DNA of 58,965 nucleotides from a virus. The DNA lies in IMG/VR virus record IMGVR_UViG_3300012210_000001, positions 1 through 58,965 of that record. One strand, 5' to 3'. The translations under genes were made by a program, and so were the position numbers. A model generated the notes under the pieces. It was not told the DNA's origin. It was given only the letters and a program-made list of their open reading frames with translations, and made no database searches. Positions within the stretch are counted from its first letter, which is position 1, and every line of letters begins with the position of its first letter. This document shows positions 1 through 58,965 of this stretch, piece after piece.

Positions 1-123
1 AATGGTCAAGCAAGATTTAATTGGCGTGCCATTAACAGCGCCTACGAGCAGTTTTACATTAACATCCGCAAAAATTAATCCACCGAGTTTAATAGTGGAT
101 GCGACCGATAGTAATGGTAATAA
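1..123. repeat. Terminal direct repeat, left copy
   Basis: Bases 1-123 are identical to 58843-58965. Because a single reading frame continues through both copies, this is best read as the overlap of a circular or circularly permuted assembly, giving 58,842 unique bases. A biological short terminal repeat is less likely because the repeat lies inside a gene. Confidence 0.9.
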
Positions 124-214
124 GTTGTATTTATATTTTCTATCGCCTAATCCGAGTGATTGGGTCATTGTTGGATTCTATAATTATGTAGGCTTTGACG
201 TGGGAATAGCATAA
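2..214 (+). CDS. Small tail-associated protein, 3' part (gene spans the junction)
   Basis: This is the C-terminal 70 residues of a 130-residue protein whose start is at 58664. It is rich in Ser, Thr, Asn and hydrophobic strands with no recognised motif. Its position between the appendage gene ending at 58651 and the tail fibre at 397 suggests a virion or receptor-apparatus accessory protein. The first in-frame ATG here (base 2) is internal, not the true start. Its stop overlaps the next start at 214 (TAATG). Confidence 0.7.
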   Translation: MVKQDLIGVPLTAPTSSFTLTSAKINPPSLIVDATDSNGNKLYLYFLSPNPSDWVIVGFYNYVGFDVGIA

Positions 215-387
215 TGCGTTATTTTATCAACCCAATGAATCAACCATTAGGCCAGAATTTATTTTGTGGATTCTTCAATAATGGAGAAGTGCCTTTACCA
301 CCATCGGGTTCTTCTTACTTTATTACTGAAGACTCCAGTGATTATTTTATAACGGAAGATGGATTAAATAATTTTATAACTGAATAA
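214..387 (+). CDS. 57-residue protein with triple FITE repeats
   Basis: The ATG overlaps the stop of the preceding gene by one base, a coupled arrangement. The C-terminal half contains three copies of a short acidic repeat, YFITED, YFITED and NFITE, spaced 9-10 residues apart; such short tandem repeats are common in tail-tip proteins. The N-terminus is Asn/Gln rich. No family is recognised. The tail-gene setting suggests a virion component or a folding helper for the fibre at 397. Confidence 0.55.
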   Translation: MRYFINPMNQPLGQNLFCGFFNNGEVPLPPSGSSYFITEDSSDYFITEDGLNNFITE

Positions 388-396
388 GAGGTTTTT

Positions 397-3363
397 ATGC
401 CTGGTGAAATCAAATTTACACAATTACCTACGGGTAGCGCTATTACGGATGCAGATATATTCCCTTCCGTTCAATCAGGAGTTAGTGTCAAGCAACCCGG
501 TTCTGCAATAACCACTTATGCGCAAACTAAGATTACATTGCAAAATGCCTATAATGTCTCTTCACCTAAAGAAATAAAGTTTGGGTTGGGATCGGGTTTA
601 GCTTTTGTTAACTCTACCGATGATAATGTATTCATTATTTCGGATACTGCAACATCTTGCTTAGAACCATTTGTGGTATCAAAAACGGGGACGGATGGAA
701 TATCAGTCATTCAAACAACCGATCCTGATTCCACGGTATTTGAAGTAAAAAGCACTACCTATGGCAGCATTTCAGAACCCGTCATGTCTGAAATTCAAAG
801 AAATGTCATTGATATCAGTGGCACTCCTATTGGACTGGGTGTTTTTACGAATACTACTAAGACCCGAGATTATTATGATGGTACCTCCTGGCAAAAAATA
901 TTAAACACACAAAACGTCAGTGGGAGCGGCACTGTTACGGTCACTGATAATGGAGATGGCACTATTGATGTTTTTGGATCGGGAGGATCAACTACTCCCG
1001 CAGCTTCATTTGCCGCTTATTCGGTTATCAATAACTCGGCTCCCCGTCCGGCAACTACAGCATTCGGCGCTGTGCCAATCAGTTCTGGTTTCACTGATGT
1101 TAGTGACCAGAATTTCACGAGCCAGACAATGACAATTGCTGGCGTGAATACAGTGGGATCTACCTATACTGGGACTGATACGAATAATTTTCAAGTTAAT
1201 CAGTCGTGTGTATTGCGATCAACAGATACTCTTTTTAGAGAATATTATTATGCAATTGCTATTTTACGAGTGGGTGGATCAATAGAGACTACACTATTCC
1301 AGGGATATACTAATACTAATCAAACAATTTTATTCCCAGCCGCAGTGAGTTTAAATGGGATAGTTACACTATCCACTGGCGATACTGTATTTACTCAAAT
1401 AGTGTCGTTTAATAGTTCTGCAAATTCGCCAACCTATACGATTACGTCAGAAGTTTCTAGTATCGCCGGAACCGCTATTCCGACTTTTCAGGAAATTTAC
1501 GATAATGATCCCGAATACCCCGCGTCAGAAGTTAATTTGGCAACCAACGGTAGTATTCAATTTAATTATGGCTCTGACGTTTCTTTCGGGGCAGGATTAA
1601 ATGGGATAGCCAGTACATTGGGATTGCGTCTTTTACCATCAAATGGGATTGAATCAATTGAAGCTTTGGTAACGGATGATCCCACAACCGCTATATTTAC
1701 AGTAGTATCTACAATTCGCGGATCAAAACCGTTGCCGGACATGACGACAGCACAGCGTGACCTTATCTCAGGATCAAAACCAGTAGCGCTGGGTATCTAT
1801 GACATCTCTATAAATACTCCTCAGTTTTGGACTACCGATAATACTTGGATAAGCATGATCAATGATCAATATGCTCAAACCATCGGTGGTGTTAAAACAT
1901 TTTCGAGCAATATCATTGGCAATTTAACGGGTAATGCTTCCACAGCCACCAGCGCGACAAATGCCACTAATGCCGCCACAGTTTCGACTTCCACAAATGC
2001 ATCATTTTTTCCGATATTTGTCGCATCATCGAGTAACAGTAATCAGCCGTTCAACCTCGGCACTGGACTGAATTTTAATCCAAGTACGAATAATTTAACG
2101 ACTACTACTTTTACAGGCGCATTATCTGGTAATGCTTCGTCAGCAACTATCTTACAGACCGCACGGGCTATTAATGGTGTCAGTTTCAACGGGAGTGCCG
2201 ATATAACTATTACAGCGGTACCGGGAGGTTCGGCCAGCGGCGATTTATCGGGCACGTATCCTTCCCCCACCGTTGCAAAAATAAATGGTGTAACGCTCGG
2301 TAGTACAACAGCGACTTCGGGCAATCTACTGATCGGTTCCGGTACTCAGTGGGTAACGAATGCAATGAGCGGAAATGTAACCATAAATTCTACAGGTGTT
2401 ACTACCATTGGGGCTAGCCAGGTCACTAATTCAATGCTGGCAGGTAGTATTGACCTTACTTCCAAAGTGACAAACGATTTGCCATTTTCAAACGGCGGAT
2501 TCGGTTTTCATACGGCAACCACAGGGGATATTTTCTATGCTTCTGGGACCAATACACCAAATAAACTAGCGGATGTTGCTACAGGACAGGTTTTAGTCTC
2601 CGGTGGTGTTGGTGTTGTCCCCGCCTATTCCGCAACGCCCACATTAACTTCTTTAACATTGCCAAATGGGCAAGGATTAGTGTTGGGCGCTACTACTGCT
2701 AATCAATTAACTATTACTTCAGCGAGTGGTGCTGGAAATCGTGCGGATATTGTATTGAATAGAAATGACTTCACGAATGGAAATTGTCGGTTCTTCTTTC
2801 AAACAGCCACCACAAATGAATGGTCAAACGGAATGCGTGGCGGCAGTGGCGACTATCAAATTTTTGATGAAGTGAACGCTGTAACTCAATTAAGAATGAC
2901 ACAAGCTTCGGGAACCACTGCGGTTTCTACTTTCGCTGGGCAAGTAATAATTAATGGCCTGGGAGGAGTAAATTCACTTGTCGCAACGAATGCGAGTAAA
3001 CAATTAACGACTACGGTATCTGGAATTTCTCCCACTTTTACTGCACTAACCCTATCTACGGGCGATCTAACAGTCACGGGTGGCAATATATTGATTGGTA
3101 CGGCTGCGAAATCACTTTCATATAAGAGCGGCGCAAACGGATGCACAGGCACTTCTACTTTAGTAGCCGGAACCGTTTCCGTGTCCACGACAGCCGTAGC
3201 CGCAACCGATCTTATTCAGGTAATGGTTACATTAGTTGGTGGCACGCAAGGCATTATTTCGGTGCCTTCGGCCTCAATTTCCGCAGGTTCTGGATTTACA
3301 ATAAATTCATCTTTAATAGCTGACACATCGACAGTGAAATGGTGGCTATTAAAAGTAGCTTAA
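397..3363 (+). CDS. Tail fibre / receptor-binding protein
   Basis: A 988-residue Ser/Thr/Gly/Asn-rich protein with tail-fibre hallmarks. These are a GDLSGTYPSPTV segment near residue 614, an IGGVKTF...GNLTGNA segment near 495-510, and Asn-Gly-Val-rich beta repeats after that. A roughly 60-residue unit containing an AQRDL or IQRNV motif and a (D/N)xTW motif occurs twice, near residues 110-170 and 430-500. These segments are typical of trimeric beta-helical fibres that bind cell-surface receptors. No chaperone or endosialidase C-terminal domain is recognisable. RBS AGAGG lies just upstream. Confidence 0.85.
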   Translation: MPGEIKFTQLPTGSAITDADIFPSVQSGVSVKQPGSAITTYAQTKITLQNAYNVSSPKEIKFGLGSGLAFVNSTDDNVFIISDTATSCLEPFVVSKTGTDGISVIQTTDPDSTVFEVKSTTYGSISEPVMSEIQRNVIDISGTPIGLGVFTNTTKTRDYYDGTSWQKILNTQNVSGSGTVTVTDNGDGTIDVFGSGGSTTPAASFAAYSVINNSAPRPATTAFGAVPISSGFTDVSDQNFTSQTMTIAGVNTVGSTYTGTDTNNFQVNQSCVLRSTDTLFREYYYAIAILRVGGSIETTLFQGYTNTNQTILFPAAVSLNGIVTLSTGDTVFTQIVSFNSSANSPTYTITSEVSSIAGTAIPTFQEIYDNDPEYPASEVNLATNGSIQFNYGSDVSFGAGLNGIASTLGLRLLPSNGIESIEALVTDDPTTAIFTVVSTIRGSKPLPDMTTAQRDLISGSKPVALGIYDISINTPQFWTTDNTWISMINDQYAQTIGGVKTFSSNIIGNLTGNASTATSATNATNAATVSTSTNASFFPIFVASSSNSNQPFNLGTGLNFNPSTNNLTTTTFTGALSGNASSATILQTARAINGVSFNGSADITITAVPGGSASGDLSGTYPSPTVAKINGVTLGSTTATSGNLLIGSGTQWVTNAMSGNVTINSTGVTTIGASQVTNSMLAGSIDLTSKVTNDLPFSNGGFGFHTATTGDIFYASGTNTPNKLADVATGQVLVSGGVGVVPAYSATPTLTSLTLPNGQGLVLGATTANQLTITSASGAGNRADIVLNRNDFTNGNCRFFFQTATTNEWSNGMRGGSGDYQIFDEVNAVTQLRMTQASGTTAVSTFAGQVIINGLGGVNSLVATNASKQLTTTVSGISPTFTALTLSTGDLTVTGGNILIGTAAKSLSYKSGANGCTGTSTLVAGTVSVSTTAVAATDLIQVMVTLVGGTQGIISVPSASISAGSGFTINSSLIADTSTVKWWLLKVA

Positions 3364-3385
3364 TTAAATTATAGGAGACAATAGT

Positions 3386-3826
3386 ATGACAATTAGATGG
3401 GTAGAAGGTGCGCCACGATTTTTACAAGGGCAATATGCACCGACAACTACAGAGGCGAGTGCGAATAAGGGTGCTTTTGATTTTGGCGCATTACAATTTT
3501 TCTGGGATAGGCTCAATAGTAATGTTTATTTTTTACAATTCATGGATGGCGATAATATTCAAACATGGGCTAATTATCCGCAAGATTTAGACTCACTGGG
3601 AATAATAAGTTTCTTAACACTGATAGTCCCGTATAACGATAATTATGTGCGATGGGCAGTTTCAGACTATGACCCCACTTCAAATGAGGATATTGCGGAT
3701 AAATTTTTTGACGGCGAATTTGGCATATTATTTTGGAATCAGCCCAACGGCAAACTTTTCAAAATGACTGCTTATGAGCCAAATCCTGATGGGGGTTATA
3801 TTCAAACGTGGACACAAATTATATAG
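3386..3826 (+). CDS. Hypothetical virion-associated protein
   Basis: A 146-residue acidic protein rich in Trp, Phe, Tyr and Asp (for example FFDGEFGILFWNQPNGK). RBS AGGAGA precedes the ATG. No motif is recognised. It lies between the tail fibre and other appendage genes on the same strand with a short gap, so it may be a fibre-associated protein. The repeated aromatic and Asp-rich strands would suit a compact beta fold, which is inference. Confidence 0.6.
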   Translation: MTIRWVEGAPRFLQGQYAPTTTEASANKGAFDFGALQFFWDRLNSNVYFLQFMDGDNIQTWANYPQDLDSLGIISFLTLIVPYNDNYVRWAVSDYDPTSNEDIADKFFDGEFGILFWNQPNGKLFKMTAYEPNPDGGYIQTWTQII

Positions 3827-3835
3827 GAGCAGTCT

Positions 3836-4033
3836 ATGAAACAAGTATTAAGCAATCCAATTATGGTCAATGTTGAATTAAATTTAATTCAAGATATTGT
3901 CAAAATTATCGGTCAGGCTATTCATAATAAGTTTTGTCATGATGATATTGACGCAGTTAAGCATACATTAATTAATAAAGCGCAACAAGCGATTCAAGCG
4001 CATCAGAATAATTCTGATGTTCCAGCACAGTAA
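3836..4033 (+). CDS. Small hypothetical protein
   Basis: A 65-residue mostly helical protein with RBS AGGAG. It contains His, Asn and Gln runs and one CHDDID segment but no recognised domain. It lies in the tail-appendage operon 9 bases after the previous stop, so it is probably co-translated with its neighbours. Confidence 0.55.
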   Translation: MKQVLSNPIMVNVELNLIQDIVKIIGQAIHNKFCHDDIDAVKHTLINKAQQAIQAHQNNSDVPAQ

Positions 4034-4053
4034 TTTTTACAGGAGAAAATAGT

Positions 4054-4938
4054 ATGGCAATTTTATCTTATCAGCCTAATTTTGTAGGCGAAACCGATGT
4101 TAAGCCTCGATTAGTACGGTTAGTAGTGAATGATAGTTATGCTACATTGACGACAGCCGGATATTTAACATCATTCTTAATGAGTTCTGAACCTTTAGAA
4201 CCTACGGACTATATATTTGCAACCTACGGTGCTGATTCAACTTCTCATGCGATCTTAACACCATCTATCAGCAATGGCGTAGTCACTTTAATACCTCTAC
4301 CCATTAGTTCAGGCGATGTCTTATTGCCCGTCCTTGCGAATCATCTGGCTGTATTTACGAATACGGCAGGTCAGGTTGGCGATCCTTCAGCGACCGCTAT
4401 TCACGGTGGTAATCTTCAAGCAGGACTATCCGGTACCGCAGGTTATGTGGCTTCATTCCCTGCAACAGCCGCTAAGGGAAGCTTACATTTAACAGGGGTA
4501 GCCAACACAGGCGACACTATCACCACTATTAGCAATGCTGCGATGGGTCAAGCCAGTGTGATTTCGATTCCTGATCCAGCGGGTGCCACGGCTGATTTTG
4601 TGATCGCTCCCGCTGCTTTGGTCAATAATAACTTAGTGAAAGCAAGTGGTACAACCGGATTGGTTGCTGATACGGGTATTGCTGCTGCTGCCGTCCAACT
4701 ATCCGCTAATATTAAGTCAAATGTTTTAAGTTATGGTGGGGGTGGTACGGGGCCTTCTTTCACGATTGCGGGTCTTACAACATCCAGCATTATTTTAACT
4801 CAAATCGCTTCTTCGACTAATGTGGTTGTTATTGATAGTGCCAAAGTGACCGCTCCAGATACGCTCACACTTAATTTCAGTGCTGATCCAGGAGCAGCTA
4901 CTACAGTCAATTATATAGCGTTTGTGGTTCCACAATAA
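4054..4938 (+). CDS. Putative virion fibre or decoration protein
   Basis: A 294-residue Ala/Thr/Gly/Ser-rich protein preceded by AGGAGAA. The segment LTGVANTGDTITTISNAAM and the following IPDPAGATADFV are repetitive beta-type sequences like those in phage head or tail fibre proteins. The last 70 residues look like a separate beta domain. There are no catalytic motifs. The position after the fibre and before a Lys-rich small protein supports a structural role. Confidence 0.65.
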   Translation: MAILSYQPNFVGETDVKPRLVRLVVNDSYATLTTAGYLTSFLMSSEPLEPTDYIFATYGADSTSHAILTPSISNGVVTLIPLPISSGDVLLPVLANHLAVFTNTAGQVGDPSATAIHGGNLQAGLSGTAGYVASFPATAAKGSLHLTGVANTGDTITTISNAAMGQASVISIPDPAGATADFVIAPAALVNNNLVKASGTTGLVADTGIAAAAVQLSANIKSNVLSYGGGGTGPSFTIAGLTTSSIILTQIASSTNVVVIDSAKVTAPDTLTLNFSADPGAATTVNYIAFVVPQ

Positions 4939-4947
4939 GAGGTTTTT

Positions 4948-5088
4948 ATGCCCCTTAAAAAAGGAAAAAGCCGTAAAGTCATTAATGATAATACGAAAGA
5001 AATGATTCAGGCTGGATATCGGCCTGATCAAGCTTATGCCGCGTCTATGCAAAAGGCGGGTAAAAGCAAAAAGAAAAAGAAAAAGTAA
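4948..5088 (+). CDS. Small Lys-rich phage protein (PLKKGKS type)
   Basis: A 46-residue basic protein starting MPLKKGKSRKVINDN and ending in six lysines. The pattern, MPLKKG at the start, a central amphipathic helix with a PDQAYA-type motif and a Lys tail, is a recurring small protein in podovirus structural regions. Its function is unknown; nucleic-acid or capsid-interior binding is plausible from charge alone. RBS AGAGG lies 9 bases upstream. Confidence 0.7.
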   Translation: MPLKKGKSRKVINDNTKEMIQAGYRPDQAYAASMQKAGKSKKKKKK

Positions 5089-5125
5089 TTTTTCTTTGTT
5101 TTTAAACCTATAGGAGAAAATGAAT

Positions 5126-5551
5126 ATGTCTATTGCTGAATTTGGATTTGGGTTATTAGACCCATCTGCCTTGACTACGGGACTCAGTATTGCTGCTGTA
5201 AGCGGAGTGACTGGTCCATCATTAACCGGATTGCAGATCATCAAGACCAACTCGAATGTACACAATAACTTTGTGGAAATTTTGGGTACTCTATCCTTTA
5301 CAGCAACCGCTGCAACGGCAGTCCTGGATATTACCGTACCGAATGCCACGACCGATGTATTTGCCGATGCTGCTCAAGTGCAGGGTGTAGCGAATGTATT
5401 GACAGGTACGGGTTTAGGTAACTTGACCGTCTTAGTTACTACAGCCGCTACCCGGAATATTCGGGCTACCTTTGCATTAGGTAGTGGTGCGGGTGTTTAT
5501 ACGATTAATTTTGCATTTACGTTTCAAATTAATCAAGCCTTGACTCCATAA
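5126..5551 (+). CDS. Putative virion protein
   Basis: A 141-residue beta-rich protein beginning MSIAEFGFGLLDPS. An ATG at 5120 is also in frame, but the AGGAG at 5112-5116 is better spaced for 5126. The protein is Thr/Ala/Val-rich with Asn-Ala-Thr turns and no catalytic motif. It is the last gene of the appendage operon before a hairpin at 5570, so a structural role is inferred. Confidence 0.6.
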   Translation: MSIAEFGFGLLDPSALTTGLSIAAVSGVTGPSLTGLQIIKTNSNVHNNFVEILGTLSFTATAATAVLDITVPNATTDVFADAAQVQGVANVLTGTGLGNLTVLVTTAATRNIRATFALGSGAGVYTINFAFTFQINQALTP

Positions 5552-5569
5552 TCCTGATAACACATGTTA

Positions 5570-5590
5570 GGGCGTAGTCTATATACGCCC
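5570..5590 (+). terminator. Hairpin after the appendage operon
   Basis: GGGCGTA and TACGCCC form a perfect 7-bp stem with a 7-nt loop, 19 bases after the stop at 5551. No strong U-run follows, so it could be an mRNA-stabilising hairpin or a factor-assisted terminator. Confidence 0.5.
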
Positions 5591-5698
5591 TTAAGTGTAG
5601 GAAAAATATGAATAATAGTGTAATATGTAGACTATAGACAGGACTTCTGTAATATGATACAAGATGCATATATTAATCATAAAGAAGGCAACGAATGT

Positions 5699-5938
5699 AT
5701 GAACAATGTCTCTATAGCTGACATAGCCAGTTTTGTCTCAATAGGTATTGCGGTTGGGAGCGTTATTTATTGGGGTGGTGGTTTGGAAAAAAGAGTAAGG
5801 GCCATTGAGAGTTGGAAGAATAACATTGATTCTCAATTAGCGCGTATAGAGAATAAGATTGACTTATCGACCACACAAACTACAGCACGTATTGATCAAT
5901 GTCAGCAGAGCCTATTGGACGCGATAATGAAGCGATAA
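5699..5938 (+). CDS. Membrane-anchored coiled-coil protein, holin/XhlA-like
   Basis: A 79-residue protein with one hydrophobic segment (IASFVSIGIAVGSVIYW) near the N-terminus followed by a heptad-like RIENKI coiled coil. An in-frame ATG at 5654 would add 15 residues, but 5699 has AAGG at 10-bp spacing. The TM plus coiled-coil build recalls small lysis-cassette proteins, although XhlA usually has its TM at the C-terminus. No endolysin lies beside it. The function is unproven. Confidence 0.5.
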   Translation: MNNVSIADIASFVSIGIAVGSVIYWGGGLEKRVRAIESWKNNIDSQLARIENKIDLSTTQTTARIDQCQQSLLDAIMKR

Positions 5939-6125
5939 GTGCCGCTTTATGAACTGAAAAGTTTTTCTTTGCCGTGAGAATACTGGCTTGTAATTCTTTG
6001 AGCCGTTGTTCTCTGTTTCTATCGCGGGTTTTTAATTCCCGCATCTTCTTGAGTATATTCTGCTCATGTGCAAAATAAATCTGCTTGGCAATTTCTAATT
6101 CCGATATAATATTTTTTTTAGTCAT
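5880..6125 (-). CDS. Small coiled-coil hypothetical protein
   Basis: An 81-residue highly charged helix (LKTRDRNREQRLKELQ) on the minus strand. It overlaps the 3' end of the plus gene ending at 5938 tail to tail by 59 bases. A candidate promoter, TTGATT-17-TAGTAT, lies directly upstream, and its RBS is weak. No family is recognised. It is kept because of the promoter and the coherent coiled coil, but it could be a spurious frame. Confidence 0.4.
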   Translation of the reverse strand: MTKKNIISELEIAKQIYFAHEQNILKKMRELKTRDRNREQRLKELQASILTAKKNFSVHKAALIASLSRPIGSADIDQYVL

Positions 6126-6176
6126 ATCTCAATACTACTTTATTTCTGTATATAAATCAAGTAGAATGTTCATTTT

Positions 6177-6249
6177 GCCGCTTTAGCTCAGTAGGTAGAA
6201 CAATTGCCTTGTAAGTAATTGGTCATCCGTTCGATTCGGATAGGCGGCT
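6177..6249 (+). tRNA. tRNA-Thr(UGU)
   Basis: Folded by eye. The acceptor is GCCGCTT/AGGCGGC and the D stem GCTC/GAAC has one C-A mismatch. The anticodon stem is ATTGC/GTAAT with loop CTTGTAA (anticodon TGT), and the T arm is ATCCG-TTCGATT-CGGAT. The discriminator is T and CCA is not encoded. It lies 18 bases upstream of the rtcB start, so the two are probably co-transcribed. Confidence 0.9.
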
Positions 6250-6267
6250 TTGAATGGAGAGAGAGAT

Positions 6268-7491
6268 ATGCACATTTTACCGAAATCGTCCCATGCTAAA
6301 CACATCATTAAAGCGTGGATTGATAATGTTCCGATAGATAATAAAGCGATTGAACAGCTTAATAATGTGGCTAGTCTGCCCTTTATTCACAAGCATATTG
6401 CGGTTATGCCCGATGTGCATTGGGGTATGGGGGCAACGGTGGGCAGCGTGATTCCTACTATTGGGGCAGTAGTTCCAGCAGCGGTAGGGGTTGATGTAGG
6501 ATGCGGCATGATTGCTGTCAAACTCACTTTACAAGCCTCTCAATTACCCGATAATCTGCATAATTTACGATGCGCTATTGAAGCGGCCATTCCGCATGGA
6601 CGTACCGATAATGGTGGCGTAAATGATAAGGGGGCGCGCAGCAAGCCTATTTGCGGAGAGAGTAACTCTGAATTAATACCTGATCTAGACTTAATTTTAG
6701 AAAAACATTCCTATCTTCATAAATGGAATACTGAGCGTGCATTTAGACACATGGGGACATTAGGGGGCGGCAATCATTTTATCGAATTGTGTTTAGATGA
6801 AAATCAAAACGTATGGCTTATGTTGCATTCGGGTTCACGGGGTATTGGCAATGCGCTGGGTTCTTATTTTATTGAACGTGCTAAAAAAGATATGCAGCGA
6901 TGGTTTATTAATTTACCGGATGAAGATTTAGCTTATATTCCTGAAGGCTCCGACTTATTCAATGACTATATTGAAGCCATCACATGGGCGCAGTTATATG
7001 CTGCTGCCAATCGAAAAACAATGCTTCATTATACTATGTTGGCAATTAAAGATGAACTCAATATTCACTGCTCCATAGTTGAGATGCCTATTATTAATTG
7101 CCATCATAACTATGTGACCAAAGAAAATCATTTTGGCAAGAATGTTTGGATTACCCGTAAAGGGGCCGTGCGCGCTCGCCTCGGCGATTTTGGTATAATT
7201 CCGGGGTCTATGGGCGCTAAAAGCTTTATTGTTAAAGGATTGGGAAATCCTGATTCTTTTCACAGTTGTTCTCACGGTGCTGGTCGGGTCATGAGCCGTA
7301 CCCAAGCCATTCGAGAGGTTAGCATGGAGCAGCATTTACTCGACACAATGGGAGTGGAATGTCGAAAAGATGCAAGTGTTTTAGATGAAACACCCAGAGC
7401 TTACAAAGATATTGAGGCTGTAATGGCGGCTCAAGCGGATTTGGTGGAGATAGTCCATACTTTAAAACAAATCCTTTGTATTAAAGGATAG
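6268..7491 (+). CDS. rtcB: RtcB family tRNA-splicing/repair RNA ligase
   Basis: A 407-residue RtcB. It joins 2',3'-cyclic phosphate and 5'-OH RNA ends using GTP and Mn2+. Visible motifs are VGVDVGCGM near residues 72-80 (metal-binding Asp and Cys), GGGNHFIEL near 165, LHSGSRG near 190, and SHGAGR near 335-340 with His336 in the guanylylated-histidine position. The length matches the family. The ATG at 6268 follows a GGAGAGAGAG RBS; an upstream TTG frame extension is unlikely. Its position directly after tRNA-Thr suggests repair of tRNAs cut by host anticodon nucleases. Confidence 0.95.
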   Translation: MHILPKSSHAKHIIKAWIDNVPIDNKAIEQLNNVASLPFIHKHIAVMPDVHWGMGATVGSVIPTIGAVVPAAVGVDVGCGMIAVKLTLQASQLPDNLHNLRCAIEAAIPHGRTDNGGVNDKGARSKPICGESNSELIPDLDLILEKHSYLHKWNTERAFRHMGTLGGGNHFIELCLDENQNVWLMLHSGSRGIGNALGSYFIERAKKDMQRWFINLPDEDLAYIPEGSDLFNDYIEAITWAQLYAAANRKTMLHYTMLAIKDELNIHCSIVEMPIINCHHNYVTKENHFGKNVWITRKGAVRARLGDFGIIPGSMGAKSFIVKGLGNPDSFHSCSHGAGRVMSRTQAIREVSMEQHLLDTMGVECRKDASVLDETPRAYKDIEAVMAAQADLVEIVHTLKQILCIKG

Positions 7492-7498
7492 TATTTTT
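7471..7498 (+). terminator. Putative intrinsic terminator over the rtcB stop
   Basis: ATCCTTT and AAAGGAT form a perfect 7-bp stem with loop GTATT that overlaps the last rtcB codons. The T-rich tract AGTATTTTTAT follows. It may reduce read-through into the gene at 7519. Confidence 0.5.
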
Positions 7499-7518
7499 AT
7501 TAACATGAGGAGATTAGA

Positions 7519-8070
7519 ATGAAAAAAAGTATTATTACGGATGCTTTGGAATGGTTGGGTAAGATTATTCCAGACCACATACTCGTCAAAAGGGATGCAA
7601 TTCACTTAGCCGTTGAGCCAATGGTTGCTCAACAAGAATTACTTCCAGGACAAATCTATTATGTCGATGATAAGAAAGTGGGCATAGTTGATCCTTTCCT
7701 TGAAAATGCCGTTTCAATAGGACAGAAATTTTTACTGGTGCTTTTTCCGGGTGAAGTCTCTGTATTACGCCATGATTGGGAGCATCCTTTACTACCGAAG
7801 AATAAAGAAGATACCGAGATACTTGATCAAAAAGAAATATCCATTCTATGGATGAAACGATTTGCTATAGAGAATGGCTATTATGAAGAAGATATGGATG
7901 ATTATACTCATATTATAGAGAAGATATGTGAATTTTTAGATGGTGAAATAGACTGTATTGTTAATGGCGAGTGGGATATTACCGATACATTCTGGTATCA
8001 TTTCGAGATCATTACTGGCCGAAAGATCAAGGATGATGATCGGATTTACAATTTTCCATGCACATGTTAA
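7519..8070 (+). CDS. Hypothetical phage protein
   Basis: A 183-residue acidic protein with RBS GAGGAG. The N-terminal half is hydrophobic and beta-like (LLPGQIYYVDDKKVG); the C-terminal half is acidic with CEFLDGEIDC and FPCTC, giving five cysteines overall. No family is recognised. It lies immediately after rtcB, so a link to the tRNA-repair cassette is possible but untested. Confidence 0.6.
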   Translation: MKKSIITDALEWLGKIIPDHILVKRDAIHLAVEPMVAQQELLPGQIYYVDDKKVGIVDPFLENAVSIGQKFLLVLFPGEVSVLRHDWEHPLLPKNKEDTEILDQKEISILWMKRFAIENGYYEEDMDDYTHIIEKICEFLDGEIDCIVNGEWDITDTFWYHFEIITGRKIKDDDRIYNFPCTC

Positions 8071-8154
8071 ACTATACTATACCCTGGGCATAGTGACTAT
8101 CAAGATTGAAACCGAAGAAGTGACAACGTTTTGCTCCGCTTCGAGGATTATAGA

Positions 8155-8427
8155 ATGATTGAACATCAATGGGCAGATTATGAAGCCTACGAAGAACATC
8201 AAAACCCAAGCAGTGCAGAACGGTGTTATGATAACAATCCGATCAGTGTAGCAGAAAGTCATATTGAAGAGCTGGCACTTACGGGTCAATTGGATGACGT
8301 ATATGAAGACGATCAGTATATTTGCATTGTCACGAATAGAGACACCGGTGCAATTAATCGGATTGAAGTAACGCTATCGCTGGAGCATGTGACTGAGTAT
8401 CACGGTGAAGGGAAGCTTTTACTATGA
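8155..8427 (+). CDS. Hypothetical acidic protein
   Basis: A 90-residue acidic protein. The ATG at 8155 has GAGGA 7 bases upstream; an upstream in-frame TTG has no such site. It is predicted mixed alpha/beta with no motif known to me. Its stop overlaps the following gene start as ATGA, indicating translational coupling to the zinc protein at 8424. Confidence 0.6.
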   Translation: MIEHQWADYEAYEEHQNPSSAERCYDNNPISVAESHIEELALTGQLDDVYEDDQYICIVTNRDTGAINRIEVTLSLEHVTEYHGEGKLLL

Positions 8428-8633
8428 ACAAGCATTGCAGCTATTGTGATAAAGTAGATGAGCTTAGACCTTATGGAAAAAACGCTGCACTAATATGCTT
8501 TGATTGCGGAATGCTTACAGAACATATATCGGAAACTGAGCAACAGTTTTCCTCTCAAATAGATGCGTGCATGGGGTTAACGATCATTGGCGAAGAGTCA
8601 GGGCCTAGGCCCTTCAAAACGGGTAATAACTAA
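8424..8633 (+). CDS. Zinc-finger protein (ClpX-type C4)
   Basis: A 69-residue protein with CSYC at residues 5-8 and CFDC near 26-29, a CxxC-17-CxxC zinc site with RPYGKNAALICFDC, which resembles the zinc-binding domain of ClpX. It could bind the host ClpXP machinery or nucleic acid. It is translationally coupled to the preceding gene through ATGA. Confidence 0.65.
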   Translation: MNKHCSYCDKVDELRPYGKNAALICFDCGMLTEHISETEQQFSSQIDACMGLTIIGEESGPRPFKTGNN

Positions 8634-8689
8634 AATGAATCGCAAAATCCTTTGCGTAAAAGGGTGAACTGTTGCATAATATGCATTAT

Positions 8690-8763
8690 CTGGGCATAGC
8701 GTAGTCTGGTAGCGCAGGGCGTTTGGAACGCTCAGGTCGGTGGTTCAAATCCATCTGCCCAGA
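8690..8763 (+). tRNA. tRNA-Pro(UGG)
   Basis: Cloverleaf by eye. The acceptor CTGGGCA/TGCCCAG has seven pairs, the D stem is GCGT/GCGC, and the anticodon stem GGGCG/CGCTC has loop TTTGGAA (anticodon TGG). The T arm is GGTGG-TTCAAAT-CCATC, the discriminator is A, and no CCA is encoded. It reads CCN codons. Confidence 0.92.
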
Positions 8764-8970
8764 ATGAGTCCTTTACCTATCGGTTCTGGATCAATCGAGG
8801 TTTATAGGCTGAACCAGCGTAGCGAATCAGCCTAATGAGCGCTAGGTTGTGCAGTCCACCCTCCGATTAAAAACTCGGTTAGAGTAGGCCACGAAAAACT
8901 GCTTCATAGGCTAATTTATTGACTGGTGTCGAATTCACTGGTACTTAAGCAATAGATTGGCCTATCGAAT
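8764..8970 (+). other. Structured non-coding stretch after tRNA-Pro
   Basis: I find no ORF of useful length here. A perfect 8-bp inverted repeat TAGGCTGA/TCAGCCTA lies at 8805-8834 with an internal AGCGTAGCGA loop. Shorter complementary pieces and a T-arm-like GTG-TCGAATT-CAC at about 8925-8937 follow. It may be a processed tail of the tRNA transcript, an ncRNA or a decayed tRNA; none is established. Confidence 0.35.
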
Positions 8971-9564
8971 TTAATATATTGGCATATAGAACATAAATTG
9001 TCTCTTCTTAAGCCCATACAAAGGACTAGCCTTCCCTACTTCTAGTTCGCTATATCCCGGTGGGATTGGCTTAAAATATCCTGCTGCCTTTGCCGCAGCA
9101 CCGCTGTTAAAAACACCGCAGACAGTGAGTATTTTAGAAATGGGTTCAGTGCTTTTAATAATGAGAATCGGGAATGGATAGCCTATGGATTTTGGTTCAA
9201 TGGGAGTGCGTGCTATAGGAAAAGGATGGTTTATTGAATCTTTATCATAAATCTGTTTTGTATAGACTTCCGCTTCACACATAGCTAGGAGATCATATAG
9301 CATTGTATCGGCAGACAAAATCCAGATTCTATCATCACTTAATAGATATTTATTCCTTTCGGAAAGCGCATCTTCTAAATAAATAATTTTCAATCGCCTA
9401 TGACTATAGGAATCATCTTTTAGAATATAGTCCACACCATGCGTTGGTATAGCTTCTTTCTCTAATAAATATTCATAAATATGATTCTTATTAAATCCGC
9501 CAGCATATTTATAAGAATAGTTTATTGGATAATGAATAGCGCTATCCATCTTACAAGCATTCAT
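8971..9564 (-). CDS. Hypothetical protein
   Basis: A 197-residue mixed alpha/beta protein, Tyr and Ile rich, with no recognised motif. It ends a four-gene minus-strand cluster whose members overlap by 4 bases (ATGA) from 10560 down to here, so it is probably translated with the membrane proteins upstream. Confidence 0.6.
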   Translation of the reverse strand: MNACKMDSAIHYPINYSYKYAGGFNKNHIYEYLLEKEAIPTHGVDYILKDDSYSHRRLKIIYLEDALSERNKYLLSDDRIWILSADTMLYDLLAMCEAEVYTKQIYDKDSINHPFPIARTPIEPKSIGYPFPILIIKSTEPISKILTVCGVFNSGAAAKAAGYFKPIPPGYSELEVGKASPLYGLKKRQFMFYMPIY

Positions 9565-10043
9565 TTCATTTCTTTCTTCTTCTTGACTACCTTATATTGA
9601 AGTGGTTGAGCCTGAATGGTTTGAATGTCTAGGTTCAGATGATCGTATAGAAGTTTTAGTTTATTAAATTGTTTATCAACATATTTTTCTTCAACAAAAA
9701 CGCCTGTCTGCCAGGAATGATGTATAGTTTTAGACTCTTCAATATCCAGATATTCTTCAATCTTTCTTTTAAACTCATTTAGTTTCTTTTCAACTAAATT
9801 CTTATCAATGGAATCATTATTTTCTCGAAAAGTATTGTCATGAAGATCATTAATATCATAATGTCTTAAATCAAAATGTGAATCTAACCCCATCTTATGG
9901 GCTAAATTATTAATTACGGCAAATACTAAATTATGATTATCATTTATCCTAGCATTTGACCTATCTATTTCATGAATCAATATTAATGTTGTAATTATAA
10001 ACATAACAAGAAGTGCCGATATTATGATACAAAATATAATCAT
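9561..10043 (-). CDS. N-terminally anchored coiled-coil protein
   Basis: 160 residues. The first 25 form one strong transmembrane segment (IIFCIIISALLVMFIITTLI). They are followed by a charged helical region and a basic C-terminus ending KKKKEMK. The topology suggests an inner-membrane anchor with a cytoplasmic or periplasmic coil. It overlaps its neighbours by ATGA on both sides. No family is recognised; a spanin or superinfection-exclusion role is speculative. Confidence 0.6.
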   Translation of the reverse strand: MIIFCIIISALLVMFIITTLILIHEIDRSNARINDNHNLVFAVINNLAHKMGLDSHFDLRHYDINDLHDNTFRENNDSIDKNLVEKKLNEFKRKIEEYLDIEESKTIHHSWQTGVFVEEKYVDKQFNKLKLLYDHLNLDIQTIQAQPLQYKVVKKKKEMK

Positions 10044-10183
10044 TTCTCTAATTCCTCTTTCTTAACCAATTCAACACTTGACGGAGAATTCCTAAACTCC
10101 ACGCCTAAATAATCTAATAATATTTTAAGCTTATTTGGTTTAGGATGTTTAAATTTCTTAATGCGAATTTTCTTTATTGTCAT
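10040..10183 (-). CDS. Small basic protein
   Basis: A 47-residue protein starting MTIKKIRIKKFKHPKPNK and ending VKKEELEK. The start overlaps the upstream stop and the stop overlaps the downstream start, both as ATGA. This fits the translational-coupling pattern of the cluster and supports it as a real gene. Function unknown. Confidence 0.6.
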   Translation of the reverse strand: MTIKKIRIKKFKHPKPNKLKILLDYLGVEFRNSPSSVELVKKEELEK

Positions 10184-10560
10184 TTCTTATCGCCCTTATC
10201 ATCCAATTTCCGCTTAATATATTGATCATACCCATCAATCGTATCATTAATGGACTGCAATAATTTAGGTGGTAAGTCTTGAATTTGCTTATTATTGACT
10301 ATTTTGGGAAGGGCATAGATGAGCATAGCATCTTGTTTAGATGGCGTGAGAGTCCCTATCACAGTGGCAACGATGGCAATTATTCCAGTTCTATAAACAA
10401 ACTTAATGGTATTTTTACAATATACAGTATCATCTATCTGCTCAAAAACTCTAATTGTAAAAAATATAAAAGAAAATATACCGAATAAAAGAGCTATTAG
10501 TATCGAAGCAGTACTAATATTATCCAATATACTAAATAAATAAATCAACCATGCTGACAT
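10180..10560 (-). CDS. Two-TM membrane protein
   Basis: 126 residues with hydrophobic segments at about 18-37 (ASILIALLFGIFSFIFF) and 56-70 (GIIAIVATVIGTL) and a charged C-terminus ending KRKLDDKGDKK. It is the first gene of the ATGA-linked four-gene cluster. It may act at the host inner membrane, for example in exclusion or lysis, but no family is recognised. Confidence 0.6.
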   Translation of the reverse strand: MSAWLIYLFSILDNISTASILIALLFGIFSFIFFTIRVFEQIDDTVYCKNTIKFVYRTGIIAIVATVIGTLTPSKQDAMLIYALPKIVNNKQIQDLPPKLLQSINDTIDGYDQYIKRKLDDKGDKK

Positions 10561-10608
10561 AATGACCTCTCAGATTAAATCTGCTCCCATTGCTGAGAGC
10601 AGTTAGAA

Positions 10609-10917
10609 TTATTTGGACTTTTTAGCTTTTGCTTTTTTGGGCGTATTTTTCTTATGTTGTTCTAATTTCAGAATCTTATCTAATCGGAATGTTTTGGCGG
10701 TTGGCTTTAAAAGCTTGTTCTGAATTAATGTAGTAGCTAGTTTCTTAAATTTATTAACAGATAGTTCCAATTCACTAACGATTAATACTCCCTTTGGAGC
10801 AATAGGCATTTCACCACCTTTAAAATTCAAAATAGTACCCGGAGATAAATTTACTTCATATCCATCTAAATAAGTCGTCAAATCTTTATAAATAACACCA
10901 ATAACTTTCTTGCTCAT
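10609..10917 (-). CDS. Basic hypothetical protein
   Basis: A 102-residue protein with a beta-like N-terminal half and a strongly basic tail (KKNTPKKAKAKKSK), preceded by GAGAGAG. The tail suggests contact with nucleic acid or an acidic partner. It lies downstream of the promoter at 11033-11061 and the 26-residue ORF at 10946. Confidence 0.55.
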   Translation of the reverse strand: MSKKVIGVIYKDLTTYLDGYEVNLSPGTILNFKGGEMPIAPKGVLIVSELELSVNKFKKLATTLIQNKLLKPTAKTFRLDKILKLEQHKKNTPKKAKAKKSK

Positions 10918-10945
10918 ATTGTCTCTCTCATAATAAAAAATAAAC

Positions 10946-11026
10946 CTATTTATCTCTATAGCAGAAATAAATAAACCCAGCGGTCATGGCTGACCCTAAT
11001 AAGTAACCAATTAATATGTTGGTCAT
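10946..11026 (-). CDS. 26-residue transmembrane micropeptide
   Basis: This short ORF encodes one TM segment (ILIGYLLGSAMTAGFIYF) with a CYRDK tail. It has no Shine-Dalgarno, but its ATG lies 6 nt after the -10 of a strong promoter (TTGACA-17-TACTAT). That is the same leaderless geometry seen at five other genes here. That geometry is the main reason to believe it. Confidence 0.5.
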   Translation of the reverse strand: MTNILIGYLLGSAMTAGFIYFCYRDK

Positions 11027-11032
11027 ATTCAG

Positions 11033-11061
11033 ATAGTATGATAGTTTTGTATATATGTCAA
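11033..11061 (-). promoter_or_regulatory. Promoter TTGACA-17-TACTAT
   Basis: On the minus strand a perfect -35 (TTGACA, 11056-11061), a 17-bp spacer and TACTAT (11033-11038). The -10 ends 6 nt before the ATG at 11026, so the mRNA would start at or next to that codon. It probably drives the genes down to 8971. Confidence 0.7.
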
Positions 11062-11073
11062 TGTTTTAGTGAA

Positions 11074-11442
11074 TTATTTTCTAGATGGTAATAAATCTTT
11101 CAATTTTTCATTTAATCTATCTTCTGGATAAGAATGTACATCGCGAGAAGAACAATAGGCTTTTTGAGCCGTGTAATATCCGTTAGGATGCATTTTTGTA
11201 TCTTCTAGTTTATGTTGTGATGCTTCCATTTCCTGAATAAGCCGATTCAAATACCAGACAGCTTTCTTATAATCCTTTAAAGCATTCTCCTTGAACGGCC
11301 CACGTGAAATATATTTAAGGGCTGTTAAGCGCAAATGACCGATGAATTCCTCATGACTTGATTTGGCTTTCATGACATCAATGACCTCAATACCGCCTAC
11401 GGTATAATGATCAGGATGGTTAATAGGGTCATGATCTTTCAT
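11074..11442 (-). CDS. DUF3310 family protein
   Basis: 122 residues. The N-terminal HPDHYTVGGIEVIDVM and the central ALKYISRG...DYKKAVWYLNRLI match the DUF3310 family (SaV-like, nucleotide-kinase annotated), common in phages with unknown biochemical function. The C-terminal 40 residues are extra. It is adjacent to and coupled with the gene ending at 11443. Confidence 0.85.
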   Translation of the reverse strand: MKDHDPINHPDHYTVGGIEVIDVMKAKSSHEEFIGHLRLTALKYISRGPFKENALKDYKKAVWYLNRLIQEMEASQHKLEDTKMHPNGYYTAQKAYCSSRDVHSYPEDRLNEKLKDLLPSRK

Positions 11443-11652
11443 CTAAACACTCCAATCATGTTGATTAGAACACATATACCGTGTCACTGGAGCCAACTTA
11501 ATGGGCTTCAATTGTGTTCTAGTTTCGCATTGATAGGTCAAATATTCAAGCTTTTTATTCAATTCTCTATAAGCTTCTTCATATTCTTTATTAATGACTT
11601 TGCATATTCCTTTGAAGACCTTTCCAGCGTGATCGCATTGTTGACATTGCAT
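11443..11652 (-). CDS. Small Cys-containing protein
   Basis: 69 residues with CQQC at 3-6 and a later CET and YMCSNQHDW, a possible zinc site. The stop directly abuts the DUF3310 start. The gene upstream (11654) ends within 2 bases. Function unknown. Confidence 0.6.
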   Translation of the reverse strand: MQCQQCDHAGKVFKGICKVINKEYEEAYRELNKKLEYLTYQCETRTQLKPIKLAPVTRYMCSNQHDWSV

Positions 11653-11653
11653 A

Positions 11654-11845
11654 TTAGCTTACTCCTTTATTGGCTAAAACTGCCGCTATACCCATTATAA
11701 TTATTGCGATTAAGAATGCCGCTATTCCAATCCACATTGGAATGAATACTAACCACCATGACCAAAGTGCTATTTTAGTAATTCCGGCTAGTTTTAGAAT
11801 AATAAACACCATAAGAAATAATGTAAGTGGAGTGCCAAATTTCAT
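11654..11845 (-). CDS. Small two-TM protein, phage Fragile-X-F type
   Basis: 63 residues beginning MKFGTPLTLFLMVFIILKL, followed by WSWWLVFIPMWIGIAAF and a second membrane helix. The pattern (TPLTL, LKL, WSWWxVxxPxW) is that of the small phage membrane proteins often annotated as transmembrane Fragile-X-F protein. Function unknown. Confidence 0.7.
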   Translation of the reverse strand: MKFGTPLTLFLMVFIILKLAGITKIALWSWWLVFIPMWIGIAAFLIAIIIMGIAAVLANKGVS

Positions 11846-11871
11846 TTAGATTATCCTATTAATAAGTTATT

Positions 11872-12021
11872 TTATAAAAAATCAATGACCTTCATAATCT
11901 TTTCATCCAGAAAAGCGACATCGTAGATATCCACATAATGATCATAATCCCCCGAATATCCAATGAATCGGTATAGCATTAAGTCATCTTCATTCATATT
12001 GAAATAATCATTGCTCCTCAT
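11872..12021 (-). CDS. Small acidic protein
   Basis: A 49-residue Tyr/Asp-rich protein beginning MRSNDYFNMNEDDLM. It overlaps the 3' end of the gene at 12008 by 14 bases, with AGAGG upstream of its ATG. No family is recognised. Confidence 0.5.
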   Translation of the reverse strand: MRSNDYFNMNEDDLMLYRFIGYSGDYDHYVDIYDVAFLDEKIMKVIDFL

Positions 12022-12175
12022 TCTCTGCCTCTTCTTTAATTCTCTGTATTCGATCTTTCATACGATTACTGACCCACTCTTGTAATTCATCGGGATCCCG
12101 TCTCTTAAGATTATCCGGCAGAACATTATCTACAAAAGTAGGCCAATCTAAGGGACTGGTAAATGTATCAATCAT
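12008..12175 (-). CDS. Small acidic/helical protein
   Basis: A 55-residue protein beginning MIDTFTSPLDWPTF with a charged helical C-terminus (KDRIQRIKEEAENEEQ). Its start overlaps the stop of the 12168-12467 gene in the coupled style of this region. No family is recognised. Confidence 0.55.
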   Translation of the reverse strand: MIDTFTSPLDWPTFVDNVLPDNLKRRDPDELQEWVSNRMKDRIQRIKEEAENEEQ

Positions 12176-12467
12176 GCTTATTCTTATCCTCTAATTCTGT
12201 GAGCCGTTCGATGATTTTCGATTGATGATGAATATACACTTCTTCATGCGCATCGAATTTCTTCTTAGTATGGTCAGCTTTTTCAGTCCATATCTGAATA
12301 TCACCTTTGACGTGAAGTTGATAACTTTCCAAGCGAATTGTTAAATCTCTGAGCTTACTTTCTATATTCTTCTGCCATTGTTTTTCAAAGCAATGCATGA
12401 AAATAAGCCCAATAAACGCCAATAATCCGGCAATACCGCACATAATTTCTAGAATTTCCATCATCAT
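12168..12467 (-). CDS. Membrane-anchored coiled-coil protein
   Basis: 99 residues. The N-terminal TM (IMCGIAGLLAFIGLIFM) is followed by a long charged coiled coil to the C-terminus. Three consecutive Met codons make the exact start uncertain; the first overlaps the upstream stop as ATGA. It resembles i-spanin or anchor-type proteins in layout only; no o-spanin partner is evident. Confidence 0.6.
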   Translation of the reverse strand: MMMEILEIMCGIAGLLAFIGLIFMHCFEKQWQKNIESKLRDLTIRLESYQLHVKGDIQIWTEKADHTKKKFDAHEEVYIHHQSKIIERLTELEDKNKHD

Positions 12468-12610
12468 TTCTCTGCTTTTGGTTTTTTAACTTTGACACTC
12501 TTTGATTTAGGGGCCGCTTCTTTCTTAGGAGAAGATTCACAACCTATTAAATGTAAATAGTTTTGCCTAAACTCTCTGAATTCTTTCTGTAATAATTCTA
12601 ATTGAGACAT
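12464..12610 (-). CDS. Small basic-tail protein
   Basis: 48 residues: a helical N-terminus (MSQLELLQKEFREFRQNY), one Cys, then a Lys/Pro-rich tail (KSKSVKVKKPKAEK). The stop overlaps the start at 12467 as ATGA. It is short but well supported by coupling. Confidence 0.55.
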   Translation of the reverse strand: MSQLELLQKEFREFRQNYLHLIGCESSPKKEAAPKSKSVKVKKPKAEK

Positions 12611-12616
12611 TTGTGA

Positions 12617-12769
12617 TTATAATCTCAATATCCCATTCTCAATTTCTTTTTGTTTAAGAATAAGATTGTTGCATTTGGAATCTATAATTAAGCGTGAATC
12701 ATACATTAACTTAATAATTTGATCCAAATGAATAAAATTATGAAATATACTCTTAATTTTTTTTAGCAT
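12617..12769 (-). CDS. Small helical protein
   Basis: 50 residues (MLKKIKSIFHNFIHLDQ... to ILRL). The start lies inside the end of the gene at 12753-12980 (17-base overlap) with a GAAGAG-type RBS. No family is recognised. Confidence 0.5.
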   Translation of the reverse strand: MLKKIKSIFHNFIHLDQIIKLMYDSRLIIDSKCNNLILKQKEIENGILRL

Positions 12770-12980
12770 GTTTCTTTCTCTTCCCCATATCCTCTAGCTT
12801 TGATTCAATAACTAACAATCGGTTTTCCAATTCAATGGCAAGCTGGTCAATTCCATCGCTTAAAGCATCTATTTTACTGGATGTCAGTGTGCGTATGAGT
12901 TGATCGGGCGAATGGCTATTTGTCCGTAATATTCTGTCATTTAGTTCTTTGAAGATCATCTTCATTGTTTTTCGGATCAT
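12753..12980 (-). CDS. Small helical protein
   Basis: 75 residues, mostly charged helix, ending GKRKKHAKKN. It is the first gene of a minus-strand chain downstream of a TATAAT box at 13017-13022. An internal Met at residue 6 or 8 could be the start. Function unknown. Confidence 0.55.
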   Translation of the reverse strand: MIRKTMKMIFKELNDRILRTNSHSPDQLIRTLTSSKIDALSDGIDQLAIELENRLLVIESKLEDMGKRKKHAKKN

Positions 12981-13016
12981 AATTTACTCTGTATCAATCT
13001 ATAATCCGGTCATAAT

Positions 13017-13091
13017 ATTATAGTTTGATCAAAAAGTAAAGCATAAATTGCATAAATAATTTCATAATGGCGTTTACTTTTGGACTATAAT
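13017..13091. promoter_or_regulatory. Divergent promoter region
   Basis: TATAAT boxes face both ways: minus strand at 13017-13022 toward 12980, and plus strand at 13086-13091 toward the tRNA-Leu cassette. Neither has a clear consensus -35. Between them, 13049-13063, lies TGCATAAATAATTTC. This is the 15-bp motif found upstream of three minus-strand promoters near 25.9-27.1 kb, here in the opposite orientation relative to the minus promoter. Confidence 0.5.
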
Positions 13092-13103
13092 GCGATAGAG
13101 TAA

Positions 13104-13169
13104 GGAATGTCACATTCCCAATGGCTATAATTATAATTGTAATCATAACCCCTCCATTGGGAATGGACA
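13104..13169 (+). promoter_or_regulatory. Competing hairpins upstream of the tRNA-Leu cassette
   Basis: A 12-bp perfect inverted repeat, CATTCCCAATGG (13113-13124) and CCATTGGGAATG (13154-13165), is extended by TGTC/GACA around a bulge. A second palindrome, GGAATGT-C-ACATTCC (13104-13118), uses the same left arm. The two stems cannot form together, an attenuator-like arrangement just after the plus-strand -10. Confidence 0.5.
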
Positions 13170-13181
13170 TTAATTTAAGAA

Positions 13182-13261
13182 CGGGGTGGCATACGGGTGG
13201 TGACGTATTATTGGCTGAACTAGTGTAGGCGATAAGCAGAGTTCGATTCTCTGGCCCCCAG
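13182..13261 (+). other. tRNA-like sequence, possibly a decayed tRNA
   Basis: There is a canonical T arm (CAGAG-TTCGATT-CTCTG, 13237-13253) followed by GCCCCCA, with 5' GGGG at 13183. The middle folds as ATACG-loop-CGTAT and ATTGG-CTGAA-CTAGT, which is not a standard D plus anticodon arm, and the acceptor has mismatches. No anticodon can be assigned. It lies 4 bases before tRNA-Leu. Confidence 0.35.
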
Positions 13262-13265
13262 AATT

Positions 13266-13339
13266 GTCCCTCTGGCGGAATTGGTATACGCGGTTGGCTT
13301 AGACCCAGCTTATTAGGAGTTCGAGTCTCCTGGGGGATA
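13266..13339 (+). tRNA. tRNA-Leu(UAG) with short variable loop
   Basis: The acceptor is GTCCCTC/GGGGGAT with G-T pairs at both ends. The Leu-type D arm is GCGG...CGC, and the anticodon stem GTTGG/CCAGC has loop CTTAGAC (anticodon TAG). The T arm is AGGAG-TTCGAGT-CTCCT and the discriminator is A. Unlike normal bacterial tRNA-Leu the variable region is only five nucleotides (TTATT), so the identity set is incomplete. Confidence 0.75.
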
Positions 13340-13410
13340 TTTATATAAGGGCGGTTATAGTTGGTTAAAGCCCAATGCCGTCCACCAAATCTATAATGGA
13401 GAACATTAAA

Positions 13411-13689
13411 ATGCCTATATTTAAAATAGATCAGGAAAAAAAACCTCTTAATCCTATAGTTACTATCACGACAGAATTATACAAAGATGGTTCAGTCGAA
13501 ATAATGGCTACATTAGATGGAGAATCTGCTCCATTATTTCTAATATATCCAAATGGCACATGGCGAACACGAAGTGGTGGACTAGCTTATACTTCATTAT
13601 TATTAGAAATGGGTTTTCAATTGGATAGTAATCGCCAATTACAAGCCATCAATGTGGATGGCAAGAAAATTGATGTTCCTTCAATGTAG
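13411..13689 (+). CDS. Hypothetical protein of the tRNA-Leu cassette
   Basis: A 92-residue protein beginning MPIFKIDQEKKPL. The ATG at 13411 has GGAG 9 bases upstream; the in-frame ATG at 13375 lacks an RBS. It is beta-rich with no recognised motif. It is one of two plus-strand protein genes flanked by minus-strand genes and is probably transcribed with tRNA-Leu. Confidence 0.55.
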   Translation: MPIFKIDQEKKPLNPIVTITTELYKDGSVEIMATLDGESAPLFLIYPNGTWRTRSGGLAYTSLLLEMGFQLDSNRQLQAINVDGKKIDVPSM

Positions 13690-13700
13690 GAGATAGCCCA

Positions 13701-13928
13701 ATGACAGTTCATTGGATTTGCGAAGAATGCGCCCTTTTAGGCGGTGGTAAGATGCCTGAGAATCATCTAGCAGCGTGGCATCTAGGCAAATGTGATGCAT
13801 GTGATCAAAAAAAGACCGTTACTGAACCCCGTGATTTTGGCTATCCAAAGATTATTAGAAATCGCCGATTACAGTTTGCACAAAGTTTTAGCGGGGGTGA
13901 TAATGATGAGGATCGGATTAAAGTATAA
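13701..13928 (+). CDS. Zinc-ribbon protein
   Basis: 75 residues with CEEC at 7-10 and CDAC near 31-34 separated by a His-rich stretch (HLAAWHLGK), a likely C4 or C/H zinc site. TEPRDFGYP follows, a pattern seen in small phage zinc proteins. AGGAG precedes the start. It ends 2 bases from the convergent gene at 13931. Confidence 0.65.
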   Translation: MTVHWICEECALLGGGKMPENHLAAWHLGKCDACDQKKTVTEPRDFGYPKIIRNRRLQFAQSFSGGDNDEDRIKV

Positions 13929-13930
13929 TT

Positions 13931-14113
13931 CTAGTTCTTTTCATTCTTTAATCTCTCTTCAATAAATTTTATCTTTAGCATTATAACAGCTAATTCTGCT
14001 GTCCGACACTCATTCTTCTCACACAAAAAATGCGGACATAGTGATTTATCTGCTCTCAGATAAATCTCTTTGAGCTGAAGTCTTTTCAATTGCCATTTAT
14101 AATAAAATTTCAT
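13931..14113 (-). CDS. Small Cys-rich basic protein
   Basis: A 60-residue Lys/Arg-rich helix with three cysteines (CPHFLCEKNEC), a possible zinc site together with His. GGGAGG lies upstream. It follows csrA on the same strand with a 12-base gap, so it is probably in the same operon. Confidence 0.55.
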   Translation of the reverse strand: MKFYYKWQLKRLQLKEIYLRADKSLCPHFLCEKNECRTAELAVIMLKIKFIEERLKNEKN

Positions 14114-14125
14114 TATTCCCTCCCA

Positions 14126-14362
14126 TTATGTTTCAACCATAGGCCCCTTCTCTTCTTTATAGTCAGTCCCCGGAATGCAGCCTTCGTTCTCATCGAGTAT
14201 TCTCCAGAATACCTCTTCTCGATGAATAGCTACGCTCTTAGGTGCTTCTATTCCCAATCTGACTTGATTGCCTTTAACCCCCAATATTTGCATTTTACTG
14301 AGACTCCCATCGGGTAGAATCTGATAAATAGATTCCCCAATGCGCCGGGTTAATACAAGCAT
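14126..14362 (-). CDS. csrA: CsrA/RsmA-family RNA-binding regulator
   Basis: 78 residues opening [12 protein letters not shown] with [18 protein letters not shown] and [12 protein letters not shown], the full CsrA signature. The RNA-contacting Leu4 and the Arg of HRE are kept. CsrA dimers bind GGA motifs in mRNA leaders and alter translation or stability. This copy has a slightly longer loop after strand 1 and a 20-residue acidic tail. It abuts the ATPase gene (stop at 14363), so the two are coupled. It may redirect host CsrA-controlled traits or regulate phage mRNAs. Confidence 0.95.
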
Positions 14363-15328
14363 TTAAATCTCCTGCTGACTGAGTTGAGTATCCATTCTTT
14401 CAGAAGATGCTATGGTAGGTGGCAACTTCTTCTCTTTTCTTCCTTTCAATGCGGCAATCCAATGATCCAAATCAGCATAACTCATTTCTTCTAATGAGGC
14501 ACAACCCTTCATTTCACACCCTTTTAAAATACTTAATTGAGGAATCATTAATTCATTCGCCAATTCTTTTAAAAGGCTGACTTGGTCAGCGGTTGCTTTT
14601 ATAACGGGTGCTGAAATAGGTGTCTGAATCGGTGTTCCTTCATTTAGCCAGTCAATCAATTCTTTTCCAAAGGCTATGCCGGGTTTCGTGAAAAGCTTAT
14701 CTTGAAAGCGTCCGGTTCTGTCTTTAATCACTTCGCCCACATGATCAACAGAAATCTCCATCAATAAATCGAATTCGTATTCAATTCCTTTACCTTGCTC
14801 TGGCGCAAGCCCAACGCGCACTGGCTTTGTCTTTCCACTATTACCTTGTTCCGTGAGCCAATCTGTCTTCGCCCGTATCGTGCAAATAATATGGCCGTCA
14901 AAGTCTAATATAGCCTCAATTAATCTCTTCTGCATGGGCGTACCTTCTGACCAGGCACTCCAGCTATTGCCTTTAAATTTGCTCTTGGTTAAAACGGCTA
15001 CCTCATCCAGAATTGCTTGCCATGCATGACTGAGCGAATCAATAATGAGCACCGAATATTTTGCTTGTGTCGCCATTTTAATGGTAGCAATATAATTATC
15101 AATGGTTGGCACTCTTAAATCTATCGTTTGAAACTTAAAGATAGGTTCTTCTTTTCGATTTGCATATTTACTAGCGCTTTTATGTTCAGTATCAATCAGT
15201 AAAATTCGATCACTCATACCATGCGCAATAGCCAAAGCAGTAAAAGTTTTACCCGCCCCGGATGGACCATAAATAGCACATCTTAGCTTTGATTGACTTT
15301 TCGTTGCTTCTTCAATTTGAAATTTCAT
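14363..15328 (-). CDS. RecA-like P-loop ATPase (AAA_24/Sak4-type)
   Basis: 321 residues. The ATG at 15328 follows AAGGAG. The Walker A GPSGAGKT lies at residues 21-28, followed by LLIDTEH and the Walker B LIIDSLSHAW. GLAPEQGKGIEYEFD is typical of the phage RecA-like ATPases of the Sak4 type that assist single-strand annealing recombination. The C-terminal 80 residues form a separate helical part. It is likely a recombination or replication ATPase and sits just upstream of csrA in the same operon. Confidence 0.85.
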   Translation of the reverse strand: MKFQIEEATKSQSKLRCAIYGPSGAGKTFTALAIAHGMSDRILLIDTEHKSASKYANRKEEPIFKFQTIDLRVPTIDNYIATIKMATQAKYSVLIIDSLSHAWQAILDEVAVLTKSKFKGNSWSAWSEGTPMQKRLIEAILDFDGHIICTIRAKTDWLTEQGNSGKTKPVRVGLAPEQGKGIEYEFDLLMEISVDHVGEVIKDRTGRFQDKLFTKPGIAFGKELIDWLNEGTPIQTPISAPVIKATADQVSLLKELANELMIPQLSILKGCEMKGCASLEEMSYADLDHWIAALKGRKEKKLPPTIASSERMDTQLSQQEI

Positions 15329-15339
15329 AAATATACTCC

Positions 15340-16038
15340 TTAATGACATTCATTTAATAATTCGATTAATTTAGCCGCTTGTGCTATTCTGATTCTTTCT
15401 CTAGCATAAGCAGCATCAGCATCAGCAGCATAAGCAGCAGCAGCAGCAGCAGCATCAGCAGCAGCATCAGCAGCAGCATCAGCAGCATCAGCAGCATCAG
15501 CAGCAGCATCAGCAGCATAAGCATAAGCATAAGCATAAGCATAAGCAGGAGCAGATTTTCGGGCTTCCAACCATTCTTGAGTGGAAATTATTCTGTTTTG
15601 AGAATATAAATCTGCAATTTTCTGAATTGCATTTCTATTCATATTTGTTCTTGCATACTGAATAACTCCATATTCTTTATTTATTAATAGCCATATCGCA
15701 AATTTAGGCCAAACTGTCTTTAAAATAGCGCCCACATGAATTGCGGATAAGAATTGTCCGGGCCAAAGCTTGGCATGGTCTAATGGTAATCCTTCAAATA
15801 TTCCGTCTTCTAGTCTTGCTAATAGTCTTGGAATACCTAGTTGAATTTCATATTGAGCATGAATTGAACCAGAACAATCATTCTGCCCCATGTCAAGAGT
15901 GCATCCAACTGCACAGCCTTTTCCATTTTCCCAATAGAAACCCTTTTTAATCTCATCTGCTATTCTATGCCCTTCGACACGTGCCAAAAATTTATCTTTA
16001 ATAGCTTGATCGTTATGATAAGCCCTCAAATTTTCCAT
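15340..16038 (-). CDS. Phage protein with Ala/Asp/Tyr repeat tract
   Basis: 232 residues. The start at 16038 (MENLRAYHNDQ) has GGAGG at 8 bases; an ATG at 16044 is too close to it. The N-terminal about 150 residues (KGCAVGCTLDMGQNDCSGS, GIPRLLARLEDGIFEGLP) belong to a conserved phage and bacterial family of unknown function. A low-complexity AYAYA/ADAADAA tract near residues 165-210 follows, encoded by a CAG-rich microsatellite, and then a short basic helix. Confidence 0.7.
   Translation of the reverse strand: MENLRAYHNDQAIKDKFLARVEGHRIADEIKKGFYWENGKGCAVGCTLDMGQNDCSGSIHAQYEIQLGIPRLLARLEDGIFEGLPLDHAKLWPGQFLSAIHVGAILKTVWPKFAIWLLINKEYGVIQYARTNMNRNAIQKIADLYSQNRIISTQEWLEARKSAPAYAYAYAYAYAADAAADAADAADAAADAAADAAAAAAAYAADADAAYARERIRIAQAAKLIELLNECH
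15402..15547. repeat. Imperfect (CAGCAT/CAGCAG/CATAAG)n microsatellite
   Basis: About 145 bases of trinucleotide-type repeats (AGCATCAGCAGC and AGCATA units) lie in frame inside the gene at 15340, encoding Ala, Asp and Tyr. Such a tract can change length by slippage in multiples of three without a frameshift. It is also far richer in GC than its surroundings. Confidence 0.9.
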
Positions 16039-16040
16039 AA

Positions 16041-16277
16041 TCATTCCTCCAAAAGTTGTTGAATCGTTTCATCACTGGAGACATTGAATTGATTCCATGC
16101 CTCCACTAATCCATAATTATCTGCAAATTCATCAATGCGCCGTCTTAATTCTCTGAGTTCATTTTCAGTTTGTATATGTTCATAATCAGCGACACTTAAT
16201 CCTGCTTTTATTTCACTCATCATGCCTTGTTGATGGCGAATGACTTCGATTAATGTTTGAATGTCTTTATTTTCCAT
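16041..16277 (-). CDS. Small acidic helical protein
   Basis: 78 residues, mostly amphipathic helix (RELRRRIDEFADNYGLVEAW), preceded by GGAGGAAG. It overlaps the upstream gene end by 11 bases. Its stop at 16041 lies 3 bases before the next gene start. No family is recognised. Confidence 0.6.
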   Translation of the reverse strand: MENKDIQTLIEVIRHQQGMMSEIKAGLSVADYEHIQTENELRELRRRIDEFADNYGLVEAWNQFNVSSDETIQQLLEE

Positions 16278-16641
16278 TGGCTTCCTCCTTGAGTTTTTTT
16301 AATTTTTTATCAATCCATTTACGGGTTGCCGGATATTTAAGACAATATACATATGATTCAATTATGGTAACACCAAAATCTAAAGCATTGGAAAGATTAA
16401 TTAAATGCTTTATATCTTCTTCTATTTCTTGCTGCTTATCAATAAATAATTCAAATTTACTGTGTATGAATGAATCAAGGGACCGTGAAGAAGGTTCCCA
16501 TGAACCTTCGGTTTGCTCTTTCTCGTTATAATATAATTTATCATTCATTATTTTATATAAATATTCATAATTTCGTGTCGGTTCTTTCTCTACTAGAATA
16601 ATACCTTTATATAATTCTGGAAGTGCTTCAATTAAATTCAT
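16267..16641 (-). CDS. Hypothetical protein
   Basis: A 124-residue helical charged protein with a GSWEPSSRSLDSF segment and a basic C-terminus (KKLKKLKEEANGK). The start overlaps the stop of the YopX gene by ATGA. No motif is recognised. Confidence 0.6.
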   Translation of the reverse strand: MNLIEALPELYKGIILVEKEPTRNYEYLYKIMNDKLYYNEKEQTEGSWEPSSRSLDSFIHSKFELFIDKQQEIEEDIKHLINLSNALDFGVTIIESYVYCLKYPATRKWIDKKLKKLKEEANGK

Positions 16642-17072
16642 TTGTCTTCTCCTAATAATTCAGGGTTTTGGTAGATATTGCCGATTATTTCGCAGTAATC
16701 AATAAATTGAAATATTCCTACCATTTCACCATCATCAGTTAATTCTAATATTTCTCCATTATCGCATAATAATAAAAATGATGCTTCTTTATAGATTATT
16801 TGGCAAATATATATTTCCGGCTCCTTAAGAAGTGTTCCTGGCCCAAAAGATATTTTAACAATATCCCCTTCACACAATTCTACTCCATTAATATCTTTGC
16901 AGTCTTCGCCGAGATATTGCATGATCTCACATTCAGATAATGTAAATATCAAAGCTCTTTCGGCAACAATAATATATTGACCAGATAATTGGGATGCTAA
17001 TATATCAGTTAATGTAAAGTCTGAAATAATTTTTAATTCTTTATGCCACGCCCTAAATTTAAACTGTCTCAT
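16638..17072 (-). CDS. YopX family protein
   Basis: 144 residues. The start at 17072 (MRQFKFRAWHKELK) follows GGAGAG; an upstream in-frame ATG is less likely. The FKFRAW opening, MQYLGEDCKDINGVELCEGDIVK in the middle and CEIIGNIYQNPELL at the end are the YopX signature. These phage and prophage proteins have unknown function. It overlaps the preceding gene by 14 bases. Confidence 0.9.
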   Translation of the reverse strand: MRQFKFRAWHKELKIISDFTLTDILASQLSGQYIIVAERALIFTLSECEIMQYLGEDCKDINGVELCEGDIVKISFGPGTLLKEPEIYICQIIYKEASFLLLCDNGEILELTDDGEMVGIFQFIDYCEIIGNIYQNPELLGEDK

Positions 17073-17640
17073 TTTGTCTCTCCATTTTATATTCAGTCCG
17101 AAACTCACCCGGATGCCATGACCATGGTTTTTCTTTCGCTAATGCCTCATTGAGTGCTTCAAATGCTTCTTGGACTTCTTCACTCGCACATTCTTCAAAA
17201 TACATATCTTCAGGATAAATATCCTCCCAATAATCATCTGATATTTGACTTGGCTGCACTCCTTCGCAAATAGTGAGCCTTAAATCTTCATAAGATATCT
17301 CGGGTTCCTCATCTTCTAAAAAACACTCAATCTGATCTGAATCAAAAAAATATTTATCATAAGTATCTGAATAGAGAGGCGTAATTCCATCCCATTCTTT
17401 AAAGGGTTTTTTATTGTATTTTTCTATTTTTTTCGTCTGAGAACATGGTTTGCACCATCCATATTTTACAAATATTTCTCCACATTCACATTTTCGATGC
17501 GTGCAGCCATCATATCGGGCCATGCGCTCATCTTCATTATAAAAGCATCTATTTTTGCTGACCCATCCTGTTACGGTAATAAGCTGTGCAGATTCTTCAT
17601 CCGTTTCAAAGATGATTTTATCTTGAATATTATTATTCAT
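17059..17640 (-). CDS. Conserved phage protein with zinc site
   Basis: 193 residues. VTGWVSKNRCFYNEDERMAR, then CTHRKCECGEIF and WCKPC form a zinc-binding cluster near residues 45-68, followed by acidic segments and PWSWHPGEFR near the end. The layout (VTGWV, zinc cluster, PFKEWDG, SWxPGxxR) matches a widespread small phage family of unknown function. The start overlaps the stop of the 48-residue gene at 17637 (ATGA). Confidence 0.75.
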   Translation of the reverse strand: MNNNIQDKIIFETDEESAQLITVTGWVSKNRCFYNEDERMARYDGCTHRKCECGEIFVKYGWCKPCSQTKKIEKYNKKPFKEWDGITPLYSDTYDKYFFDSDQIECFLEDEEPEISYEDLRLTICEGVQPSQISDDYWEDIYPEDMYFEECASEEVQEAFEALNEALAKEKPWSWHPGEFRTEYKMERQNETV

Positions 17641-17783
17641 AATGATCTTAGCCTCCTATCTATATCGGCCCTTATTAAAAAGCCTTCATCTGATTGTAAT
17701 TCAAACTTTTTCAATTGACGCTTTGCAATTTCTCTAATGGCTTTTGAGAAATGCAATTTATTCTTTTTTTTCTGAGTCTTCAT
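17637..17783 (-). CDS. Small basic protein
   Basis: A 48-residue strongly basic helical protein (MKTQKKKNKLHFSKAIREIA). An excellent AAGGAGG lies just upstream and the stop forms ATGA with the next start. It starts inside the 3' end of the gene at 17758 (26-base overlap). Function unknown; the charge suggests nucleic-acid or acidic-protein binding. Confidence 0.65.
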   Translation of the reverse strand: MKTQKKKNKLHFSKAIREIAKRQLKKFELQSDEGFLIRADIDRRLRSL

Positions 17784-18063
17784 TATCTTCCTCCTTCTCT
17801 ATTTCTTCAGAAGAAAAATAATATTCTTGATGAAGACTCATTGAAACACTGAATCTTTTGGTTTCACTATTAACTACCATTGACTTAACAATAACCACAA
17901 ACTCCTCATATTCTCCATACGGATCACCATCTCCCCATCCGTCATGAGTAAATTTCTCAATGGCCTTTTCTGCGGCATCGTCAAAATCACATGCTAAAAT
18001 AATTTCTCCATCATCTAATTCATGACCTTCTGAATCTAATGTAGTGCATAAATAACTTTCCAT
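17758..18063 (-). CDS. Acidic hypothetical protein
   Basis: 101 residues, rich in Asp and Glu, with a C-terminal EEIEKEEDNEDSEKKE tail. The central part looks alpha/beta. Its start abuts or overlaps the membrane gene by one base (18063). A DNA-mimic role is conceivable for such an acidic protein, but nothing specific supports it. Confidence 0.6.
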   Translation of the reverse strand: MESYLCTTLDSEGHELDDGEIILACDFDDAAEKAIEKFTHDGWGDGDPYGEYEEFVVIVKSMVVNSETKRFSVSMSLHQEYYFSSEEIEKEEDNEDSEKKE

Positions 18064-18236
18064 TAAAACTGCCCTCCTTTAATCCCTAACCAACTATATA
18101 TTTTAAACTTATCATGGTCTTTCAATGATTTTTGTTTAAACGCCTCAAGTTGCCGACACATTTGATAGTAACTGTGGTATAGAAACCCCGAGCATAGTAA
18201 GATGACAATCAGACAAACTATTTTTAATGCAATCAT
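18063..18236 (-). CDS. Single-TM protein
   Basis: 57 residues, starting MIALKIVCLIVILLCSGF at 18236 with AAGGAG 7 bases upstream. The N-terminal TM or signal anchor is followed by a basic region. It overlaps the 3' end of the gene at 18145 by 92 bases in another frame, unusual even for this compact genome; both have usable RBSs. Confidence 0.55.
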   Translation of the reverse strand: MIALKIVCLIVILLCSGFLYHSYYQMCRQLEAFKQKSLKDHDKFKIYSWLGIKGGQF

Positions 18237-18555
18237 GCGCAATCTCCTTTCCAAAAAAGTCAGTTATAAACGTGGTCAATGAATCATCATTCAATGGTAA
18301 ATCATTGACATAAAGAAACTTAGCAAAATAAAGGTTAGCCATGTTTTTAAAAGTATTTTGGTTTCTTTTTTTCATAAGCAAATATTGTTTACCGTATAAA
18401 TATTCCATAATTTCGACCACTCTTTCATTCGTAACTTGATCCAAGCGCGGCCATTGAATTTTATTTTCGATATCTGATAATATATTCCATCCAGATTGCC
18501 AGTGAACAGTTGGGTGAATCATATTAATGATGGATGGCAGCATATATTCTTTCAT
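18145..18555 (-). CDS. Hypothetical protein
   Basis: 136 residues, mixed helical, with AGAGG upstream. It overlaps the upstream zinc gene stop (18552) by ATGA and the downstream TM gene by 92 bases. The last 30 residues may be poorly constrained because of that overlap. No family is recognised. Confidence 0.55.
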   Translation of the reverse strand: MKEYMLPSIINMIHPTVHWQSGWNILSDIENKIQWPRLDQVTNERVVEIMEYLYGKQYLLMKKRNQNTFKNMANLYFAKFLYVNDLPLNDDSLTTFITDFFGKEIAHDCIKNSLSDCHLTMLGVSIPQLLSNVSAT

Positions 18556-18785
18556 GAATAACCTCTTATTTTATGAATATGTTGAGCCAAATCAGGGTGT
18601 TGATAATGCAGCATAGACCAGTACTTTCCGTACCATTCGTCATAAGCCTTGGTAATTGAATCATAAATATTGGTATGATTCTTACAGTCTTCACACCGTA
18701 AATGGTAATGAATGGGATTGATGGGATCATCGGCATATAAGCTAATAGAGGTCCCTTCGCAATCCAGGCAAGAAATATCGCTCAT
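18552..18785 (-). CDS. C4 zinc-ribbon protein
   Basis: 77 residues with CLDC at 6-9 and CEDC at 31-34, then AYDEWYGKYW. The arrangement (two CxxC knuckles followed by an AxxxW helix) resembles Lar-type restriction-alleviation zinc ribbons, but it is too divergent for a firm call. ATGA coupling on both sides. Confidence 0.65.
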   Translation of the reverse strand: MSDISCLDCEGTSISLYADDPINPIHYHLRCEDCKNHTNIYDSITKAYDEWYGKYWSMLHYQHPDLAQHIHKIRGYS

Positions 18786-19180
18786 AAAGTCTCCATCCGA
18801 TCTGACAAATTCTTAATAAATTCTTGATGCGCATGTCCCGATTCATACAGCGATTGCCAATAAGCATGTTCTGCGAATTCGGTAAATATTTGATCAATGT
18901 CTTGACGTGCAGCATTTAGAATGATAGTATATATTTTGTCCACTACTTCCTGGGCATTGAGTTTATTGTTGTAATGGTCTTCTAAGACCGCAATCATATT
19001 GCGCGCTGGGTCCGGGTGATATTGCAATATTTCACAGCCGTCAAAATGACTGTGATCTTTGAGAACCGCTATCGCTATCTGTTGTTGGTCTTTAGTGGGT
19101 AAATCATCGAGTTTCTCAACTGAACCAATATAATAGTGTTGGGTTACTAAATGTACAAGTTCTGTGTGATCAATCCGCAT
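18782..19180 (-). CDS. Hypothetical protein, first gene of the left arm
   Basis: A 132-residue helical protein, His/Gln-rich (YWQSLYESGHAHQEF), preceded by AAGGAG. It is the first minus-strand gene leaving the 750-bp non-coding region, so it is probably early expressed. No motif is recognised. Confidence 0.6.
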   Translation of the reverse strand: MRIDHTELVHLVTQHYYIGSVEKLDDLPTKDQQQIAIAVLKDHSHFDGCEILQYHPDPARNMIAVLEDHYNNKLNAQEVVDKIYTIILNAARQDIDQIFTEFAEHAYWQSLYESGHAHQEFIKNLSDRMETL

Positions 19181-19348
19181 ACAATAGCTCCTTGTTAATG
19201 TAATAGAGGCCGCAGTATAAGCAGTCCAATGAAGGCTTACTAGTTACTTTGTCCTATTGTTTTGTAGGAAAAGCCGTATAATCCTAACCTTTTTTTCTCG
19301 GATAGATTAATCTGAATTATACATTTTATTTCTTGGAAAATACAGTGC

Positions 19349-19480
19349 TTATGACATGACTTGCCTATTTAATACGGTGGGAGGGTTGGCTGTTAAAAGA
19401 ACGTATCCCACCAAGAAAAGTGCTACAACCATACCTGTAGCAGTGAACACGTTCAGAAGGACGATCAATGAGCTACTCAT
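19349..19480 (-). CDS. Possible 43-residue membrane peptide
   Basis: The ORF encodes a clear TM helix (VVALFLVGYVLLTA) and ends LNRQVMS. No convincing RBS or leaderless promoter precedes the ATG, so it may be chance within the non-coding hub. Confidence 0.3.
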   Translation of the reverse strand: MSSSLIVLLNVFTATGMVVALFLVGYVLLTANPPTVLNRQVMS

Positions 19481-19649
19481 CTTAAGAATTGTTTTGTAAA
19501 AACATCTCTTCAAATAGCTAACGCGGGGAGCGGAGCGAGCCGCATACCGAGGTACCCCGAGGAATAATGGTCTTAAGCCAACGGAAGGTTTAAAAGAAAA
19601 GAATAATATCTCTCAGTACCGATTGACTTACTTGATTACTTTCACTACA

Positions 19650-19685
19650 ATTATTCAGTCAATTCGTAAGAATTGAGTGAATAAT
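19650..19685. promoter_or_regulatory. 16-bp hairpin with GTAA tetraloop
   Basis: ATTATTCAGTCAATTC pairs with GAATTGAGTGAATAAT with one mismatch around GTAA, a GNRA-class tetraloop if transcribed. It is unusually strong for this AT-rich genome and sits in the candidate origin. Confidence 0.6.
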
Positions 19686-19894
19686 CCTGCTAGGAGCACA
19701 GAAAAATAGTTAAGATATCAGAGAAATGGGAAAAAGTCAAGTGTTTTCTGCAATTTCTCAATAAAACAACCAAATATCAACTTTTTCCTACAGACTACAA
19801 TCAAGTTTTTCCTACAAAATAGGGTCTAAATTCCATGAAAATATTTTTTTTTGCAAAAATCACCTCTTTTTTGCTATTAAATACTTGATTTATA

Positions 19895-19924
19895 TTGCTA
19901 TTATTCTGAAAAAAATGTTATGAT
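19895..19924 (+). promoter_or_regulatory. Promoter TTGCTA-18-TATGAT
   Basis: The -35 is at 19895-19900 and the -10 at 19919-19924. The -10 ends 7 nt before the ATG at 19932, predicting a leaderless transcript. No Shine-Dalgarno is present, which fits. Confidence 0.6.
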
Positions 19925-19931
19925 TTAGACC

Positions 19932-20339
19932 ATGAAAAGAAAGTGTCCTTTAGAAAATGCAGAAGCAAAAATGTTCAAAGATTGGGCTGATTATCATCCT
20001 ATTGTTAAGCTTTATTTAGCTCCAATACCCAATGGTGGGTCACGTAATAAACTGGAAGCACTGAATATGCGGCGGCGTGGTCAGACACGTGCGGGGGTAA
20101 GTGATTACTTTTTGGCCTATCCTGTCGATAAACAAAAATGGGATGATAAGCTGCATGGATTGTTCACTACCCATTGTAATGGCCTTTGGATTGAATTAAA
20201 GCGCCGTGATAAGACGATTAGTAAACCCACCCCTGAGCAGCGGGAATGGCTGGAACGCATGACAGACATCGGTTATGCGACCGTAGTGGCGTATGGGGCT
20301 GATGAGGCTATCAAGGCGGTGGAAGAATACTTGCGTTAA
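19932..20339 (+). CDS. VRR-NUC domain nuclease
   Basis: 135 residues. PNGGSRNKLEALNMRRRGQT, GVSDYFLAYP, then GLWIELKRRDKT and TPEQREWLERM with a terminal VVAYGADEAIKAVEEYL form the standalone phage VRR-NUC (PD-(D/E)xK) fold. The D of GVSDYF and the ELK are the predicted metal-binding residues. Relatives cut branched or single-stranded DNA and may resolve junctions. It is a lone plus-strand gene beside the candidate origin. Confidence 0.9.
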   Translation: MKRKCPLENAEAKMFKDWADYHPIVKLYLAPIPNGGSRNKLEALNMRRRGQTRAGVSDYFLAYPVDKQKWDDKLHGLFTTHCNGLWIELKRRDKTISKPTPEQREWLERMTDIGYATVVAYGADEAIKAVEEYLR

Positions 20340-20403
20340 GAATGTCTGTCTTAGCGATAAAACGCTCAGGTACCACCTGGGTTAGTTAGGGTGGACATTA
20401 TTA

Positions 20404-20595
20404 TTATGTAGGATTGTCTATTAATGGACAAATGCAGCAGTCCATTTCCGCCGGTAATCCATCCCAGATCAATAGACCGTCCCATTCATGACAGAAATGA
20501 AGCCCAGGGAGGATTACCAAGTCATCCTCGGTAATATAACCGCGCTGGTCAATCTCATTGAATAGCTTAGATTGCTCAGGAGTCATTTCTTGCAT
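20404..20595 (-). CDS. Small Cys-containing phage protein
   Basis: 63 residues. LPGLHFCHEWDGLLIWDG and EMDCCICPL give four cysteines and one His, a likely metal site; the HFCxEWD...DCCxC pattern recurs in small phage proteins. A 15-codon ORF overlapping the upstream stop (TAATG) leads into it, suggesting reinitiation. Confidence 0.6.
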   Translation of the reverse strand: MQEMTPEQSKLFNEIDQRGYITEDDLVILPGLHFCHEWDGLLIWDGLPAEMDCCICPLIDNPT

Positions 20596-20629
20596 AAAAA
20601 TTCACGATCCTTCAATTCAATATTGCTCA

Positions 20630-21025
20630 TTATTCTTCTCCATCCAAATCCAATAGACGATTATACATATCATTATGAACTTTAATAGCTTCTTCTGTTG
20701 TTTTTGCTTCGGGAGAGAAAGCATTGCATGTTGTTTCATTTTTACATACTACTGAGATTATTTTTTCATTGTCACTTCTCCAGATACTATGCATTCCCGT
20801 TGGGCTTCCACACCATATACAGTTTTTAGGTCTAGTACCCACAATTATCCATATTGATTCAATATCAGTCCTTCCAAATTTATCCACTTCAAAATCAATT
20901 TCATCAAAGCTTTTTTCAACGGATATTTCAAATCGGTCGCCTTTCTTTCGATAGAACCATTTATTGAATAGACATTGAACTATTTTGCCTTCATCCATGG
21001 CTTTAACTGCTTCCAATAAATTCAT
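20630..21025 (-). CDS. Lar-like restriction-alleviation zinc protein
   Basis: 131 residues. The N-terminal about 60 resemble small phage LLEAVKAMDEGKIV proteins. The C-terminal part has CIWCGSPTG, CKNETTCNAF and a final AIKVHNDMYNRL helix, as in Lar-type proteins that relieve type I restriction. The match is by pattern only. Its start overlaps the upstream stop by ATGA. Confidence 0.6.
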   Translation of the reverse strand: MNLLEAVKAMDEGKIVQCLFNKWFYRKKGDRFEISVEKSFDEIDFEVDKFGRTDIESIWIIVGTRPKNCIWCGSPTGMHSIWRSDNEKIISVVCKNETTCNAFSPEAKTTEEAIKVHNDMYNRLLDLDGEE

Positions 21026-21228
21026 TGCTTATCTCCTATAGTAGTCATTCGTTCACACGTATAATCTGCATATAACCCAGGCCATTGATACTTCTTTTGC
21101 CAAGCCTCTCCTACCTGCATACAGCGCGATTCTGAGGCATAGCTGCCAATAATGATTGTTTTATTGGGATGACCAAAGCCGCTGGCTAGGGTTAAGTAAG
21201 TGATAAAGCCGATACATGTCCAGATCAT
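21022..21228 (-). CDS. Exported small protein
   Basis: 68 residues with a hydrophobic N-terminus (MIWTCIGFITYLTLASGFG) that reads as a signal peptide or anchor, then a soluble part with two cysteines. ATGA overlaps occur with both neighbours. It may be periplasmic; no family is recognised. Confidence 0.6.
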   Translation of the reverse strand: MIWTCIGFITYLTLASGFGHPNKTIIIGSYASESRCMQVGEAWQKKYQWPGLYADYTCERMTTIGDKQ

Positions 21229-21503
21229 ACTGCTTTCCTCTCATTATAAGCACGATGCAATAATTTTAAAATTCGCTTTAAATGATATTCACGCTCCTTC
21301 TCATCATAAAACATGCCATCTCCCCTCGTTTCGGCTTCATATATTTTAGAACCCCCCGCATCTCCTTCAGTAGCATAAAGATGTCCATGACGCAATCGAA
21401 TATAGCCAATCTCTTCATCTCCTTTATAAACCGCATATTGTTCAGGGCAAGCATGGCATGTTAGAACAGCTCTTAATCCATCATATTCAAAGTCATCGTT
21501 CAT
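21225..21503 (-). CDS. Conserved-looking phage protein
   Basis: 92 residues. CHACPEQYAVYKGDEEIGYI and RLRHGHLYA are a pattern I associate with small conserved phage proteins of unknown function. Two cysteines near the start and a helical basic C-terminus. Coupled to the gene at 21022. Confidence 0.6.
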   Translation of the reverse strand: MNDDFEYDGLRAVLTCHACPEQYAVYKGDEEIGYIRLRHGHLYATEGDAGGSKIYEAETRGDGMFYDEKEREYHLKRILKLLHRAYNERKAV

Positions 21504-21514
21504 GATGTTCTCCC

Positions 21515-21808
21515 CTATAAGTCCATTTGATGAATACTATAATTATTTAGAAATTCTTCTTTTGTATATCTTTCTAAGGATGGATGCTTATTAATATTCT
21601 TTATTAATATTTCATTAATTTGTAGTTCGATTCTTTTATCTGGATTTGCAGTTAATAATATAAGTTGTATGGCTGGAACATATAAATTAACAGTTCTCAC
21701 TATTCCATAATCTTTGCATCCATCAATAAAATCAATAATTTCAAAGATATTCTTTCCATTCCATTCAATAGCATCTAACAATAGATCAGAATTCATTCGT
21801 ACTTTCAT
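21515..21808 (-). CDS. Hypothetical protein
   Basis: 97 residues. The start at 21808 (MKVRMNSD) has GGGGGA upstream and overlaps the previous stop. Ile/Leu/Asn-rich alpha/beta protein without a known motif. Confidence 0.55.
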   Translation of the reverse strand: MKVRMNSDLLLDAIEWNGKNIFEIIDFIDGCKDYGIVRTVNLYVPAIQLILLTANPDKRIELQINEILIKNINKHPSLERYTKEEFLNNYSIHQMDL

Positions 21809-22062
21809 GTTATCCCCCAATATCGTTTCAAGATTTTGACGGCATCCGGCGTGCTATAGAGCGATAGTTTATAAGTAGTATCGCCCTTTTCTCTGGATTT
21901 AAAATATATGCCGATCTCATCAATATCCGGTCTTCGGCCAATAAAGTGAGTACGCTTTGCTCCTAAGTGGCGCAATAAAGCAAACTCACCTTTTGTAATG
22001 GGGCGATAAATCCCCATGGGTGGTTTACCCCTCATGCCTCGTCCTGTGCCTATTTTTTTCAT
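21805..22062 (-). CDS. Small basic protein
   Basis: 85 residues beginning MKKIGTGRGMRGKPPMGIY at 22062 with AAGGAGG upstream. Basic, Gly-rich N-terminus, then an alpha/beta part. ATGA overlaps at both ends. Unknown function; nucleic-acid binding is possible from charge. Confidence 0.6.
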   Translation of the reverse strand: MKKIGTGRGMRGKPPMGIYRPITKGEFALLRHLGAKRTHFIGRRPDIDEIGIYFKSREKGDTTYKLSLYSTPDAVKILKRYWGIT

Positions 22063-22250
22063 GATAGCCTCCTTATTAAGCGTTCGCATATATTAAGTTT
22101 GCCTAATACAATTGCCATTTGCTTGTCTTTTGGCATTTCTCCAAAACCAACAGCAAGACGGCTATAGGCTATATCATTAGTAAGTCCTGCTAATTCTTGC
22201 TCTAGCTTTTGTATTTCTTCTTTTATTACATCCACCGCATTATCATTCAT
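22059..22250 (-). CDS. Small helical protein
   Basis: 63 residues forming a coiled-coil type helix pair (EEIQKLEQELAGLTNDIA). The stop overlaps the next start (ATGA) and the start overlaps the previous stop. No family is recognised. Confidence 0.6.
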   Translation of the reverse strand: MNDNAVDVIKEEIQKLEQELAGLTNDIAYSRLAVGFGEMPKDKQMAIVLGKLNICERLIRRLS

Positions 22251-22543
22251 TTCAATAACTCCTCAAATTCTTTGATTAAACATTCAATAGACTCTATATG
22301 CCCAATTTCTCGGCTCATCATAACCCGATACTCGGCCCCTTCTTTAAACTTGTCGCACGTCCTATATTTGGCCGCTATGGCAAGTTTTGATTCCTGATAA
22401 GCTTTCAATAAGCTTTTAGCCATTTGTAAGCCAGTCTCTAATAATGATTTATTAGCAGATGGTTTTATTGTGACCATAGGCACGTGACTGTCCGCCGCTC
22501 TCATAGCAATCATGGCTTTGGATGGTCTTCCTAACTTCTTCAT
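22247..22543 (-). CDS. Basic helical protein
   Basis: 98 residues beginning MKKLGRPSKAMIAMRAADS; the GRPSK motif is AT-hook-like and could touch DNA. The rest is helical and charged. It overlaps the insertion-bearing CsrA-like gene upstream by ATGA, so the two are made together. Confidence 0.6.
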   Translation of the reverse strand: MKKLGRPSKAMIAMRAADSHVPMVTIKPSANKSLLETGLQMAKSLLKAYQESKLAIAAKYRTCDKFKEGAEYRVMMSREIGHIESIECLIKEFEELLK

Positions 22544-22863
22544 GTGTTATTCTCCTGACGTAGTAAGTCTCTCTCAATCAGTTCACAGCGTAAAATATGA
22601 ATATCACGCGGTGCGCTAATGCCAATGTTGGCAAAATTAGTCATTTTATGGTTTTTAAACCGCCACCCCAGAAAATTAAGCGATATATCCGGCATAATTG
22701 AATAGGGTTCTCTTAGATTTAAGTAAAAATCTCGACAAGGGATATCGGAATCTTTAATATATAACTTTGCCGATATCCCATGACCTGATTCACCCGTCAT
22801 AATAATGAGAATTCGCGAATCAATGACGAATCCTTCGCCCACTTGTCTCCCTAAGCACAGCAT
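22540..22863 (-). CDS. CsrA-like protein with a ~50-residue central insertion
   Basis: 107 residues. The start MLCLGRQVGEGFVIDSRILI matches CsrA strand 1-2, and the end NIGISAPRDIHILRCELIERD matches CsrA strands 4-5 plus helix, keeping Leu4 and the Arg equivalent to Arg44. Residues about 28-78 (LYIKDSDIPCRDFYLNL onward) are absent from normal CsrA, replacing the loop/strand 3 region, and the HREE motif is LRCE. This suggests a remodelled RNA-binding dimer, or a protein that pairs with host CsrA. It lies in an ATGA-linked chain. Confidence 0.75.
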   Translation of the reverse strand: MLCLGRQVGEGFVIDSRILIIMTGESGHGISAKLYIKDSDIPCRDFYLNLREPYSIMPDISLNFLGWRFKNHKMTNFANIGISAPRDIHILRCELIERDLLRQENNT

Positions 22864-23063
22864 TAATTATTCTCCAGATAATGCTGATATTTCTTAAGCA
22901 TATTCACGATCTTAATAATATCATTGGTTTCAAAGTTATTAGCCCAATTCACCGGAATTTGTGATAAAATTCCATGTAAAACGTGGGGTTCTTCTTTAAA
23001 GCCGCATTTATCCCGGATCATTAAATATTGTTTTTGACCCGCATCTATCGTCATTTTCTTCAT
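22863..23063 (-). CDS. Small hypothetical protein
   Basis: A 66-residue helical protein with RBS AAGGAG. The stop shares a base with the start of the CsrA-like gene, so the two are likely coupled. No motif. Confidence 0.55.
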   Translation of the reverse strand: MKKMTIDAGQKQYLMIRDKCGFKEEPHVLHGILSQIPVNWANNFETNDIIKIVNMLKKYQHYLENN

Positions 23064-23090
23064 AATTTATCTCCTTTTATTCAAATAACC

Positions 23091-23291
23091 TTAATTCTTC
23101 TTCTGGTTAGCGTAGTCCCATCCGTTTAACCATGCCCTTAAAACAGCCTCCGTTTGATTCAGATCAACATAATCCAATAAAACCAGTAACAGATGATCTT
23201 GAGCGGGCTTACGGTCTGCATTCGCAATCCGTGCCGCTGCTCCAAATATCTTTGCTTCTTGCAATACCTCGGTTTTAACTAAATGCTCCAT
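23091..23291 (-). CDS. Small helical protein
   Basis: 66 residues. The start at 23291 (MEHLVKTEV) has AAGGAG at 7 bases; longer forms lack an RBS. Helical with LLVLLDYVDLNQTEAVL and WLNGWDYANQ. It lies downstream of the variant GTAC promoter site near 23361-23401. Not a recognisable toxin, although an antitoxin-like gene is just upstream. Confidence 0.55.
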   Translation of the reverse strand: MEHLVKTEVLQEAKIFGAAARIANADRKPAQDHLLLVLLDYVDLNQTEAVLRAWLNGWDYANQKKN

Positions 23292-23360
23292 GTGCTTCTC
23301 CTTATGTTTACACCAACACCGTGTCAGTGATAATCTAATTTTAGTAGTCAATCCGGCAGA

Positions 23361-23401
23361 AATCAAGACGTACCGTACGTTTAATGGAAATTATTTATTC
23401 A
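23361..23401 (-). promoter_or_regulatory. Variant GTAC operator/promoter (site D)
   Basis: GTACCGTACGTTTA (23370-23383) and GAAATTATTTATTCA (23387-23401, 14 of 15 matches to the motif at sites A-C) are present. The half-site spacing is shorter than at A-C and the -10 (TTGATT) is weak, so promoter function is less certain. The leader also contains CAACACCGTGTCA at 23314-23326. Confidence 0.45.
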
Positions 23402-23567
23402 TTTCCTCTGGATTTAATACATCTTCTTCCGATATAAAGGTTAATTTCGCAACCGCTTGACCACGGCGCATTATAATTGTCTCCTCATGACCAAACGCTG
23501 CTTTATTAATATAGCGTGAAAAATTTTCACGCATTTGAACTGACGTAGCGATTGCTTTCTTTTTCAT
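23391..23567 (-). CDS. Phd/YefM-family antitoxin, orphan
   Basis: 58 residues. ATSVQMRENFSRYINKAAFG then EETIIMRRGQAVAKLTFISE is the Phd/YefM N-terminal domain (DNA-binding and dimerising), but the toxin-binding C-terminus is very short. A GTG at 23579 is also in frame. No RelE- or Doc-like toxin is adjacent. It may neutralise a host toxin or act as a repressor. Confidence 0.75.
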   Translation of the reverse strand: MKKKAIATSVQMRENFSRYINKAAFGHEETIIMRRGQAVAKLTFISEEDVLNPEEMNK

Positions 23568-23571
23568 AAAA

Positions 23572-24141
23572 TTACTCACTTTTTTGTTGTTTTAACCACC
23601 AATACAAACGCATCATGGCGCGGCAATCAGCCATCGCATTATGTGCATTCTCAAACTTTTCTTTAAATGCAAATTCATACGCTTCACTCAATTTTGGGTT
23701 TTTCTTTTTACCCGCATGATTCAGCGGCATTCCGCCTATCTTACTGGCCTCTTGCATTGTGCAGTAAGGCACACATCCAATTGCGCCCCTCGCCCCCGCT
23801 TTGGATAAAGCAATGTCCGTCATGAATAAATCAAATCGGATATTGTGCGCGATAATGGTATGCGCCATCTTAGAAAATTCTACTAAAGCATTCAAAGCAT
23901 AACGCGGGATAACACCACACTTTTGAGCCATCTCAGTTGTAATGCCGTGGATAGCCACCATTTCAGGCGATATCATGCATCCCGGATTATTCAGAATAAC
24001 ATTTAAATTGCCCACCTCTTGCTGATTATCCGTCATTAGAATAGCTGCTAGCTGGACAATATAGGGTTGCTCAGGATGAATAGGGGATTCGCTGAATTTG
24101 GGAATTCCGGTGGTTTCGGTATCAATAAATAAATTAAGCAT
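23572..24141 (-). CDS. DnaQ-like 3'-5' exonuclease (DEDDh)
   Basis: 189 residues. Exo I FIDTETTG (Asp7, Glu9), Exo II AHNIRFD (Asp104) and Exo III HNAMADC (His167, Asp172) make a complete DEDDh active site. It is a stand-alone proofreading-type or DNA/RNA-trimming nuclease; no polymerase is present for it to serve, so it may work with the host polymerase. RBS GAGAGGAAG. Confidence 0.92.
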   Translation of the reverse strand: MLNLFIDTETTGIPKFSESPIHPEQPYIVQLAAILMTDNQQEVGNLNVILNNPGCMISPEMVAIHGITTEMAQKCGVIPRYALNALVEFSKMAHTIIAHNIRFDLFMTDIALSKAGARGAIGCVPYCTMQEASKIGGMPLNHAGKKKNPKLSEAYEFAFKEKFENAHNAMADCRAMMRLYWWLKQQKSE

Positions 24142-24155
24142 TATTCTTCCTCTCT

Positions 24156-24184
24156 AAAAGAATAGAAACGGCCCTTACGGGCCG
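24156..24184 (-). terminator. Intrinsic terminator
   Basis: CGGCCC-TTAC-GGGCCG is a perfect 6-bp GC stem, followed on the minus strand by a T-rich tract (GTTTCTATTCTTTT). It lies just after the stop of the exported protein at 24202. Confidence 0.75.
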
Positions 24185-24201
24185 CCACTATCTAACTCAT
24201 A

Positions 24202-24501
24202 TTAAGCATTATCACAAATAGGATTTTCCGTTTCCGATTGTGTCTTTAAATACACTTTATCATTACAGACAAAGCCCGTCACAATATGATGATCAGCAGA
24301 AATGGCTCTAAATCCCGTTCTATTTTGATCAAATACGCCTTCACATCGTAATCCTTGGGTGTAAAGTATCTGTACATCATGATACTTCTGATCAGTCAGA
24401 ACTTTAACGGCATGTTTGCCTTGTGCGCTATAAATACCATTTGCGCCAAATGCTGTCAATGCACATCCCACTAATCCAATTGCTAACATTGTCTTTTTCA
24501 T
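24202..24501 (-). CDS. Secreted/periplasmic protein
   Basis: 99 residues with a signal peptide (MKKTMLAIGLVGCALTAFGA) and probable cleavage near residue 20. Three further cysteines follow in the mature part (GLRCEGVF, GFVCND, PICDNA). AAGGAG precedes the start. It likely acts in the periplasm; function unknown. A strong terminator follows. Confidence 0.7.
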   Translation of the reverse strand: MKKTMLAIGLVGCALTAFGANGIYSAQGKHAVKVLTDQKYHDVQILYTQGLRCEGVFDQNRTGFRAISADHHIVTGFVCNDKVYLKTQSETENPICDNA

Positions 24502-24548
24502 TGTCTTTCTCCTTGTTGTTTGGCGATTATCGCCGGGTTTTGTCTCAT
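24498..24548 (-). CDS. 16-codon mini-ORF 2
   Basis: It overlaps the previous mini-ORF and the next gene start, both as ATGA (MRQNPAIIAKQQGERQ). It has no RBS of its own and probably serves translation coupling rather than a protein function. Confidence 0.3.
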   Translation of the reverse strand: MRQNPAIIAKQQGERQ

Positions 24549-24595
24549 AATGAGACGTTATTATCCGTTATTTCTTTTTCCAATTCCATTTGCAT
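24545..24595 (-). CDS. 16-codon mini-ORF 1
   Basis: It has a strong AAGGAG 6 bases before its ATG and ends in ATGA with the next mini-ORF (MQMELEKEITDNNVSL). It may be a leader peptide coupling translation into the exported protein gene. Confidence 0.35.
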   Translation of the reverse strand: MQMELEKEITDNNVSL

Positions 24596-24596
24596 T

Positions 24597-24872
24597 CTAT
24601 TCTCCTTTATTCTGTTCTATAAATTCCGCAATCTTTTTCTTAACAGCCGCATTGTCGGCATTTGCTTTAATATATCTATCTAGATTTGCTTCGGAAATAA
24701 GCCTATTTACATAAGCTATCACACAGTCACATCCACTATCATAATGCAATTTCCCCGGGATATTTGCAAACCATCCGCAGGGATATTTGCAAAATGTGCA
24801 CTTATGAGATATAAATCTAAGTCCTGGTCTATCTTTTAAGATAGTCAAAATTTCTTGAGTCAATTGTTCCAT
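24597..24872 (-). CDS. Cys-rich zinc-type phage protein
   Basis: 91 residues. The ATG at 24872 (MEQLTQEILTILK) has AAGGAG. CTFCKYPCGWF and YDSGCDCVIAYV give five cysteines, a likely zinc site; the C-terminus is a charged helix. This pattern recurs in small phage proteins of unknown role. Confidence 0.65.
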   Translation of the reverse strand: MEQLTQEILTILKDRPGLRFISHKCTFCKYPCGWFANIPGKLHYDSGCDCVIAYVNRLISEANLDRYIKANADNAAVKKKIAEFIEQNKGE

Positions 24873-24894
24873 TTCAAAACTCCTTTCTATATGA

Positions 24895-25149
24895 TTAATC
24901 ATGAAATATTTTACATGCCGCAATTATTTTTTCACGCATCTCATTATCTTCTGTCCAATTATTTCCCGGAATAACTTCTATTCTTTTTCCATGCATCATC
25001 GGATCTTGTATCCTTACAATATCTTTCTCAACAAAATCTAAGAGATTGCCCGCGCTTTCGGGAGTGTCAGAAATTTCTTTGGTTGGATAAACCTGCTTTA
25101 TAAATTCTAAAGCTCTTTTTCTGTCGCATGTAGCAAAATATATACTCAT
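24895..25149 (-). CDS. Hypothetical protein
   Basis: 84 residues of mixed alpha/beta character with GGAG upstream. No motif is recognised. Part of the operon running down from 25809. Confidence 0.55.
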   Translation of the reverse strand: MSIYFATCDRKRALEFIKQVYPTKEISDTPESAGNLLDFVEKDIVRIQDPMMHGKRIEVIPGNNWTEDNEMREKIIAACKIFHD

Positions 25150-25164
25150 AATTTTCTCCTTTAA

Positions 25165-25350
25165 TTATTGAAGTCCGCCATCAATCAGTTTAAGCGGCTT
25201 TGCAATCTTTAATCCTCGATGAGAGGCACCCATAAAATCTAGCCAACTATTCGCATCAATAGTCTTGTTAGTGCGAAAAAGATATTGGGCATAGGCTTCT
25301 GTGCGCTCGGCATCAGGGATTTGTTCGCGTATTTTTTGTAGGGATTTCAT
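25165..25350 (-). CDS. Small basic protein
   Basis: 61 residues, basic, ending LKLIDGGLQ. The start overlaps the upstream stop by ATGA. No recognised family. Confidence 0.55.
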   Translation of the reverse strand: MKSLQKIREQIPDAERTEAYAQYLFRTNKTIDANSWLDFMGASHRGLKIAKPLKLIDGGLQ

Positions 25351-25580
25351 TTAACTGCTCCCATTTTTCTCAATTCTTCTTGTTTCTTTAAGCTATTCAT
25401 TACTTGTTGTAATGCCCAATCAAGCTTAATGTCTGGCATACTATTTACTATCTCCACAATTGGTTTATCTAAGTCGTCAGGCGAATACATGCGTGCAAAC
25501 ATGATTTGCCAATTTTTGGGTAATTGAGCAAGCCCATTCTTTAATTCTTGTCGAGCAAATTCGCTTAGTTTATTGTTCAT
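25347..25580 (-). CDS. Small helical protein
   Basis: 77 residues, helical (ARQELKNGLAQLPKNWQIMF). ATGA-coupled to the gene at 25165 and one base from its upstream neighbour. No recognised family. Confidence 0.55.
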   Translation of the reverse strand: MNNKLSEFARQELKNGLAQLPKNWQIMFARMYSPDDLDKPIVEIVNSMPDIKLDWALQQVMNSLKKQEELRKMGAVK

Positions 25581-25581
25581 T

Positions 25582-25809
25582 TCAAATCTCCTGTATCCAT
25601 TTTTTATTTATTTTAACATTCATGTCCATGTCTTCCGCATGATTAATCGCTTCCTGTTTGCTATTGAAAAACAATTTATGACTAATTTGAACCGGCAGCC
25701 CATTGCTTGCAGCCCAAATATAAGATTTATGACCTTCCATATTAGATACTAAATATAAATTTACTATATAACCTCTAAATTCAGATTTTGCATATACCTT
25801 TCTATTCAT
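25582..25809 (-). CDS. Hypothetical protein under GTAC promoter A
   Basis: 75 residues, beta-rich N-terminal half, Lys/Asn rich, with AAGGAG upstream. It is the first gene downstream of promoter A (25856-25909), whose 45-nt leader contains the inverted repeat ACAGC/GCTGT. Function unknown. Confidence 0.6.
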   Translation of the reverse strand: MNRKVYAKSEFRGYIVNLYLVSNMEGHKSYIWAASNGLPVQISHKLFFNSKQEAINHAEDMDMNVKINKKWIQEI

Positions 25810-25855
25810 TCCAAATCTCCTTATTGTTAAACAGCGTCATTGCTGTATGTTTGTA

Positions 25856-25909
25856 AGTTTAGTACTTAATGTACTTTTAGTCAAGCAGGTTAGAGAAATT
25901 ATTTATGCA
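25856..25909 (-). promoter_or_regulatory. GTAC-repeat promoter A
   Basis: Minus strand: -35 TTGACT (25879-25884), 17-bp spacer, -10 TAAACT (25856-25861). On the plus strand the spacer holds two adjacent 9-bp units, GTACTTAAT and GTACTTTTA. Ten bases upstream of the -35 is the 15-bp motif TGCATAAATAATTTC (25895-25909). Confidence 0.75.
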
Positions 25910-26071
25910 TTAAGCAGCTTGACCGTCCGTTAAATATGCTATCACTTGATCAAAGGAACATCCGGCATAATCTTGCATAAACTGAATCATATATTCAGTG
26001 GAACGGTCTTCCTCATCGCATATCTCCTGAGCTTCTCTTAATAAAGCTAATTTTGCTTTGCTAATTTTCAT
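25910..26071 (-). CDS. Small acidic protein
   Basis: 53 residues (MKISKAKLALLREAQEICDE... ending LTDGQAA). Its start forms ATGA with the stop of the 26068 gene. Its stop abuts the 15-bp regulatory motif of promoter A. No family is recognised. Confidence 0.6.
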   Translation of the reverse strand: MKISKAKLALLREAQEICDEEDRSTEYMIQFMQDYAGCSFDQVIAYLTDGQAA

Positions 26072-26436
26072 AAATCCCATGATTTTGCAAAAATCTTAAA
26101 TTCTTCAAGCAATCCCTCAAAGATCATTTTATTTTCATCTTCATCGAATGCTTTAATATGAAGAGTCTTTTCGTCATGGCTTAATCTTATCTCATAACGA
26201 TATGAAAGATCGCCATGCTGACCATTGCTTATATATACACCCCCTGCTCCCTGTTTATTTGCAGCAACAAAAGCTGCCGCAAAGTCATCTATTTCAAATC
26301 GGGGTAGCTCCCAGGCGAATCGAAGAGATTTTTCAATAAATATGGCGGCTCCTGACGGATATCCATCATGATGCTTATATATATGATTTGATCGCTCGCC
26401 GATTTCAATAAAAGTATATAATGCGCGTGTACTCAT
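26068..26436 (-). CDS. Conserved phage protein (MSTRALYTF type)
   Basis: 122 residues beginning MSTRALYTFIEIGE with IYKHHDGYPSGAA, FEIDDFAAAFVAANK and HGDLSYRYEI, a pattern I recognise from a widespread small phage family of unknown function. It is the first gene downstream of GTAC promoter B; RBS GGGAGAA. Confidence 0.7.
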   Translation of the reverse strand: MSTRALYTFIEIGERSNHIYKHHDGYPSGAAIFIEKSLRFAWELPRFEIDDFAAAFVAANKQGAGGVYISNGQHGDLSYRYEIRLSHDEKTLHIKAFDEDENKMIFEGLLEEFKIFAKSWDL

Positions 26437-26490
26437 TGCTTATTTCTCCCTATCTTTGAGATCAACACCATGTCAATCTCTATATTTATA

Positions 26491-26554
26491 ATTGTAGTAC
26501 GTATTGTACGTTATAGCAAGTGAAATAATGATAATAATAGAAATTATTTATGCA
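26491..26554 (-). promoter_or_regulatory. GTAC-repeat promoter B
   Basis: Minus strand: TTGCTA (26514-26519), 17-bp spacer, TACAAT (26491-26496). The spacer is exactly two 9-bp units, GTACGTATT and GTACGTTAT. TGCATAAATAATTTC lies 20 bp upstream (26540-26554) and supplies the last codons of the preceding gene. CAACACCATGTCA (26463-26475) lies in the leader, matching site D in 12 of 13 positions. Confidence 0.8.
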
Positions 26555-26778
26555 TTAATTCCTAGATTTTTATTTATTTCCTCCGAAACAGGGAATAAAC
26601 TTAAAAAATTATCAAATTCAGCCGTTGGTTCGCCGTATGCAAGCTTTCTATCGTTCTGTTTTTCAAATGCATTCATAGCGCATCTTATCCATGTCATATA
26701 TTCAACATTAGTAATTCTTGAAACTTGGGTTTCAGATAAGCCCGTTTTGTCAAGAAACATTTTATAGCGTGGGTTCAT
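26548..26778 (-). CDS. Small protein, possible HTH
   Basis: 76 residues. FLDKTGLSETQVSRITNVEYM could form a helix-turn-helix, so it is a candidate regulator, although similar sequences occur in non-regulatory phage proteins. Its stop codon lies in the regulatory motif of promoter B. Confidence 0.5.
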   Translation of the reverse strand: MNPRYKMFLDKTGLSETQVSRITNVEYMTWIRCAMNAFEKQNDRKLAYGEPTAEFDNFLSLFPVSEEINKNLGINA

Positions 26779-27003
26779 TCAAATCTCCTTAATCCAGCTA
26801 ATTGCGGAATGTCCAGCTAATTTTATGGCACATGCTATATACTCGTCAGATTCCGCCTCAGCATGATTTGCAGGATTATGACAATCATAAACATTAATCT
26901 CTTGAGCTGTATAGTAATCTATATGCTTCGCAAAAAATTCTTCGACTTTTTCTTTTGTTGCAAAGGTTATTTGACCGTGTTTTGTAAATGTTGCAATATA
27001 CAT
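26779..27003 (-). CDS. Hypothetical protein under GTAC promoter C
   Basis: 74 residues starting MYIATFTKHGQITFATKE at 27003 with AAGGAG; the upstream frame is leader. It is the first gene of the left-directed arm after promoter C and abuts the 26548 gene. No motif. Confidence 0.6.
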   Translation of the reverse strand: MYIATFTKHGQITFATKEKVEEFFAKHIDYYTAQEINVYDCHNPANHAEAESDEYIACAIKLAGHSAISWIKEI

Positions 27004-27053
27004 CTTAAATCTCCTTATTTTGCTTTGACTCAATGTCATCGCTTATGTTTATA

Positions 27054-27117
27054 ACTATAGTACGTTATGTACGTTAATGCAAGCAATAATTCTAGATTAG
27101 GAGAAATTATTTATGCA
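27054..27117 (-). promoter_or_regulatory. GTAC-repeat promoter C
   Basis: Minus strand: TTGCAT (27077-27082), 17-bp spacer, TATAGT (27054-27059). The two 9-bp units GTACGTTAT and GTACGTTAA fill 27060-27077. TGCATAAATAATTTC (27103-27117) lies 20 bp upstream of the -35. The leader contains TGAC-N5-GTCA. Divergent from the plus-strand promoter at 27128. Confidence 0.8.
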
Positions 27118-27127
27118 AATAAAATGC

Positions 27128-27156
27128 TTGACAAAGAGTATAATATGCTTTATAGT
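27128..27156 (+). promoter_or_regulatory. Promoter TTGACA-17-TATAGT
   Basis: Perfect -35 at 27128-27133 and -10 at 27151-27156. It would drive the HTH gene at 27238 with a leader of about 75 nt, and is only 10 bp from the upstream motif of promoter C. Confidence 0.75.
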
Positions 27157-27237
27157 GATCTTGACTGCGAAATCTCAACAACTATTAATAATATTTAACA
27201 ATAGAGATCGGCAGTCAAATGTTAGTGCGATAATTAT

Positions 27238-27822
27238 ATGTCAAAAAATCATGGTCGGCCAACTGATTGTAATACAGAATCAATTCAGAAAATTGCGCAA
27301 GATATCAGAAATGGTCTTCCGCGTGAGTCTGCCGCACGCATCAATGGCATTTCAAAAAAGACTTTTTACAATTGGATTGATAAAGGTCGCTTAGATATTG
27401 AACCATATGTACGATTTTTATACGCAATTGAAGTTGCCGAGCATGAACTTGAGCAAGAATTAGTCACTGCATGGATTTCTTGCTCTACAGACAAAGTATA
27501 TATATTAGATGGTAAAGAAGTCGTTAGAAAAGGCGATTGGAAAGCAGCAGAAACATTTCTCAAGAGACGTAAGCCCAAAGATTATTCTGAGCAAACTTTT
27601 ATTAATCTAAAATTAGAGAATGAAGCATACCTTTCCGAACTGGAAAAATTAGCAAAATTATCAGAAGAAATTATCGTGCAGATGTCGGCTGGCAAAGTGA
27701 GCGCGGAAGTGGCTGCTACTGTTTTGAAAGCGCTGGAAGAGCGTAGGCATGTCATCCAGACAGTTGATCAAGCGGAAGATATAGAAGAAATTCAGAACAA
27801 ACTAAAGGGTTTAGGGCATTGA
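27238..27822 (+). CDS. HTH protein, putative terminase small subunit
   Basis: 194 residues. An N-terminal HTH (RESAARINGISKKTFYNWID) followed by FLYAIEVAEHELEQELVTAW, then GDWKAAETFLKRRKPKDYSE, the layout common to TerS-like phage HTH proteins. A long C-terminal helical region could oligomerise. It is about 14 kb from the large terminase, so a transcription-factor role is the main alternative. The start ATG lacks a strong RBS. Confidence 0.65.
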   Translation: MSKNHGRPTDCNTESIQKIAQDIRNGLPRESAARINGISKKTFYNWIDKGRLDIEPYVRFLYAIEVAEHELEQELVTAWISCSTDKVYILDGKEVVRKGDWKAAETFLKRRKPKDYSEQTFINLKLENEAYLSELEKLAKLSEEIIVQMSAGKVSAEVAATVLKALEERRHVIQTVDQAEDIEEIQNKLKGLGH

Positions 27823-27847
27823 AAAATCTTATTGAATAGTATATAAT
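27819..27847 (+). promoter_or_regulatory. Promoter TTGAAA-17-TATAAT
   Basis: The -35 spans the stop of the preceding gene; TATAAT at 27842-27847 ends 6 nt before the ATG at 27854. No RBS is present, so a leaderless mRNA is predicted. Confidence 0.7.
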
Positions 27848-27853
27848 ATTTAT

Positions 27854-28171
27854 ATGTCATCACTTCATAAAAATTTATTCTCTGTTCGCAATCAATTGTT
27901 ACAGCATAAGCGTGACAAGAAAAAACATCCCAAGATTACTGCATTACAATATCTATCGACTGACTGGGCTGAACCATTTGCCCAGTGGCTATTTCGTAAT
28001 CAATCGTCAGTAAGTAATGAGAGTGCAATGCAATATATGTCGGCATTCAAAAGTGGTGATTTACGTGTTCTACCGCTTGTAGATGCGGATGATAGCGAAG
28101 GTCATATGCAAAAAGTTGCAGAGCAATTAGAAATAGCTGATAAGTTACGGCTTAAGAAGATAGGGGTTTAA
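27854..28171 (+). CDS. Hypothetical protein, probably leaderless
   Basis: A 105-residue basic helical protein (LLQHKRDKKKHPKITALQYL). It has its own promoter overlapping the upstream gene end and no Shine-Dalgarno. Its position after the TerS-like gene could point to packaging or regulation; no motif is recognised. Confidence 0.6.
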   Translation: MSSLHKNLFSVRNQLLQHKRDKKKHPKITALQYLSTDWAEPFAQWLFRNQSSVSNESAMQYMSAFKSGDLRVLPLVDADDSEGHMQKVAEQLEIADKLRLKKIGV

Positions 28172-28175
28172 GCTG

Positions 28176-28568
28176 TCAAGTAATGCTTTTATCTTTCTTT
28201 AGTTGATAGCGATATTGTAAATATTTTAGACAACACTGTCTGCATCTATATTGCGCATAGCCAAAGCGATCCGTTGCCCCCGTTTTGTATACATCTTCAG
28301 TATATCCATGCTTTTTGCAGTTAGAATGAGGATGAAGACTTTCTTTAAATTCTTTGCGGCGCGCCTCTCTTCTCTGTTTTATAACGGTTTTCTGATATAG
28401 AATGGCCTTCCTGGATATTTCTTCTTTATTGTCACTATAATATTTATTATTATAATTTTTATAACATGCTTTACATCTATACCATTTATATTGTATTTTA
28501 ATGACATCTTCAGTGTATCCATGCACTCTGCATTTTGAAGAGGATACTTTATTATTGACATTATTCAT
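28176..28568 (-). CDS. Tandem CxxHG zinc-finger protein
   Basis: 130 residues starting MNNVNNKVSSSK at 28568 (leaderless geometry; a longer in-frame form starts at 28604). It contains two units: CRVHGYTEDV with YRCKACYKNY, and CKKHGYTEDV with YRCRQCCLKY. Each has a CxxH plus CxxC metal site, joined by a basic helix. The pattern recalls HNH-associated zinc fingers but I see no HNH catalytic motif. A related copy is at 40531. Confidence 0.7.
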   Translation of the reverse strand: MNNVNNKVSSSKCRVHGYTEDVIKIQYKWYRCKACYKNYNNKYYSDNKEEISRKAILYQKTVIKQRREARRKEFKESLHPHSNCKKHGYTEDVYKTGATDRFGYAQYRCRQCCLKYLQYRYQLKKDKSIT

Positions 28569-28575
28569 ACTATAT

Positions 28576-28604
28576 AATATAGCACAATAAGTTATATATG
28601 ACAA
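28576..28604 (-). promoter_or_regulatory. Promoter TTGTCA-17-TATATT
   Basis: Minus strand: -35 at 28599-28604 and -10 at 28576-28581, with 7 nt to the ATG at 28568. Leaderless class. Confidence 0.6.
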
Positions 28605-28639
28605 TAACTGCTATATACATAATAAAGTTAAAATAACTC

Positions 28640-28668
28640 TTGGCCAAATGCCCGATCAGTGATATAAT
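28640..28668 (+). promoter_or_regulatory. Promoter TTGGCC-17-TATAAT
   Basis: -35 at 28640-28645 and -10 at 28663-28668 on the plus strand. The only thing downstream before the convergent gene is the short structured sequence at 28675-28765. Confidence 0.6.
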
Positions 28669-28674
28669 TAAAGA

Positions 28675-28765
28675 GAGTATAGACTGATTTAGGCAGGAAT
28701 GCTCTCCCTACTTCACGTTTCTTCCCTCAAGATGCGGAAACACCTGGAGGGAAATTTTATAATTC
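28675..28765 (+). ncRNA. Candidate small RNA
   Basis: A transcript of about 90 nt is predicted from the promoter at 28640. It has a GAGAG/CTCTC stem, an unpaired stretch, then TTCCCTC-loop-GAGGGAA (28722-28753) followed by a T-rich tail (ATTTTATAATTCTTT), terminator-like. No ORF with an RBS is present. The 3' end converges on the minus gene ending at 28903. Confidence 0.5.
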
Positions 28766-28902
28766 TTTAATTTATCTTATCCGTATTTTCTGTTTCATCA
28801 ACTTCTATCTACATAATCCCACATTTCTATACACATCCCAGAATAATATATAGGAACTTGATATTTTCTATATATATTGCCCGGCGGATAATATTAATAA
28901 TT
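28766..28902. other. AT-rich intergenic, no feature seen
   Basis: Between the candidate sRNA and the convergent gene end I see only AT-rich sequence with no ORF, strong hairpin or repeat. Confidence 0.4.
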
Positions 28903-29247
28903 TCAGTTGAAACCATTGATAATCAATAAGTTATCCCTGGCGGAGACTATATCATCTCTATTTCTGATCATATCTTCTAATTTATGGGAAAAGCTTGTGG
29001 CAAACCAACATCCCATCGGGTCATTATTCTCACTAATTAAGAATTCAGTATTGAAATAATCGTCCTTGCTAACTTTCAGCTTTTTGCGATATTCAAAATG
29101 CAATTTACCAAGCGCTTCTTTAAGACTGTCTGACGTTAGTCTGGTTATTGTACCTTGTAGTTTTGTCCAATACTTATCGCCTTTCCCATGCGGCAGCATC
29201 TTTGAAGACCAAATTAGCAGGACAGTGAATTTATATTCATTACTCAT
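28903..29247 (-). CDS. Hypothetical protein
   Basis: 114 residues starting MSNEYKFTVLLIW at 29247, where the ATG overlaps the upstream stop (ATGA). Alpha/beta, with no known motif. Last gene of the minus chain running from 33398. Confidence 0.55.
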   Translation of the reverse strand: MSNEYKFTVLLIWSSKMLPHGKGDKYWTKLQGTITRLTSDSLKEALGKLHFEYRKKLKVSKDDYFNTEFLISENNDPMGCWFATSFSHKLEDMIRNRDDIVSARDNLLIINGFN

Positions 29248-29570
29248 GGCTTTGCTTTCTTCCATTCATGTTTAACCCTCGTTAGCTCTAGGCCATGGTC
29301 ATCAGGATGCTTTTCAAAACAATCTGGACAGCAGATAAAGAAAATGTCAGATCTATATCGTTGTTCTATTATATTCCATTTATAAAGCTCTTCACTAAAG
29401 GATTGTTTGCAATAATGACAATAACCATTTCTTATTTTATCTTCTTTCAATTTGCTAATTCTTGCAATTTCTAATTGTCCATATTTGTCCATATATTTAT
29501 CAATTGAAAAGATAACTGGATTAGCTCTAACATATTCTTCAGGCGTTGGCAAATCATCAGGTTGAATCAT
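29244..29570 (-). CDS. Zinc-type Cys protein
   Basis: 108 residues with CHYC near residue 51 and CCPDCFEKH near 80, a CxxC-CxxC zinc ribbon, and a basic helical end. Preceded by GGTGAG. Function unknown. Confidence 0.6.
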   Translation of the reverse strand: MIQPDDLPTPEEYVRANPVIFSIDKYMDKYGQLEIARISKLKEDKIRNGYCHYCKQSFSEELYKWNIIEQRYRSDIFFICCPDCFEKHPDDHGLELTRVKHEWKKAKP

Positions 29571-29646
29571 TTCTCACCACTCCATCCACACCAGCATTTA
29601 TTATTCGGCTTTGTTTGCCTTCTTTCTTGCACTCTTGGCAAATCAT
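29557..29646 (-). CDS. 29-residue Cys protein
   Basis: A short ORF, MICQECKKEGKQSRIINAG onward, with one CxxC knuckle. It may dimerise around a metal or be chance. A weak GGGA lies upstream; it overlaps the next gene by 14 bases. Confidence 0.3.
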   Translation of the reverse strand: MICQECKKEGKQSRIINAGVDGVVRNDST

Positions 29647-29654
29647 GGTCCCAT

Positions 29655-29870
29655 CTAGGGAATGGCTGGCATAAATGCTTGCAGAATAGCGAAGATTAAA
29701 AATAGAATAAATAATGGGATCATGATAAATATATATTTCTTCGATAATCCATGCATATCTATCCAATAGAATATAAGCAGCCCAACAGCTATGTTAATCA
29801 TAACCATTCCTAGAGTAAGAAACCCAAATGTTGTGTGCAGTTGATCAAGTATAATTGGGGTTAGAGTCAT
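29655..29870 (-). CDS. Two-TM membrane protein
   Basis: 71 residues with two hydrophobic segments (FLTLGMVMINIAVGLLIFYW and YIFIMIPLFILFLIFAIL) joined by a short basic loop. The start overlaps the upstream stop (ATGA). A holin-like topology, but many small phage membrane proteins share it. Confidence 0.65.
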   Translation of the reverse strand: MTLTPIILDQLHTTFGFLTLGMVMINIAVGLLIFYWIDMHGLSKKYIFIMIPLFILFLIFAILQAFMPAIP

Positions 29871-30088
29871 ATCTGAACTTCTCTTTCTAAATCTGGATCA
29901 ACAAAATTGATTTTATCTATGGGCTTATATCTATATTCTGGAATATTATAACTATTTTCCTTGCAATTATCGCACATTGCTTTAGCGTGTCCTTCTGTCT
30001 CCACATATCCGAATACATAATAACCGCTTTCGTCTTGATCTTCGTCAAAATTATAAATGGCTCTATATTGATAGATTAGATAAATCAT
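29867..30088 (-). CDS. Small acidic protein with CxxC
   Basis: 73 residues, Tyr-rich, with CDNC near residue 39. ATGA coupling on both sides. No family. Confidence 0.55.
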   Translation of the reverse strand: MIYLIYQYRAIYNFDEDQDESGYYVFGYVETEGHAKAMCDNCKENSYNIPEYRYKPIDKINFVDPDLEREVQI

Positions 30089-30369
30089 AGTTCATTCTCC
30101 TTTAGTTCGGGGATTCCTAATTCCGGTAAAATAATAGGTAAAGAGAAAGTATAGTATAGTCCGGTTCTCTTTCCAATTAAAGTTACATTCAAATGATAAT
30201 ACTCCATATTCAGCACTGAAATTGTATTACTGTCATAATATTTAGTATATGCAGATATGCAGAATCCTTCTATTAATTTAAAGCCTTGATCCTCACTCTT
30301 TATATCAAGAATTTCCAGCTTTTCGTATAAAACTGCTTTTACGCGCTCTCTAATGTCTTCCCATTTCAT
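30085..30369 (-). CDS. Hypothetical protein
   Basis: 94 residues, beta-rich with aromatic residues. ATGA coupling with both neighbours. No motif known. Confidence 0.55.
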   Translation of the reverse strand: MKWEDIRERVKAVLYEKLEILDIKSEDQGFKLIEGFCISAYTKYYDSNTISVLNMEYYHLNVTLIGKRTGLYYTFSLPIILPELGIPELKENEL

Positions 30370-30554
30370 GGTTTATCCTCAGTTAGTTGATTGTCTAAGT
30401 CTGCTTTCGTTACACAAATAGCAGGTATATAAATAACAAAATTCTCAGTGCTATACTCTAATGAGCCGCCATCCATCATGATGGATGGCACTTGTTCATT
30501 ACTGAATAGCTCTTTCAATCCTTGTTTAATTTCTTCTTTTTCATGTTCATTCAT
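30366..30554 (-). CDS. Small acidic protein
   Basis: 62 residues starting MNEHEKEEIKQGLKEL at 30554 with AGGAG 8 bases upstream. The longer in-frame ORF to 30701 only shadows the zinc gene. No family. Confidence 0.55.
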   Translation of the reverse strand: MNEHEKEEIKQGLKELFSNEQVPSIMMDGGSLEYSTENFVIYIPAICVTKADLDNQLTEDKP

Positions 30555-30711
30555 GCTTAGGCTCCTGGTTTGGGGAAAATATGCATTTATCATGCTTATA
30601 TGCACATTTCTTACAAATATCTTTTTCACATAATCTACATGTGTGTACGTTTTTTTCATCAGTACTATAATCACAAATATCACAATACCACACTCTATCA
30701 ATAAGACTCAT
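30547..30711 (-). CDS. Double zinc-knuckle protein
   Basis: 54 residues starting MSLIDRVWYCDICDY at 30711 with GGAG upstream. CDIC, CRLC, CKKC and a later HDKC give eight metal ligands, consistent with a B-box or treble-clef type double zinc fold. Role unknown. Confidence 0.6.
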   Translation of the reverse strand: MSLIDRVWYCDICDYSTDEKNVHTCRLCEKDICKKCAYKHDKCIFSPNQEPKHE

Positions 30712-30713
30712 AA

Positions 30714-30884
30714 CTAAACTCCAATAAACTTGAATATGCGAATCATGAAATATAGACACTTACTATATAATCTATTCCATTGCGTTTCTTTCCTGAATTC
30801 CTTAAGTTGTTCTGGAGACATTTGGGATTCTAGATCACGGATTAGTTTCCAATTAGCTTCAATTTGTTCATCAGTTATCTTCAT
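30714..30884 (-). CDS. Small helical protein
   Basis: 56 residues (MKITDEQIEANWKLIRDL... ending RIFKFIGV), helical with a hydrophobic C-terminal segment. The start overlaps the previous stop as ATGA. A plus-strand frame over the same bases is a shadow. Confidence 0.55.
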   Translation of the reverse strand: MKITDEQIEANWKLIRDLESQMSPEQLKEFRKETQWNRLYSKCLYFMIRIFKFIGV

Positions 30885-31042
30885 GATTTACGCTCAGCAG
30901 TTTGATTGTTTAAATTTATATCCCAATTACTTCTAATTTTACTGATATTAATTAGCTTATATATTATAGCTTTATCCTCTGTAGTAAGATTATGTCTTCC
31001 CTCCTCTAAAAGATTCTGCAATGATTCTATTGTTATAGGCAT
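30881..31042 (-). CDS. Small hypothetical protein
   Basis: 53 residues (MPITIESLQNLLEEGRHN onward). AAGGGA precedes the ATG and the stop forms ATGA with the next start. Possible helical fold; no family. Confidence 0.55.
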   Translation of the reverse strand: MPITIESLQNLLEEGRHNLTTEDKAIIYKLINISKIRSNWDINLNNQTAERKS

Positions 31043-31057
31043 ATCATCCCTTTAATA

Positions 31058-31270
31058 TTAAATTTCTTCTGGTGGTTTTGGCAGCGGCATCCAGTGCGTA
31101 ATATTCGGAACTCGACAATAATCAAATATAGTTCTAAATTGAAAACTTCCAATTTCCGTCTTTGTATAAGTGATCGTTACAATGGTCTTGCCTGAAGTAA
31201 TGCCTAATACGGGAGTTTCTTGTTCCGGCAAACTCTCTTTAACACTGATCCATTGACTTATATGACTCAT
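31058..31270 (-). CDS. DUF551 family protein
   Basis: 70 residues starting MSHISQWISVKESLPEQ with AAGGAG; it ends THWMPLPKPPEEI. WISVKxxLP at the start and THWMPLPxPP at the end define DUF551, small phage and enterobacterial proteins of unknown function. Confidence 0.9.
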   Translation of the reverse strand: MSHISQWISVKESLPEQETPVLGITSGKTIVTITYTKTEIGSFQFRTIFDYCRVPNITHWMPLPKPPEEI

Positions 31271-31316
31271 AAGGTAGTCTCTCCTTGGATCATCAATTAC
31301 AGACATTCCAGTAAAT

Positions 31317-31532
31317 TTATTCTGGTCCAGTGACAATTGTTTCACCATCATTCTTAATATTAAAATCCGACTTCTTCCCACACACTCCGCAATGATTCAT
31401 TCCAAATGTACGAATGTCAAGGAATTCATCACTAAAGTCAAATGCTGTGTCATAATACTGACCATCGAATGTACACTGAAAGAACTTGTGTCGTCCGTGT
31501 AACCAGCATTTGAGTTTGTTTATATATTTCAT
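31317..31532 (-). CDS. Small Cys/His protein
   Basis: 71 residues with CWLHGRH, C and HCGVCGKK, a plausible zinc site. The start overlaps the upstream stop (ATGA). No family. Confidence 0.55.
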   Translation of the reverse strand: MKYINKLKCWLHGRHKFFQCTFDGQYYDTAFDFSDEFLDIRTFGMNHCGVCGKKSDFNIKNDGETIVTGPE

Positions 31533-31960
31533 TGCTCTATTCCTATAGCCGCCTCTAAGAGCAATATCTTATCAACTGGATCATAAGCGAGTCTTAAGCT
31601 AATACCACTTTTTTCATCTATGCGACAATCAGAAATATATGGATAAGTTTCTAATAGGTATAGAAAGCAAACTTTATAATTATCCTTGTTTTTATTATAT
31701 CTGATAATATCATGAACGAACAATTCACATCGACATGCTAATAATCCAACATCATTATTGCCAAAATCCCACATATATGTATCAATTGAATTGAATTTAG
31801 ATAAGTCATATCTTGTTACAATATGAAATGGTTGATATACTGCTAATGGAAGTATTAAGATAGGGTCTATTTTATCTTTCAATACAAATAACTTACTAAA
31901 TAGATTTATTGAAGCGGAGTTAATCGCTTTAAGAATAGAGAGAACTTCATCAGTTTTCAT
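31529..31960 (-). CDS. Hypothetical protein
   Basis: 143 residues, Ile/Leu/Asp-rich alpha/beta, with CRCE and two other cysteines. Coupled at both ends by ATGA. No family. Confidence 0.55.
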   Translation of the reverse strand: MKTDEVLSILKAINSASINLFSKLFVLKDKIDPILILPLAVYQPFHIVTRYDLSKFNSIDTYMWDFGNNDVGLLACRCELFVHDIIRYNKNKDNYKVCFLYLLETYPYISDCRIDEKSGISLRLAYDPVDKILLLEAAIGIEQ

Positions 31961-32136
31961 TTGTCGGCTCTATAAATTGATTGGTCAAAAGTTGATAATA
32001 TATTATCCTCTAAACTCTTATTATTATCAAATTCTAAAACTTGATCAAATTCTTCTTCATTGATATCTTTATTTTCAATCTTTGCAACAGCAAAACCACT
32101 AGTGAGCATTAGACGTTTCATCAAGCTATTAATCAT
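31957..32136 (-). CDS. Small acidic protein
   Basis: 59 residues (MINSLMKRLMLTSGFAVAKI onward) with an acidic C-terminal half. ATGA overlap with the downstream start; 8-base overlap with the upstream gene. No family. Confidence 0.55.
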   Translation of the reverse strand: MINSLMKRLMLTSGFAVAKIENKDINEEEFDQVLEFDNNKSLEDNILSTFDQSIYRADK

Positions 32137-32326
32137 ATTTCAACCATCCTTCATAAACCTCTATCTTATCATCCTTTTCTTTCTTAGCAAAGAAGTGGCT
32201 GCCTTCATAGCTGGGAGGTATATAGAAATGCCCATCATTAGCTATATCTTGCATAAACTTATGCCCACCTGTATTGATTAGCGTGATATTCTTAAAGCCG
32301 GAGAGTTTGAAGGGGGATTTTTTCAT
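32129..32326 (-). CDS. Small basic protein
   Basis: 65 residues beginning MKKSPFKLSGFKNITLI. ATGA coupled to the upstream coiled-coil gene. No motif. Confidence 0.55.
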   Translation of the reverse strand: MKKSPFKLSGFKNITLINTGGHKFMQDIANDGHFYIPPSYEGSHFFAKKEKDDKIEVYEGWLKYD

Positions 32327-32532
32327 TCTTCTTCCATATTTTCAAACATCTCATCCATATCGCAGGGCAGAACAGAATCTAAATATTCCATTTGCTTATT
32401 TAATAAGTCATTTTCTTTCTGTAAGACTTTAATATGTTCTCGCAAATGCTTTATCTCATCTTCAAGCAAGTATTTTGCTGGCTCAGATATTAATAATCTT
32501 CCATTTTCGGTAATGGTTTTTTTAACTGTCAT
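32323..32532 (-). CDS. Leucine-zipper-like protein
   Basis: 69 residues. EIKHLREHIKVLQKENDLL and LNKQMEYLDSVL form a strong coiled coil between a short basic N-terminus and an acidic tail (ENMEEE). Likely dimeric; function unknown. Confidence 0.6.
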   Translation of the reverse strand: MTVKKTITENGRLLISEPAKYLLEDEIKHLREHIKVLQKENDLLNKQMEYLDSVLPCDMDEMFENMEEE

Positions 32533-32554
32533 TCTCTATCCTCTAGTTCAATCA

Positions 32555-32875
32555 TTAATCAACTTTTCCTGGTAATTTAAGGCTCATCTCATCAATTTCA
32601 AATCCACAATAACCTAAATATAAATTTATGGGTTCTATTTCTAATAAAAAACCTTGAGCGATTAAATAAGGAACAATTTCGTCCATTTGTTCATATTTAT
32701 ATTCATAATCATCTCCATATATTTTCGGATAAGTAGCGATAAACTTGATTAGCTCTTCTTTAGGATCGAAAGTTTTTAATATAACAAAAAATCCCATTAC
32801 GGTATAACTCGAATATTCTCTCATATCAATCATTAATAACTGACCTGCTTTAGCAATTGGTTTATTATTAGTCAT
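32555..32875 (-). CDS. Hypothetical protein
   Basis: 106 residues of alpha/beta type, Tyr-rich. ATGA coupled to 32872. No motif. Confidence 0.55.
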   Translation of the reverse strand: MTNNKPIAKAGQLLMIDMREYSSYTVMGFFVILKTFDPKEELIKFIATYPKIYGDDYEYKYEQMDEIVPYLIAQGFLLEIEPINLYLGYCGFEIDEMSLKLPGKVD

Positions 32876-33168
32876 AAGCTTTCCTCAAACTCAAATACAT
32901 GTCCCACAAATCTGCCCCAATGATTATCGGCATCTTCCAATTGAAATGATCCCAAGTATCTTGATTCAGCAAGATCAAATGTTTTTCCTGTCATCCGGAC
33001 AATAAATTTTCTATCAGTCCTTTCTTTCTCTTCAGGATCATGCATAAACCACATATAAGGTTCATTATCCTGAACAGCCAATCTTAAAAAGATAGAATTT
33101 ACCGGCATAGAGATACTTGTTTCTGGAAATCTACTTATTTGATATTTATAAATAATTCTATTCTTCAT
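32872..33168 (-). CDS. DUF7352-like phage protein
   Basis: 98 residues. IYKYQISRFPETSISMPVNS, FLRLAVQDNEPYMWFM and a terminal YLGSFQLEDA...HVFEFEE follow the pattern of the small phage proteins classed as DUF7352, which I recall as a beta-sandwich of unknown role. Assignment is by pattern. Confidence 0.6.
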   Translation of the reverse strand: MKNRIIYKYQISRFPETSISMPVNSIFLRLAVQDNEPYMWFMHDPEEKERTDRKFIVRMTGKTFDLAESRYLGSFQLEDADNHWGRFVGHVFEFEESL

Positions 33169-33398
33169 AAATTTTCCTCAAATTTAGTCGCGATAATGGC
33201 TTGATCGAGACATTCTTCAAGACACGAACCACTGAAACTATATTCTAGATTGCTATCTTCATCAAAATTAGCAGTATATAAAAAAATCATATATGGGAAA
33301 TTATTTGCTTGCTTAATACTAAAATGATAATCAGCATTATTGAAAAACCTCAAATAAACTTCCGGCTTAAACCGTGGTCGATAATTGTTTGTATTCAT
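33165..33398 (-). CDS. Hypothetical protein, leaderless first gene of arm
   Basis: 77 residues starting MNTNNYRPRFKPEVYLRF at 33398. An ATG at 33416 is in frame but lies upstream of the predicted transcription start. The promoter places the start codon 6 nt after the -10. No RBS. Function unknown. Confidence 0.6.
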   Translation of the reverse strand: MNTNNYRPRFKPEVYLRFFNNADYHFSIKQANNFPYMIFLYTANFDEDSNLEYSFSGSCLEECLDQAIIATKFEENL

Positions 33399-33404
33399 AT
33401 ACCA

Positions 33405-33433
33405 ATTATGGTACATTATATCCAGTATGTCAA
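33405..33433 (-). promoter_or_regulatory. Promoter TTGACA-17-CATAAT
   Basis: Minus strand: -35 at 33428-33433 and -10 at 33405-33410. Leaderless geometry with the ATG at 33398. It drives the minus arm 33398-28903. Confidence 0.75.
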
Positions 33434-33505
33434 ATCAATTAGTGATATTATTTTTAGGCTATTTGCACTAATTGAATAGATTAGTTAAACTAGAGGAGAA
33501 TAATT

Positions 33506-33781
33506 GTGAGTTCAGAAATGCGTATACAGGCTTTTAAAGAGATCACTGAGAATAAGAAATGGGAAGATATGAAAGAAATCTGGGAATTATGTAAAACTAA
33601 TAAAATTCCTATTCCTCAAGAAGTGATCAATTATTTTGAAGGGGGAGAACCACACTTTTATGGAATTAGTGTAAATATTAATAATTTAGTACGATGCAGG
33701 ACACTGGGTTGGAAACATTATGCAGATATTCGCTTATGCGACTTACCATCCGACATTAGTATGCTGCGATTCTTGGTATAA
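33506..33781 (+). CDS. Hypothetical protein, first gene of the plus arm
   Basis: 91 residues from a GTG with AGAGGAG 8 bases upstream; an ATG at 33518 is an alternative. Helical N-terminus (KWEDMKEIWELCKTNKI) and a beta-like end. It precedes the DUF2384-type gene by 2 bases, so the two may act together. No family. Confidence 0.6.
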   Translation: MSSEMRIQAFKEITENKKWEDMKEIWELCKTNKIPIPQEVINYFEGGEPHFYGISVNINNLVRCRTLGWKHYADIRLCDLPSDISMLRFLV

Positions 33782-33783
33782 TT

Positions 33784-34026
33784 ATGAACAAAGAAACTAC
33801 CTTATCTCCTAGAGATATCAAATCTGATTCACAGCTTCATATTCCTATGGAATGCTATAGGCTAGTGGGCGAATTCTTCAAGGGCGACAAGAAAAAGACT
33901 AATCTATGGTTTGAGAGCAAGAATCCGCTGCTAGGCAATGTTAGCCCTGATGACATGCTAGAGATGGGTAGAGGATGGAAGTTGTTAAAGTTTCTTCAGG
34001 CACAATTAGATGGGAATAATCCATGA
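33784..34026 (+). CDS. MbcA/ParS/Xre antitoxin-type domain (DUF2384) protein
   Basis: 80 residues. LVGEFFKGDKKKTNLWFES then NPLLGNVSPDDMLEMGRGWK and KLLKFLQAQL match the toxin-binding domain of the MbcA/ParS/Xre antitoxins that pair with RES-domain NAD-degrading toxins. The HTH half is missing and no RES toxin is encoded nearby. In a phage it could bind and block a host RES toxin. Confidence 0.75.
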   Translation: MNKETTLSPRDIKSDSQLHIPMECYRLVGEFFKGDKKKTNLWFESKNPLLGNVSPDDMLEMGRGWKLLKFLQAQLDGNNP

Positions 34027-34301
34027 GCAAGAACAAGAGCTTTGAATTTTTAAAGTACAAGTCACACCAAATTAGTCATAGTAATTTAGCTTCTTTTATT
34101 ACGCCCAATATGAACAAAATTATAAAATATAAACCTCCTTGTATTTTATGTCGTTCTAATTGTGAACAAGTTTGTTTTAGCAAGTTTTCTCACTCTGATG
34201 ATTCATATATGATAGTATATTCTATTTGTAAATCATGTCTTAATGATAAAGATCATGAGGGAAAAATGTTGAAATTTGTGAAGACTAAGTTATTTCATTG
34301 A
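34023..34301 (+). CDS. Zinc-type Cys protein
   Basis: 92 residues. PPCILCRSNCEQVC and ICKSCLN give a C4-type site in an otherwise basic protein. ATGA coupled to the antitoxin-like gene. Function unknown. Confidence 0.6.
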   Translation: MSKNKSFEFLKYKSHQISHSNLASFITPNMNKIIKYKPPCILCRSNCEQVCFSKFSHSDDSYMIVYSICKSCLNDKDHEGKMLKFVKTKLFH

Positions 34302-34313
34302 GGAGAGTAGTCC

Positions 34314-34487
34314 ATGTTAGCACAACTTGATATAACTTTGGCTCAATTAAGTCTAGTGGAATGGATTAAGCTACTTGCAGTCATTTATATGGTAGGACTA
34401 GCTGGGATGATGGCAATAATCGTTCCTTATATGGGCTATACAATTATAAGAGATATTATAGAAGATATTTGGTGGAAGTCAGAATGA
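34314..34487 (+). CDS. Single-TM protein
   Basis: 57 residues with a hydrophobic central helix (LLAVIYMVGLAGMMAIIVPY) and an acidic C-terminus. A strong GAGGAGAG precedes the ATG. ATGA overlap with the next gene. No family. Confidence 0.65.
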   Translation: MLAQLDITLAQLSLVEWIKLLAVIYMVGLAGMMAIIVPYMGYTIIRDIIEDIWWKSE

Positions 34488-34675
34488 GCTTAGTGAGCAA
34501 TTGGCTGAGAGAGCTAAGGATTATTGGGCCACCTGATCCATCATTATTCTCTGATCTAAAATATTATGTGGAGTACGCGCCTGGTTATACTAACTTTGGG
34601 AATCTCATATATACGGGGCATATTAGTTATATTAGTAAAGATGCTTTGAGAATAGCATATCCATTGGGAGATTAA
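34484..34675 (+). CDS. Small hypothetical protein
   Basis: 63 residues starting MSLVSNWLRELRIIGPPDPS at 34484, coupled to the TM gene upstream. Tyr-rich. It ends 3 bases before the PRPP-synthetase-like gene. Confidence 0.55.
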   Translation: MSLVSNWLRELRIIGPPDPSLFSDLKYYVEYAPGYTNFGNLIYTGHISYISKDALRIAYPLGD

Positions 34676-34678
34676 TAA

Positions 34679-35515
34679 ATGACCATATTAATAAACTCAA
34701 TTCCCATTGAAAGTTTTAACTTTCCAGGTGGTGAATGTTCTGTAAAGATTCCTGAAATTTGCTTTGATAGGAATGCAATTACAGCTTATCTCTATTCTTC
34801 AAATGACATAATGAAATTGTTATTAACGGTTGATGCAATACGCCGAATTTATCCAATGGCTAAGATTACTTTAATTATTCCTTACTTTCCATATGCTAGA
34901 CAAGATAGAGTCTGTAATCAAGGAGAAGCTTTGAGTGTTAAAATAATGGCTAATCTAATTAATGGCTTGAATTGTGATGAAGTTATTATCTATGATCCGC
35001 ATTCTGACGTAACATCTGCATTGATTAATAATTGTCATACTGTCGATTCCTTGAAGTTAATTAATGGTAGTATATTATTCAATACTATTGAAGATGATCA
35101 AAATTTAATATTTATCTCTCCTGATAATGGAGCAGAAAAGAAAGTTAGAAATATAGCAAAATATTTTAATCGCCGTATGATATGTGCAACTAAAGTAAGG
35201 GATATAGCAACGGGTGAGATTATAGATACTCATATTATGTTGCGGGATCATATTATAGTTAATCCAAATCAAAATTTGCTCATTATTGATGATATTTGTG
35301 ATGGTGGAAGAACATTTATTGAAATTGCTAAGAAATTAGTAGCACAAAGACCAAAAGGTAATCTCTATCTGTATGTTACTCATGGCATATTTTCTAAAGG
35401 TTTAGACCCATTAAAAGAGTACTTCAATAAAGTATTTTGCTATCATACTATGTTGCCTTCAGATAGAATTGACCGAGATTTTTTAACTATTATTGGAGAG
35501 AGACATGCTGATTAA
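34679..35515 (+). CDS. PRPP-synthetase-like enzyme, candidate Adps of NARP1
   Basis: 278 residues. FPYARQDR near residue 70 and LLIIDDICDGGRTF near 200-213 are the ATP/substrate and PRPP-loop motifs of ribose-phosphate pyrophosphokinase (usual length about 315, so this is short). In NARP1 such proteins act as Adps, transferring pyrophosphate to ADP-ribose. Canonical PRPP synthesis from ribose-5-phosphate is the alternative. The gene overlaps the transferase downstream by 11 bases, so the two products are coupled. Confidence 0.85.
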   Translation: MTILINSIPIESFNFPGGECSVKIPEICFDRNAITAYLYSSNDIMKLLLTVDAIRRIYPMAKITLIIPYFPYARQDRVCNQGEALSVKIMANLINGLNCDEVIIYDPHSDVTSALINNCHTVDSLKLINGSILFNTIEDDQNLIFISPDNGAEKKVRNIAKYFNRRMICATKVRDIATGEIIDTHIMLRDHIIVNPNQNLLIIDDICDGGRTFIEIAKKLVAQRPKGNLYLYVTHGIFSKGLDPLKEYFNKVFCYHTMLPSDRIDRDFLTIIGERHAD

Positions 35516-36986
35516 TGCATTAAATGCAATTGATTTCTATAAAACTGATCATCGCAGACAATATCCGGCTGGCACAACAGAGGTATATGCTAACTTTACC
35601 CCGAGAAGTGATCATTATGCAAATATGGGAATTGATTTTGACCATCATATTATATTCTTTGGATTGCAATATTTTATTCTGGATTATCTAATCGGAAATT
35701 GGAGTCAAACATTCTTTCGTTTACGCAAAAGCGTAGCCATTTCTGCTTATAAAAGGCGCATGGATTTTGCATTAGGAGAAGATGCCATCCGTATGGAGCA
35801 TATTGAAGCGTTGCATGATCTAGGATATTTACCATTGAAAATTAAAGCACTTCCTGAAGGCACGCGAGTACCCATTGGTGTGCCAGTATTGACTATATTA
35901 AATACCCATCCTGATTTCTTCTGGCTGACTAATTATATTGAGTCTGTTTTATCTTGTTATTTGTGGAAACCAATTACTTCAGCCACTATTGCATTTCAAT
36001 ATAGAAAACTCTTGACTCAATATGCACTGAAAACGCATAGTTCTTTAGATTTTGTTCCATTTCAAGCGCATGATTTCTCTTTCAGGGGACTTAGTGGGCC
36101 TCAAGATGCAGCAAGTAGTGGAGCGGCTCATTTAACGTCTTTCGTAGGCACGGATACGGTTCTAGCAATAGATTTTCATGAATACTATTATGGTGCTGAT
36201 GCGGAAATAGAGTTAATCGGTTGTTCTGTTCCGGCTACTGAACATTCAGTAATGTGTATGGGCATGGAGGATGGAGAATTGAATACCTTTAGGCGACTAA
36301 TCAATGACATCTATCCATCCGGTATTGTCTCTATTGTCTCGGATACATGGGATTTCTGGAAAGTGATTACTGAATATACAGTAGAGCTTAAGCAAGATAT
36401 ATTGCAGCGTAATGGTAAGGTAGTATTAAGACCAGACTCAGGTGATCCCATTAAAATTATATGTGGTGATCCAGAAGCCGAAAAATACAGCCCTCAATAT
36501 AAAGGTGCTGTTCAATGTTTATGGGAAGTATTCGGTGGTGAAACTAGAAATGGATACAGTCATTTAGATAGTCATATTGGTTTAATCTATGGCGATTCAA
36601 TTACATTAGATCGTGCTGAAATGATTTTAAAGGGATTAGCTAATAAAGGATTCGCCTCCGATAATATCGTATTTGGAGTGGGTTCATATACCTACCAACA
36701 TGTAACGCGCGATACATTCGGATGGGCAGTAAAAACAACTAGTGGAAAGGTTGGTAATGAGCGTAGGGATATATTTAAAGACCCTAAAACAGATTCCGGG
36801 ACTAAGCGGTCAGCTAAGGGATTATTGAGAATAGATTATAATGAGCAGGGAAAACTTGCTTTATTTGATCAACAAACGCTTGAACAAGAGAATACTGGAA
36901 AATTAGAAACGATATTCTTGAATGGAAGCCTTAAGATTAGTACTACACTTCAAGAGATTAGAGAACGAATAAAGGAACAATTATGA
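35505..36986 (+). CDS. Nicotinamide phosphoribosyltransferase-like, candidate Namat of NARP1
   Basis: 493 residues. DFYKTDHRRQYPAGTTEVYA, HDFSFRGLSGPQDAASSGAA, VPATEHSVMCMG (His247 in the phospho-histidine position), VLRPDSGDP and FGVGSYTYQHVTRDTFGWA are the NAMPT signatures; the length is normal. GGAGAG precedes the ATG at 35505. With the upstream Prs-like enzyme it would make NMN, or in a NARP1 system NAD+ directly from ADP-ribose pyrophosphate and nicotinamide. No NMN adenylyltransferase is recognisable in the genome, which fits NARP1 or use of the host enzyme. Confidence 0.93.
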   Translation: MLINALNAIDFYKTDHRRQYPAGTTEVYANFTPRSDHYANMGIDFDHHIIFFGLQYFILDYLIGNWSQTFFRLRKSVAISAYKRRMDFALGEDAIRMEHIEALHDLGYLPLKIKALPEGTRVPIGVPVLTILNTHPDFFWLTNYIESVLSCYLWKPITSATIAFQYRKLLTQYALKTHSSLDFVPFQAHDFSFRGLSGPQDAASSGAAHLTSFVGTDTVLAIDFHEYYYGADAEIELIGCSVPATEHSVMCMGMEDGELNTFRRLINDIYPSGIVSIVSDTWDFWKVITEYTVELKQDILQRNGKVVLRPDSGDPIKIICGDPEAEKYSPQYKGAVQCLWEVFGGETRNGYSHLDSHIGLIYGDSITLDRAEMILKGLANKGFASDNIVFGVGSYTYQHVTRDTFGWAVKTTSGKVGNERRDIFKDPKTDSGTKRSAKGLLRIDYNEQGKLALFDQQTLEQENTGKLETIFLNGSLKISTTLQEIRERIKEQL

Positions 36987-37201
36987 CTGCAATCGCTGAC
37001 AAAATAAAAGAACTCGAAGCGCAATTGGCTGTCTTGAAAAGCTTACAACAGCAGGACCCATTGGAACCCTATAGACAACCATTCCCTGAGCCTCTATTGC
37101 CAGCGGTGCCAGCCCAACCTCCCTGGTGGGGATATCCTCATCATTATGGATGCACATGTCATAATTGTCAGACGTATTGCGCAATAATGCCTTATAGATA
37201 A
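36983..37201 (+). CDS. Coiled-coil, Pro-rich Cys protein
   Basis: 72 residues: an N-terminal coil (IKELEAQLAVLKSL), a Pro-rich linker, then HHYGCTCHNCQTYC, a dense Cys/His metal site. It starts ATGA-coupled to the NAMPT-like gene, so it may be part of that module; no family is recognised. Confidence 0.6.
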   Translation: MTAIADKIKELEAQLAVLKSLQQQDPLEPYRQPFPEPLLPAVPAQPPWWGYPHHYGCTCHNCQTYCAIMPYR

Positions 37202-37225
37202 TAACTAACTGTAGGAAGTATAATT

Positions 37226-37492
37226 ATGGCAACAAAGAAAGGTTTTTATTTAATTGATTTTCTTTTAAAAGAGTATGATTTTGCTTTTCCAGATCGTGAA
37301 ACAGCTCTTAAAAGAATAAGTAAATATGTTACAGTCAATGGAAAGAGTGTATCTCCTGATTATCAGGTTGAACTGGATGATTTCATTATGATTGCATCAA
37401 ATAATGAAGAATATGAATGGCCTCTTGAGCCACGATCTTTGGGACACTTTCTGAAAATAGCTGATCCTTCAACCATCCATTGTATGGAATAG
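37226..37492 (+). CDS. Hypothetical protein, possible S4-like fold
   Basis: 88 residues. FLLKEYDFAFPDRETALKRI, KYVTVNGKSVSPDYQVELDD and FIMI show the NGKxVxxxxxxVxxxD pattern of S4-type RNA-binding domains, suggesting but not proving RNA binding. TAGGAAG upstream. Confidence 0.5.
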   Translation: MATKKGFYLIDFLLKEYDFAFPDRETALKRISKYVTVNGKSVSPDYQVELDDFIMIASNNEEYEWPLEPRSLGHFLKIADPSTIHCME

Positions 37493-37502
37493 GGATTATT
37501 CA

Positions 37503-37676
37503 ATGATAACTAACTGCCCATTTACCGGACAAGAGTATGATGATTATCAATTAGATAAAATTCTATCTGAAATTGATGTGCATATAAAATCAGCATTAAA
37601 TAATGCAACATCTATTTTTAGGGATGAATTAGAAAAAGCCTTCCTTGAGAAGAGCAAAGCTGGAGAGGGTTTTTAA
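37503..37676 (+). CDS. Small acidic helical protein
   Basis: 57 residues (MITNCPFTGQEYDDYQLDKI onward), helical and charged. It starts 10 bases after the previous stop and is followed directly by the TM gene. No family. Confidence 0.5.
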   Translation: MITNCPFTGQEYDDYQLDKILSEIDVHIKSALNNATSIFRDELEKAFLEKSKAGEGF

Positions 37677-37677
37677 A

Positions 37678-37860
37678 ATGAAAATAATCATTAACTTTAT
37701 ACTTGTAATTCTGAATCTTCTAATCACTGGTATGATATTTAGATTAATCATACTTACTCTTCATGAAATGAATAATGGCCTGATATTCGTTCCATTCTAT
37801 ATTTATGGTCTTACATATTTTTTAAGCCTGATTATAAAGTTTAGTAGTAGCAATAAATGA
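37678..37860 (+). CDS. Two-TM protein
   Basis: 60 residues with two hydrophobic segments (NFILVILNLLITGMIFRLII and IYGLTYFLSLIIKF). The ATG at 37678 follows GGAGAGGG. ATGA overlap with the next gene. No family. Confidence 0.65.
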   Translation: MKIIINFILVILNLLITGMIFRLIILTLHEMNNGLIFVPFYIYGLTYFLSLIIKFSSSNK

Positions 37861-38174
37861 AAGAATCAAATAACTCATTTGAAATACCAGTTATGGGCAT
37901 TGATGGAACTAATGAATTAAAATTATACGATATACTCTGGGGTAAGTCTTATGTTTCAGAATATTCAATGCGCATAGCTGTTCCTTATTTGCGACGTATT
38001 AAGTCTTGGATGGCTTTACCACTCAATGAAAGAATTAATTTTATGAATATGCGGAGACAAAATAAAGCTTACAATAAAATTATTACTCAGCACGCACATA
38101 AAAGAGGCTATTTCATTAATGGGCGTAAGGTTTTCAAAATTATATGTGATCTTTCGCCATTGGATAAAATATGA
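37857..38174 (+). CDS. Hypothetical basic protein
   Basis: 105 residues with a basic helical second half (NMRRQNKAYNKIITQHAHKR). ATGA coupled on both sides. No motif. Confidence 0.55.
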   Translation: MKESNNSFEIPVMGIDGTNELKLYDILWGKSYVSEYSMRIAVPYLRRIKSWMALPLNERINFMNMRRQNKAYNKIITQHAHKRGYFINGRKVFKIICDLSPLDKI

Positions 38175-38599
38175 TTAAATTCCTAAAGCATCTTTTTAAG
38201 CCAAAGATTTGTAATCATCCCTCTGCGAAGGGATATATTGTTAAGTGCGACAAACCGGGCTGTATGGAAAGACAAAAAATAATGAATATAAATATATATT
38301 CTTCCCTTGGTGATACAGACCCAATGGAGTTATATAAGGCATGGACTAATCCACAATCTGCTCCCCTAAATTATGATCCTGATCGTCCAATCTTAAGGGA
38401 GTGGGGATGTTTTTGTAAATATCCTTCTGAGCAATTGATTGCCCAAGATCAATTAATATACTTTCCTGGAATGGCAGCATGTTTAAAATTGATAGATTCT
38501 GATATGCTGATTCAATTGTATCAATGTCAGCAATGCAAGAACACCACAAGAATGTTTCTTAAGAAGATTGCAAAATCGTTTAACTGGTATTACTGCTAA
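38171..38599 (+). CDS. Zinc-type protein ending SFNWYYC
   Basis: 142 residues. CNHP, CDKPGC, CFC and CQQC could bind two metals. The last seven residues SFNWYYC echo those of the next gene (SFDWYHC), a striking shared tail. It abuts that gene by one base (TAATG). Function unknown. Confidence 0.6.
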   Translation: MIKFLKHLFKPKICNHPSAKGYIVKCDKPGCMERQKIMNINIYSSLGDTDPMELYKAWTNPQSAPLNYDPDRPILREWGCFCKYPSEQLIAQDQLIYFPGMAACLKLIDSDMLIQLYQCQQCKNTTRMFLKKIAKSFNWYYC

Positions 38600-38856
38600 T
38601 GGGTATATTTGATGAGCTAATGAATATATTTGATGAAATGTTTTTTTATGGTCTATCTCATCAATATGGATATATTGATTTAGGGGCTGCTGTGAATTGT
38701 GGAATGCAGCACCAATTAGCTAGCCAGCAGATGTTAGCAGCTCAGATGGCTAAGAGAGAGGAAATTCCCTTAATTAATGTCGAAATTAAAGAAAAACCTT
38801 TAATAGAGGCCGATGCTAAGGGTAAGTCAAGATCATTTGACTGGTATCATTGTTAG
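38599..38856 (+). CDS. Hypothetical protein ending SFDWYHC
   Basis: 85 residues. The N-terminal part is hydrophobic/aromatic, the middle is Gln/Ala-rich and helical (QHQLASQQMLAAQMAKRE), and the tail is RSFDWYHC. Last gene before a 136-base gap. No family. Confidence 0.55.
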   Translation: MGIFDELMNIFDEMFFYGLSHQYGYIDLGAAVNCGMQHQLASQQMLAAQMAKREEIPLINVEIKEKPLIEADAKGKSRSFDWYHC

Positions 38857-38992
38857 ATAGATATAATCTATTCAGCCAACTATAATTATCCATTCTTAAA
38901 CTATAAACTAATAACAAAAATAATGCAATACCCTATTTACTTATTGAATAGAATAGTGTAATGTGAGGATAATTATTATTTTGGAATATACA

Positions 38993-39430
38993 ATGCGACC
39001 AACCAGAGATAGAATTAATTATGCATTAGAGCAGATAACTAATCATAATAGTGATTTCTTAGACATAAAGAATCGACTCACCAGAATGGAAGGCCAGCTT
39101 GATTCTATCTTTAAGTTCATGAGTGACGTTCACATGAAAATGGCCGCGACTTTAGAGGCTTTCCATTGTCTTGATGCTACCTTAAAGGTTAATTCAATTG
39201 ATACTACTATGGAGATTCTAGACAATCGACTAGAAACTATTACTATTGAGCTACATGAACGACTAGACAACATTACAGATAATCTTGAGTCATCCCTTGA
39301 TGAATTGCTTGATAATAAATATTCAGACAATGATGATTCAGAAGAAGAGCAAAAGAAAATCGCTTATAAACTTTTAATTCTTCGTGATAATGACAAGGCC
39401 ACAATGATTAATGTAATTGAGGATGAATAA
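38993..39430 (+). CDS. Coiled-coil protein
   Basis: 145 residues dominated by coiled coil (MEGQLDSIFKFM, DNRLETITIELHERLDNI, ESSLDELLDN) with an acidic linker. The ATG at 38993 is preferred over an upstream GTG frame. A scaffold or tether role is conceivable. No family. Confidence 0.55.
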   Translation: MRPTRDRINYALEQITNHNSDFLDIKNRLTRMEGQLDSIFKFMSDVHMKMAATLEAFHCLDATLKVNSIDTTMEILDNRLETITIELHERLDNITDNLESSLDELLDNKYSDNDDSEEEQKKIAYKLLILRDNDKATMINVIEDE

Positions 39431-39685
39431 ATGATAAAGAAAATTATTGCTATTGTTTTTTTTGGGACAATTCTTTCCGGCTGTACGGACGCTGAATTAT
39501 CCTCTTTCGATACTCTGAGTAATCCAGAACATGTTCAATGTTATTCTGGTGGTAAGCTAATCTATGAAGGCGATTCTACGGGTAAGGTTCTTAGTGTAGA
39601 GAAAAGTGATGGATATTATTTCAGAGATAAAGCTACGCAAAAATTAGTTGAGATTAGCGCAGATTGTATTTTTACGCAAATATAG
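39431..39685 (+). CDS. Small lipoprotein
   Basis: 84 residues with a lipobox: MIKKIIAIVFFGTILSGC, Cys at residue 18. The mature part (CYSGGKLIYEGDSTGK) is a short beta domain. Probably attached to a host membrane; candidates are superinfection exclusion or o-spanin, although no matching i-spanin overlaps. Confidence 0.75.
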   Translation: MIKKIIAIVFFGTILSGCTDAELSSFDTLSNPEHVQCYSGGKLIYEGDSTGKVLSVEKSDGYYFRDKATQKLVEISADCIFTQI

Positions 39686-39697
39686 GATAGGTAAATA

Positions 39698-39952
39698 ATG
39701 CCAATGCCAGAAATATATTCCCAGATATTCCATATATCACCTGAGAGTGTTGAAGGGCACGTTCTGCCCGAAGGTTTTGATAGAGCTTTTCAAATTCGAC
39801 TAAAAGAATTTGATAATAAAATACTATCCTGTAATATATATTATAAAAGTGATTCGCTTCCCTGGCATAATATTGATGAGAAAGATATGTTAGAAATGTG
39901 CGGAAGATTTAATGAACATTTAGACAGTAAAAGGAAAAAGAATAATGATTGA
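39698..39952 (+). CDS. Hypothetical protein
   Basis: 84 residues, alpha/beta, ending KRKKNND. It overlaps the next gene by 8 bases. TAGGTAA upstream. No motif. Confidence 0.55.
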   Translation: MPMPEIYSQIFHISPESVEGHVLPEGFDRAFQIRLKEFDNKILSCNIYYKSDSLPWHNIDEKDMLEMCGRFNEHLDSKRKKNND

Positions 39953-40190
39953 ATTAAAAACCCGAATTGAAGAAACTTGTCCAAATCTCAATAATAATAG
40001 AAATGAAGAACTCTCTATTGCATGGGCTTTCGGTGGAGATGGACAATATGAAGAAGCAGTTATTGTTATAGGAGTTGAATTCAATAAAGCTAAATTATTT
40101 CAGATTAAAGAAAGAGATATGGAAGCTGCTTTGAAAAGAATAAATTCACGATTAAAAGACGCTTACGAGGCCAATCAATGCAAGACTTAA
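39945..40190 (+). CDS. Hypothetical protein
   Basis: 81 residues, alpha/beta with an IAWAFGGDGQYEEAVIVIGV core. Overlaps both neighbours. No family. Confidence 0.55.
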   Translation: MIELKTRIEETCPNLNNNRNEELSIAWAFGGDGQYEEAVIVIGVEFNKAKLFQIKERDMEAALKRINSRLKDAYEANQCKT

Positions 40191-40513
40191 CCCCTGAACA
40201 AATAACCGAAGCTGAAAAAGCACTCTTAGCCCATCGTCATAAGATGAAAAAGGTTGCTGACTTTATTAACGAACCCATGAAAGATAAGAATGGTGAAGTG
40301 ATTAAAGATAGGCAAGGTAAAGCAAAATCTATGTCAATGCATTTGCGTACTCAGTATGTAGCATGTGCCTTGGATGAGCTAAATGAACGGGTAACTAACT
40401 CCTTTTCAATGTATGCATATAACTATAATAAAGCATTTGATGAGCTATTTAGACGTTTGGAAAAGCTGGAAAGTAAGAATAGCGAAGTTGAAGCAGATGA
40501 AGCCGTCAAGTAA
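40178..40513 (+). CDS. Hypothetical helical protein
   Basis: 111 residues, helical and charged (HRHKMKKVADFINEPMKDK), with an acidic end. Overlaps the preceding gene by 13 bases. No family. Confidence 0.55.
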   Translation: MQDLTPEQITEAEKALLAHRHKMKKVADFINEPMKDKNGEVIKDRQGKAKSMSMHLRTQYVACALDELNERVTNSFSMYAYNYNKAFDELFRRLEKLESKNSEVEADEAVK

Positions 40514-40530
40514 ATGTCGTGTGCATCCTT

Positions 40531-40866
40531 ATGGATATATCTAAAAAGTTTATTCACTGTAGAAAGCATGGTGAATCAGAAGCCTATGAGCGTCCTTATG
40601 TTGAAGGAAGAAAACAACGGCTTAGATGTCACACTTGTATTCTAAATTATAGGCAGAAATATAGAAAAATTAAGATGGAAAAGAGAAAGGCTGTCTATAA
40701 GATTCCCTATGAATACAAATGCGCTCCCCTCTCGGGCTGTATTCCAATCGAGAGATATGGATATCTAGGGTGCCATCATTGTATTGGCAAGTGGGATGAT
40801 TATCAGCTAAAATATCTATTAGCGTTTAAACCGCAACCTTATCGGTGGGAGTGGAATCAGATATAA
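40531..40866 (+). CDS. CxxHG zinc-finger protein
   Basis: 111 residues. CRKHGESEAY...LRCHTCILNYRQKYR is the same unit as in the protein at 28176; a second CAPLSGC...LGCHHC site follows. A GTG frame extension (40519) is possible; the RBS is poor. Probably nucleic-acid binding; I see no catalytic motif. Confidence 0.6.
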   Translation: MDISKKFIHCRKHGESEAYERPYVEGRKQRLRCHTCILNYRQKYRKIKMEKRKAVYKIPYEYKCAPLSGCIPIERYGYLGCHHCIGKWDDYQLKYLLAFKPQPYRWEWNQI

Positions 40867-41165
40867 TGGGAATTAATATAAATTTTAGAAGATGGCATCC
40901 ACATTCTGACCATCCAGAATGGGATAGTCTACGTTATGGGGGTGATAAAGAATTTCCAGATTTTTGTAGAGATTTACCTCAGATAAATCATCCAGATATT
41001 AAAGAAATGAGTGATTATTATGATGAATATCCTTTTCGTCCAGATGATTTCAAATTATGGAGAATGGCTATTCGTAAAAGTAAATTGCCATTTCGCGCAA
41101 GATTTCTTAAGTTGATGAGTTTATGTGAGCAGAATCCAGACTATTGGATTAGTTTTATTTATTAA
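40866..41165 (+). CDS. Hypothetical protein
   Basis: 99 residues starting MGININFRRWHPHSDHPEW at 40866 (TAATG overlap). Rich in Asp, Pro and aromatic residues. No motif. Confidence 0.55.
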   Translation: MGININFRRWHPHSDHPEWDSLRYGGDKEFPDFCRDLPQINHPDIKEMSDYYDEYPFRPDDFKLWRMAIRKSKLPFRARFLKLMSLCEQNPDYWISFIY

Positions 41166-41179
41166 GTAGGAAATCAGAT

Positions 41180-41497
41180 ATGATAGACTATCTAATTAGC
41201 TTTATAAAAAAAAACCATGCTCGATATGTTCTTGGTACATTGTCTATTTTGAGCAGAACCTATAGTACTGGTGAACTAATGGCTGACAATTGTGATTACT
41301 TTTTCAGTGAAATAATTGAGAGTAAACCTACTATAGATCAAATAGCTAATCATTTAAAAGGATTAAGGAAATATCAAGATATCGGTCCTCATCCAATTAC
41401 AATTATTATTTTTATGGATGGCTATGGTAGCCTTGCAATTATGTCTAATAATGGTACTCGACTCACAACATCTAAGGTGAAATATGACAATAATTAA
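41180..41497 (+). CDS. Hypothetical protein
   Basis: 105 residues of alpha/beta type with TAGGAAA upstream. It overlaps the next gene by 14 bases. No motif. Confidence 0.5.
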   Translation: MIDYLISFIKKNHARYVLGTLSILSRTYSTGELMADNCDYFFSEIIESKPTIDQIANHLKGLRKYQDIGPHPITIIIFMDGYGSLAIMSNNGTRLTTSKVKYDNN

Positions 41498-41627
41498 AGA
41501 AAGATTGAATAAGTTTAGGAAATTATGTACTAAACATAAAATGTCTGGGAATTATACTCTTAATACTTGGATTTGGTTTTTATATCAGCATGGTTTCTTA
41601 GATAGTTTCTCGACAAATGGCGATTAA
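41484..41627 (+). CDS. Small basic protein
   Basis: 47 residues (MTIIKERLNKFRKLCTKHKM onward), basic with an aromatic core (NTWIWFLYQHGFL). AAGGTGA precedes the ATG. No family. Confidence 0.5.
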   Translation: MTIIKERLNKFRKLCTKHKMSGNYTLNTWIWFLYQHGFLDSFSTNGD

Positions 41628-41630
41628 TTA

Positions 41631-42041
41631 GTGTCTCAATATGTCTATAGTAAATTAACTGGAAATGGATCGTTTAGGCCAGATAATATCTGTCGTGATA
41701 AGTATTATGAGCCGTGCCGCTATTGCAGTAGTAAAGATGGGATTTGGGCTTATTATCAATATCAAGACTGGCGAAAATATAGCCAGCGACATATTTTGGT
41801 TTCCTATTATAGAAGCAGATATAAGATCAGTAAAACTGAAGCAGATGCCATGGTTAACCCGGACCATGTATTCTATTATTACAGATTTTACTGTGATCAA
41901 TGTAAGGCTAAATATCTGGAATGCCCTATTCTTGGCGCTAATAGTATGGATGATGACGGTGAAAGCGCTGTTGAGCAAGCGACAAGTTCTTGGAACAATC
42001 GAATTCTGGATCAAGGCAAACTACTCTATTGGGAAAGATAG
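41631..42041 (+). CDS. Lar-like zinc protein
   Basis: 136 residues from a GTG start. CRYCSSKDG early, CDQCKAKYLEC late, and a terminal AVEQATSSWNNRI helix follow the restriction-alleviation (Lar) layout of two CxxC sites plus AxxxWNxR, with a longer middle. Overlapping ORFs in other frames are shadows. Confidence 0.6.
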   Translation: MSQYVYSKLTGNGSFRPDNICRDKYYEPCRYCSSKDGIWAYYQYQDWRKYSQRHILVSYYRSRYKISKTEADAMVNPDHVFYYYRFYCDQCKAKYLECPILGANSMDDDGESAVEQATSSWNNRILDQGKLLYWER

Positions 42042-42060
42042 TCTCATGCCTAACCTCACG

Positions 42061-42078
42061 AATGCATAATTATGCATT
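42061..42078. promoter_or_regulatory. 18-bp perfect palindrome
   Basis: AATGCATAATTATGCATT reads the same on both strands and ends 5 bp upstream of the terminase -35. A likely operator or activator site. Confidence 0.6.
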
Positions 42079-42083
42079 ATAAC

Positions 42084-42112
42084 TTGACTATTCTGCATAA
42101 TTGATATAATAT
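42084..42112 (+). promoter_or_regulatory. Promoter TTGACT-17-TAATAT upstream of terminase
   Basis: -35 at 42084-42089 and -10 at 42107-42112 (a TATAAT two bases earlier gives a 15-bp spacer). The ATG at 42120 is 7 nt past the -10, so the late transcript would begin leaderless. Confidence 0.7.
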
Positions 42113-42119
42113 ATGCATC

Positions 42120-43754
42120 ATGCGCGGACATGCGAATAGAATACAACTCATCGAAAATAAGATTATTAATCTCAATCTTGCTTCTCAAGAAAAGTTACCC
42201 CATAAAGAAGACCTCCGAGACTTCATGGCTTTTCAGCAATACTTCTTTCCTTTATTAGAAGGTCAAGAGTTTGTCATTTCTAAGCCGATTTGTCGAGAAC
42301 CTCATCAACTTCAATTAGCTCAGTTAGCTGACCGCATTATTCATCATGATGTTGATCGGTTAATAGTCAATATTCCACCCAGCTATGGTAAAACCACATG
42401 GGCGGTTATGTTGGCAGCCTATGGATTAGGGTTTTACCCTCGCAGCCGCTTTATCTATATTTCTTACTCTGCTGGCGTAGCCATTACTCAATCCACTAAG
42501 ATTCGATGCATTGTTGAATTACCTCAGTTTCAGCAAATCTTTGGCGTTGAATTGTCTCAACATACCCGTGGCAAAGAATTCTTTATCACCAATCATAATG
42601 GGATGGTTTATGCGGCGGGTTCTGAGGGTACTATTACTTCTAAACATGCGGGATTAGCGCATATTGAAGAATTTGGCGGATGTATCTTCATTGATGACTT
42701 CCATAAGCCGAATGAGGTACACAGTGACACTATTCGAGATCGACAGAATGAGAACTTTCATAAAACCATTCGGAGCCGCTTAAATAACCGTAAAACACCC
42801 ATTATATTCATTGGTCAACGCTTACATGAAGGTGATTTACCTGCATTACTCATGGGGGGTAAATTTGATACCCATACTTGGGAAAGGTTTATCTTAGAAG
42901 CCCTTGATCCGGCTGGAAATGCATTAGACCCCAGCAAACATACTAAAGAAGAGTTGATTAAGCTGCGAGAGATTAATGAATATGTTTATTCAGCCCAATA
43001 TCAACAGAATCCTCAACCTGCCGGAGGCGGTATCTTTAAACGGGATAAGATTACAGTACTAGATCAAATACCCAACAATATTATTACCACCTTCATTACG
43101 GTTGATACGGCTGAGACGGCTAAAACTTACAATGATGCCACGGCCTTTGGGTTTTGGGGTCTATATAAGCTCAAACAGAACAATAAAGAAACCGATACGA
43201 TTGCATTAGTATGGCTGGATGCCTGGGAGATTTGGGTTGAGCCATGCGATCTTGAAAGCAAATTTATGCAATTCTATTATCAGTGCGCCAGGTTCCACGT
43301 AGAACCTAAAATCATTGGTGTTGAAAAGAAGTCTACTGGAACTACTCTGCTGTCTACATTACAGAAATTGCCGGGTCTAACCGTTATTGACACCATCCCT
43401 CACCGTACCACGGGTAAATATCAAATAGCGGGAAATTTGAACGAAGATATTAAGATCGCTATGACCCGTTCCAATAAGATTGAGGGCTTCTTATCCTGCC
43501 AAAGTTATGTCCATTCTGGGCGTGTTTCGGTGATGAACAACATATTTGATGCAAATGGAGAGGAATTATGTATAAATCACTTGACAAAAATAACAGCAAA
43601 TGATACACATATACGCGATGACCTGGCCGATACGCTGAGAGATGCAATTAATATGGGTTTAATGTCTGATTATGTTCTGAACTTCTCAAATTATGCACAT
43701 ATACAGACTGTCATCAAAGGTTATAAAGGCACACTAAAAAGAGCACGAAATTGA
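42120..43754 (+). CDS. terL: Terminase large subunit
   Basis: 544 residues. Walker A IVNIPPSYGKT near 84-93, a following YISYSAGVAITQ, Walker B GGCIFIDD near 187-194, and the nuclease domain beginning FITVDTAETAK near 325 with DDLADTLRDA near 500-509. It powers DNA packaging and cuts concatemers. It starts the late morphogenesis block with its own promoter and no RBS. The putative small subunit is 14 kb away. Confidence 0.93.
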   Translation: MRGHANRIQLIENKIINLNLASQEKLPHKEDLRDFMAFQQYFFPLLEGQEFVISKPICREPHQLQLAQLADRIIHHDVDRLIVNIPPSYGKTTWAVMLAAYGLGFYPRSRFIYISYSAGVAITQSTKIRCIVELPQFQQIFGVELSQHTRGKEFFITNHNGMVYAAGSEGTITSKHAGLAHIEEFGGCIFIDDFHKPNEVHSDTIRDRQNENFHKTIRSRLNNRKTPIIFIGQRLHEGDLPALLMGGKFDTHTWERFILEALDPAGNALDPSKHTKEELIKLREINEYVYSAQYQQNPQPAGGGIFKRDKITVLDQIPNNIITTFITVDTAETAKTYNDATAFGFWGLYKLKQNNKETDTIALVWLDAWEIWVEPCDLESKFMQFYYQCARFHVEPKIIGVEKKSTGTTLLSTLQKLPGLTVIDTIPHRTTGKYQIAGNLNEDIKIAMTRSNKIEGFLSCQSYVHSGRVSVMNNIFDANGEELCINHLTKITANDTHIRDDLADTLRDAINMGLMSDYVLNFSNYAHIQTVIKGYKGTLKRARN

Positions 43755-46090
43755 CAGAAGCCGCTGACCAATACAGTAATGACGATACCGAAGATTCCCT
43801 GCTGTCTCGCTTAACCCGCGCTGTTGAAGACTGGATGGATTGGTTTAAACCCAATAATAGCCGCTATCGACAAGCGCAAGACTTTCTCTTTGAAAGCAAT
43901 ATCAATCGCACTGAATCAGCCACATTGACCGAACTACAGCGCCCAGAAATACAAGCAAATGTATTAAATGCGTTCTATACCCATCTTTTGGGCGAGTTTG
44001 CAAAGAATACGCCATGTCCCATGGTTCAACCTGCGGCGGGTGATCCGAGCCTAGCCCCGCAAGTGGAAGTGGTTGAGAATCACATGCGCTATATCTTTGA
44101 CAGTACAAAAAATTGTCAAGTGAATCTATTTGGTAATATGCTGTCCGGTGGATTTGCCATTGGCAAGGTTAAGACTAAATACGTCAATGATAAGAGCTTT
44201 GATCAAATGCTGGAGTTTGATATTGTCCGTGATAATACCCTGGCTGGCTTTGATCCCTTAGCCCGTAAGCGTCATAAAGGCGATGGCAAGTATTATTTTG
44301 AGCTTTATCCCAAACCCAAGGAAGAGGTTGAAGAGGAATACGGCATTACCATCAAAGACAGTGCCTTTAGTGCGATGCCCAGCGATGGTTTCTCATGGTT
44401 CTACACGCAAGGCTATGGAAAGAGTAAACAGAAGATTGTCATGGTCTGTGATTATTATGAGAAGAAATACAAGTATAAAATGCTGTATTTAATCTCAGAC
44501 CCTACCCATCCTGACCAACAGAAAACCATTACCCGCGAAGAATACAAGCACTTAGTGGCTGAGATTGAAGACCAAGGATTAATGGTTCAACCCCCTCAGA
44601 TTATTAAGAAAGGCAAGCGTAAACAAGTCACCATTCATAATTACAAATTTATTGCCAGCCAAGTCTTAGAAGATGAGGAAATGGACTATAGCTTTCTGCC
44701 CGGTGTATTCTTTGATGGCAATTCAGCATGGATGAAGAATAATATACAAATGTGCATCCCTTATATCTGGTATGCCATGGATATGCAACGGGCTAAGAAT
44801 GTGTGTTTGCAGCATATTATCAATGAAATTGAAAATATGCGCATGACGGATGTATTGATACCCAAAGAGGCTTTACCTGCTGAAGAGGAATACCAAGAAG
44901 CCTGGTTAAACCCTCAAAAGACCAATGCGGCTTTAATCTATAATCAATTTCCGCAAGCGAATAATAGTAATGGACAACCTTTAAATGCCCCTCAAGTTAT
45001 TCCACGGGGTCAGGTCAGTCAAAGCGTCATTAGCATGTTTGAAGCGGCTGATCATACGATCCAAATGATTTTGGGTAGCTATGATGCGCAACAAGGTCAA
45101 CAGAATAATATGAGTGGTGCCGCTATTGAAGCGGGAGCTACCCAAAGCAATAATGCATCGCGTCCTTATATTATCAATTATGCCGAATGCATGAGCCAAG
45201 TGTTAACTATTCTAGTGGATTTATTTCCCAAATATATCACCACTGCACGCACTATTCCTATTATGGATAAAGATGGTCAGCGTGACTTTATTCGAGTCAA
45301 TGATTCGGTTCAGAATCCACAATATAAACTGGAATATGAGATTAATGATTTACAAGTTGAAGTGCAGATGAATGCTACTTTTGAAGTCCAACGAACTAAA
45401 TTCTTAGATACGGTGACGAATCTTATGAAGATTTGCCCACCGATTAATGAGTTTGTCGCTTCACCGGATGGCATTATGCTGATATTGGATAATATCGAGG
45501 TTAAAGATATCTCGCTGTTTAAAGAGAAATTCAGTGCGTTCTATCAGAAGCAAGAAGCCCAGAAACAACAGCAACAGCAAATGGCTATGCAAATGAATCC
45601 TGAAGTGAATAAACTGAAGATTGCCCAAATGAATCAGCAATCTAAACAGCAAGAATTACAAATAGACATGCAGAATAAAGAGAAAGATCGTCAAGCGGAA
45701 TTGCTGAAAACGTCTATTCAAATGCACATGGATACTCAGAAAGTGCAAGCCATGAATAATGAATCCGAAGCTAAGATTGTAGTTGCTCAGAATGAGGTGG
45801 CTATTGCAGCCCAAAGAGCGGCTTCTGAGAATCAACGTAGTCTGATTGATGGCGCAATTGCGCTGGATAAACATGCCTATGGCAAGATAGAAAGTGATCG
45901 TGCGCATGGGTTGGAACAGTCGAAACACGCGGCTGGTATATTAAAAACATTGGGAGAATTGAGTAATGAAAAAGAGCGAAATGATGCCCTCAAAAGTCAA
46001 GGGCAAAATGAAGGAGAAGCAAGCGGCGTCAATGCCGAAAGCGAAGGCCAAGGGGAAAGCCAAGAAAATGAAAGCACCGAAACGGAGTAA
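43751..46090 (+). CDS. P22-like portal protein
   Basis: 779 residues, similar in size to P22 gp1 (725). The N-terminal WFKPNNSRYRQAQDFLFES and LQRPEIQANVLNAFYTHLLG, a central PGVFFDGNSAWMKN, and a Gln-rich coiled tail match P22-type portals; the last 35 residues are very acidic (EGQGESQENESTETE). TTG start overlapping the terminase stop (TTGA). It forms the dodecameric DNA portal. A basic ORF overlaps its 3' end in another frame. Confidence 0.92.
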   Translation: MTEAADQYSNDDTEDSLLSRLTRAVEDWMDWFKPNNSRYRQAQDFLFESNINRTESATLTELQRPEIQANVLNAFYTHLLGEFAKNTPCPMVQPAAGDPSLAPQVEVVENHMRYIFDSTKNCQVNLFGNMLSGGFAIGKVKTKYVNDKSFDQMLEFDIVRDNTLAGFDPLARKRHKGDGKYYFELYPKPKEEVEEEYGITIKDSAFSAMPSDGFSWFYTQGYGKSKQKIVMVCDYYEKKYKYKMLYLISDPTHPDQQKTITREEYKHLVAEIEDQGLMVQPPQIIKKGKRKQVTIHNYKFIASQVLEDEEMDYSFLPGVFFDGNSAWMKNNIQMCIPYIWYAMDMQRAKNVCLQHIINEIENMRMTDVLIPKEALPAEEEYQEAWLNPQKTNAALIYNQFPQANNSNGQPLNAPQVIPRGQVSQSVISMFEAADHTIQMILGSYDAQQGQQNNMSGAAIEAGATQSNNASRPYIINYAECMSQVLTILVDLFPKYITTARTIPIMDKDGQRDFIRVNDSVQNPQYKLEYEINDLQVEVQMNATFEVQRTKFLDTVTNLMKICPPINEFVASPDGIMLILDNIEVKDISLFKEKFSAFYQKQEAQKQQQQQMAMQMNPEVNKLKIAQMNQQSKQQELQIDMQNKEKDRQAELLKTSIQMHMDTQKVQAMNNESEAKIVVAQNEVAIAAQRAASENQRSLIDGAIALDKHAYGKIESDRAHGLEQSKHAAGILKTLGELSNEKERNDALKSQGQNEGEASGVNAESEGQGESQENESTETE

Positions 46091-46109
46091 AGATTATGGC
46101 GCATATTAA
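45966..46109 (+). CDS. Overlapping 47-residue Lys-rich protein
   Basis: In a different frame inside the end of the portal gene, with GGAG 9 bases before the ATG. The product is very basic (MKKSEMMPSKVKGKMKEKQ onward, 40% Lys or more in parts), like the Lys-rich small proteins just downstream. The same bases encode the acidic portal tail. It could be real or an artefact of the acidic codon usage. Confidence 0.45.
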   Translation: MKKSEMMPSKVKGKMKEKQAASMPKAKAKGKAKKMKAPKRSKDYGAY

Positions 46110-46239
46110 GAAACCAAATGAATCGAATAAACCAAATACAAAGCAAAACTTCGGCCATAAATTAAAATCATTGATTGATAATTCAGCCAATGGTATGGAA
46201 AAGTTACGTCAGAAAATGGTCGGCAAACGGGGTAAATAA
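46096..46239 (+). CDS. Small basic protein
   Basis: 47 residues (MAHIKKPNESNKPNTKQNFG onward), Lys/Asn-rich. GGAG upstream lies in the portal stop; the stop overlaps the next start (TAATG). One of several basic small proteins between portal and scaffold. Confidence 0.55.
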   Translation: MAHIKKPNESNKPNTKQNFGHKLKSLIDNSANGMEKLRQKMVGKRGK

Positions 46240-46478
46240 TGGCAAAACTCACGGCTAAGAAAAGAAATGCATTGAAGAGTAACACATTTGGATTGCCCGG
46301 TGAACGTAAATATCCAATGCCAAATAAAAGTCATGCCGCGAATGCCAAAGCACGCGCTTCTCAGCAGGTTAAGAAAGGCAATCTTTCTTCGGCTGAGAAA
46401 GCCAAGATCGACCGTAAGGCTGATCGTATTTTAGGGGAGTCGAAAGGCTCAAAATCTAAATCTAAGAAGAGGAAATAA
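46239..46478 (+). CDS. Conserved Lys-rich small phage protein
   Basis: 79 residues. LTAKKRNALKSNTFGLPGER, YPMPNKSHAANAKARASQQV and AEKAKIDRKADRIL are a pattern found in many phages near portal genes, with a Lys/Ser tail. Function unknown. Confidence 0.75.
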   Translation: MAKLTAKKRNALKSNTFGLPGERKYPMPNKSHAANAKARASQQVKKGNLSSAEKAKIDRKADRILGESKGSKSKSKKRK

Positions 46479-46480
46479 TC

Positions 46481-46624
46481 ATGAGTGGAATGAAAAGTTG
46501 GCCGATTGAAGAGCCAAAAACAGGTGGAAAAACCTGCGATCCTGAACAACGGGCTAAAAAAATGTCTCCGGCTCAATCCGGTGGCTTTACCCCGATGATC
46601 ATTAAAAAGGTAGTGAAGTCTTAA
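46481..46624 (+). CDS. Small basic protein
   Basis: 47 residues (MSGMKSWPIEEPKTGGKTCD onward) in the portal-scaffold gap; no family. It ends just before the scaffold promoter at 46638. GAGGAAA precedes its ATG. Confidence 0.55.
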   Translation: MSGMKSWPIEEPKTGGKTCDPEQRAKKMSPAQSGGFTPMIIKKVVKS

Positions 46625-46637
46625 TTGTATATAATAC

Positions 46638-46666
46638 TTGACAAATTAAAAATAATTAAGTATTAT
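46638..46666 (+). promoter_or_regulatory. Promoter TTGACA-17-TATTAT
   Basis: Strong -35 (46638-46643) and -10 (46661-46666). It places the scaffold and coat genes under a second late promoter with a leader of about 150 nt. Confidence 0.8.
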
Positions 46667-46672
46667 ATTCAA

Positions 46673-46826
46673 TGTCTCTCTCTGTGATGGGTTCTTAGGA
46701 TTAAGGCCCATCACCGCCACCCCAGCGTAGTGGGGTATTACCGACAATGCACGGGTAAATGCGTTCCGAACTTCACGGTATGAAGGTGTTAGCGTGACGG
46801 CGTAAATAGTCATATAGAGGTATCGT
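46673..46826 (+). promoter_or_regulatory. Structured mRNA leader of the scaffold/coat operon
   Basis: About 150 nt without an ORF. TGATGGG/CCCATCA and ACCCC/GGGGT make two hairpins in the first 75 nt. A GC-rich stretch with ACGGGTAAATGCG and GTTAGCGTGACGGCG follows, then AGAGG before the ATG. It looks like a cis-regulatory RNA controlling coat-to-scaffold expression; the class is not recognised. Confidence 0.5.
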
Positions 46827-47624
46827 ATGCAACAAGAGCAAAGTTTAGGTAGCGCAGTTCCTAATAGTGGAGCAGCGCCCGTTTCAGTAGCAAGTCAACC
46901 GAATGAAAGTACGGCGGCTCCAGTAGCACGTCCTACGTATTCGGAAGATCAGCAAACGCATTTGAATAGTTTAATTGGTGCGGCTAAGAAAGAAGGTTAT
47001 GAGAAGGCTTTGAGAGAACGACATGAACAGACGGGACACCAAGCCCCAGTTCAACCCGTTCCGTCTTATGTCCCTCCTCATCAACCCGTTCAGCAGCCTT
47101 ATCAAGCACCGATTGATCCTCAAGTGCTTCAGCAAATGATTGATACATCCACTGAGGCTAAATTTAAAGAAAAGCTTCAGCAGGTGCAGCAAGAGTTTGC
47201 TACTAAGAGACGGCAAGAAGAAGCGAATGAACTGACCAATAATCTATTACCGAAAGTCAATGCAGCGCGTGAAAAATTCGCTGATTTTGACAAGAAAGTA
47301 GATTTTGAGGCATTTCAAGGTGATGAATGGTATAGGAATTTGAGTCAAATAGATAATGCAGGTGAAGTGATGTATGCCTTAGTGGATAGTCCATCACAAT
47401 TTACCTCATTAGAACTTTTACTCAACAGTGGAAATAAAGCGAAAATAGCAATGGCTAAGAATAAAATCCAACAACTCTCTACCAGTATGAAGAACAATGA
47501 ATCATCTGCTTCTAAGAAAGTCGCTAATGAACCGCTCAAAGACGTACGACCCTCCAAAGTAAATAGCAGCGGTGACGTTAATCTGACTAAAGCAGCCCGT
47601 GAGAAATACGCTCGACAGTTTTAA
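46827..47624 (+). CDS. Scaffolding protein
   Basis: 265 residues. Disordered Ala/Pro/Gln N-terminus, then YSEDQQTHLNSLIGAAKKEG and QPYQAPIDPQVLQQMIDTST, then coiled and basic C-terminal segments. The QTHLNSLIGAAKKEGYEKAL motif and the position between portal and coat fit P22 gp8-type scaffolding, which shapes the procapsid and exits before DNA fills it. Confidence 0.75.
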   Translation: MQQEQSLGSAVPNSGAAPVSVASQPNESTAAPVARPTYSEDQQTHLNSLIGAAKKEGYEKALRERHEQTGHQAPVQPVPSYVPPHQPVQQPYQAPIDPQVLQQMIDTSTEAKFKEKLQQVQQEFATKRRQEEANELTNNLLPKVNAAREKFADFDKKVDFEAFQGDEWYRNLSQIDNAGEVMYALVDSPSQFTSLELLLNSGNKAKIAMAKNKIQQLSTSMKNNESSASKKVANEPLKDVRPSKVNSSGDVNLTKAAREKYARQF

Positions 47625-47669
47625 ACTATTGAGCTTCTAACGGTAATGCGCTCTGGTGATTAGACCCGC

Positions 47670-47693
47670 TGTTAATAGTGATCATTATTAACA
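47670..47693 (+). promoter_or_regulatory. 8-bp hairpin before the coat gene
   Basis: TGTTAATA-GTGATCAT-TATTAACA is a perfect inverted repeat just upstream of the CGAGG RBS of the coat gene. Possibly an mRNA-stabilising or translational-control hairpin. Confidence 0.5.
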
Positions 47694-47708
47694 TTCGAGG
47701 TTTTTACA

Positions 47709-48974
47709 ATGCCACAAGCATTACCAGCAGATAATATTTTACAAAACGTGCAGACTTACCAAAAGTCTGATTTAGGCCCATTATACATTTGTAATCCGTT
47801 GATCTTTACGGCTAACAAAATGTTTGATGATTTCCAGAATTTCTCGGGAAACTTAGGCGACAGTGTTACTTTTGACAAACCATTGAAATTGGTGGGTACG
47901 GATTCGTTAGTCGCTAACTTTGAACGTATCCAACAGCGCACCCAAACATTAACAGTTGATAAAGAGTTCAGCGTTGCTATTCAAGGTAATGCACAGCAAT
48001 TCATTTTCAATATTGATGCATATATGGATCGCCTGGGTTTGCCAGCCATTCGACGTATTGGTGGACGTATTTCACAAGACGTTGCGCTTTTAGCTGAAAC
48101 CAATACCTACCGTTGCTATGGGGACGGACGCAGTCCCGTAAATTCTTTTGCGCAATTAGATGCGGCACTAGAGTCCATGCGAGACTATGGGGACGCAGGT
48201 TATCCAACCCGTGGTTATTTACCTTCTACTGTTATTTCAGCCATTATCAATTCCGGTATTAATCAATTTGTACCTGAACGTAATGAAGAAATTGCGCAGA
48301 CTTGGATGTTGGGTGACTTTGCAGCGTGTTCATGGTATCGCGTTACCAATATGCCAAAACACATGTCCGGTGAATTCGGTACTGTTGATCCCGCTACTTT
48401 AGCATTGACTGTGAGTGCAATTAGTCCAGACGGTTCTACATTGACCATGACCAGTGCAGGTGGTAGCCATACCCAAGCATTAGCGGCTTATGATATTTTG
48501 ACGCTTGACCCTAATAATGCTGTTGGCGCTTTCTTCTTGCAGTTCTCGCAATTCAATACCACCTCTCAGAAAATACAAGTAGCTGTTCAAGCGGATGCCA
48601 CTTCTTCGGGTGGTACTGTTACAGCCACTATTTTCCCCGCATTGATCTCCGGTGTGGATCAACCCGACAATAACAACAAAAACATTAACGTGTCTTTGGC
48701 TTCTTTAGTCGGCGCAACCGTAACCACAACCGCCAGTCATAATGTGGGCTTCATTACGGGCGGTAATGCATTGTACATCGCGATGCCGCGTTTGCCGGAC
48801 CAATTTCCATTTCCATCCAGCCAAGAAGTGGATGATGAGACGGGTGTTTCGATGCGTGTTTACTACGGTAATATTCCAACACAAAACGTATATGGTTTAG
48901 TCCATGACGTAATTTGGGGTAAAACCTTGGTACAAGAGTATGCCATGCGTTTAGCTTTCCCATTGGTGAGCTAA
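47709..48974 (+). CDS. P22-like major capsid protein
   Basis: 421 residues, close to P22 gp5 (430). The N-terminal DNILQNVQTYQKSDLGPLYI, FNIDAYMDRLGLPAIRRIGG and the terminal YGLVHDVIWGKTLVQEYAMR fit the P22 coat HK97-fold family; an inserted domain of about 100 residues (VDPATLALTVSAISPDGST onward) has the place of the P22 I-domain. It forms the T=7-type shell. Confidence 0.9.
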   Translation: MPQALPADNILQNVQTYQKSDLGPLYICNPLIFTANKMFDDFQNFSGNLGDSVTFDKPLKLVGTDSLVANFERIQQRTQTLTVDKEFSVAIQGNAQQFIFNIDAYMDRLGLPAIRRIGGRISQDVALLAETNTYRCYGDGRSPVNSFAQLDAALESMRDYGDAGYPTRGYLPSTVISAIINSGINQFVPERNEEIAQTWMLGDFAACSWYRVTNMPKHMSGEFGTVDPATLALTVSAISPDGSTLTMTSAGGSHTQALAAYDILTLDPNNAVGAFFLQFSQFNTTSQKIQVAVQADATSSGGTVTATIFPALISGVDQPDNNNKNINVSLASLVGATVTTTASHNVGFITGGNALYIAMPRLPDQFPFPSSQEVDDETGVSMRVYYGNIPTQNVYGLVHDVIWGKTLVQEYAMRLAFPLVS

Positions 48975-48980
48975 TACTTG

Positions 48981-49691
48981 ATGAATATAACGGCAAACCA
49001 ACTGATTCTACAAGCCTATTATCTGGCCGATATTGTCGGACTGGATTTTGAAACGGCTTCTGGTTCTCAGAAATTGGTGGGTTTGCAGTTATTGAACGGC
49101 ATCTTAGGCGAGGTTGCTTTAGATGCCGTTTTCATCCCTTATTTTACACATCAGACATTCAATACGGTTCGTGGTACCGAAATATATGTGATACCGAATT
49201 TAATTGAAGTCAGTACGATGACTTACAATTTGAATGATTCTGTCCGCTATTCTTTAACACGTGAAAGCATCAACCGTTATTTTGGTTGGGCGCGTGTGAA
49301 TAATCTCATTTCATTACCCTCTAAGTATACCGTAGAACGTGAACATAATGCCACTAAGATATATATGTATCCTATTCCCGATAAGGAATATGTGGTTAAT
49401 ATCACGGGTAAATTCATGCTATCGGATGTTACCGAAGGCCAAGTCCTAACCGATACGTATGATGTTTATTATTTAAAATGGTTGAAATACCGTTTAGCCT
49501 TAGAATTATGTCAAATCAATGGTAAACAACTCAATCCGGATGCGGCTCTGCAATTGGCTAATTTAGAACGTAGAGTCAATAAATTGGTGGGTACCGATTT
49601 AAGCATTAACAAATTCTCCTTAATTGCGAAACGGGCTGGACGTGGGGATGCTTATATGCAAGCTAACTTCCCATCGGCATGGTGGCCTTAA
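48981..49691 (+). CDS. P22 gp4-like tail accessory factor
   Basis: 236 residues starting MNITANQLILQAYYLADIVG. LQLLNGILGEVALDAVFIPY, SINRYFGWARVNNLISLPSK and the terminal MQANFPSAWWP match the gp4 family that caps the portal and joins it to the tail hub. It lies between coat and gp10-like genes, as in P22. Its stop overlaps the next start (TAATG). Confidence 0.85.
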   Translation: MNITANQLILQAYYLADIVGLDFETASGSQKLVGLQLLNGILGEVALDAVFIPYFTHQTFNTVRGTEIYVIPNLIEVSTMTYNLNDSVRYSLTRESINRYFGWARVNNLISLPSKYTVEREHNATKIYMYPIPDKEYVVNITGKFMLSDVTEGQVLTDTYDVYYLKWLKYRLALELCQINGKQLNPDAALQLANLERRVNKLVGTDLSINKFSLIAKRAGRGDAYMQANFPSAWWP

Positions 49692-51139
49692 TGGTCATGA
49701 GTAATACCCCTCAAACTATCCCTATTAAGATCGTGGGTGGCAGTACTTTTGCACGCTATCCTAAAATAACCAATGAAAAAACGGTTAATATGATGGTGAC
49801 ATCGGAGAACGATATCAAAGCTTTGGTAGACAATTCAGGTTATTGCAAAGACATTGATTTTGTACCCGGTGAACCGCGCGCTTTATACGTCAGTGTTCGT
49901 TTGAATTCTCTGATTGCGGTTATCGGCAATGTTGTCTATGCCATTACGCCGAGTCTGGATTTTCACGAAGTAGGTTTATTGGATTCGTTTAAGGGCGATG
50001 TATACATTACTGAAAACTTAGCCAGTCAAATTGGTATTGTTGATAACTTAGCCTTATATATCTATAACTACAGCAATAATACATTTGTCCGTGTGGATAT
50101 TCCCGATGTCACTCCGGCTTATATTGCATTCTTAGATACGTATTACATTGTAACGGATTCAAATCGAAACTTTTGGCAACTCAGTAACAGTGATGATGGT
50201 TATACTTATAATGCCTTAATGATCGGCTTTCTACAAACGGCACCGGACGAATTACAAGCGGTTGTTCCGTTGAACAGAACCCTATGGGTTATGGGTAAGA
50301 AGGTATCGGAATTATGGAATGATAATCCTACGGGATATAACGCTTCGGGTATTGGCAATCCAGTCTCCTTTCCTTTCCAACGCAATAATTCTATATCCAT
50401 CAATTATGGCGTATTGTCAGTACCCACCATTTGTGTTGGCTTTGATCGGTTGATTTGGTTAGCGTTCAATGCGGAAGCAGGGCCAACCATCGTCTATACG
50501 GAAGGTGGCCCCGTCAAAGATTTGTCAACGGATGGACTGGACTACATTCTAAAAAATATCATTCGTTTTCCAGAACAATCGAGCGCGACATTACGTGAAG
50601 AGAACGGCCATATTATTTATCAACTGACTTTCTTTAATCCGATGGATAATCTCAGTATTCAATATGATTTCAGTTCTGAATTGTGGAGTCATTGCACAGA
50701 TGAACGTCAGAACTTTCACATTATGAAAGAATTGGCTTATTTTAACAATCAATATTACTTCATTAATTTTGATGAGACTGATCCGGGTCTTTATTTACTA
50801 AGCGCTCAATTAACCACTTACAATGGTGCGAATATCCCACGTATTCGTATATGCCCACCATTGCAATATAAAGATAAAAAGTTTGTGGTTAAACAAGTGG
50901 AATTGCAGATGGAACAGGGCGAAAGTGATGATGAGCGTCAGATTGATTTGTCCCTTTCTAAAGACGGTGGTGAACGATTTGGAAATAAGGTTCGTTATAC
51001 CATGCTTCCGGTAGGTCATCGTAAAGGCCAGGTGCATTTTTGGAATTTAGGCATGGCGAATGATTTGCGTTTACAGTTTGAATTCTTATCGCCTGGACGC
51101 TTTGTAGTGATTGATGGGACAGCGGAGATACGAGTATGA
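49691..51139 (+). CDS. P22 gp10-like packaged-DNA stabilisation/tail hub protein
   Basis: 482 residues (P22 gp10 is 472). PIKIVGGSTFARYPKITNEK at the start, then repeated beta-propeller-like strands. ATG at 49691 or 49697; a longer frame start is unlikely. It would bind gp4 and close the portal. Overlaps the next gene (ATGA). Confidence 0.85.
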   Translation: MVMSNTPQTIPIKIVGGSTFARYPKITNEKTVNMMVTSENDIKALVDNSGYCKDIDFVPGEPRALYVSVRLNSLIAVIGNVVYAITPSLDFHEVGLLDSFKGDVYITENLASQIGIVDNLALYIYNYSNNTFVRVDIPDVTPAYIAFLDTYYIVTDSNRNFWQLSNSDDGYTYNALMIGFLQTAPDELQAVVPLNRTLWVMGKKVSELWNDNPTGYNASGIGNPVSFPFQRNNSISINYGVLSVPTICVGFDRLIWLAFNAEAGPTIVYTEGGPVKDLSTDGLDYILKNIIRFPEQSSATLREENGHIIYQLTFFNPMDNLSIQYDFSSELWSHCTDERQNFHIMKELAYFNNQYYFINFDETDPGLYLLSAQLTTYNGANIPRIRICPPLQYKDKKFVVKQVELQMEQGESDDERQIDLSLSKDGGERFGNKVRYTMLPVGHRKGQVHFWNLGMANDLRLQFEFLSPGRFVVIDGTAEIRV

Positions 51140-51765
51140 ATGTACTTACTTTTCCATCCACATCAAAACCTTTAAAAGTATCTTCTAAATTGAAAGTCAG
51201 TCCTCAATTGAATAGTCTGGTGGGAGAAATGGAATTGAATGAAGACTTCTTCAATTTCTTTTCCATGAATACGCAAGAACAACAATTATTCTTTTCTCAA
51301 GACGGTCATTTGGTTCCTACTCGGACTAATGATGAATTGGTGGGGCCTAATTCACTCAGCACGTCACAATATACAGCCCGTTTTGCTTATAACGGCACTA
51401 CTGAAAACCACATGGCGAATACGGCGGGTGAATTCAAGAATATCAGTATGAATCAGTTAAGCACCCGTGCGGCTATTGTAGCAGCCATACCGATGCCTGA
51501 CCGAATTGAGCAATACGGTGATGAGAATAAATTGCTGTATACCAATGTGAATGGAACCACCTTTCAAAATCTAACCGTGGGTTTAAGTTTTCCGATGCAG
51601 TTTGCAACGGATGGTACTACCTTATCACTCAATATTAATGGCACTCCATCGAATGTTCCGATATCGGCTCCCACATGTGTTGTTCACTTCGATTCATTTG
51701 ATGGCACTAATTTATTTTTAACAATTAACGGCGATCCTAGAAAAATAGTTACGGCAGCACCGTAA
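51136..51765 (+). CDS. Virion protein at the tail-needle position
   Basis: 209 residues. Helical N-terminal half and a beta-rich second half with Asn-Gly-Thr turns. In P22 the equivalent position encodes the gp26 needle, but I do not see its heptad coiled-coil shaft, so homology is not claimed. Co-translated with the gp10-like gene. Confidence 0.55.
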   Translation: MNVLTFPSTSKPLKVSSKLKVSPQLNSLVGEMELNEDFFNFFSMNTQEQQLFFSQDGHLVPTRTNDELVGPNSLSTSQYTARFAYNGTTENHMANTAGEFKNISMNQLSTRAAIVAAIPMPDRIEQYGDENKLLYTNVNGTTFQNLTVGLSFPMQFATDGTTLSLNINGTPSNVPISAPTCVVHFDSFDGTNLFLTINGDPRKIVTAAP

Positions 51766-51776
51766 GGGGAAATAGA

Positions 51777-52436
51777 ATGTCTTCAATATTTAACGATATC
51801 TTCGGTACAGGGTCTTCATGGAGTAATCCAGCGAATGCTGCGATGCCTTATTTACAGCAGATTCCCGGCACAATATCGCCGTATTATCAGCCCTATATTA
51901 ATACGGGCCAGAACTCCATGAACCAGTATTATAATAATTCAAGTCAATGGGCAACCCCTCAAGGTGCTTCCAATGATTATAATACCATTGCAGCGGGTTA
52001 TACCACTTCACCTTATGCCCAATATCAAGATCAAAATATGATTAATGCAGATGAACAATTTGCTGCTGCGAGTGGACAAGCGGGTACGCCAGCACAACAA
52101 GCCGCATTGGCTGACCAAATCAACGGTATTAATTCCAAAGATGAGCAAGCCTATATCAATTCTATTCTCGGTATACAGACCGAAGGTGAACATGGCTTAC
52201 AAGATTTAACGCATTTAGGTTACAACGCTTCCAATACATTAGCGGGTATGTTATCGAAAAACTTAAGTGCTGAAGGGGCTTTAGCATATACGGGACAGGC
52301 CAATCAAAATAAATATAATGCGCAGCAAGGCAATATGTGGTCAAGCATATTTGGTACCGCTGCTTCAGCAATTCCTTGGTTAGCTGGGGGCCTTACCTCA
52401 TCTGCAATTCCGGCTGCCATGGCCATGGCATTATAA
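51777..52436 (+). CDS. Putative DNA-ejection protein (gp7/gp14 position)
   Basis: 219 residues. Gln/Asn/Tyr-rich first half, then a hydrophobic Ala/Gly-rich C-terminus (IPWLAGGLTSSAIPAAMAMAL). Small ejection proteins with such membrane-active tails follow the tail hub in P22-like phages. Motif-level homology is not visible. Confidence 0.6.
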   Translation: MSSIFNDIFGTGSSWSNPANAAMPYLQQIPGTISPYYQPYINTGQNSMNQYYNNSSQWATPQGASNDYNTIAAGYTTSPYAQYQDQNMINADEQFAAASGQAGTPAQQAALADQINGINSKDEQAYINSILGIQTEGEHGLQDLTHLGYNASNTLAGMLSKNLSAEGALAYTGQANQNKYNAQQGNMWSSIFGTAASAIPWLAGGLTSSAIPAAMAMAL

Positions 52437-52448
52437 GAGGAAACAATA

Positions 52449-53936
52449 ATGCAATTCCCCATTGAAGACTTGCCTTTACAATCGCCTCTGACGAGCAATA
52501 TTAATAATTCTCTGGATATTTACTCTAAGCTCCAACAAGCGATGGCTGCCCCTGAGCAAATGAAGATGCAACGGGCAATACAGCAAGCGGCTTTGCAGAA
52601 GCAACAAATGGATAATCAATATTATCCTCAAGATATTCAATCTCAGATTGCCTTAAAAAATGCTCAGGCATTAGCTCTTCAGAATAAAGCACCCTCTTAT
52701 CAATCGGGTATTGGTCAACAAGTGGCTGATCGTATGCAGTTAATCAAGCAGTATGGTCCGAACAGCCCTCAAGTTCAAATGTTTGATAAAAACATGGATA
52801 TTGTTAATGACAAAATGCAAGCGATGGCTGGATATCAAAGAGGATTAACGGATAGCCTTCCAACACGATATGCAACGCCACAAGCCAGGGCGCAGCTTAT
52901 GTCATTTGCACAGAATAAACTGGGTTTACCAACCGAAAAAGCAATACAGGTGGCAGCTAATCCAAGTAGATATTTCCCCATGGGGGCTGAGGGTAATCTT
53001 GATTTCAGTCAATTTCAACCGAATGGTATTCAACCCCAAGCACCGCCTCAAGGCATGATGCCAGGAATGGGCCAATTACCACCTGCTCAAATGGGCGGCG
53101 CGTCACCCAATCCAGCAGCCGGAATGACCATAAATCCACAAATGGCACAACAGGCAATCCAGGCTAATCCGCAAATAGGCCAACAATTAGGCGCACAGTC
53201 TCAAGGACAACCACCCCAACAACCTATGCCCAATGGATCGCCAATCTCAGCGGCATTGTCACAGGCCACCAATCAATTAACGCCGGATGAGAAGGCACGA
53301 GCGGGTCAGCAAGGATTGGAAACTCAATCATACATGGATACTAAGACAATTCCCGTTCAGCAGCAAAATGCTATTTATGCCGCTAATCGCGCCCGTGTTT
53401 ACGCCAATTCTTTAATTAAAGAAATGCCCAATATAACCCAATATTTTAATCCAGCCGGAAAACTGAGACTCACAAAAGATCAACTTTCTTCTGTCATGAG
53501 CGGAAAAGCACCGGAAGGATTACAAGATTTAGCCAATTTTAAATCAGATTTAGAAAACTATAAATTAGAAGCCGCTACTATGTTGAGAGTACCCGCTGAT
53601 CAACAAGGACGCGGTGATTTTGGAAAAGCATTTGATTTGAATAGTTGGTATACCAATCCTCAACTGGCGCAACAAACCCTAATGCATATTATGCAAAATG
53701 TAACGAATGCCGAGAAATTGAATGCGCAGCCCGTTGAGCAAGCGCGTCAGCAAAGCAACATTCCATTGCCATCCATAGGTCAAGCACTTTCTGCGCAAGG
53801 CAGTGGAAATAATGGTGCTGCACCTGCTCAAATGAGTATACCCAACTTCAATTCTAAATCTGAATTTCAGACATGGTTTAAATCAAAAACTCCGGCAGAA
53901 CAAGCGGCTATTAAACAACAAATGAGCAATCAATAA
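52449..53936 (+). CDS. Putative DNA-ejection protein (gp20-like)
   Basis: 495 residues, strongly Gln/Pro/Met-rich (QAPPQGMMPGMGQLPPAQMG) with helical ends. Size and position match P22 gp20 (471), an internal protein ejected with the DNA. Its stop overlaps the next start (TAATG). Confidence 0.65.
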   Translation: MQFPIEDLPLQSPLTSNINNSLDIYSKLQQAMAAPEQMKMQRAIQQAALQKQQMDNQYYPQDIQSQIALKNAQALALQNKAPSYQSGIGQQVADRMQLIKQYGPNSPQVQMFDKNMDIVNDKMQAMAGYQRGLTDSLPTRYATPQARAQLMSFAQNKLGLPTEKAIQVAANPSRYFPMGAEGNLDFSQFQPNGIQPQAPPQGMMPGMGQLPPAQMGGASPNPAAGMTINPQMAQQAIQANPQIGQQLGAQSQGQPPQQPMPNGSPISAALSQATNQLTPDEKARAGQQGLETQSYMDTKTIPVQQQNAIYAANRARVYANSLIKEMPNITQYFNPAGKLRLTKDQLSSVMSGKAPEGLQDLANFKSDLENYKLEAATMLRVPADQQGRGDFGKAFDLNSWYTNPQLAQQTLMHIMQNVTNAEKLNAQPVEQARQQSNIPLPSIGQALSAQGSGNNGAAPAQMSIPNFNSKSEFQTWFKSKTPAEQAAIKQQMSNQ

Positions 53937-56500
53937 TGCCCTATACACCGACATTAGACGATATTGAAGAAATAGAAGGACAGCAAGCCAAAAGTGGTGG
54001 CTATAAACCTTCTTTATCGGATATTGATGAGATTGAGAATGCCCAGAATCTTCATATCGGCAATACTGCTTTAAGCAAAGATTTCAGATGGTCACAAGCA
54101 CCCCAACAATTGGCACAGCAAAGTTCATCTTTAGCTAAAACAATATTGGGTAATACTGAATATGGTACTTTAAATCTGGGTAGACGGATTGGCAATACTC
54201 AATTACAAGTTTTGGAAGCCATGGGTATTCATCCTTCTAAAATAGCGGCTGCATTAGGGTTGAAAGGTGTCCCAGAACAAATTCCAGAAAGCTATTTAGG
54301 CAAACAGAATTATGTCCCACAAGATACTGAAAATACTCCGATAGCCCAAGGTTCGCAAATGTTGGGTGGAACCGCTCCATTAGTACTATCAGCACCCGAA
54401 GCTGAGGGAGGAGCATTGCTGACAAAGGCGGCTGAACAAGCTCCTAAAGCGGCTGGATTCTTAGCAAAATATGTGGGTAAACCATTAGGACAATATGCTA
54501 AAAATATTGCATTAGGAACAGCAACAGCCCCATTCTATAGTGATCAATCTGTTCCGCAAGCAGGAAAAGAAGCGCTCACTAATCCTTTGATGCTTGGGTT
54601 ATCCGCTATTCCTTCAATGACACAAATAGGTTCTGATGCTGGACAGTCTATTAGTCAAAAATTAAAACGCTTAGGAGGGACAGCGACACCCGAAGAAATG
54701 CAACAACGATTAGCTGCTTTGAATGCATTAGGAATTAAGAATACCCCTCCCGCTAAAATTATCAGTAGTCCAAGTTTAGCACGTGCTGAATCATTATTAT
54801 CCGTTTCCCCTGGTTCTCCTATGGCTCAAGCTCAATTAGGAGTTGGCAAAGCATTTGGTCAAAATCTTAATGAAGGATTAGGTTCTATCGGTGTAAAGGG
54901 TGAAGGATTGGAGGGAGATACTAATCTAAAACAAGAAATTGCTAATGAAGTAGGTCAGAATTATTCAGCGCCTATTCATCAACAATTAACTGAAAATCTA
55001 CGTAGTCTATCGGGTAAATCGGATAATCCTTTAGAGTCACGCGGTGAAAATCTTCAAGAAGTACAGGATGAGTTAAATAATACGTGGAATCAACGTGTCA
55101 AACATAATCAAGATAAATATGATGCCATGGGCCAAACCGGAAAAGATGAAGGTGCTAGAGTAGCTCAAGATACTATTACTAAAAAAGCAAAAGAATTACG
55201 TGATGAAATGGATATTGTTAAGAGCCGTCATACATTAGGAGGCTTCGATTCAGATTTATATAATGATCTAGGTAATATTATTGATCAGAAAAAAACAATT
55301 GATTATTTCACCGGAAAACCTGATCAATATCCTCAGCAGGATTTTAAGGATGTCAATGCATTCAAGAAATATTATTGGGAAAAATCCGAACAAGCATATG
55401 CTTCTGGAAATAAACAAGCCGGTAAAAAATACCGTGCTTTATATAATGCTTATGATCAAGATATTAAGCAAGCCGCTGTCACTCATGTAAATCAAAATCC
55501 GGGTTCTCAATTGCTTGATCAATATATGGATGCACAAACAGATTATAAAAATAATCTGGTTCCTATCCAAGAAAACAAGGCTCTATTTGAGCATGTATTA
55601 GGGAAGCGACCTTCTGAACAATTAGCCAAGGACTTTGTGAAAACAGGTTCTTATGAAAATTCTACTTTAACAAAACAATTAATGGATGTTCTGTCTCCGC
55701 AAAGTCGTAATAAAATAGCATTATCCGTGGCGACCCGTGGAATGAATAATCTTGATCCTCAGAAGTTATTTAAAAATTTAGATACTTTAGGAGATAATAC
55801 TAAAAATACTTTATTTCAAAATTCACCGGAATTTATTAAGTCTATTTCTGATACAAAACAAAACTTTGATTCTAAATTATTTGAATATGGAACTGGCGAA
55901 CGGGATGCTAAAGATATTACAAAACAATATGTACCTTTAACAAAAGAAAGTGAAAATCCAACATTGACTAAGCGATTAATGAATGCACTTTCTCCTCAAG
56001 GAAAAGCTAAAGTTTTATTGGACAGAGTCAGCAAAGGTCAGACTGAAGCGGGTCCCGAAACACAATTAACGCCACAAGAAGTTATTAAACGATTTAATCA
56101 ATTACCACCCAGAACAAAAGCAATATTTAAACAGCAGTTTCCTAATTTTGTAGAACGCATGAGTAATCTTAAAACAGCCACAGGTATGTATCCGCCGGGT
56201 GATATGAATGCCATGCTCATTCCAAAGACCGGATTCACAAATGCAGCTCAAGACCCTATTAAAGAATTAGAGAAAGGTATTAAAGAAAGTCTTTTCAGTA
56301 AGGGCAATCTATTGACCATAGCTGGAAAAACCTTAACACCTATTGGGTTAAGACATTTATTAACCAAAGCATTGTTAAATACCAATGTACCACAACGCTA
56401 TTTGCAGTCTTTTGAGCCTATTCAACCACGGAATATGAATCAATTACCGATAGCTCAATTATTGGCTATGCAACAAGGACAAGCGGGAGCAAACAAATAA
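53936..56500 (+). CDS. Putative DNA-ejection protein (gp16-like)
   Basis: 854 residues (P22 gp16 is about 609). YTPTLDDIEEIEGQQ and YKPSLSDIDEIENAQ form an N-terminal tandem repeat, then a hydrophobic Ala/Gly-rich region near 150-230 and a long charged helical part. It may cross the envelope and form part of the ejection channel. No catalytic transglycosylase motif was seen. Confidence 0.65.
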   Translation: MPYTPTLDDIEEIEGQQAKSGGYKPSLSDIDEIENAQNLHIGNTALSKDFRWSQAPQQLAQQSSSLAKTILGNTEYGTLNLGRRIGNTQLQVLEAMGIHPSKIAAALGLKGVPEQIPESYLGKQNYVPQDTENTPIAQGSQMLGGTAPLVLSAPEAEGGALLTKAAEQAPKAAGFLAKYVGKPLGQYAKNIALGTATAPFYSDQSVPQAGKEALTNPLMLGLSAIPSMTQIGSDAGQSISQKLKRLGGTATPEEMQQRLAALNALGIKNTPPAKIISSPSLARAESLLSVSPGSPMAQAQLGVGKAFGQNLNEGLGSIGVKGEGLEGDTNLKQEIANEVGQNYSAPIHQQLTENLRSLSGKSDNPLESRGENLQEVQDELNNTWNQRVKHNQDKYDAMGQTGKDEGARVAQDTITKKAKELRDEMDIVKSRHTLGGFDSDLYNDLGNIIDQKKTIDYFTGKPDQYPQQDFKDVNAFKKYYWEKSEQAYASGNKQAGKKYRALYNAYDQDIKQAAVTHVNQNPGSQLLDQYMDAQTDYKNNLVPIQENKALFEHVLGKRPSEQLAKDFVKTGSYENSTLTKQLMDVLSPQSRNKIALSVATRGMNNLDPQKLFKNLDTLGDNTKNTLFQNSPEFIKSISDTKQNFDSKLFEYGTGERDAKDITKQYVPLTKESENPTLTKRLMNALSPQGKAKVLLDRVSKGQTEAGPETQLTPQEVIKRFNQLPPRTKAIFKQQFPNFVERMSNLKTATGMYPPGDMNAMLIPKTGFTNAAQDPIKELEKGIKESLFSKGNLLTIAGKTLTPIGLRHLLTKALLNTNVPQRYLQSFEPIQPRNMNQLPIAQLLAMQQGQAGANK

Positions 56501-56658
56501 TGACTAATCCATTATATGCCCAAGTAAACAAAGACTACCGATTATCAATGAAGTCCACAGCAAATAGGTCAATAGACCAAAATGATAAGCCGTTACACCT
56601 ATGCAAAATAGAAAGAATAAAAAAAACATACGAGGTACTCCATGACCTGCTTAGTTAA
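56500..56658 (+). CDS. Small basic protein
   Basis: 52 residues (MTNPLYAQVNKDYRLSMKST onward). The start overlaps the upstream stop (TAATG) and the end overlaps the appendage gene by 17 bases. It may simply couple translation. No family. Confidence 0.45.
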   Translation: MTNPLYAQVNKDYRLSMKSTANRSIDQNDKPLHLCKIERIKKTYEVLHDLLS

Positions 56659-58651
56659 TGCCGTCATACCCGCCAGTCAATTCATGATCGCACCGTCCTT
56701 ACAGCAGGACTTTATTGACAAAGACACAGGCGAATTACTTGCCTTTGGCATTGTCACGTTCTACCGTGATGCGGATCATCTGACTAAAAAGCCAGTCTAT
56801 GCCGTGAGTGGGCCACCTGACGATCCTATCTTCACCGAATTGCCTAATCCTTTGATCTTAAGCGCAATCGGTACCTTCATTGATCCTAATAATGATCAAG
56901 ACATCATCCCCTACTATCGCCCTTATGACGATGAAGGAAATGTTGACCTTTATTATATTACCGTATACAGCGCCGATGATCAAGGGAATCCAGCGGTATT
57001 GCAATTTACGCGAGATCACTATCCTACGGTTAATATTAGTTCTAATAATACGCAAGTGTTTGCTGAGAACTTTTTGCCCAATGGACAGTTTTTATTACAT
57101 ATTACACAATCCAATCCCCTGGTCAATACTACTTCCATATTTCCGGTGGCGTATGGTTATTGGCAGTTCGCGCAAACATTGAATACCACTTCCGTTAATG
57201 CCGTCACTTTCCCACGCTTCAATTCGCCCAGTGATAATCCACTTCAAGACCCACGTTATGCGTGTCAAATCGCATGTACCTTAGCTGATCCAGCCGATGA
57301 TCGAAAAGATTTATATAATACAATTACTAATGTTAATTTTATGCAAGGCCAAGACTTAACATTTAGTATTACGACTTATTCCAATGATGGCAATAATCAT
57401 AATGTCAATTTTATTATAGAGCAAAATTTTGGAGTAGGTGGTTCACCTTCTGTCCAGACCGTTATTGAAACATTATTAGTGACTCCTGAAATACAGGCAT
57501 TTACTATTAACTTTACAATGCCTTCTACAATTGGGAAGACACTCTCTTCCTTAAATGGCGATACACTGAACTTAATACTCAGAGGGCCGATATCATCTAC
57601 TTCAACAATCAGTTATACCAACGCTATTTTAGTAGAAGGGACTTTTGCTGCTTTAACATATCGTCCTTTGACTCCTGAACAAGACACCGCTTTTTCATTA
57701 TCGGCTGTCTTTGATATTCCATTTTATAATGGGACTGATATTGGAAAGTTTGTTCAATTAACTCAATCAAATACGAGTAGATCGCTCCCCGGCTTTAAAT
57801 ATACCGATCTGTCCACCATATTAATTTTCCCTGGAATGCATTTTGCATATGTCGGCTCAACGGCTCCCAATGGTTTCAAAATTGAAAATGGTGATTCTTT
57901 TGCGGTACAAGCCGGAGGTGATTTAACCCCTTATGTGGATTTATTTAATGTCATCTTGCCAGGCTCTACGACAGGAACTTATGAATATGGTACGGGTATT
58001 AATGGATTTACAAATGCCACAGATATTACAGGATTAGGCCCACTTCCCGATAATCAATTATATATTGTTTGGAACCGATTTGACATTGCTCAACCTGCAC
58101 CGGATGCGGGTACATCAGGCTTCACATTTGTCTTAACAACTACTTTAACTCCTAATGTGAATCGTCAGGTATATACGCAAACAGTTCTACCTGCATCATC
58201 CATTACGGCGGGTCATTATTATCGTTTACCCGTCAACACAACCGGACCTCAATTTGTTCAAATGTTCTGGTTCACCATTGATGGTATAGGCACACAACCC
58301 GCTCCGGCTTTTAATAGTGTGGTCAAAATTGATCTCTTATCAACCGATACAGCTTTACAAGTACGCGATAAGATCGTGCGATTTGCCAACGGATTATTCC
58401 AAATACCGGACTTACAGGGCAGATCAATTCGATACTGGAATAATGGTTCTTATCATGATCCTATTCAATCGGATGCGCGCCAACCTTCGCAAAATAATAC
58501 CGCAAGTGTTGTTTCACCGGGGTTCATTTCATATATCACCGGAAATCAGGGTGACAATATTGGTTCATTTGATTTAGAAAACTTATTACCTGATCCAATA
58601 GGGACTTTTAATACTCAAGATTTATATTTTAACGCCATCATCAAAACTTAA
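56642..58651 (+). CDS. Tail appendage/collar-type receptor protein
   Basis: 669 residues. The N-terminal QQDFIDKDTGELLAFGIVTF, SGPPDDPIFTELPNPLILSA and QFTRDHYP form a virion-attachment module seen in phage tail proteins. The middle is beta-rich. The C-terminus IPDLQGRSIRYWNNGSYHDP...NQGDNIGSFDLENL resembles tail-collar domains. It probably anchors or is part of the host-binding fibre complex with the protein at 397. Confidence 0.8.
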   Translation: MTCLVNAVIPASQFMIAPSLQQDFIDKDTGELLAFGIVTFYRDADHLTKKPVYAVSGPPDDPIFTELPNPLILSAIGTFIDPNNDQDIIPYYRPYDDEGNVDLYYITVYSADDQGNPAVLQFTRDHYPTVNISSNNTQVFAENFLPNGQFLLHITQSNPLVNTTSIFPVAYGYWQFAQTLNTTSVNAVTFPRFNSPSDNPLQDPRYACQIACTLADPADDRKDLYNTITNVNFMQGQDLTFSITTYSNDGNNHNVNFIIEQNFGVGGSPSVQTVIETLLVTPEIQAFTINFTMPSTIGKTLSSLNGDTLNLILRGPISSTSTISYTNAILVEGTFAALTYRPLTPEQDTAFSLSAVFDIPFYNGTDIGKFVQLTQSNTSRSLPGFKYTDLSTILIFPGMHFAYVGSTAPNGFKIENGDSFAVQAGGDLTPYVDLFNVILPGSTTGTYEYGTGINGFTNATDITGLGPLPDNQLYIVWNRFDIAQPAPDAGTSGFTFVLTTTLTPNVNRQVYTQTVLPASSITAGHYYRLPVNTTGPQFVQMFWFTIDGIGTQPAPAFNSVVKIDLLSTDTALQVRDKIVRFANGLFQIPDLQGRSIRYWNNGSYHDPIQSDARQPSQNNTASVVSPGFISYITGNQGDNIGSFDLENLLPDPIGTFNTQDLYFNAIIKT

Positions 58652-58663
58652 TCGGAGACATGA

Positions 58664-58965
58664 ATGCAAAGCGTCAGCACTAATTTAACAATTGCCAGTT
58701 CGCAAAATGGAATACCGTTTTATGCTATTCCTTGGACATCCATCAGCCAACAGATTGCACTTACACAGAATACGAGCGTAGGAGTTGCCATTCCCCAAGG
58801 TATGAATGCCGCTATTTTATATTATTCATCGGGTGCCACTGTAATGGTCAAGCAAGATTTAATTGGCGTGCCATTAACAGCGCCTACGAGCAGTTTTACA
58901 TTAACATCCGCAAAAATTAATCCACCGAGTTTAATAGTGGATGCGACCGATAGTAATGGTAATAA
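58664..58965 (+). CDS. Small tail-associated protein, 5' part (continues at 2-214)
   Basis: It starts MQSVSTNLTIASSQNGIPF with GGAG 6 bases upstream (an ATG at 58660 is out of frame). Beta-rich (TSISQQIALTQNTSVGVAIP). It reads through the end of the window into base 1 onward to give 130 residues. It lies between the appendage and the FITE-repeat protein, so a structural role is likely. Confidence 0.75.
   Translation, partial: MQSVSTNLTIASSQNGIPFYAIPWTSISQQIALTQNTSVGVAIPQGMNAAILYYSSGATVMVKQDLIGVPLTAPTSSFTLTSAKINPPSLIVDATDSNGN
58843..58965. repeat. Terminal direct repeat, right copy
   Basis: This is the second copy of the 123-base repeat at the window start. Joining the copies restores an uninterrupted 130-residue gene that starts at 58664 and ends at 214, which supports circular closure rather than two separate repeats. 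Confidence 0.9.

What the first reader, a model, noticed from the sequence alone, without database searches (positions are those of the whole stretch)
22540..22863. CsrA-like protein split by a ~50-residue insertion
Both ends carry CsrA strand motifs including Leu4 and the RNA-binding Arg, but the middle holds an unrelated segment with a Cys and aromatic residues, and HREE has become LRCE. A CsrA with an inserted module would be a new architecture, possibly binding a different RNA or titrating host CsrA.
Basis: partly seen in the sequence, partly recalled or inferred. Interest (0 to 1): 0.82.

Follow-up and report, generated by a model that had tools for sequence, protein, structure and literature searches.

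The report
Phage CsrA: probable one-piece double unit
A virus of bacteria carries a diverged copy of the RNA-binding regulator CsrA that looks less like a CsrA with a foreign piece inserted and more like two CsrA units fused head to tail, with one of the two RNA-binding sites kept and the other worn away.

Summary
The gene is real: 22540-22863 (-), 107 aa, Pfam CsrA E 3.2e-9, with Leu4, Arg6 and the RNA-binding Arg (R92) kept and HREE changed to LRCE. But the middle is not unrelated to CsrA. Residues 52-66 (EPYSIMPDISLNFLG) match CsrA positions 10-24, which the N-terminal part already supplies once. Placing the break between positions 29 and 30 explains about 10 bits less than readings that use this second block.

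A relaxed pattern scan of viral contigs found one other phage protein (L173, 119 aa) that is plainly two CsrA units in tandem: positions 1-37 then 9-52, a 40% identical internal repeat, 0 of 5000 shuffles as good. It has lost beta5 of unit 1 and beta1 of unit 2, which together form one RNA site, and kept the pair that forms the other. A CsrA profile reads L173 as "split", just as it does the window protein.

Best explanation (about 0.55): a single-chain CsrA pseudo-dimer with one RNA-binding pocket. Main rival (0.27): an insertion in the beta2-beta3 turn, the site used by RsmN. No RNA binding was tested. AlphaFold models are low-confidence. The middles of the two tandem proteins are not detectably alike.

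The parts
22540..22863 (-). CsrA-like gene, 107 aa, including stop codon
   Evidence: ORF; Pfam CsrA E 3.2e-9 in two stretches; coding frame favoured
22777..22863 (-). residues 1-29: unit 1, CsrA positions 1-29 (beta1-beta3), with Leu4 and Arg6
   Evidence: Pfam 1-29; residues 15-29 in fixed register p 0.009
22711..22776 (-). residues 30-51: diverged joint, proposed remnant of unit 1 beta4-beta5; strands predicted at 29-36 and 42-49
   Evidence: no detectable CsrA similarity (p 0.32); strands in both low-confidence AF2 models
22666..22710 (-). residues 52-66: second copy of CsrA positions 10-24 (beta2-beta3), start of proposed unit 2
   Evidence: tblastn 52-104 against CsrA 10-55, 33.9 bits; search-wide p 0.001-0.02
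22639..22665 (-). residues 67-75: enlarged beta3-beta4 loop of unit 2 (6 extra residues)
   Evidence: alignments
22543..22638 (-). residues 76-107: unit 2 beta4-beta5-alpha, with Arg92 and Glu94
   Evidence: Pfam 30-50; helix 93-106 and pLDDT about 76 over this part of the model
22872..22875 (-). GGAG, probable ribosome-binding site of the gene
   Evidence: sequence, leader printed
22863..23063 (-). upstream 66-aa gene overlapping the start (TAATG); no family match
22247..22543 (-). downstream 98-aa gene overlapping the stop (ATGA); no family match
14126..14362 (-). ordinary full-length csrA of the same phage (78 aa), the natural comparison
   Evidence: Pfam E 4.1e-18 over 1-51; PHROG 9500 E 8.5e-20

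Best explanation
The protein is a natural single-chain CsrA: two CsrA units fused head to tail and diverged. Unit 1 (residues 1 to about 51) gives beta1 with Leu4 and Arg6; unit 2 (about 52-107) lacks its own beta1 and gives beta5 with Arg92 and Glu94. In the ordinary CsrA dimer each RNA pocket is made by beta1 of one chain and beta5 of the other. Here beta1 of unit 1 and beta5 of unit 2 would make one pocket within a single chain, while the second pocket (beta5 of unit 1 plus beta1 of unit 2) has been lost; that lost pocket is the 'insert'. Inferred function: a monovalent GGA-binding regulator that cannot bridge two sites on an RNA and should not exchange subunits with host CsrA. It would compete for single CsrA sites in phage or host RNAs and so damp repression by bivalent CsrA (the host's, or the phage's own at 14126-14362). 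Shown: CsrA homology of both ends, a second beta2-beta3 block, and a clear tandem protein in another phage. Inferred: fold, single pocket, RNA binding, biological role.
For: Pfam CsrA match in two colinear stretches. Residues 52-104 align to CsrA 10-55 by tblastn at 33.9 bits; 52-66 against positions 10-24 search-wide p 0.001-0.02. Bits beyond the shared ends: break at 29/30 0.4, insertion in beta2-beta3 10.1, tandem 11.4 (before gap costs). Both AF2 runs put strands at 18-26, 29-36 and 42/43-49, roughly where beta3, beta4 and beta5 of a first unit would lie (low confidence). L173: two CsrA units, positions 1-37 and 9-52, E 2.5e-11 and 4.7e-12, one 119-aa frame; internal repeat 0 of 5000 shuffles, with beta5 of unit 1 and beta1 of unit 2 degenerate. 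The CsrA profile reports L173 as split, just as the window protein. Pocket geometry: PMC7652899 and PMC3791407.
Against: Residues 30-51 show no similarity to CsrA beta4-beta5 (p 0.32) and 43-51 none to beta1 (p 0.65). A direct self-comparison of the two halves is not significant (p 0.12-0.21). The middles of the window protein and L173 are not detectably alike (p 0.25 and 0.67), so common origin of the two tandems is not shown. Tandem beats a beta2-beta3 insertion by only 1.3 bits. AF2 mean pLDDT 46 and 56. H43 and E45 of the HREE motif are Leu and Cys here; H43A weakens binding in RsmQ.
Confidence: 0.55

Rival explanations
1. A CsrA with a ~43-residue insertion in the turn between beta2 and beta3 (residues about 15-58) plus a 6-residue longer beta3-beta4 loop. 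RsmN of Pseudomonas aeruginosa carries a 16-residue insertion at the same place. It would still be a homodimer with two RNA pockets, and the insert a new surface or a re-routing element.
For: MAFFT places the gap here; residues 59-66 match beta3 at p 0.0001 in fixed place; small insertions at this turn occur in the phage's ordinary CsrA and in L014 and L046; RsmN precedent (PMC3791407) and RsmN-like genes L171 and L172; VIA-align aligns the model to RsmN 4kji at Z 2.8.
Against: Residues 10-14 are followed by a fair match to beta3 at 15-29 (p 0.009), which this reading treats as chance; the insert is predicted as strands, not a helix; a protein of twice CsrA length has a clear tandem precedent (L173).
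Confidence: 0.27
2. One reading: an unrelated ~50-residue module inserted between positions 29 and 30, in the beta3-beta4 loop.
For: Pfam alignment boundaries 1-29 and 30-50.
Against: It ignores the beta2-beta3 block at 52-66 and explains about 10 bits less than the other readings. The profile splits the evident tandem L173 in the same way. No family or solved structure matches the middle.
Confidence: 0.06
3. A decayed CsrA that no longer binds RNA, either drifting or kept as a decoy that pairs with host or phage CsrA chains and disables them.
For: LRCE for HREE, Gly5 for Thr/Ser5, no close relatives; plasmid RsmQ forms heterodimers with host Rsm proteins (PMC9928087).
Against: Leu4, Arg6, Arg92 and Glu94 are kept while the rest diverged; open frame with codon bias and overlapping neighbours.
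Confidence: 0.12

Closest known systems
CsrA/RsmA family (PF02599)
   Same: Both ends match; Leu4, Arg6, R44 and E46 equivalents present.
   Different: 107 aa instead of about 60; second beta2-beta3 block; H43 and E45 replaced.
RsmN (RsmF) of Pseudomonas aeruginosa
   Same: Extra residues may enter between beta2 and beta3, and the chain is re-routed while the RNA-binding sheet is kept (PMC3791407).
   Different: RsmN has a 16-residue helical insert and no C-terminal helix; here the extra stretch is about 43 residues, predicted as strands, and a C-terminal helix is predicted.
Tandem CsrA of viral contig IMGVR_UViG_3300007351_000200 (L173:98-457)
   Same: Two CsrA blocks in one chain; unit 2 starts at position 9-10; beta5 of unit 1 and beta1 of unit 2 degenerate.
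   Different: L173 keeps unit 1 beta4 and a canonical VHRQE; its middle has no detectable similarity to the window protein's; no published description found.
Laboratory CsrA dimers with one R44A pocket (Mercante 2009, as reviewed in PMC7652899)
   Same: One working RNA pocket per dimer is what the tandem model predicts.
   Different: Made artificially from two chains; full glgC repression needed both pockets.
RsmQ, plasmid-borne CsrA (PMC9928087)
   Same: CsrA homologue on a mobile element acting on host regulation.
   Different: Forms homo- and heterodimers of separate chains and models as an ordinary Rsm protein.

Membership tests
CsrA/RsmA (PF02599) | profile score over the curated cut-off | tested here: met
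   37.1 bits against 27, E 3.2e-9; each half alone is below the cut-off
CsrA/RsmA (PF02599) | beta1 residues Leu4 and Arg6 | tested here: met
   MLCLGRQVGE, alignment A1
CsrA/RsmA (PF02599) | beta5 R44 and the E46 salt-bridge partner | tested here: met
   R92 and E94; H43 and E45 not kept
CsrA/RsmA (PF02599) | five strands and helix, interlocked homodimer | tested here: inconclusive
   AF2 pLDDT 46 and 56; best VIA-align match RsmA 2bti_B, Z 3.3, rmsd 2.1, 48 residues
CsrA/RsmA (PF02599) | binding of GGA motifs | not testable with these tools
   needs an RNA-binding assay
RsmN type | extra residues between beta2 and beta3 | tested here: inconclusive
   compatible alignment, but the tandem reading fits slightly better
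RsmN type | insert is an alpha helix | tested here: inconclusive
   strands predicted in both low-confidence models
RsmN type | no C-terminal helix after beta5 | tested here: not met
   15 residues follow R92, and a helix is predicted at 93-106
Tandem CsrA as in L173 (no published family) | CsrA beta2-beta3 positions present twice in one chain | tested here: met
   residues 10-29 and 52-66; the first beta3 match is only p 0.009
Tandem CsrA as in L173 (no published family) | beta5 of unit 1 and beta1 of unit 2 degenerate, the other pair kept | tested here: met
   38-50 against beta5 p 0.19, 43-51 against beta1 p 0.65; ends kept
Tandem CsrA as in L173 (no published family) | recognisable beta4 in unit 1 | tested here: inconclusive
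   no sequence similarity (p 0.32-0.45); strand predicted at 29-36
Tandem CsrA as in L173 (no published family) | shared descent with L173 | tested here: inconclusive
   middles not alike beyond chance

The most novel reading that the evidence does not exclude
Phages have repeatedly or anciently turned the two-site CsrA homodimer into a single-chain, one-pocket regulator that cannot bridge RNA sites or mix with host subunits, and use it as a clean competitor of host CsrA during infection.
Probability: 0.3. Interest if true: 0.75.

Novelty: new variant of a known kind. Interest (0 to 1): 0.57.

Why it matters
CsrA is known as a symmetric two-pocket dimer, and its ability to bridge two sites on one RNA is central to strong repression. 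A natural one-chain, one-pocket version would allow a direct test of what bridging contributes in cells, and would show a way for a phage to act on the host Csr network without forming mixed dimers. It is also a caution: a tandem protein whose inner site has decayed looks to a profile search exactly like a protein split by an insertion.

Tried and rejected
Close homologues by peptide patterns or tblastn: none in viral contigs, phages or plasmids. Strict architecture pattern: none in viral contigs or 84,980 species genomes; this pattern finds only 38 of 163 ordinary CsrA loci, so the negative is weak. Relaxed ATGTTR pattern: one viral hit, L173. Both relaxed patterns (together matching 139 of 163): none in 398 Pseudomonadota genomes. 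All these patterns cover only one range of spacings. Legionellales match L169: antisense to a 984-aa gene with three stops, chance. Match L168: chance, one stop. PF02599 in 100 Pseudomonadota genomes: no split or tandem match listed. Middle alone against Pfam and PDB: nothing. Foldseek against PDB and BFVD: nothing significant. VIA-align of the single-sequence model: only unrelated beta folds, Z under 5. Related phages through terminase, portal and exonuclease: only fragments, which do not carry the gene or do not reach it. A csrB/rsmZ-type RNA in the window: none over Rfam cut-offs. First profile test with badly gapped columns gave no signal and was redone.

Full report
The observation. The window (58,965 bases, a virus record in IMG/VR) has a 107-aa ORF at 22540-22863 on the minus strand. 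It overlaps its neighbours as TAATG and ATGA, has GGAG upstream, and its frame is favoured by the codon usage of the rest of the phage. Pfam CsrA matches at E 3.2e-9, in two colinear stretches, 1-29 and 30-50 of 53. Leu4, Arg6, the R44 equivalent (R92) and the E46 equivalent (E94) are present; HREE reads LRCE. The phage also has an ordinary CsrA at 14126-14362.

The middle. The break between model positions 29 and 30 is the profile's choice, not the best account of the sequence. MAFFT with 33 other CsrAs put the large gap between beta2 and beta3, and tblastn aligned residues 52-104 with CsrA 10-55 at 33.9 bits: EPYSIMPDISLNFLGWRF against ETITIGPEITVTVLGVK. Using CsrA profiles built from the loci fetched here, residues 52-66 fit positions 10-24 with search-wide p of 0.001 to 0.02, depending on profile, window width and null. 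Residues 15-29, continuing unit 1 without a gap, fit positions 15-29 at p 0.009. Positions 10-29 are therefore probably present twice. A statistic joining both blocks scores 12.0 bits, reached by none of 20,000 shuffles and none of 1,494 other 64-residue segments of the window, whose maximum is 4.1 bits. It was defined after seeing the alignment and most of it comes from residues 52-66. Beyond the shared ends, a break at 29/30 gains 0.4 bits, an insertion in the beta2-beta3 turn 10.1, a tandem 11.4. Sequence alone rejects the first but hardly separates the other two.

Evidence against over-reading. Residues 30-51 do not resemble CsrA beta4-beta5 (p 0.32), 43-51 do not resemble beta1 (p 0.65), and the two halves of the protein compared with each other are not significantly alike (p 0.12 to 0.21).

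A clear tandem elsewhere. A pattern built only from CsrA's conserved ends with a longer middle, run on viral contigs, returned one locus, L173. Its 119-aa protein reads MLILTRYVGEKIMIGDDLAIEVVDATPSRGSMLVKLGLSAP-TCPLDIMSKITTPIYS-GERLYFGKDIFVEVVDAYPYRNRIQIRLGIEAPRTVTVHRQEIW... (dashes mark the units). Pfam finds CsrA twice: positions 1-37 at E 2.5e-11 and 8-52 at E 4.7e-12 in one open frame. The internal repeat is 14 of 35 identical, better than all of 5000 shuffles. The contig carries DNA polymerase, clamp loader and a MazG-like gene, so it is a phage. Unit 1 has lost beta5 with R44, and unit 2 has lost beta1 with L4 and R6. The CsrA profile used here reports L173 as split, 1-25 and 31-56, just as it does the window protein. 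Tandem CsrA with a decayed inner joint and 'CsrA with an insert' therefore look the same in such a search. The middles of L173 and the window protein are not alike beyond chance (p 0.25, 0.67), so L173 is a precedent for the architecture and not proof of shared descent.

Structural logic. In RsmA the sheets are beta5A-beta2B-beta3B-beta4B-beta1A and its twin (PMC3791407), and each RNA surface is made of beta1 and beta5 of opposing monomers (PMC7652899). If two units are fused, beta1 of unit 1 and beta5 of unit 2 make one surface; beta5 of unit 1 and beta1 of unit 2 make the other. In both proteins exactly the second pair is degenerate. Once fused, one pocket can be lost without losing the other, which would explain why both outer ends stay conserved while the middle drifts. 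In an insertion model the conserved ends are equally expected, so this argument supports but does not decide.

Models. AlphaFold2 gave mean pLDDT 46 (single sequence) and 56 (with CsrA rows). Both place strands at 18-26, 29-36 and 42/43-49, near where a first unit would have beta3, beta4 and beta5. In the second model the C-terminal third is better (pLDDT about 76) with a helix at 93-106, but the alignment itself pushes that part towards CsrA. VIA-align ranks RsmA 2bti_B first (Z 3.3, rmsd 2.1, 48 residues) and RsmN 4kji third (Z 2.8, model 42-96). This fits a CsrA-type fold but is weak.

How it probably works. A one-chain CsrA with one pocket would bind single GGA sites, could not bridge two sites, and would have little reason to pair with other CsrA chains. 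In E. coli, both pockets of the dimer are needed for full repression of glgC (Mercante 2009, as reviewed in PMC7652899). The likeliest effect is therefore competition with bivalent CsrA at selected phage or host RNAs, weakening rather than copying it. The plasmid protein RsmQ shows that mobile elements do act on host Rsm networks, though by ordinary dimers and heterodimers (PMC9928087). The loss of the His and first Glu of HREE leaves affinity and specificity open. Apart from the cited papers, this paragraph is inference.

Rarity. Ordinary CsrA is found in many phages and plasmids (PMC7366521). None of the PF02599 matches listed in 100 Pseudomonadota genomes is split or doubled, nor is any other CsrA ORF among the 175 loci held, and relaxed patterns found no long-middle CsrA in 398 Pseudomonadota genomes. 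No held paper mentions a tandem or double-domain CsrA (open-access library only). The searches have limited sensitivity and one range of spacings.

Verdict. It is a new variant of a known kind: most likely a single-chain, one-pocket CsrA, with an RsmN-like insertion as the serious rival.

Noticed in passing
L173:98-457 (IMGVR_UViG_3300007351_000200): Clear tandem CsrA-CsrA protein in a phage next to a MazG-like gene, DNA polymerase and clamp loader; the best starting point for studying this architecture.
   Followed up: partly
34679-36986 (+): Overlapping genes for a ribose-phosphate pyrophosphokinase-like and a nicotinamide phosphoribosyltransferase-like protein, the gene pair of phage NAD+ restoring pathways that counter NAD-depleting defences (that role from general knowledge).
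   Followed up: no
23391-23579 (-): Phd/YefM-like antitoxin (Pfam E 8e-6, below cut-off) with no evident toxin beside it.
   Followed up: no
6250-7491 (+): RtcB RNA ligase (E 1.4e-126) directly downstream of tRNA-Thr, in a phage with three tRNA genes; possible tRNA repair.
   Followed up: no
15340-16044 (-): 234-aa protein with an Ala/Asp/Tyr repeat (AYAYAYAYAADAAADAA...) near its C-terminus.
   Followed up: no
L170:502-699 (-), Legionellaceae MAG: Strongly diverged CsrA (MDIVTIDFEEPLVLSVNNEAVRVV...GVAAPRSVKVHREEVY) that has lost the usual beta1 motif but keeps HREE.
   Followed up: no
L171, L172: RsmN-like CsrA proteins with extra residues between beta2 and beta3 in two Pseudomonadota genomes.
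   Followed up: no

Follow-up and report, generated by a model that had tools for sequence, protein, structure and literature searches.

A predicted NARP1 NAD+ reconstitution operon and an upstream orphan RES-antitoxin-like domain in an unclassified 59-kb phage genome

Our analyses indicate that positions 34679 to 36986 of an unclassified phage genome very probably encode a NARP1 NAD+ reconstitution operon, with enzyme activities predicted from sequence. NARP1 is already known, and the present pair is a further member that is well supported in silico. In the proposed mechanism, the first enzyme, Adps, would pyrophosphorylate ADP-ribose freed by host NADase defences, consuming ATP, and the second, Namat, would join the resulting ADPR-PP to nicotinamide to give NAD+ directly, without an NMN adenylyltransferase. 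Upstream of the pair lies a gene for an 80-aa protein that, by its sequence matches and predicted fold, is an orphan toxin-binding domain of the RES-antitoxin type. The window analysed here is the whole of IMG/VR record IMGVR_UViG_3300012210_000001, a single record (58,965 bp) that ends in direct terminal repeats of 123 bp and can therefore fairly be called "closed". It encodes a P22-type portal and is from a virus of bacteria. No DNA-level relatives of the 25 kb between 20 and 45 kb were found among 50,697 phage records, and the terminase is only ~30% identical to those of the best deposited phages.

The two enzyme genes are the last two of seven tightly packed plus-strand genes between 33506 and 36986, most of which overlap or have a strong Shine-Dalgarno sequence (Table 1). 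Adps and namat are adjacent on the same strand. Provided that the ATG at 35505, which is preceded by a good Shine-Dalgarno sequence (TTGGAGAGAGAC), is the namat start, they overlap by 11 bp, in agreement with a preceding sequence-only reading that had described overlapping PRPP-synthetase-like and NAMPT-like genes here. The family calls made in that reading are borne out overwhelmingly by PHROG matches (phrog_619, 4e-82; phrog_448, 5e-195). A gap of 652 bp separates the antitoxin-like gene from adps, but it is filled by three packed ORFs, so the gene is not isolated from the enzyme pair. No plus-strand terminator-like site was found from 33506 up to the first of the two enzyme genes; the sole site in the span, at 36843, is inside the last gene. 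The 91-aa ORF that opens the array had no significant Pfam or PHROG match, and the 92-aa ORF had none in Pfam, PHROG or NCBIfam searches. Across the whole window, no RES, macrodomain, RyR/RyDEP, NMNAT or tyrosine-integrase domain was matched.

Table 1. Features of the plus-strand array in the window
Feature	Position	Strand	Basis
ORF, 91 aa, GTG start, good Shine-Dalgarno, first in rightward array	33506..33781	+	ORF list
Antitoxin-like protein, 80 aa; stand-alone Xre/MbcA/ParS C-terminal toxin-binding domain	33784..34026	+	sequence matches, predicted fold
ORF, 92 aa, cysteine-rich; ATGA overlap with preceding stop	34023..34301	+	ORF list
ORF, 57 aa, Shine-Dalgarno and hydrophobic stretch	34314..34487	+	ORF list
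Small ORF, ATG at 34484, ATGA overlap with preceding ORF	34484..34675	+	ORF list
Adps-like, predicted ADP-ribose pyrophosphate synthetase, Prs fold	34679..35515	+	PF13793 7.5e-14, phrog_619 4e-82, tree, residue table
Adps loop DDICDGGRT, counterpart of Prs ribose-5-phosphate-binding loop DDMIDTGGT; Thr225->Gly	35288..35314	+	residue table
Namat-like, predicted nicotinamide ADP-ribose transferase, Nampt fold	35505..36986	+	PDB match, tree, contact residues
Selectivity-clamp loop region PRSDHY	35601..35618	+	residue alignment
Namat selectivity-clamp helix motif GSYTYQHVTRD	36681..36713	+	consensus from PMC12774641

The best PDB match of the Namat-like protein is the SPbetaL1 Namat (9w5x/9w5w) at 536 bits, compared with 231 bits for human Nampt. 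In a tree of 87 rows, made by a quick search with SH-aLRT rather than bootstrap support, the window protein falls inside a Namat superclade together with the SPbetaL1, ICP1 and mycobacteriophage Namats (SH-aLRT 99), and the human, Xanthomonas (Xcc) and phage Nampts form the opposite side. The Namat residues that make up the NAD+ site and the selectivity clamp were defined by Lan et al. (PMC12774641). The window protein retains all NMN-site residues of the Namat-NAD+ structure, with identity at each nicotinamide and ribose contact (D13, Y15, F189, S190, R192, D215, A242, R306, D308, G360, D361, G390, S391, T398, R399 and D400). Its clamp helix shows Phe392->Tyr and Tyr396->His and fits the Namat consensus GSX-phi-X-phi-X-phi-TRD; at positions 3 and 7, where aromatics mark membership, it has Tyr and His, respectively (Tyr395 and His399 when counted from its own ATG). 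The same His is present at position 7 of the DyoEdafos Namat (GSFTYQHNTRD), and since that enzyme and its Adps make NAD+ from ADP-ribose in vitro (PMC13232231), the His is no disqualifier. In the clamp loop, a His occupies the Arg40 position in place of Arg, Lys or Tyr, which is a point against the assignment; the Tyr that follows it may stack. When His at position 7 is counted, both clamp aromatics are kept in 105 of 113 Adps-linked sequences and in 5 of 30 unlinked ones (Fisher test, 2.6e-16), but since just five well-supported independent contrasts underlie this association, we do not treat it as significant.

The Adps-like protein is likewise set apart from true PRPP synthetases. In its tree, the three PRPP synthetases included (E. 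coli, human and 4twb) separate from all Namat-linked homologues (99). The Prs catalytic residues K194, R196, H131, D170, D220 and D221 (E. coli numbering) are kept. In PRPP synthetases, Thr225 is part of the loop that binds the ribose-5-phosphate 5'-phosphate; this position is Gly in the window protein and in 53 of 58 Namat-linked homologues, and Thr in none of the 58. To judge from sequence, loss of this Thr fits a bulkier 5' substituent such as ADP.

These trees, together with the active-site residues, the clamp residues and the gene order, support identification of the pair as NARP1, as the sequence-only reading had proposed. Neither enzyme groups with true Prs or Nampt; both fall among NARP1 enzymes, and in both trees the window lies between NARP1 systems that have experimental support (SPbetaL1, ICP1 and a mycobacteriophage relative of DyoEdafos). 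The alternative, that a PRPP synthetase and a nicotinamide phosphoribosyltransferase make NMN for a host NMN adenylyltransferase to convert to NAD+, is improbable given this bracketing and the loss of the Prs 5'-phosphate Thr. It draws on Pasteurellaceae NadV, a Nampt whose branch sits inside the Namat superclade. However, that branch lacks Adps in the flanks examined and no longer has the clamp aromatics (its motif reads GAQTYQRNTRD or similar), whereas the window has both the motif and Adps. It also draws on the SPbetaL1 Namat, for which NMN formation has been seen in vitro if no ADPR-PP is supplied (PMC12774641). As the earlier reading stated, the closed phage genome encodes no recognisable NMN adenylyltransferase: no CTP_transf_like/NMNAT domain was found at E<=10 in a search that was positive for 14/14 control genomes, and the Nampt plus NMNAT combination that defines NARP2 is thus lacking. 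While this absence counts against the NMN route, it weighs little, because most NARP1-bearing virus records also lack an NMNAT and the enzyme could come from the host.

The NARP1 systems of SPbetaL1, Bas63 and DyoEdafos and NrsAB of ICP1 have in common with the window the adps-namat order, tight coupling, the Namat core, the clamp motif and the Adps active site. The window differs from these phage systems in its clamp loop, with His and Tyr in place of Arg, Lys or Tyr, and is divergent (Namat ~50% and Adps 31-39% identity); it is known here from sequence. ICP1 NrsB (Namat) and NrsA (Adps), which are 50% and 39% identical to the window enzymes, regenerate NAD+ and genetically defeat the Nezha NADase system (PMC11559045). 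The closest sequences are instead bacterial. In both trees, the loci around the window are bacterial (cyanobacterial, Coxiellaceae, Rickettsia-labelled and alphaproteobacterial MAGs), and the Adps-Namat-NadM/Nudix operons of Acinetobacter, Coxiellaceae and cyanobacterial MAGs reach 64-71% identity for Namat and up to 54% for Adps. As most of these closest loci carry a NadM/Nudix third gene and the window does not, the phage pair is probably a bacterial-type operon minus its third gene. Given this third gene in the nearest kin, including alphaproteobacterial ones, the pair may also have PRPP/NMN side activity and supply NMN to a host adenylyltransferase. A literature search gave no account of Acinetobacter nadV-nadM operons. 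That NARP1 enzymes carried by a phage of the P22-portal type nest within a bacterial clade supports the view that phages and bacterial chromosomes exchange this module.

The sequence-only reading had also placed an MbcA/ParS/Xre-type domain about 650 bp upstream of the pair, and, besides a weak Pfam match, four independent lines of evidence agree that this domain is real. The match to DUF2384 (PF09722) is 18.1 bits, under the curated cut-off of 24.5, and the NCBIfam model for type II RES/Xre antitoxins, NF049845, also scores under its own cut-off (7e-5). The closest relative is gp26 of Stenotrophomonas phage S1 (49% identity over 45 aa, E 6e-9, tblastn), which is directly followed by gp25, a RES-domain protein (PF08808, 1.3e-12). 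The weak plasmid matches listed are mostly annotated as Xre/MbcA/ParS antitoxins, one of which adjoins a RES gene. An AlphaFold2 model built from a two-sequence alignment has a mean pLDDT of 78.7, with a core of ~90, and retrieves the RES-complex antitoxins MbcA, VPA0769, Xre, NatR and ParS ahead of unrelated chains (VIA Z 9.7-6.5, then 2.5); Foldseek E-values for the model are weak. No relatives were found in IMG/VR and GTDB genome searches, nor any PHROGs or PADLOC match. The protein thus resembles, in sequence and predicted fold, the toxin-binding domain of the antitoxins in MbcTA, ParST, NatRT, VPA0770-VPA0769 and S1 gp26-gp25, but unlike those systems it lacks the N-terminal DNA-binding (helix-turn-helix) domain and has no RES toxin in its genome (PF08808, none at E<=10). 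It is for these two reasons that we call it an orphan antitoxin.

What would such a protein do beside NARP1? On the strength of sequence and model, the chances are about even that it binds and blocks RES toxins of the host. The orphan domain would plug the active site of RES-type toxins that either consume NAD+ beyond NARP1 repair or ADP-ribosylate Prs. The RES toxins NatT and MbcT phosphorolyse NAD+ to nicotinamide and ADP-ribose-1''-phosphate, not free ADP-ribose. From the reaction of Adps we infer that it needs a free anomeric hydroxyl, and it should therefore not use ADP-ribose-1''-phosphate directly. Since there is also no macrodomain match in the phage genome, damage done by RES toxins should lie beyond the reach of NARP1 on its own, and by this reasoning a protein that blocks those toxins directly would complement it. 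The antitoxin and NARP1 may act together, and the two-pronged anti-NAD-depletion island suggested in the sequence-only reading is plausible. A specific division of labour, with NARP1 serving against ADP-ribose-releasing NADases and the HTH-less, toxin-less antitoxin against RES NAD+ phosphorylases, is a more tentative proposal that we regard as rather unlikely. At the time of the NatT study, no part for RES toxins in phage immunity had been demonstrated, and in that study P. aeruginosa NatT did not change susceptibility to >50 phages (PMC11535050). If true, neutralisation of RES toxins by a phage antitoxin would imply such a role, and a RES-blocking NARP1 island would be the first evidence of RES toxins in phage defence. 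An orphan RES antitoxin beside NARP1 makes the purpose of RES toxin-antitoxin systems testable.

A competing view, for which the case is appreciable although it falls short of probable, is that the DUF2384 protein is left over from a RES toxin-antitoxin module in decay, or is a neutral passenger, and is unrelated to NARP1. The S1 homologue is a full antitoxin with an N-terminal region followed by RES, and the window has no RES domain and no integrase match. The pairing with NARP1 is also rare: a DUF2384 gene was found near NARP1 in one other phage only (L004, which recurs as L167) in ~80 virus and 69 bacterial loci, and PF09722 occurs in 1 of 50 NARP1-bearing virus records. Decay sits poorly, however, with an intact ORF that starts two bases past the upstream stop and has an ATGA overlap with the next gene, or with the retention of exactly the toxin-binding domain. 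Moreover, an HTH-less version also occurs in L004, an unrelated NARP1 phage, where it lies 2.3 kb upstream of the Adps gene. Another reading is that the protein protects Prs or Adps, rather than the NAD+ pool, against a RES toxin of the ParT type, whose target for ADP-ribosylation is PRPP synthetase. According to Piscotta 2019, as cited in PMC12204516, the ParST RES toxin (ParT) inactivates Prs; Adps is a Prs homologue, and of the fold matches it is ParS (6d0h_D) that has the lowest rmsd (2.6 A, Z 6.9). We nevertheless consider this reading unlikely, as the antitoxins of NAD-degrading RES toxins (VPA0769, Xre, NatR and MbcA) score equally or higher in the fold comparison. As for RES blockade itself, a partial parallel is AdfB of ICP1, an antitoxin mimic that is likewise a phage antitoxin-like protein directed against an NAD-using host toxin (PMC11481870), but its target is DarT, not RES, and it belongs to another family.

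In the window, the gene for tRNA-Thr is immediately followed by that for the RNA ligase RtcB. Genes for tRNA-Pro and tRNA-Leu lie close by, and this set may serve tRNA repair that counters host anticodon nucleases. RtcB homologues lie near adps-namat in the compared loci L057, L028, L066 and L068, all from other phages, which suggests counter-defence islands that combine genes for tRNA repair with genes for NAD repair. Relatives of a small nuclease-like protein, which by eye resembles VRR-NUC and has no Pfam match, are encoded near NARP1 in six virus loci (including L002, L014, L022 and L055); in the window itself, 14 kb separate this gene from NARP1. A 234-aa ORF of the window carries a long low-complexity AYAYAYADAADAA tract close to its C terminus.

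Features of the window and of compared loci (L-numbers)
Feature	Location	Remark
RtcB RNA ligase	window 6177-7491	PF01139, 1.4e-126
RtcB homologue	L057:3810-5009	directly upstream of adps-namat
RtcB homologue	L028:3535-4719	directly upstream of adps-namat
RtcB homologue	L066:10946-12013	~3 kb downstream of adps-namat
RtcB homologue	L068:10522-11589	~3 kb downstream of adps-namat
Small nuclease-like protein, 135 aa	window 19932-20339	
Relative of the 135-aa protein	L002:4552-4944	
234-aa ORF	window 15340-16041	low-complexity tract
gp26-gp25, RES/Xre toxin-antitoxin pair	L095:4743-6143	Stenotrophomonas phage S1

In phage S1, which also encodes an integrase and a repressor, gp26 (the closest relative of the window's orphan RES-antitoxin-like protein) and gp25 are a toxin-antitoxin pair to which the existing annotation gives no function.

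Bacterial operons with the order Adps-Namat-NadM/Nudix (L083, L098-L105, L107 and L108) could carry out either NARP1 chemistry or NMN salvage; L083 is recorded as "Acinetobacter phage MD-2021a," yet it has genes that look chromosomal. The Namat superclade also includes Pasteurellaceae NadV (L121, L122, L124-L130, L132, L135, L138, L154, L159, L160 and L162), on a branch that holds PDB 9ke8. These proteins have lost the adenine-clamp aromatics, no Adps was found beside them in the flanks covered, and they look like Namat reverted to Nampt.
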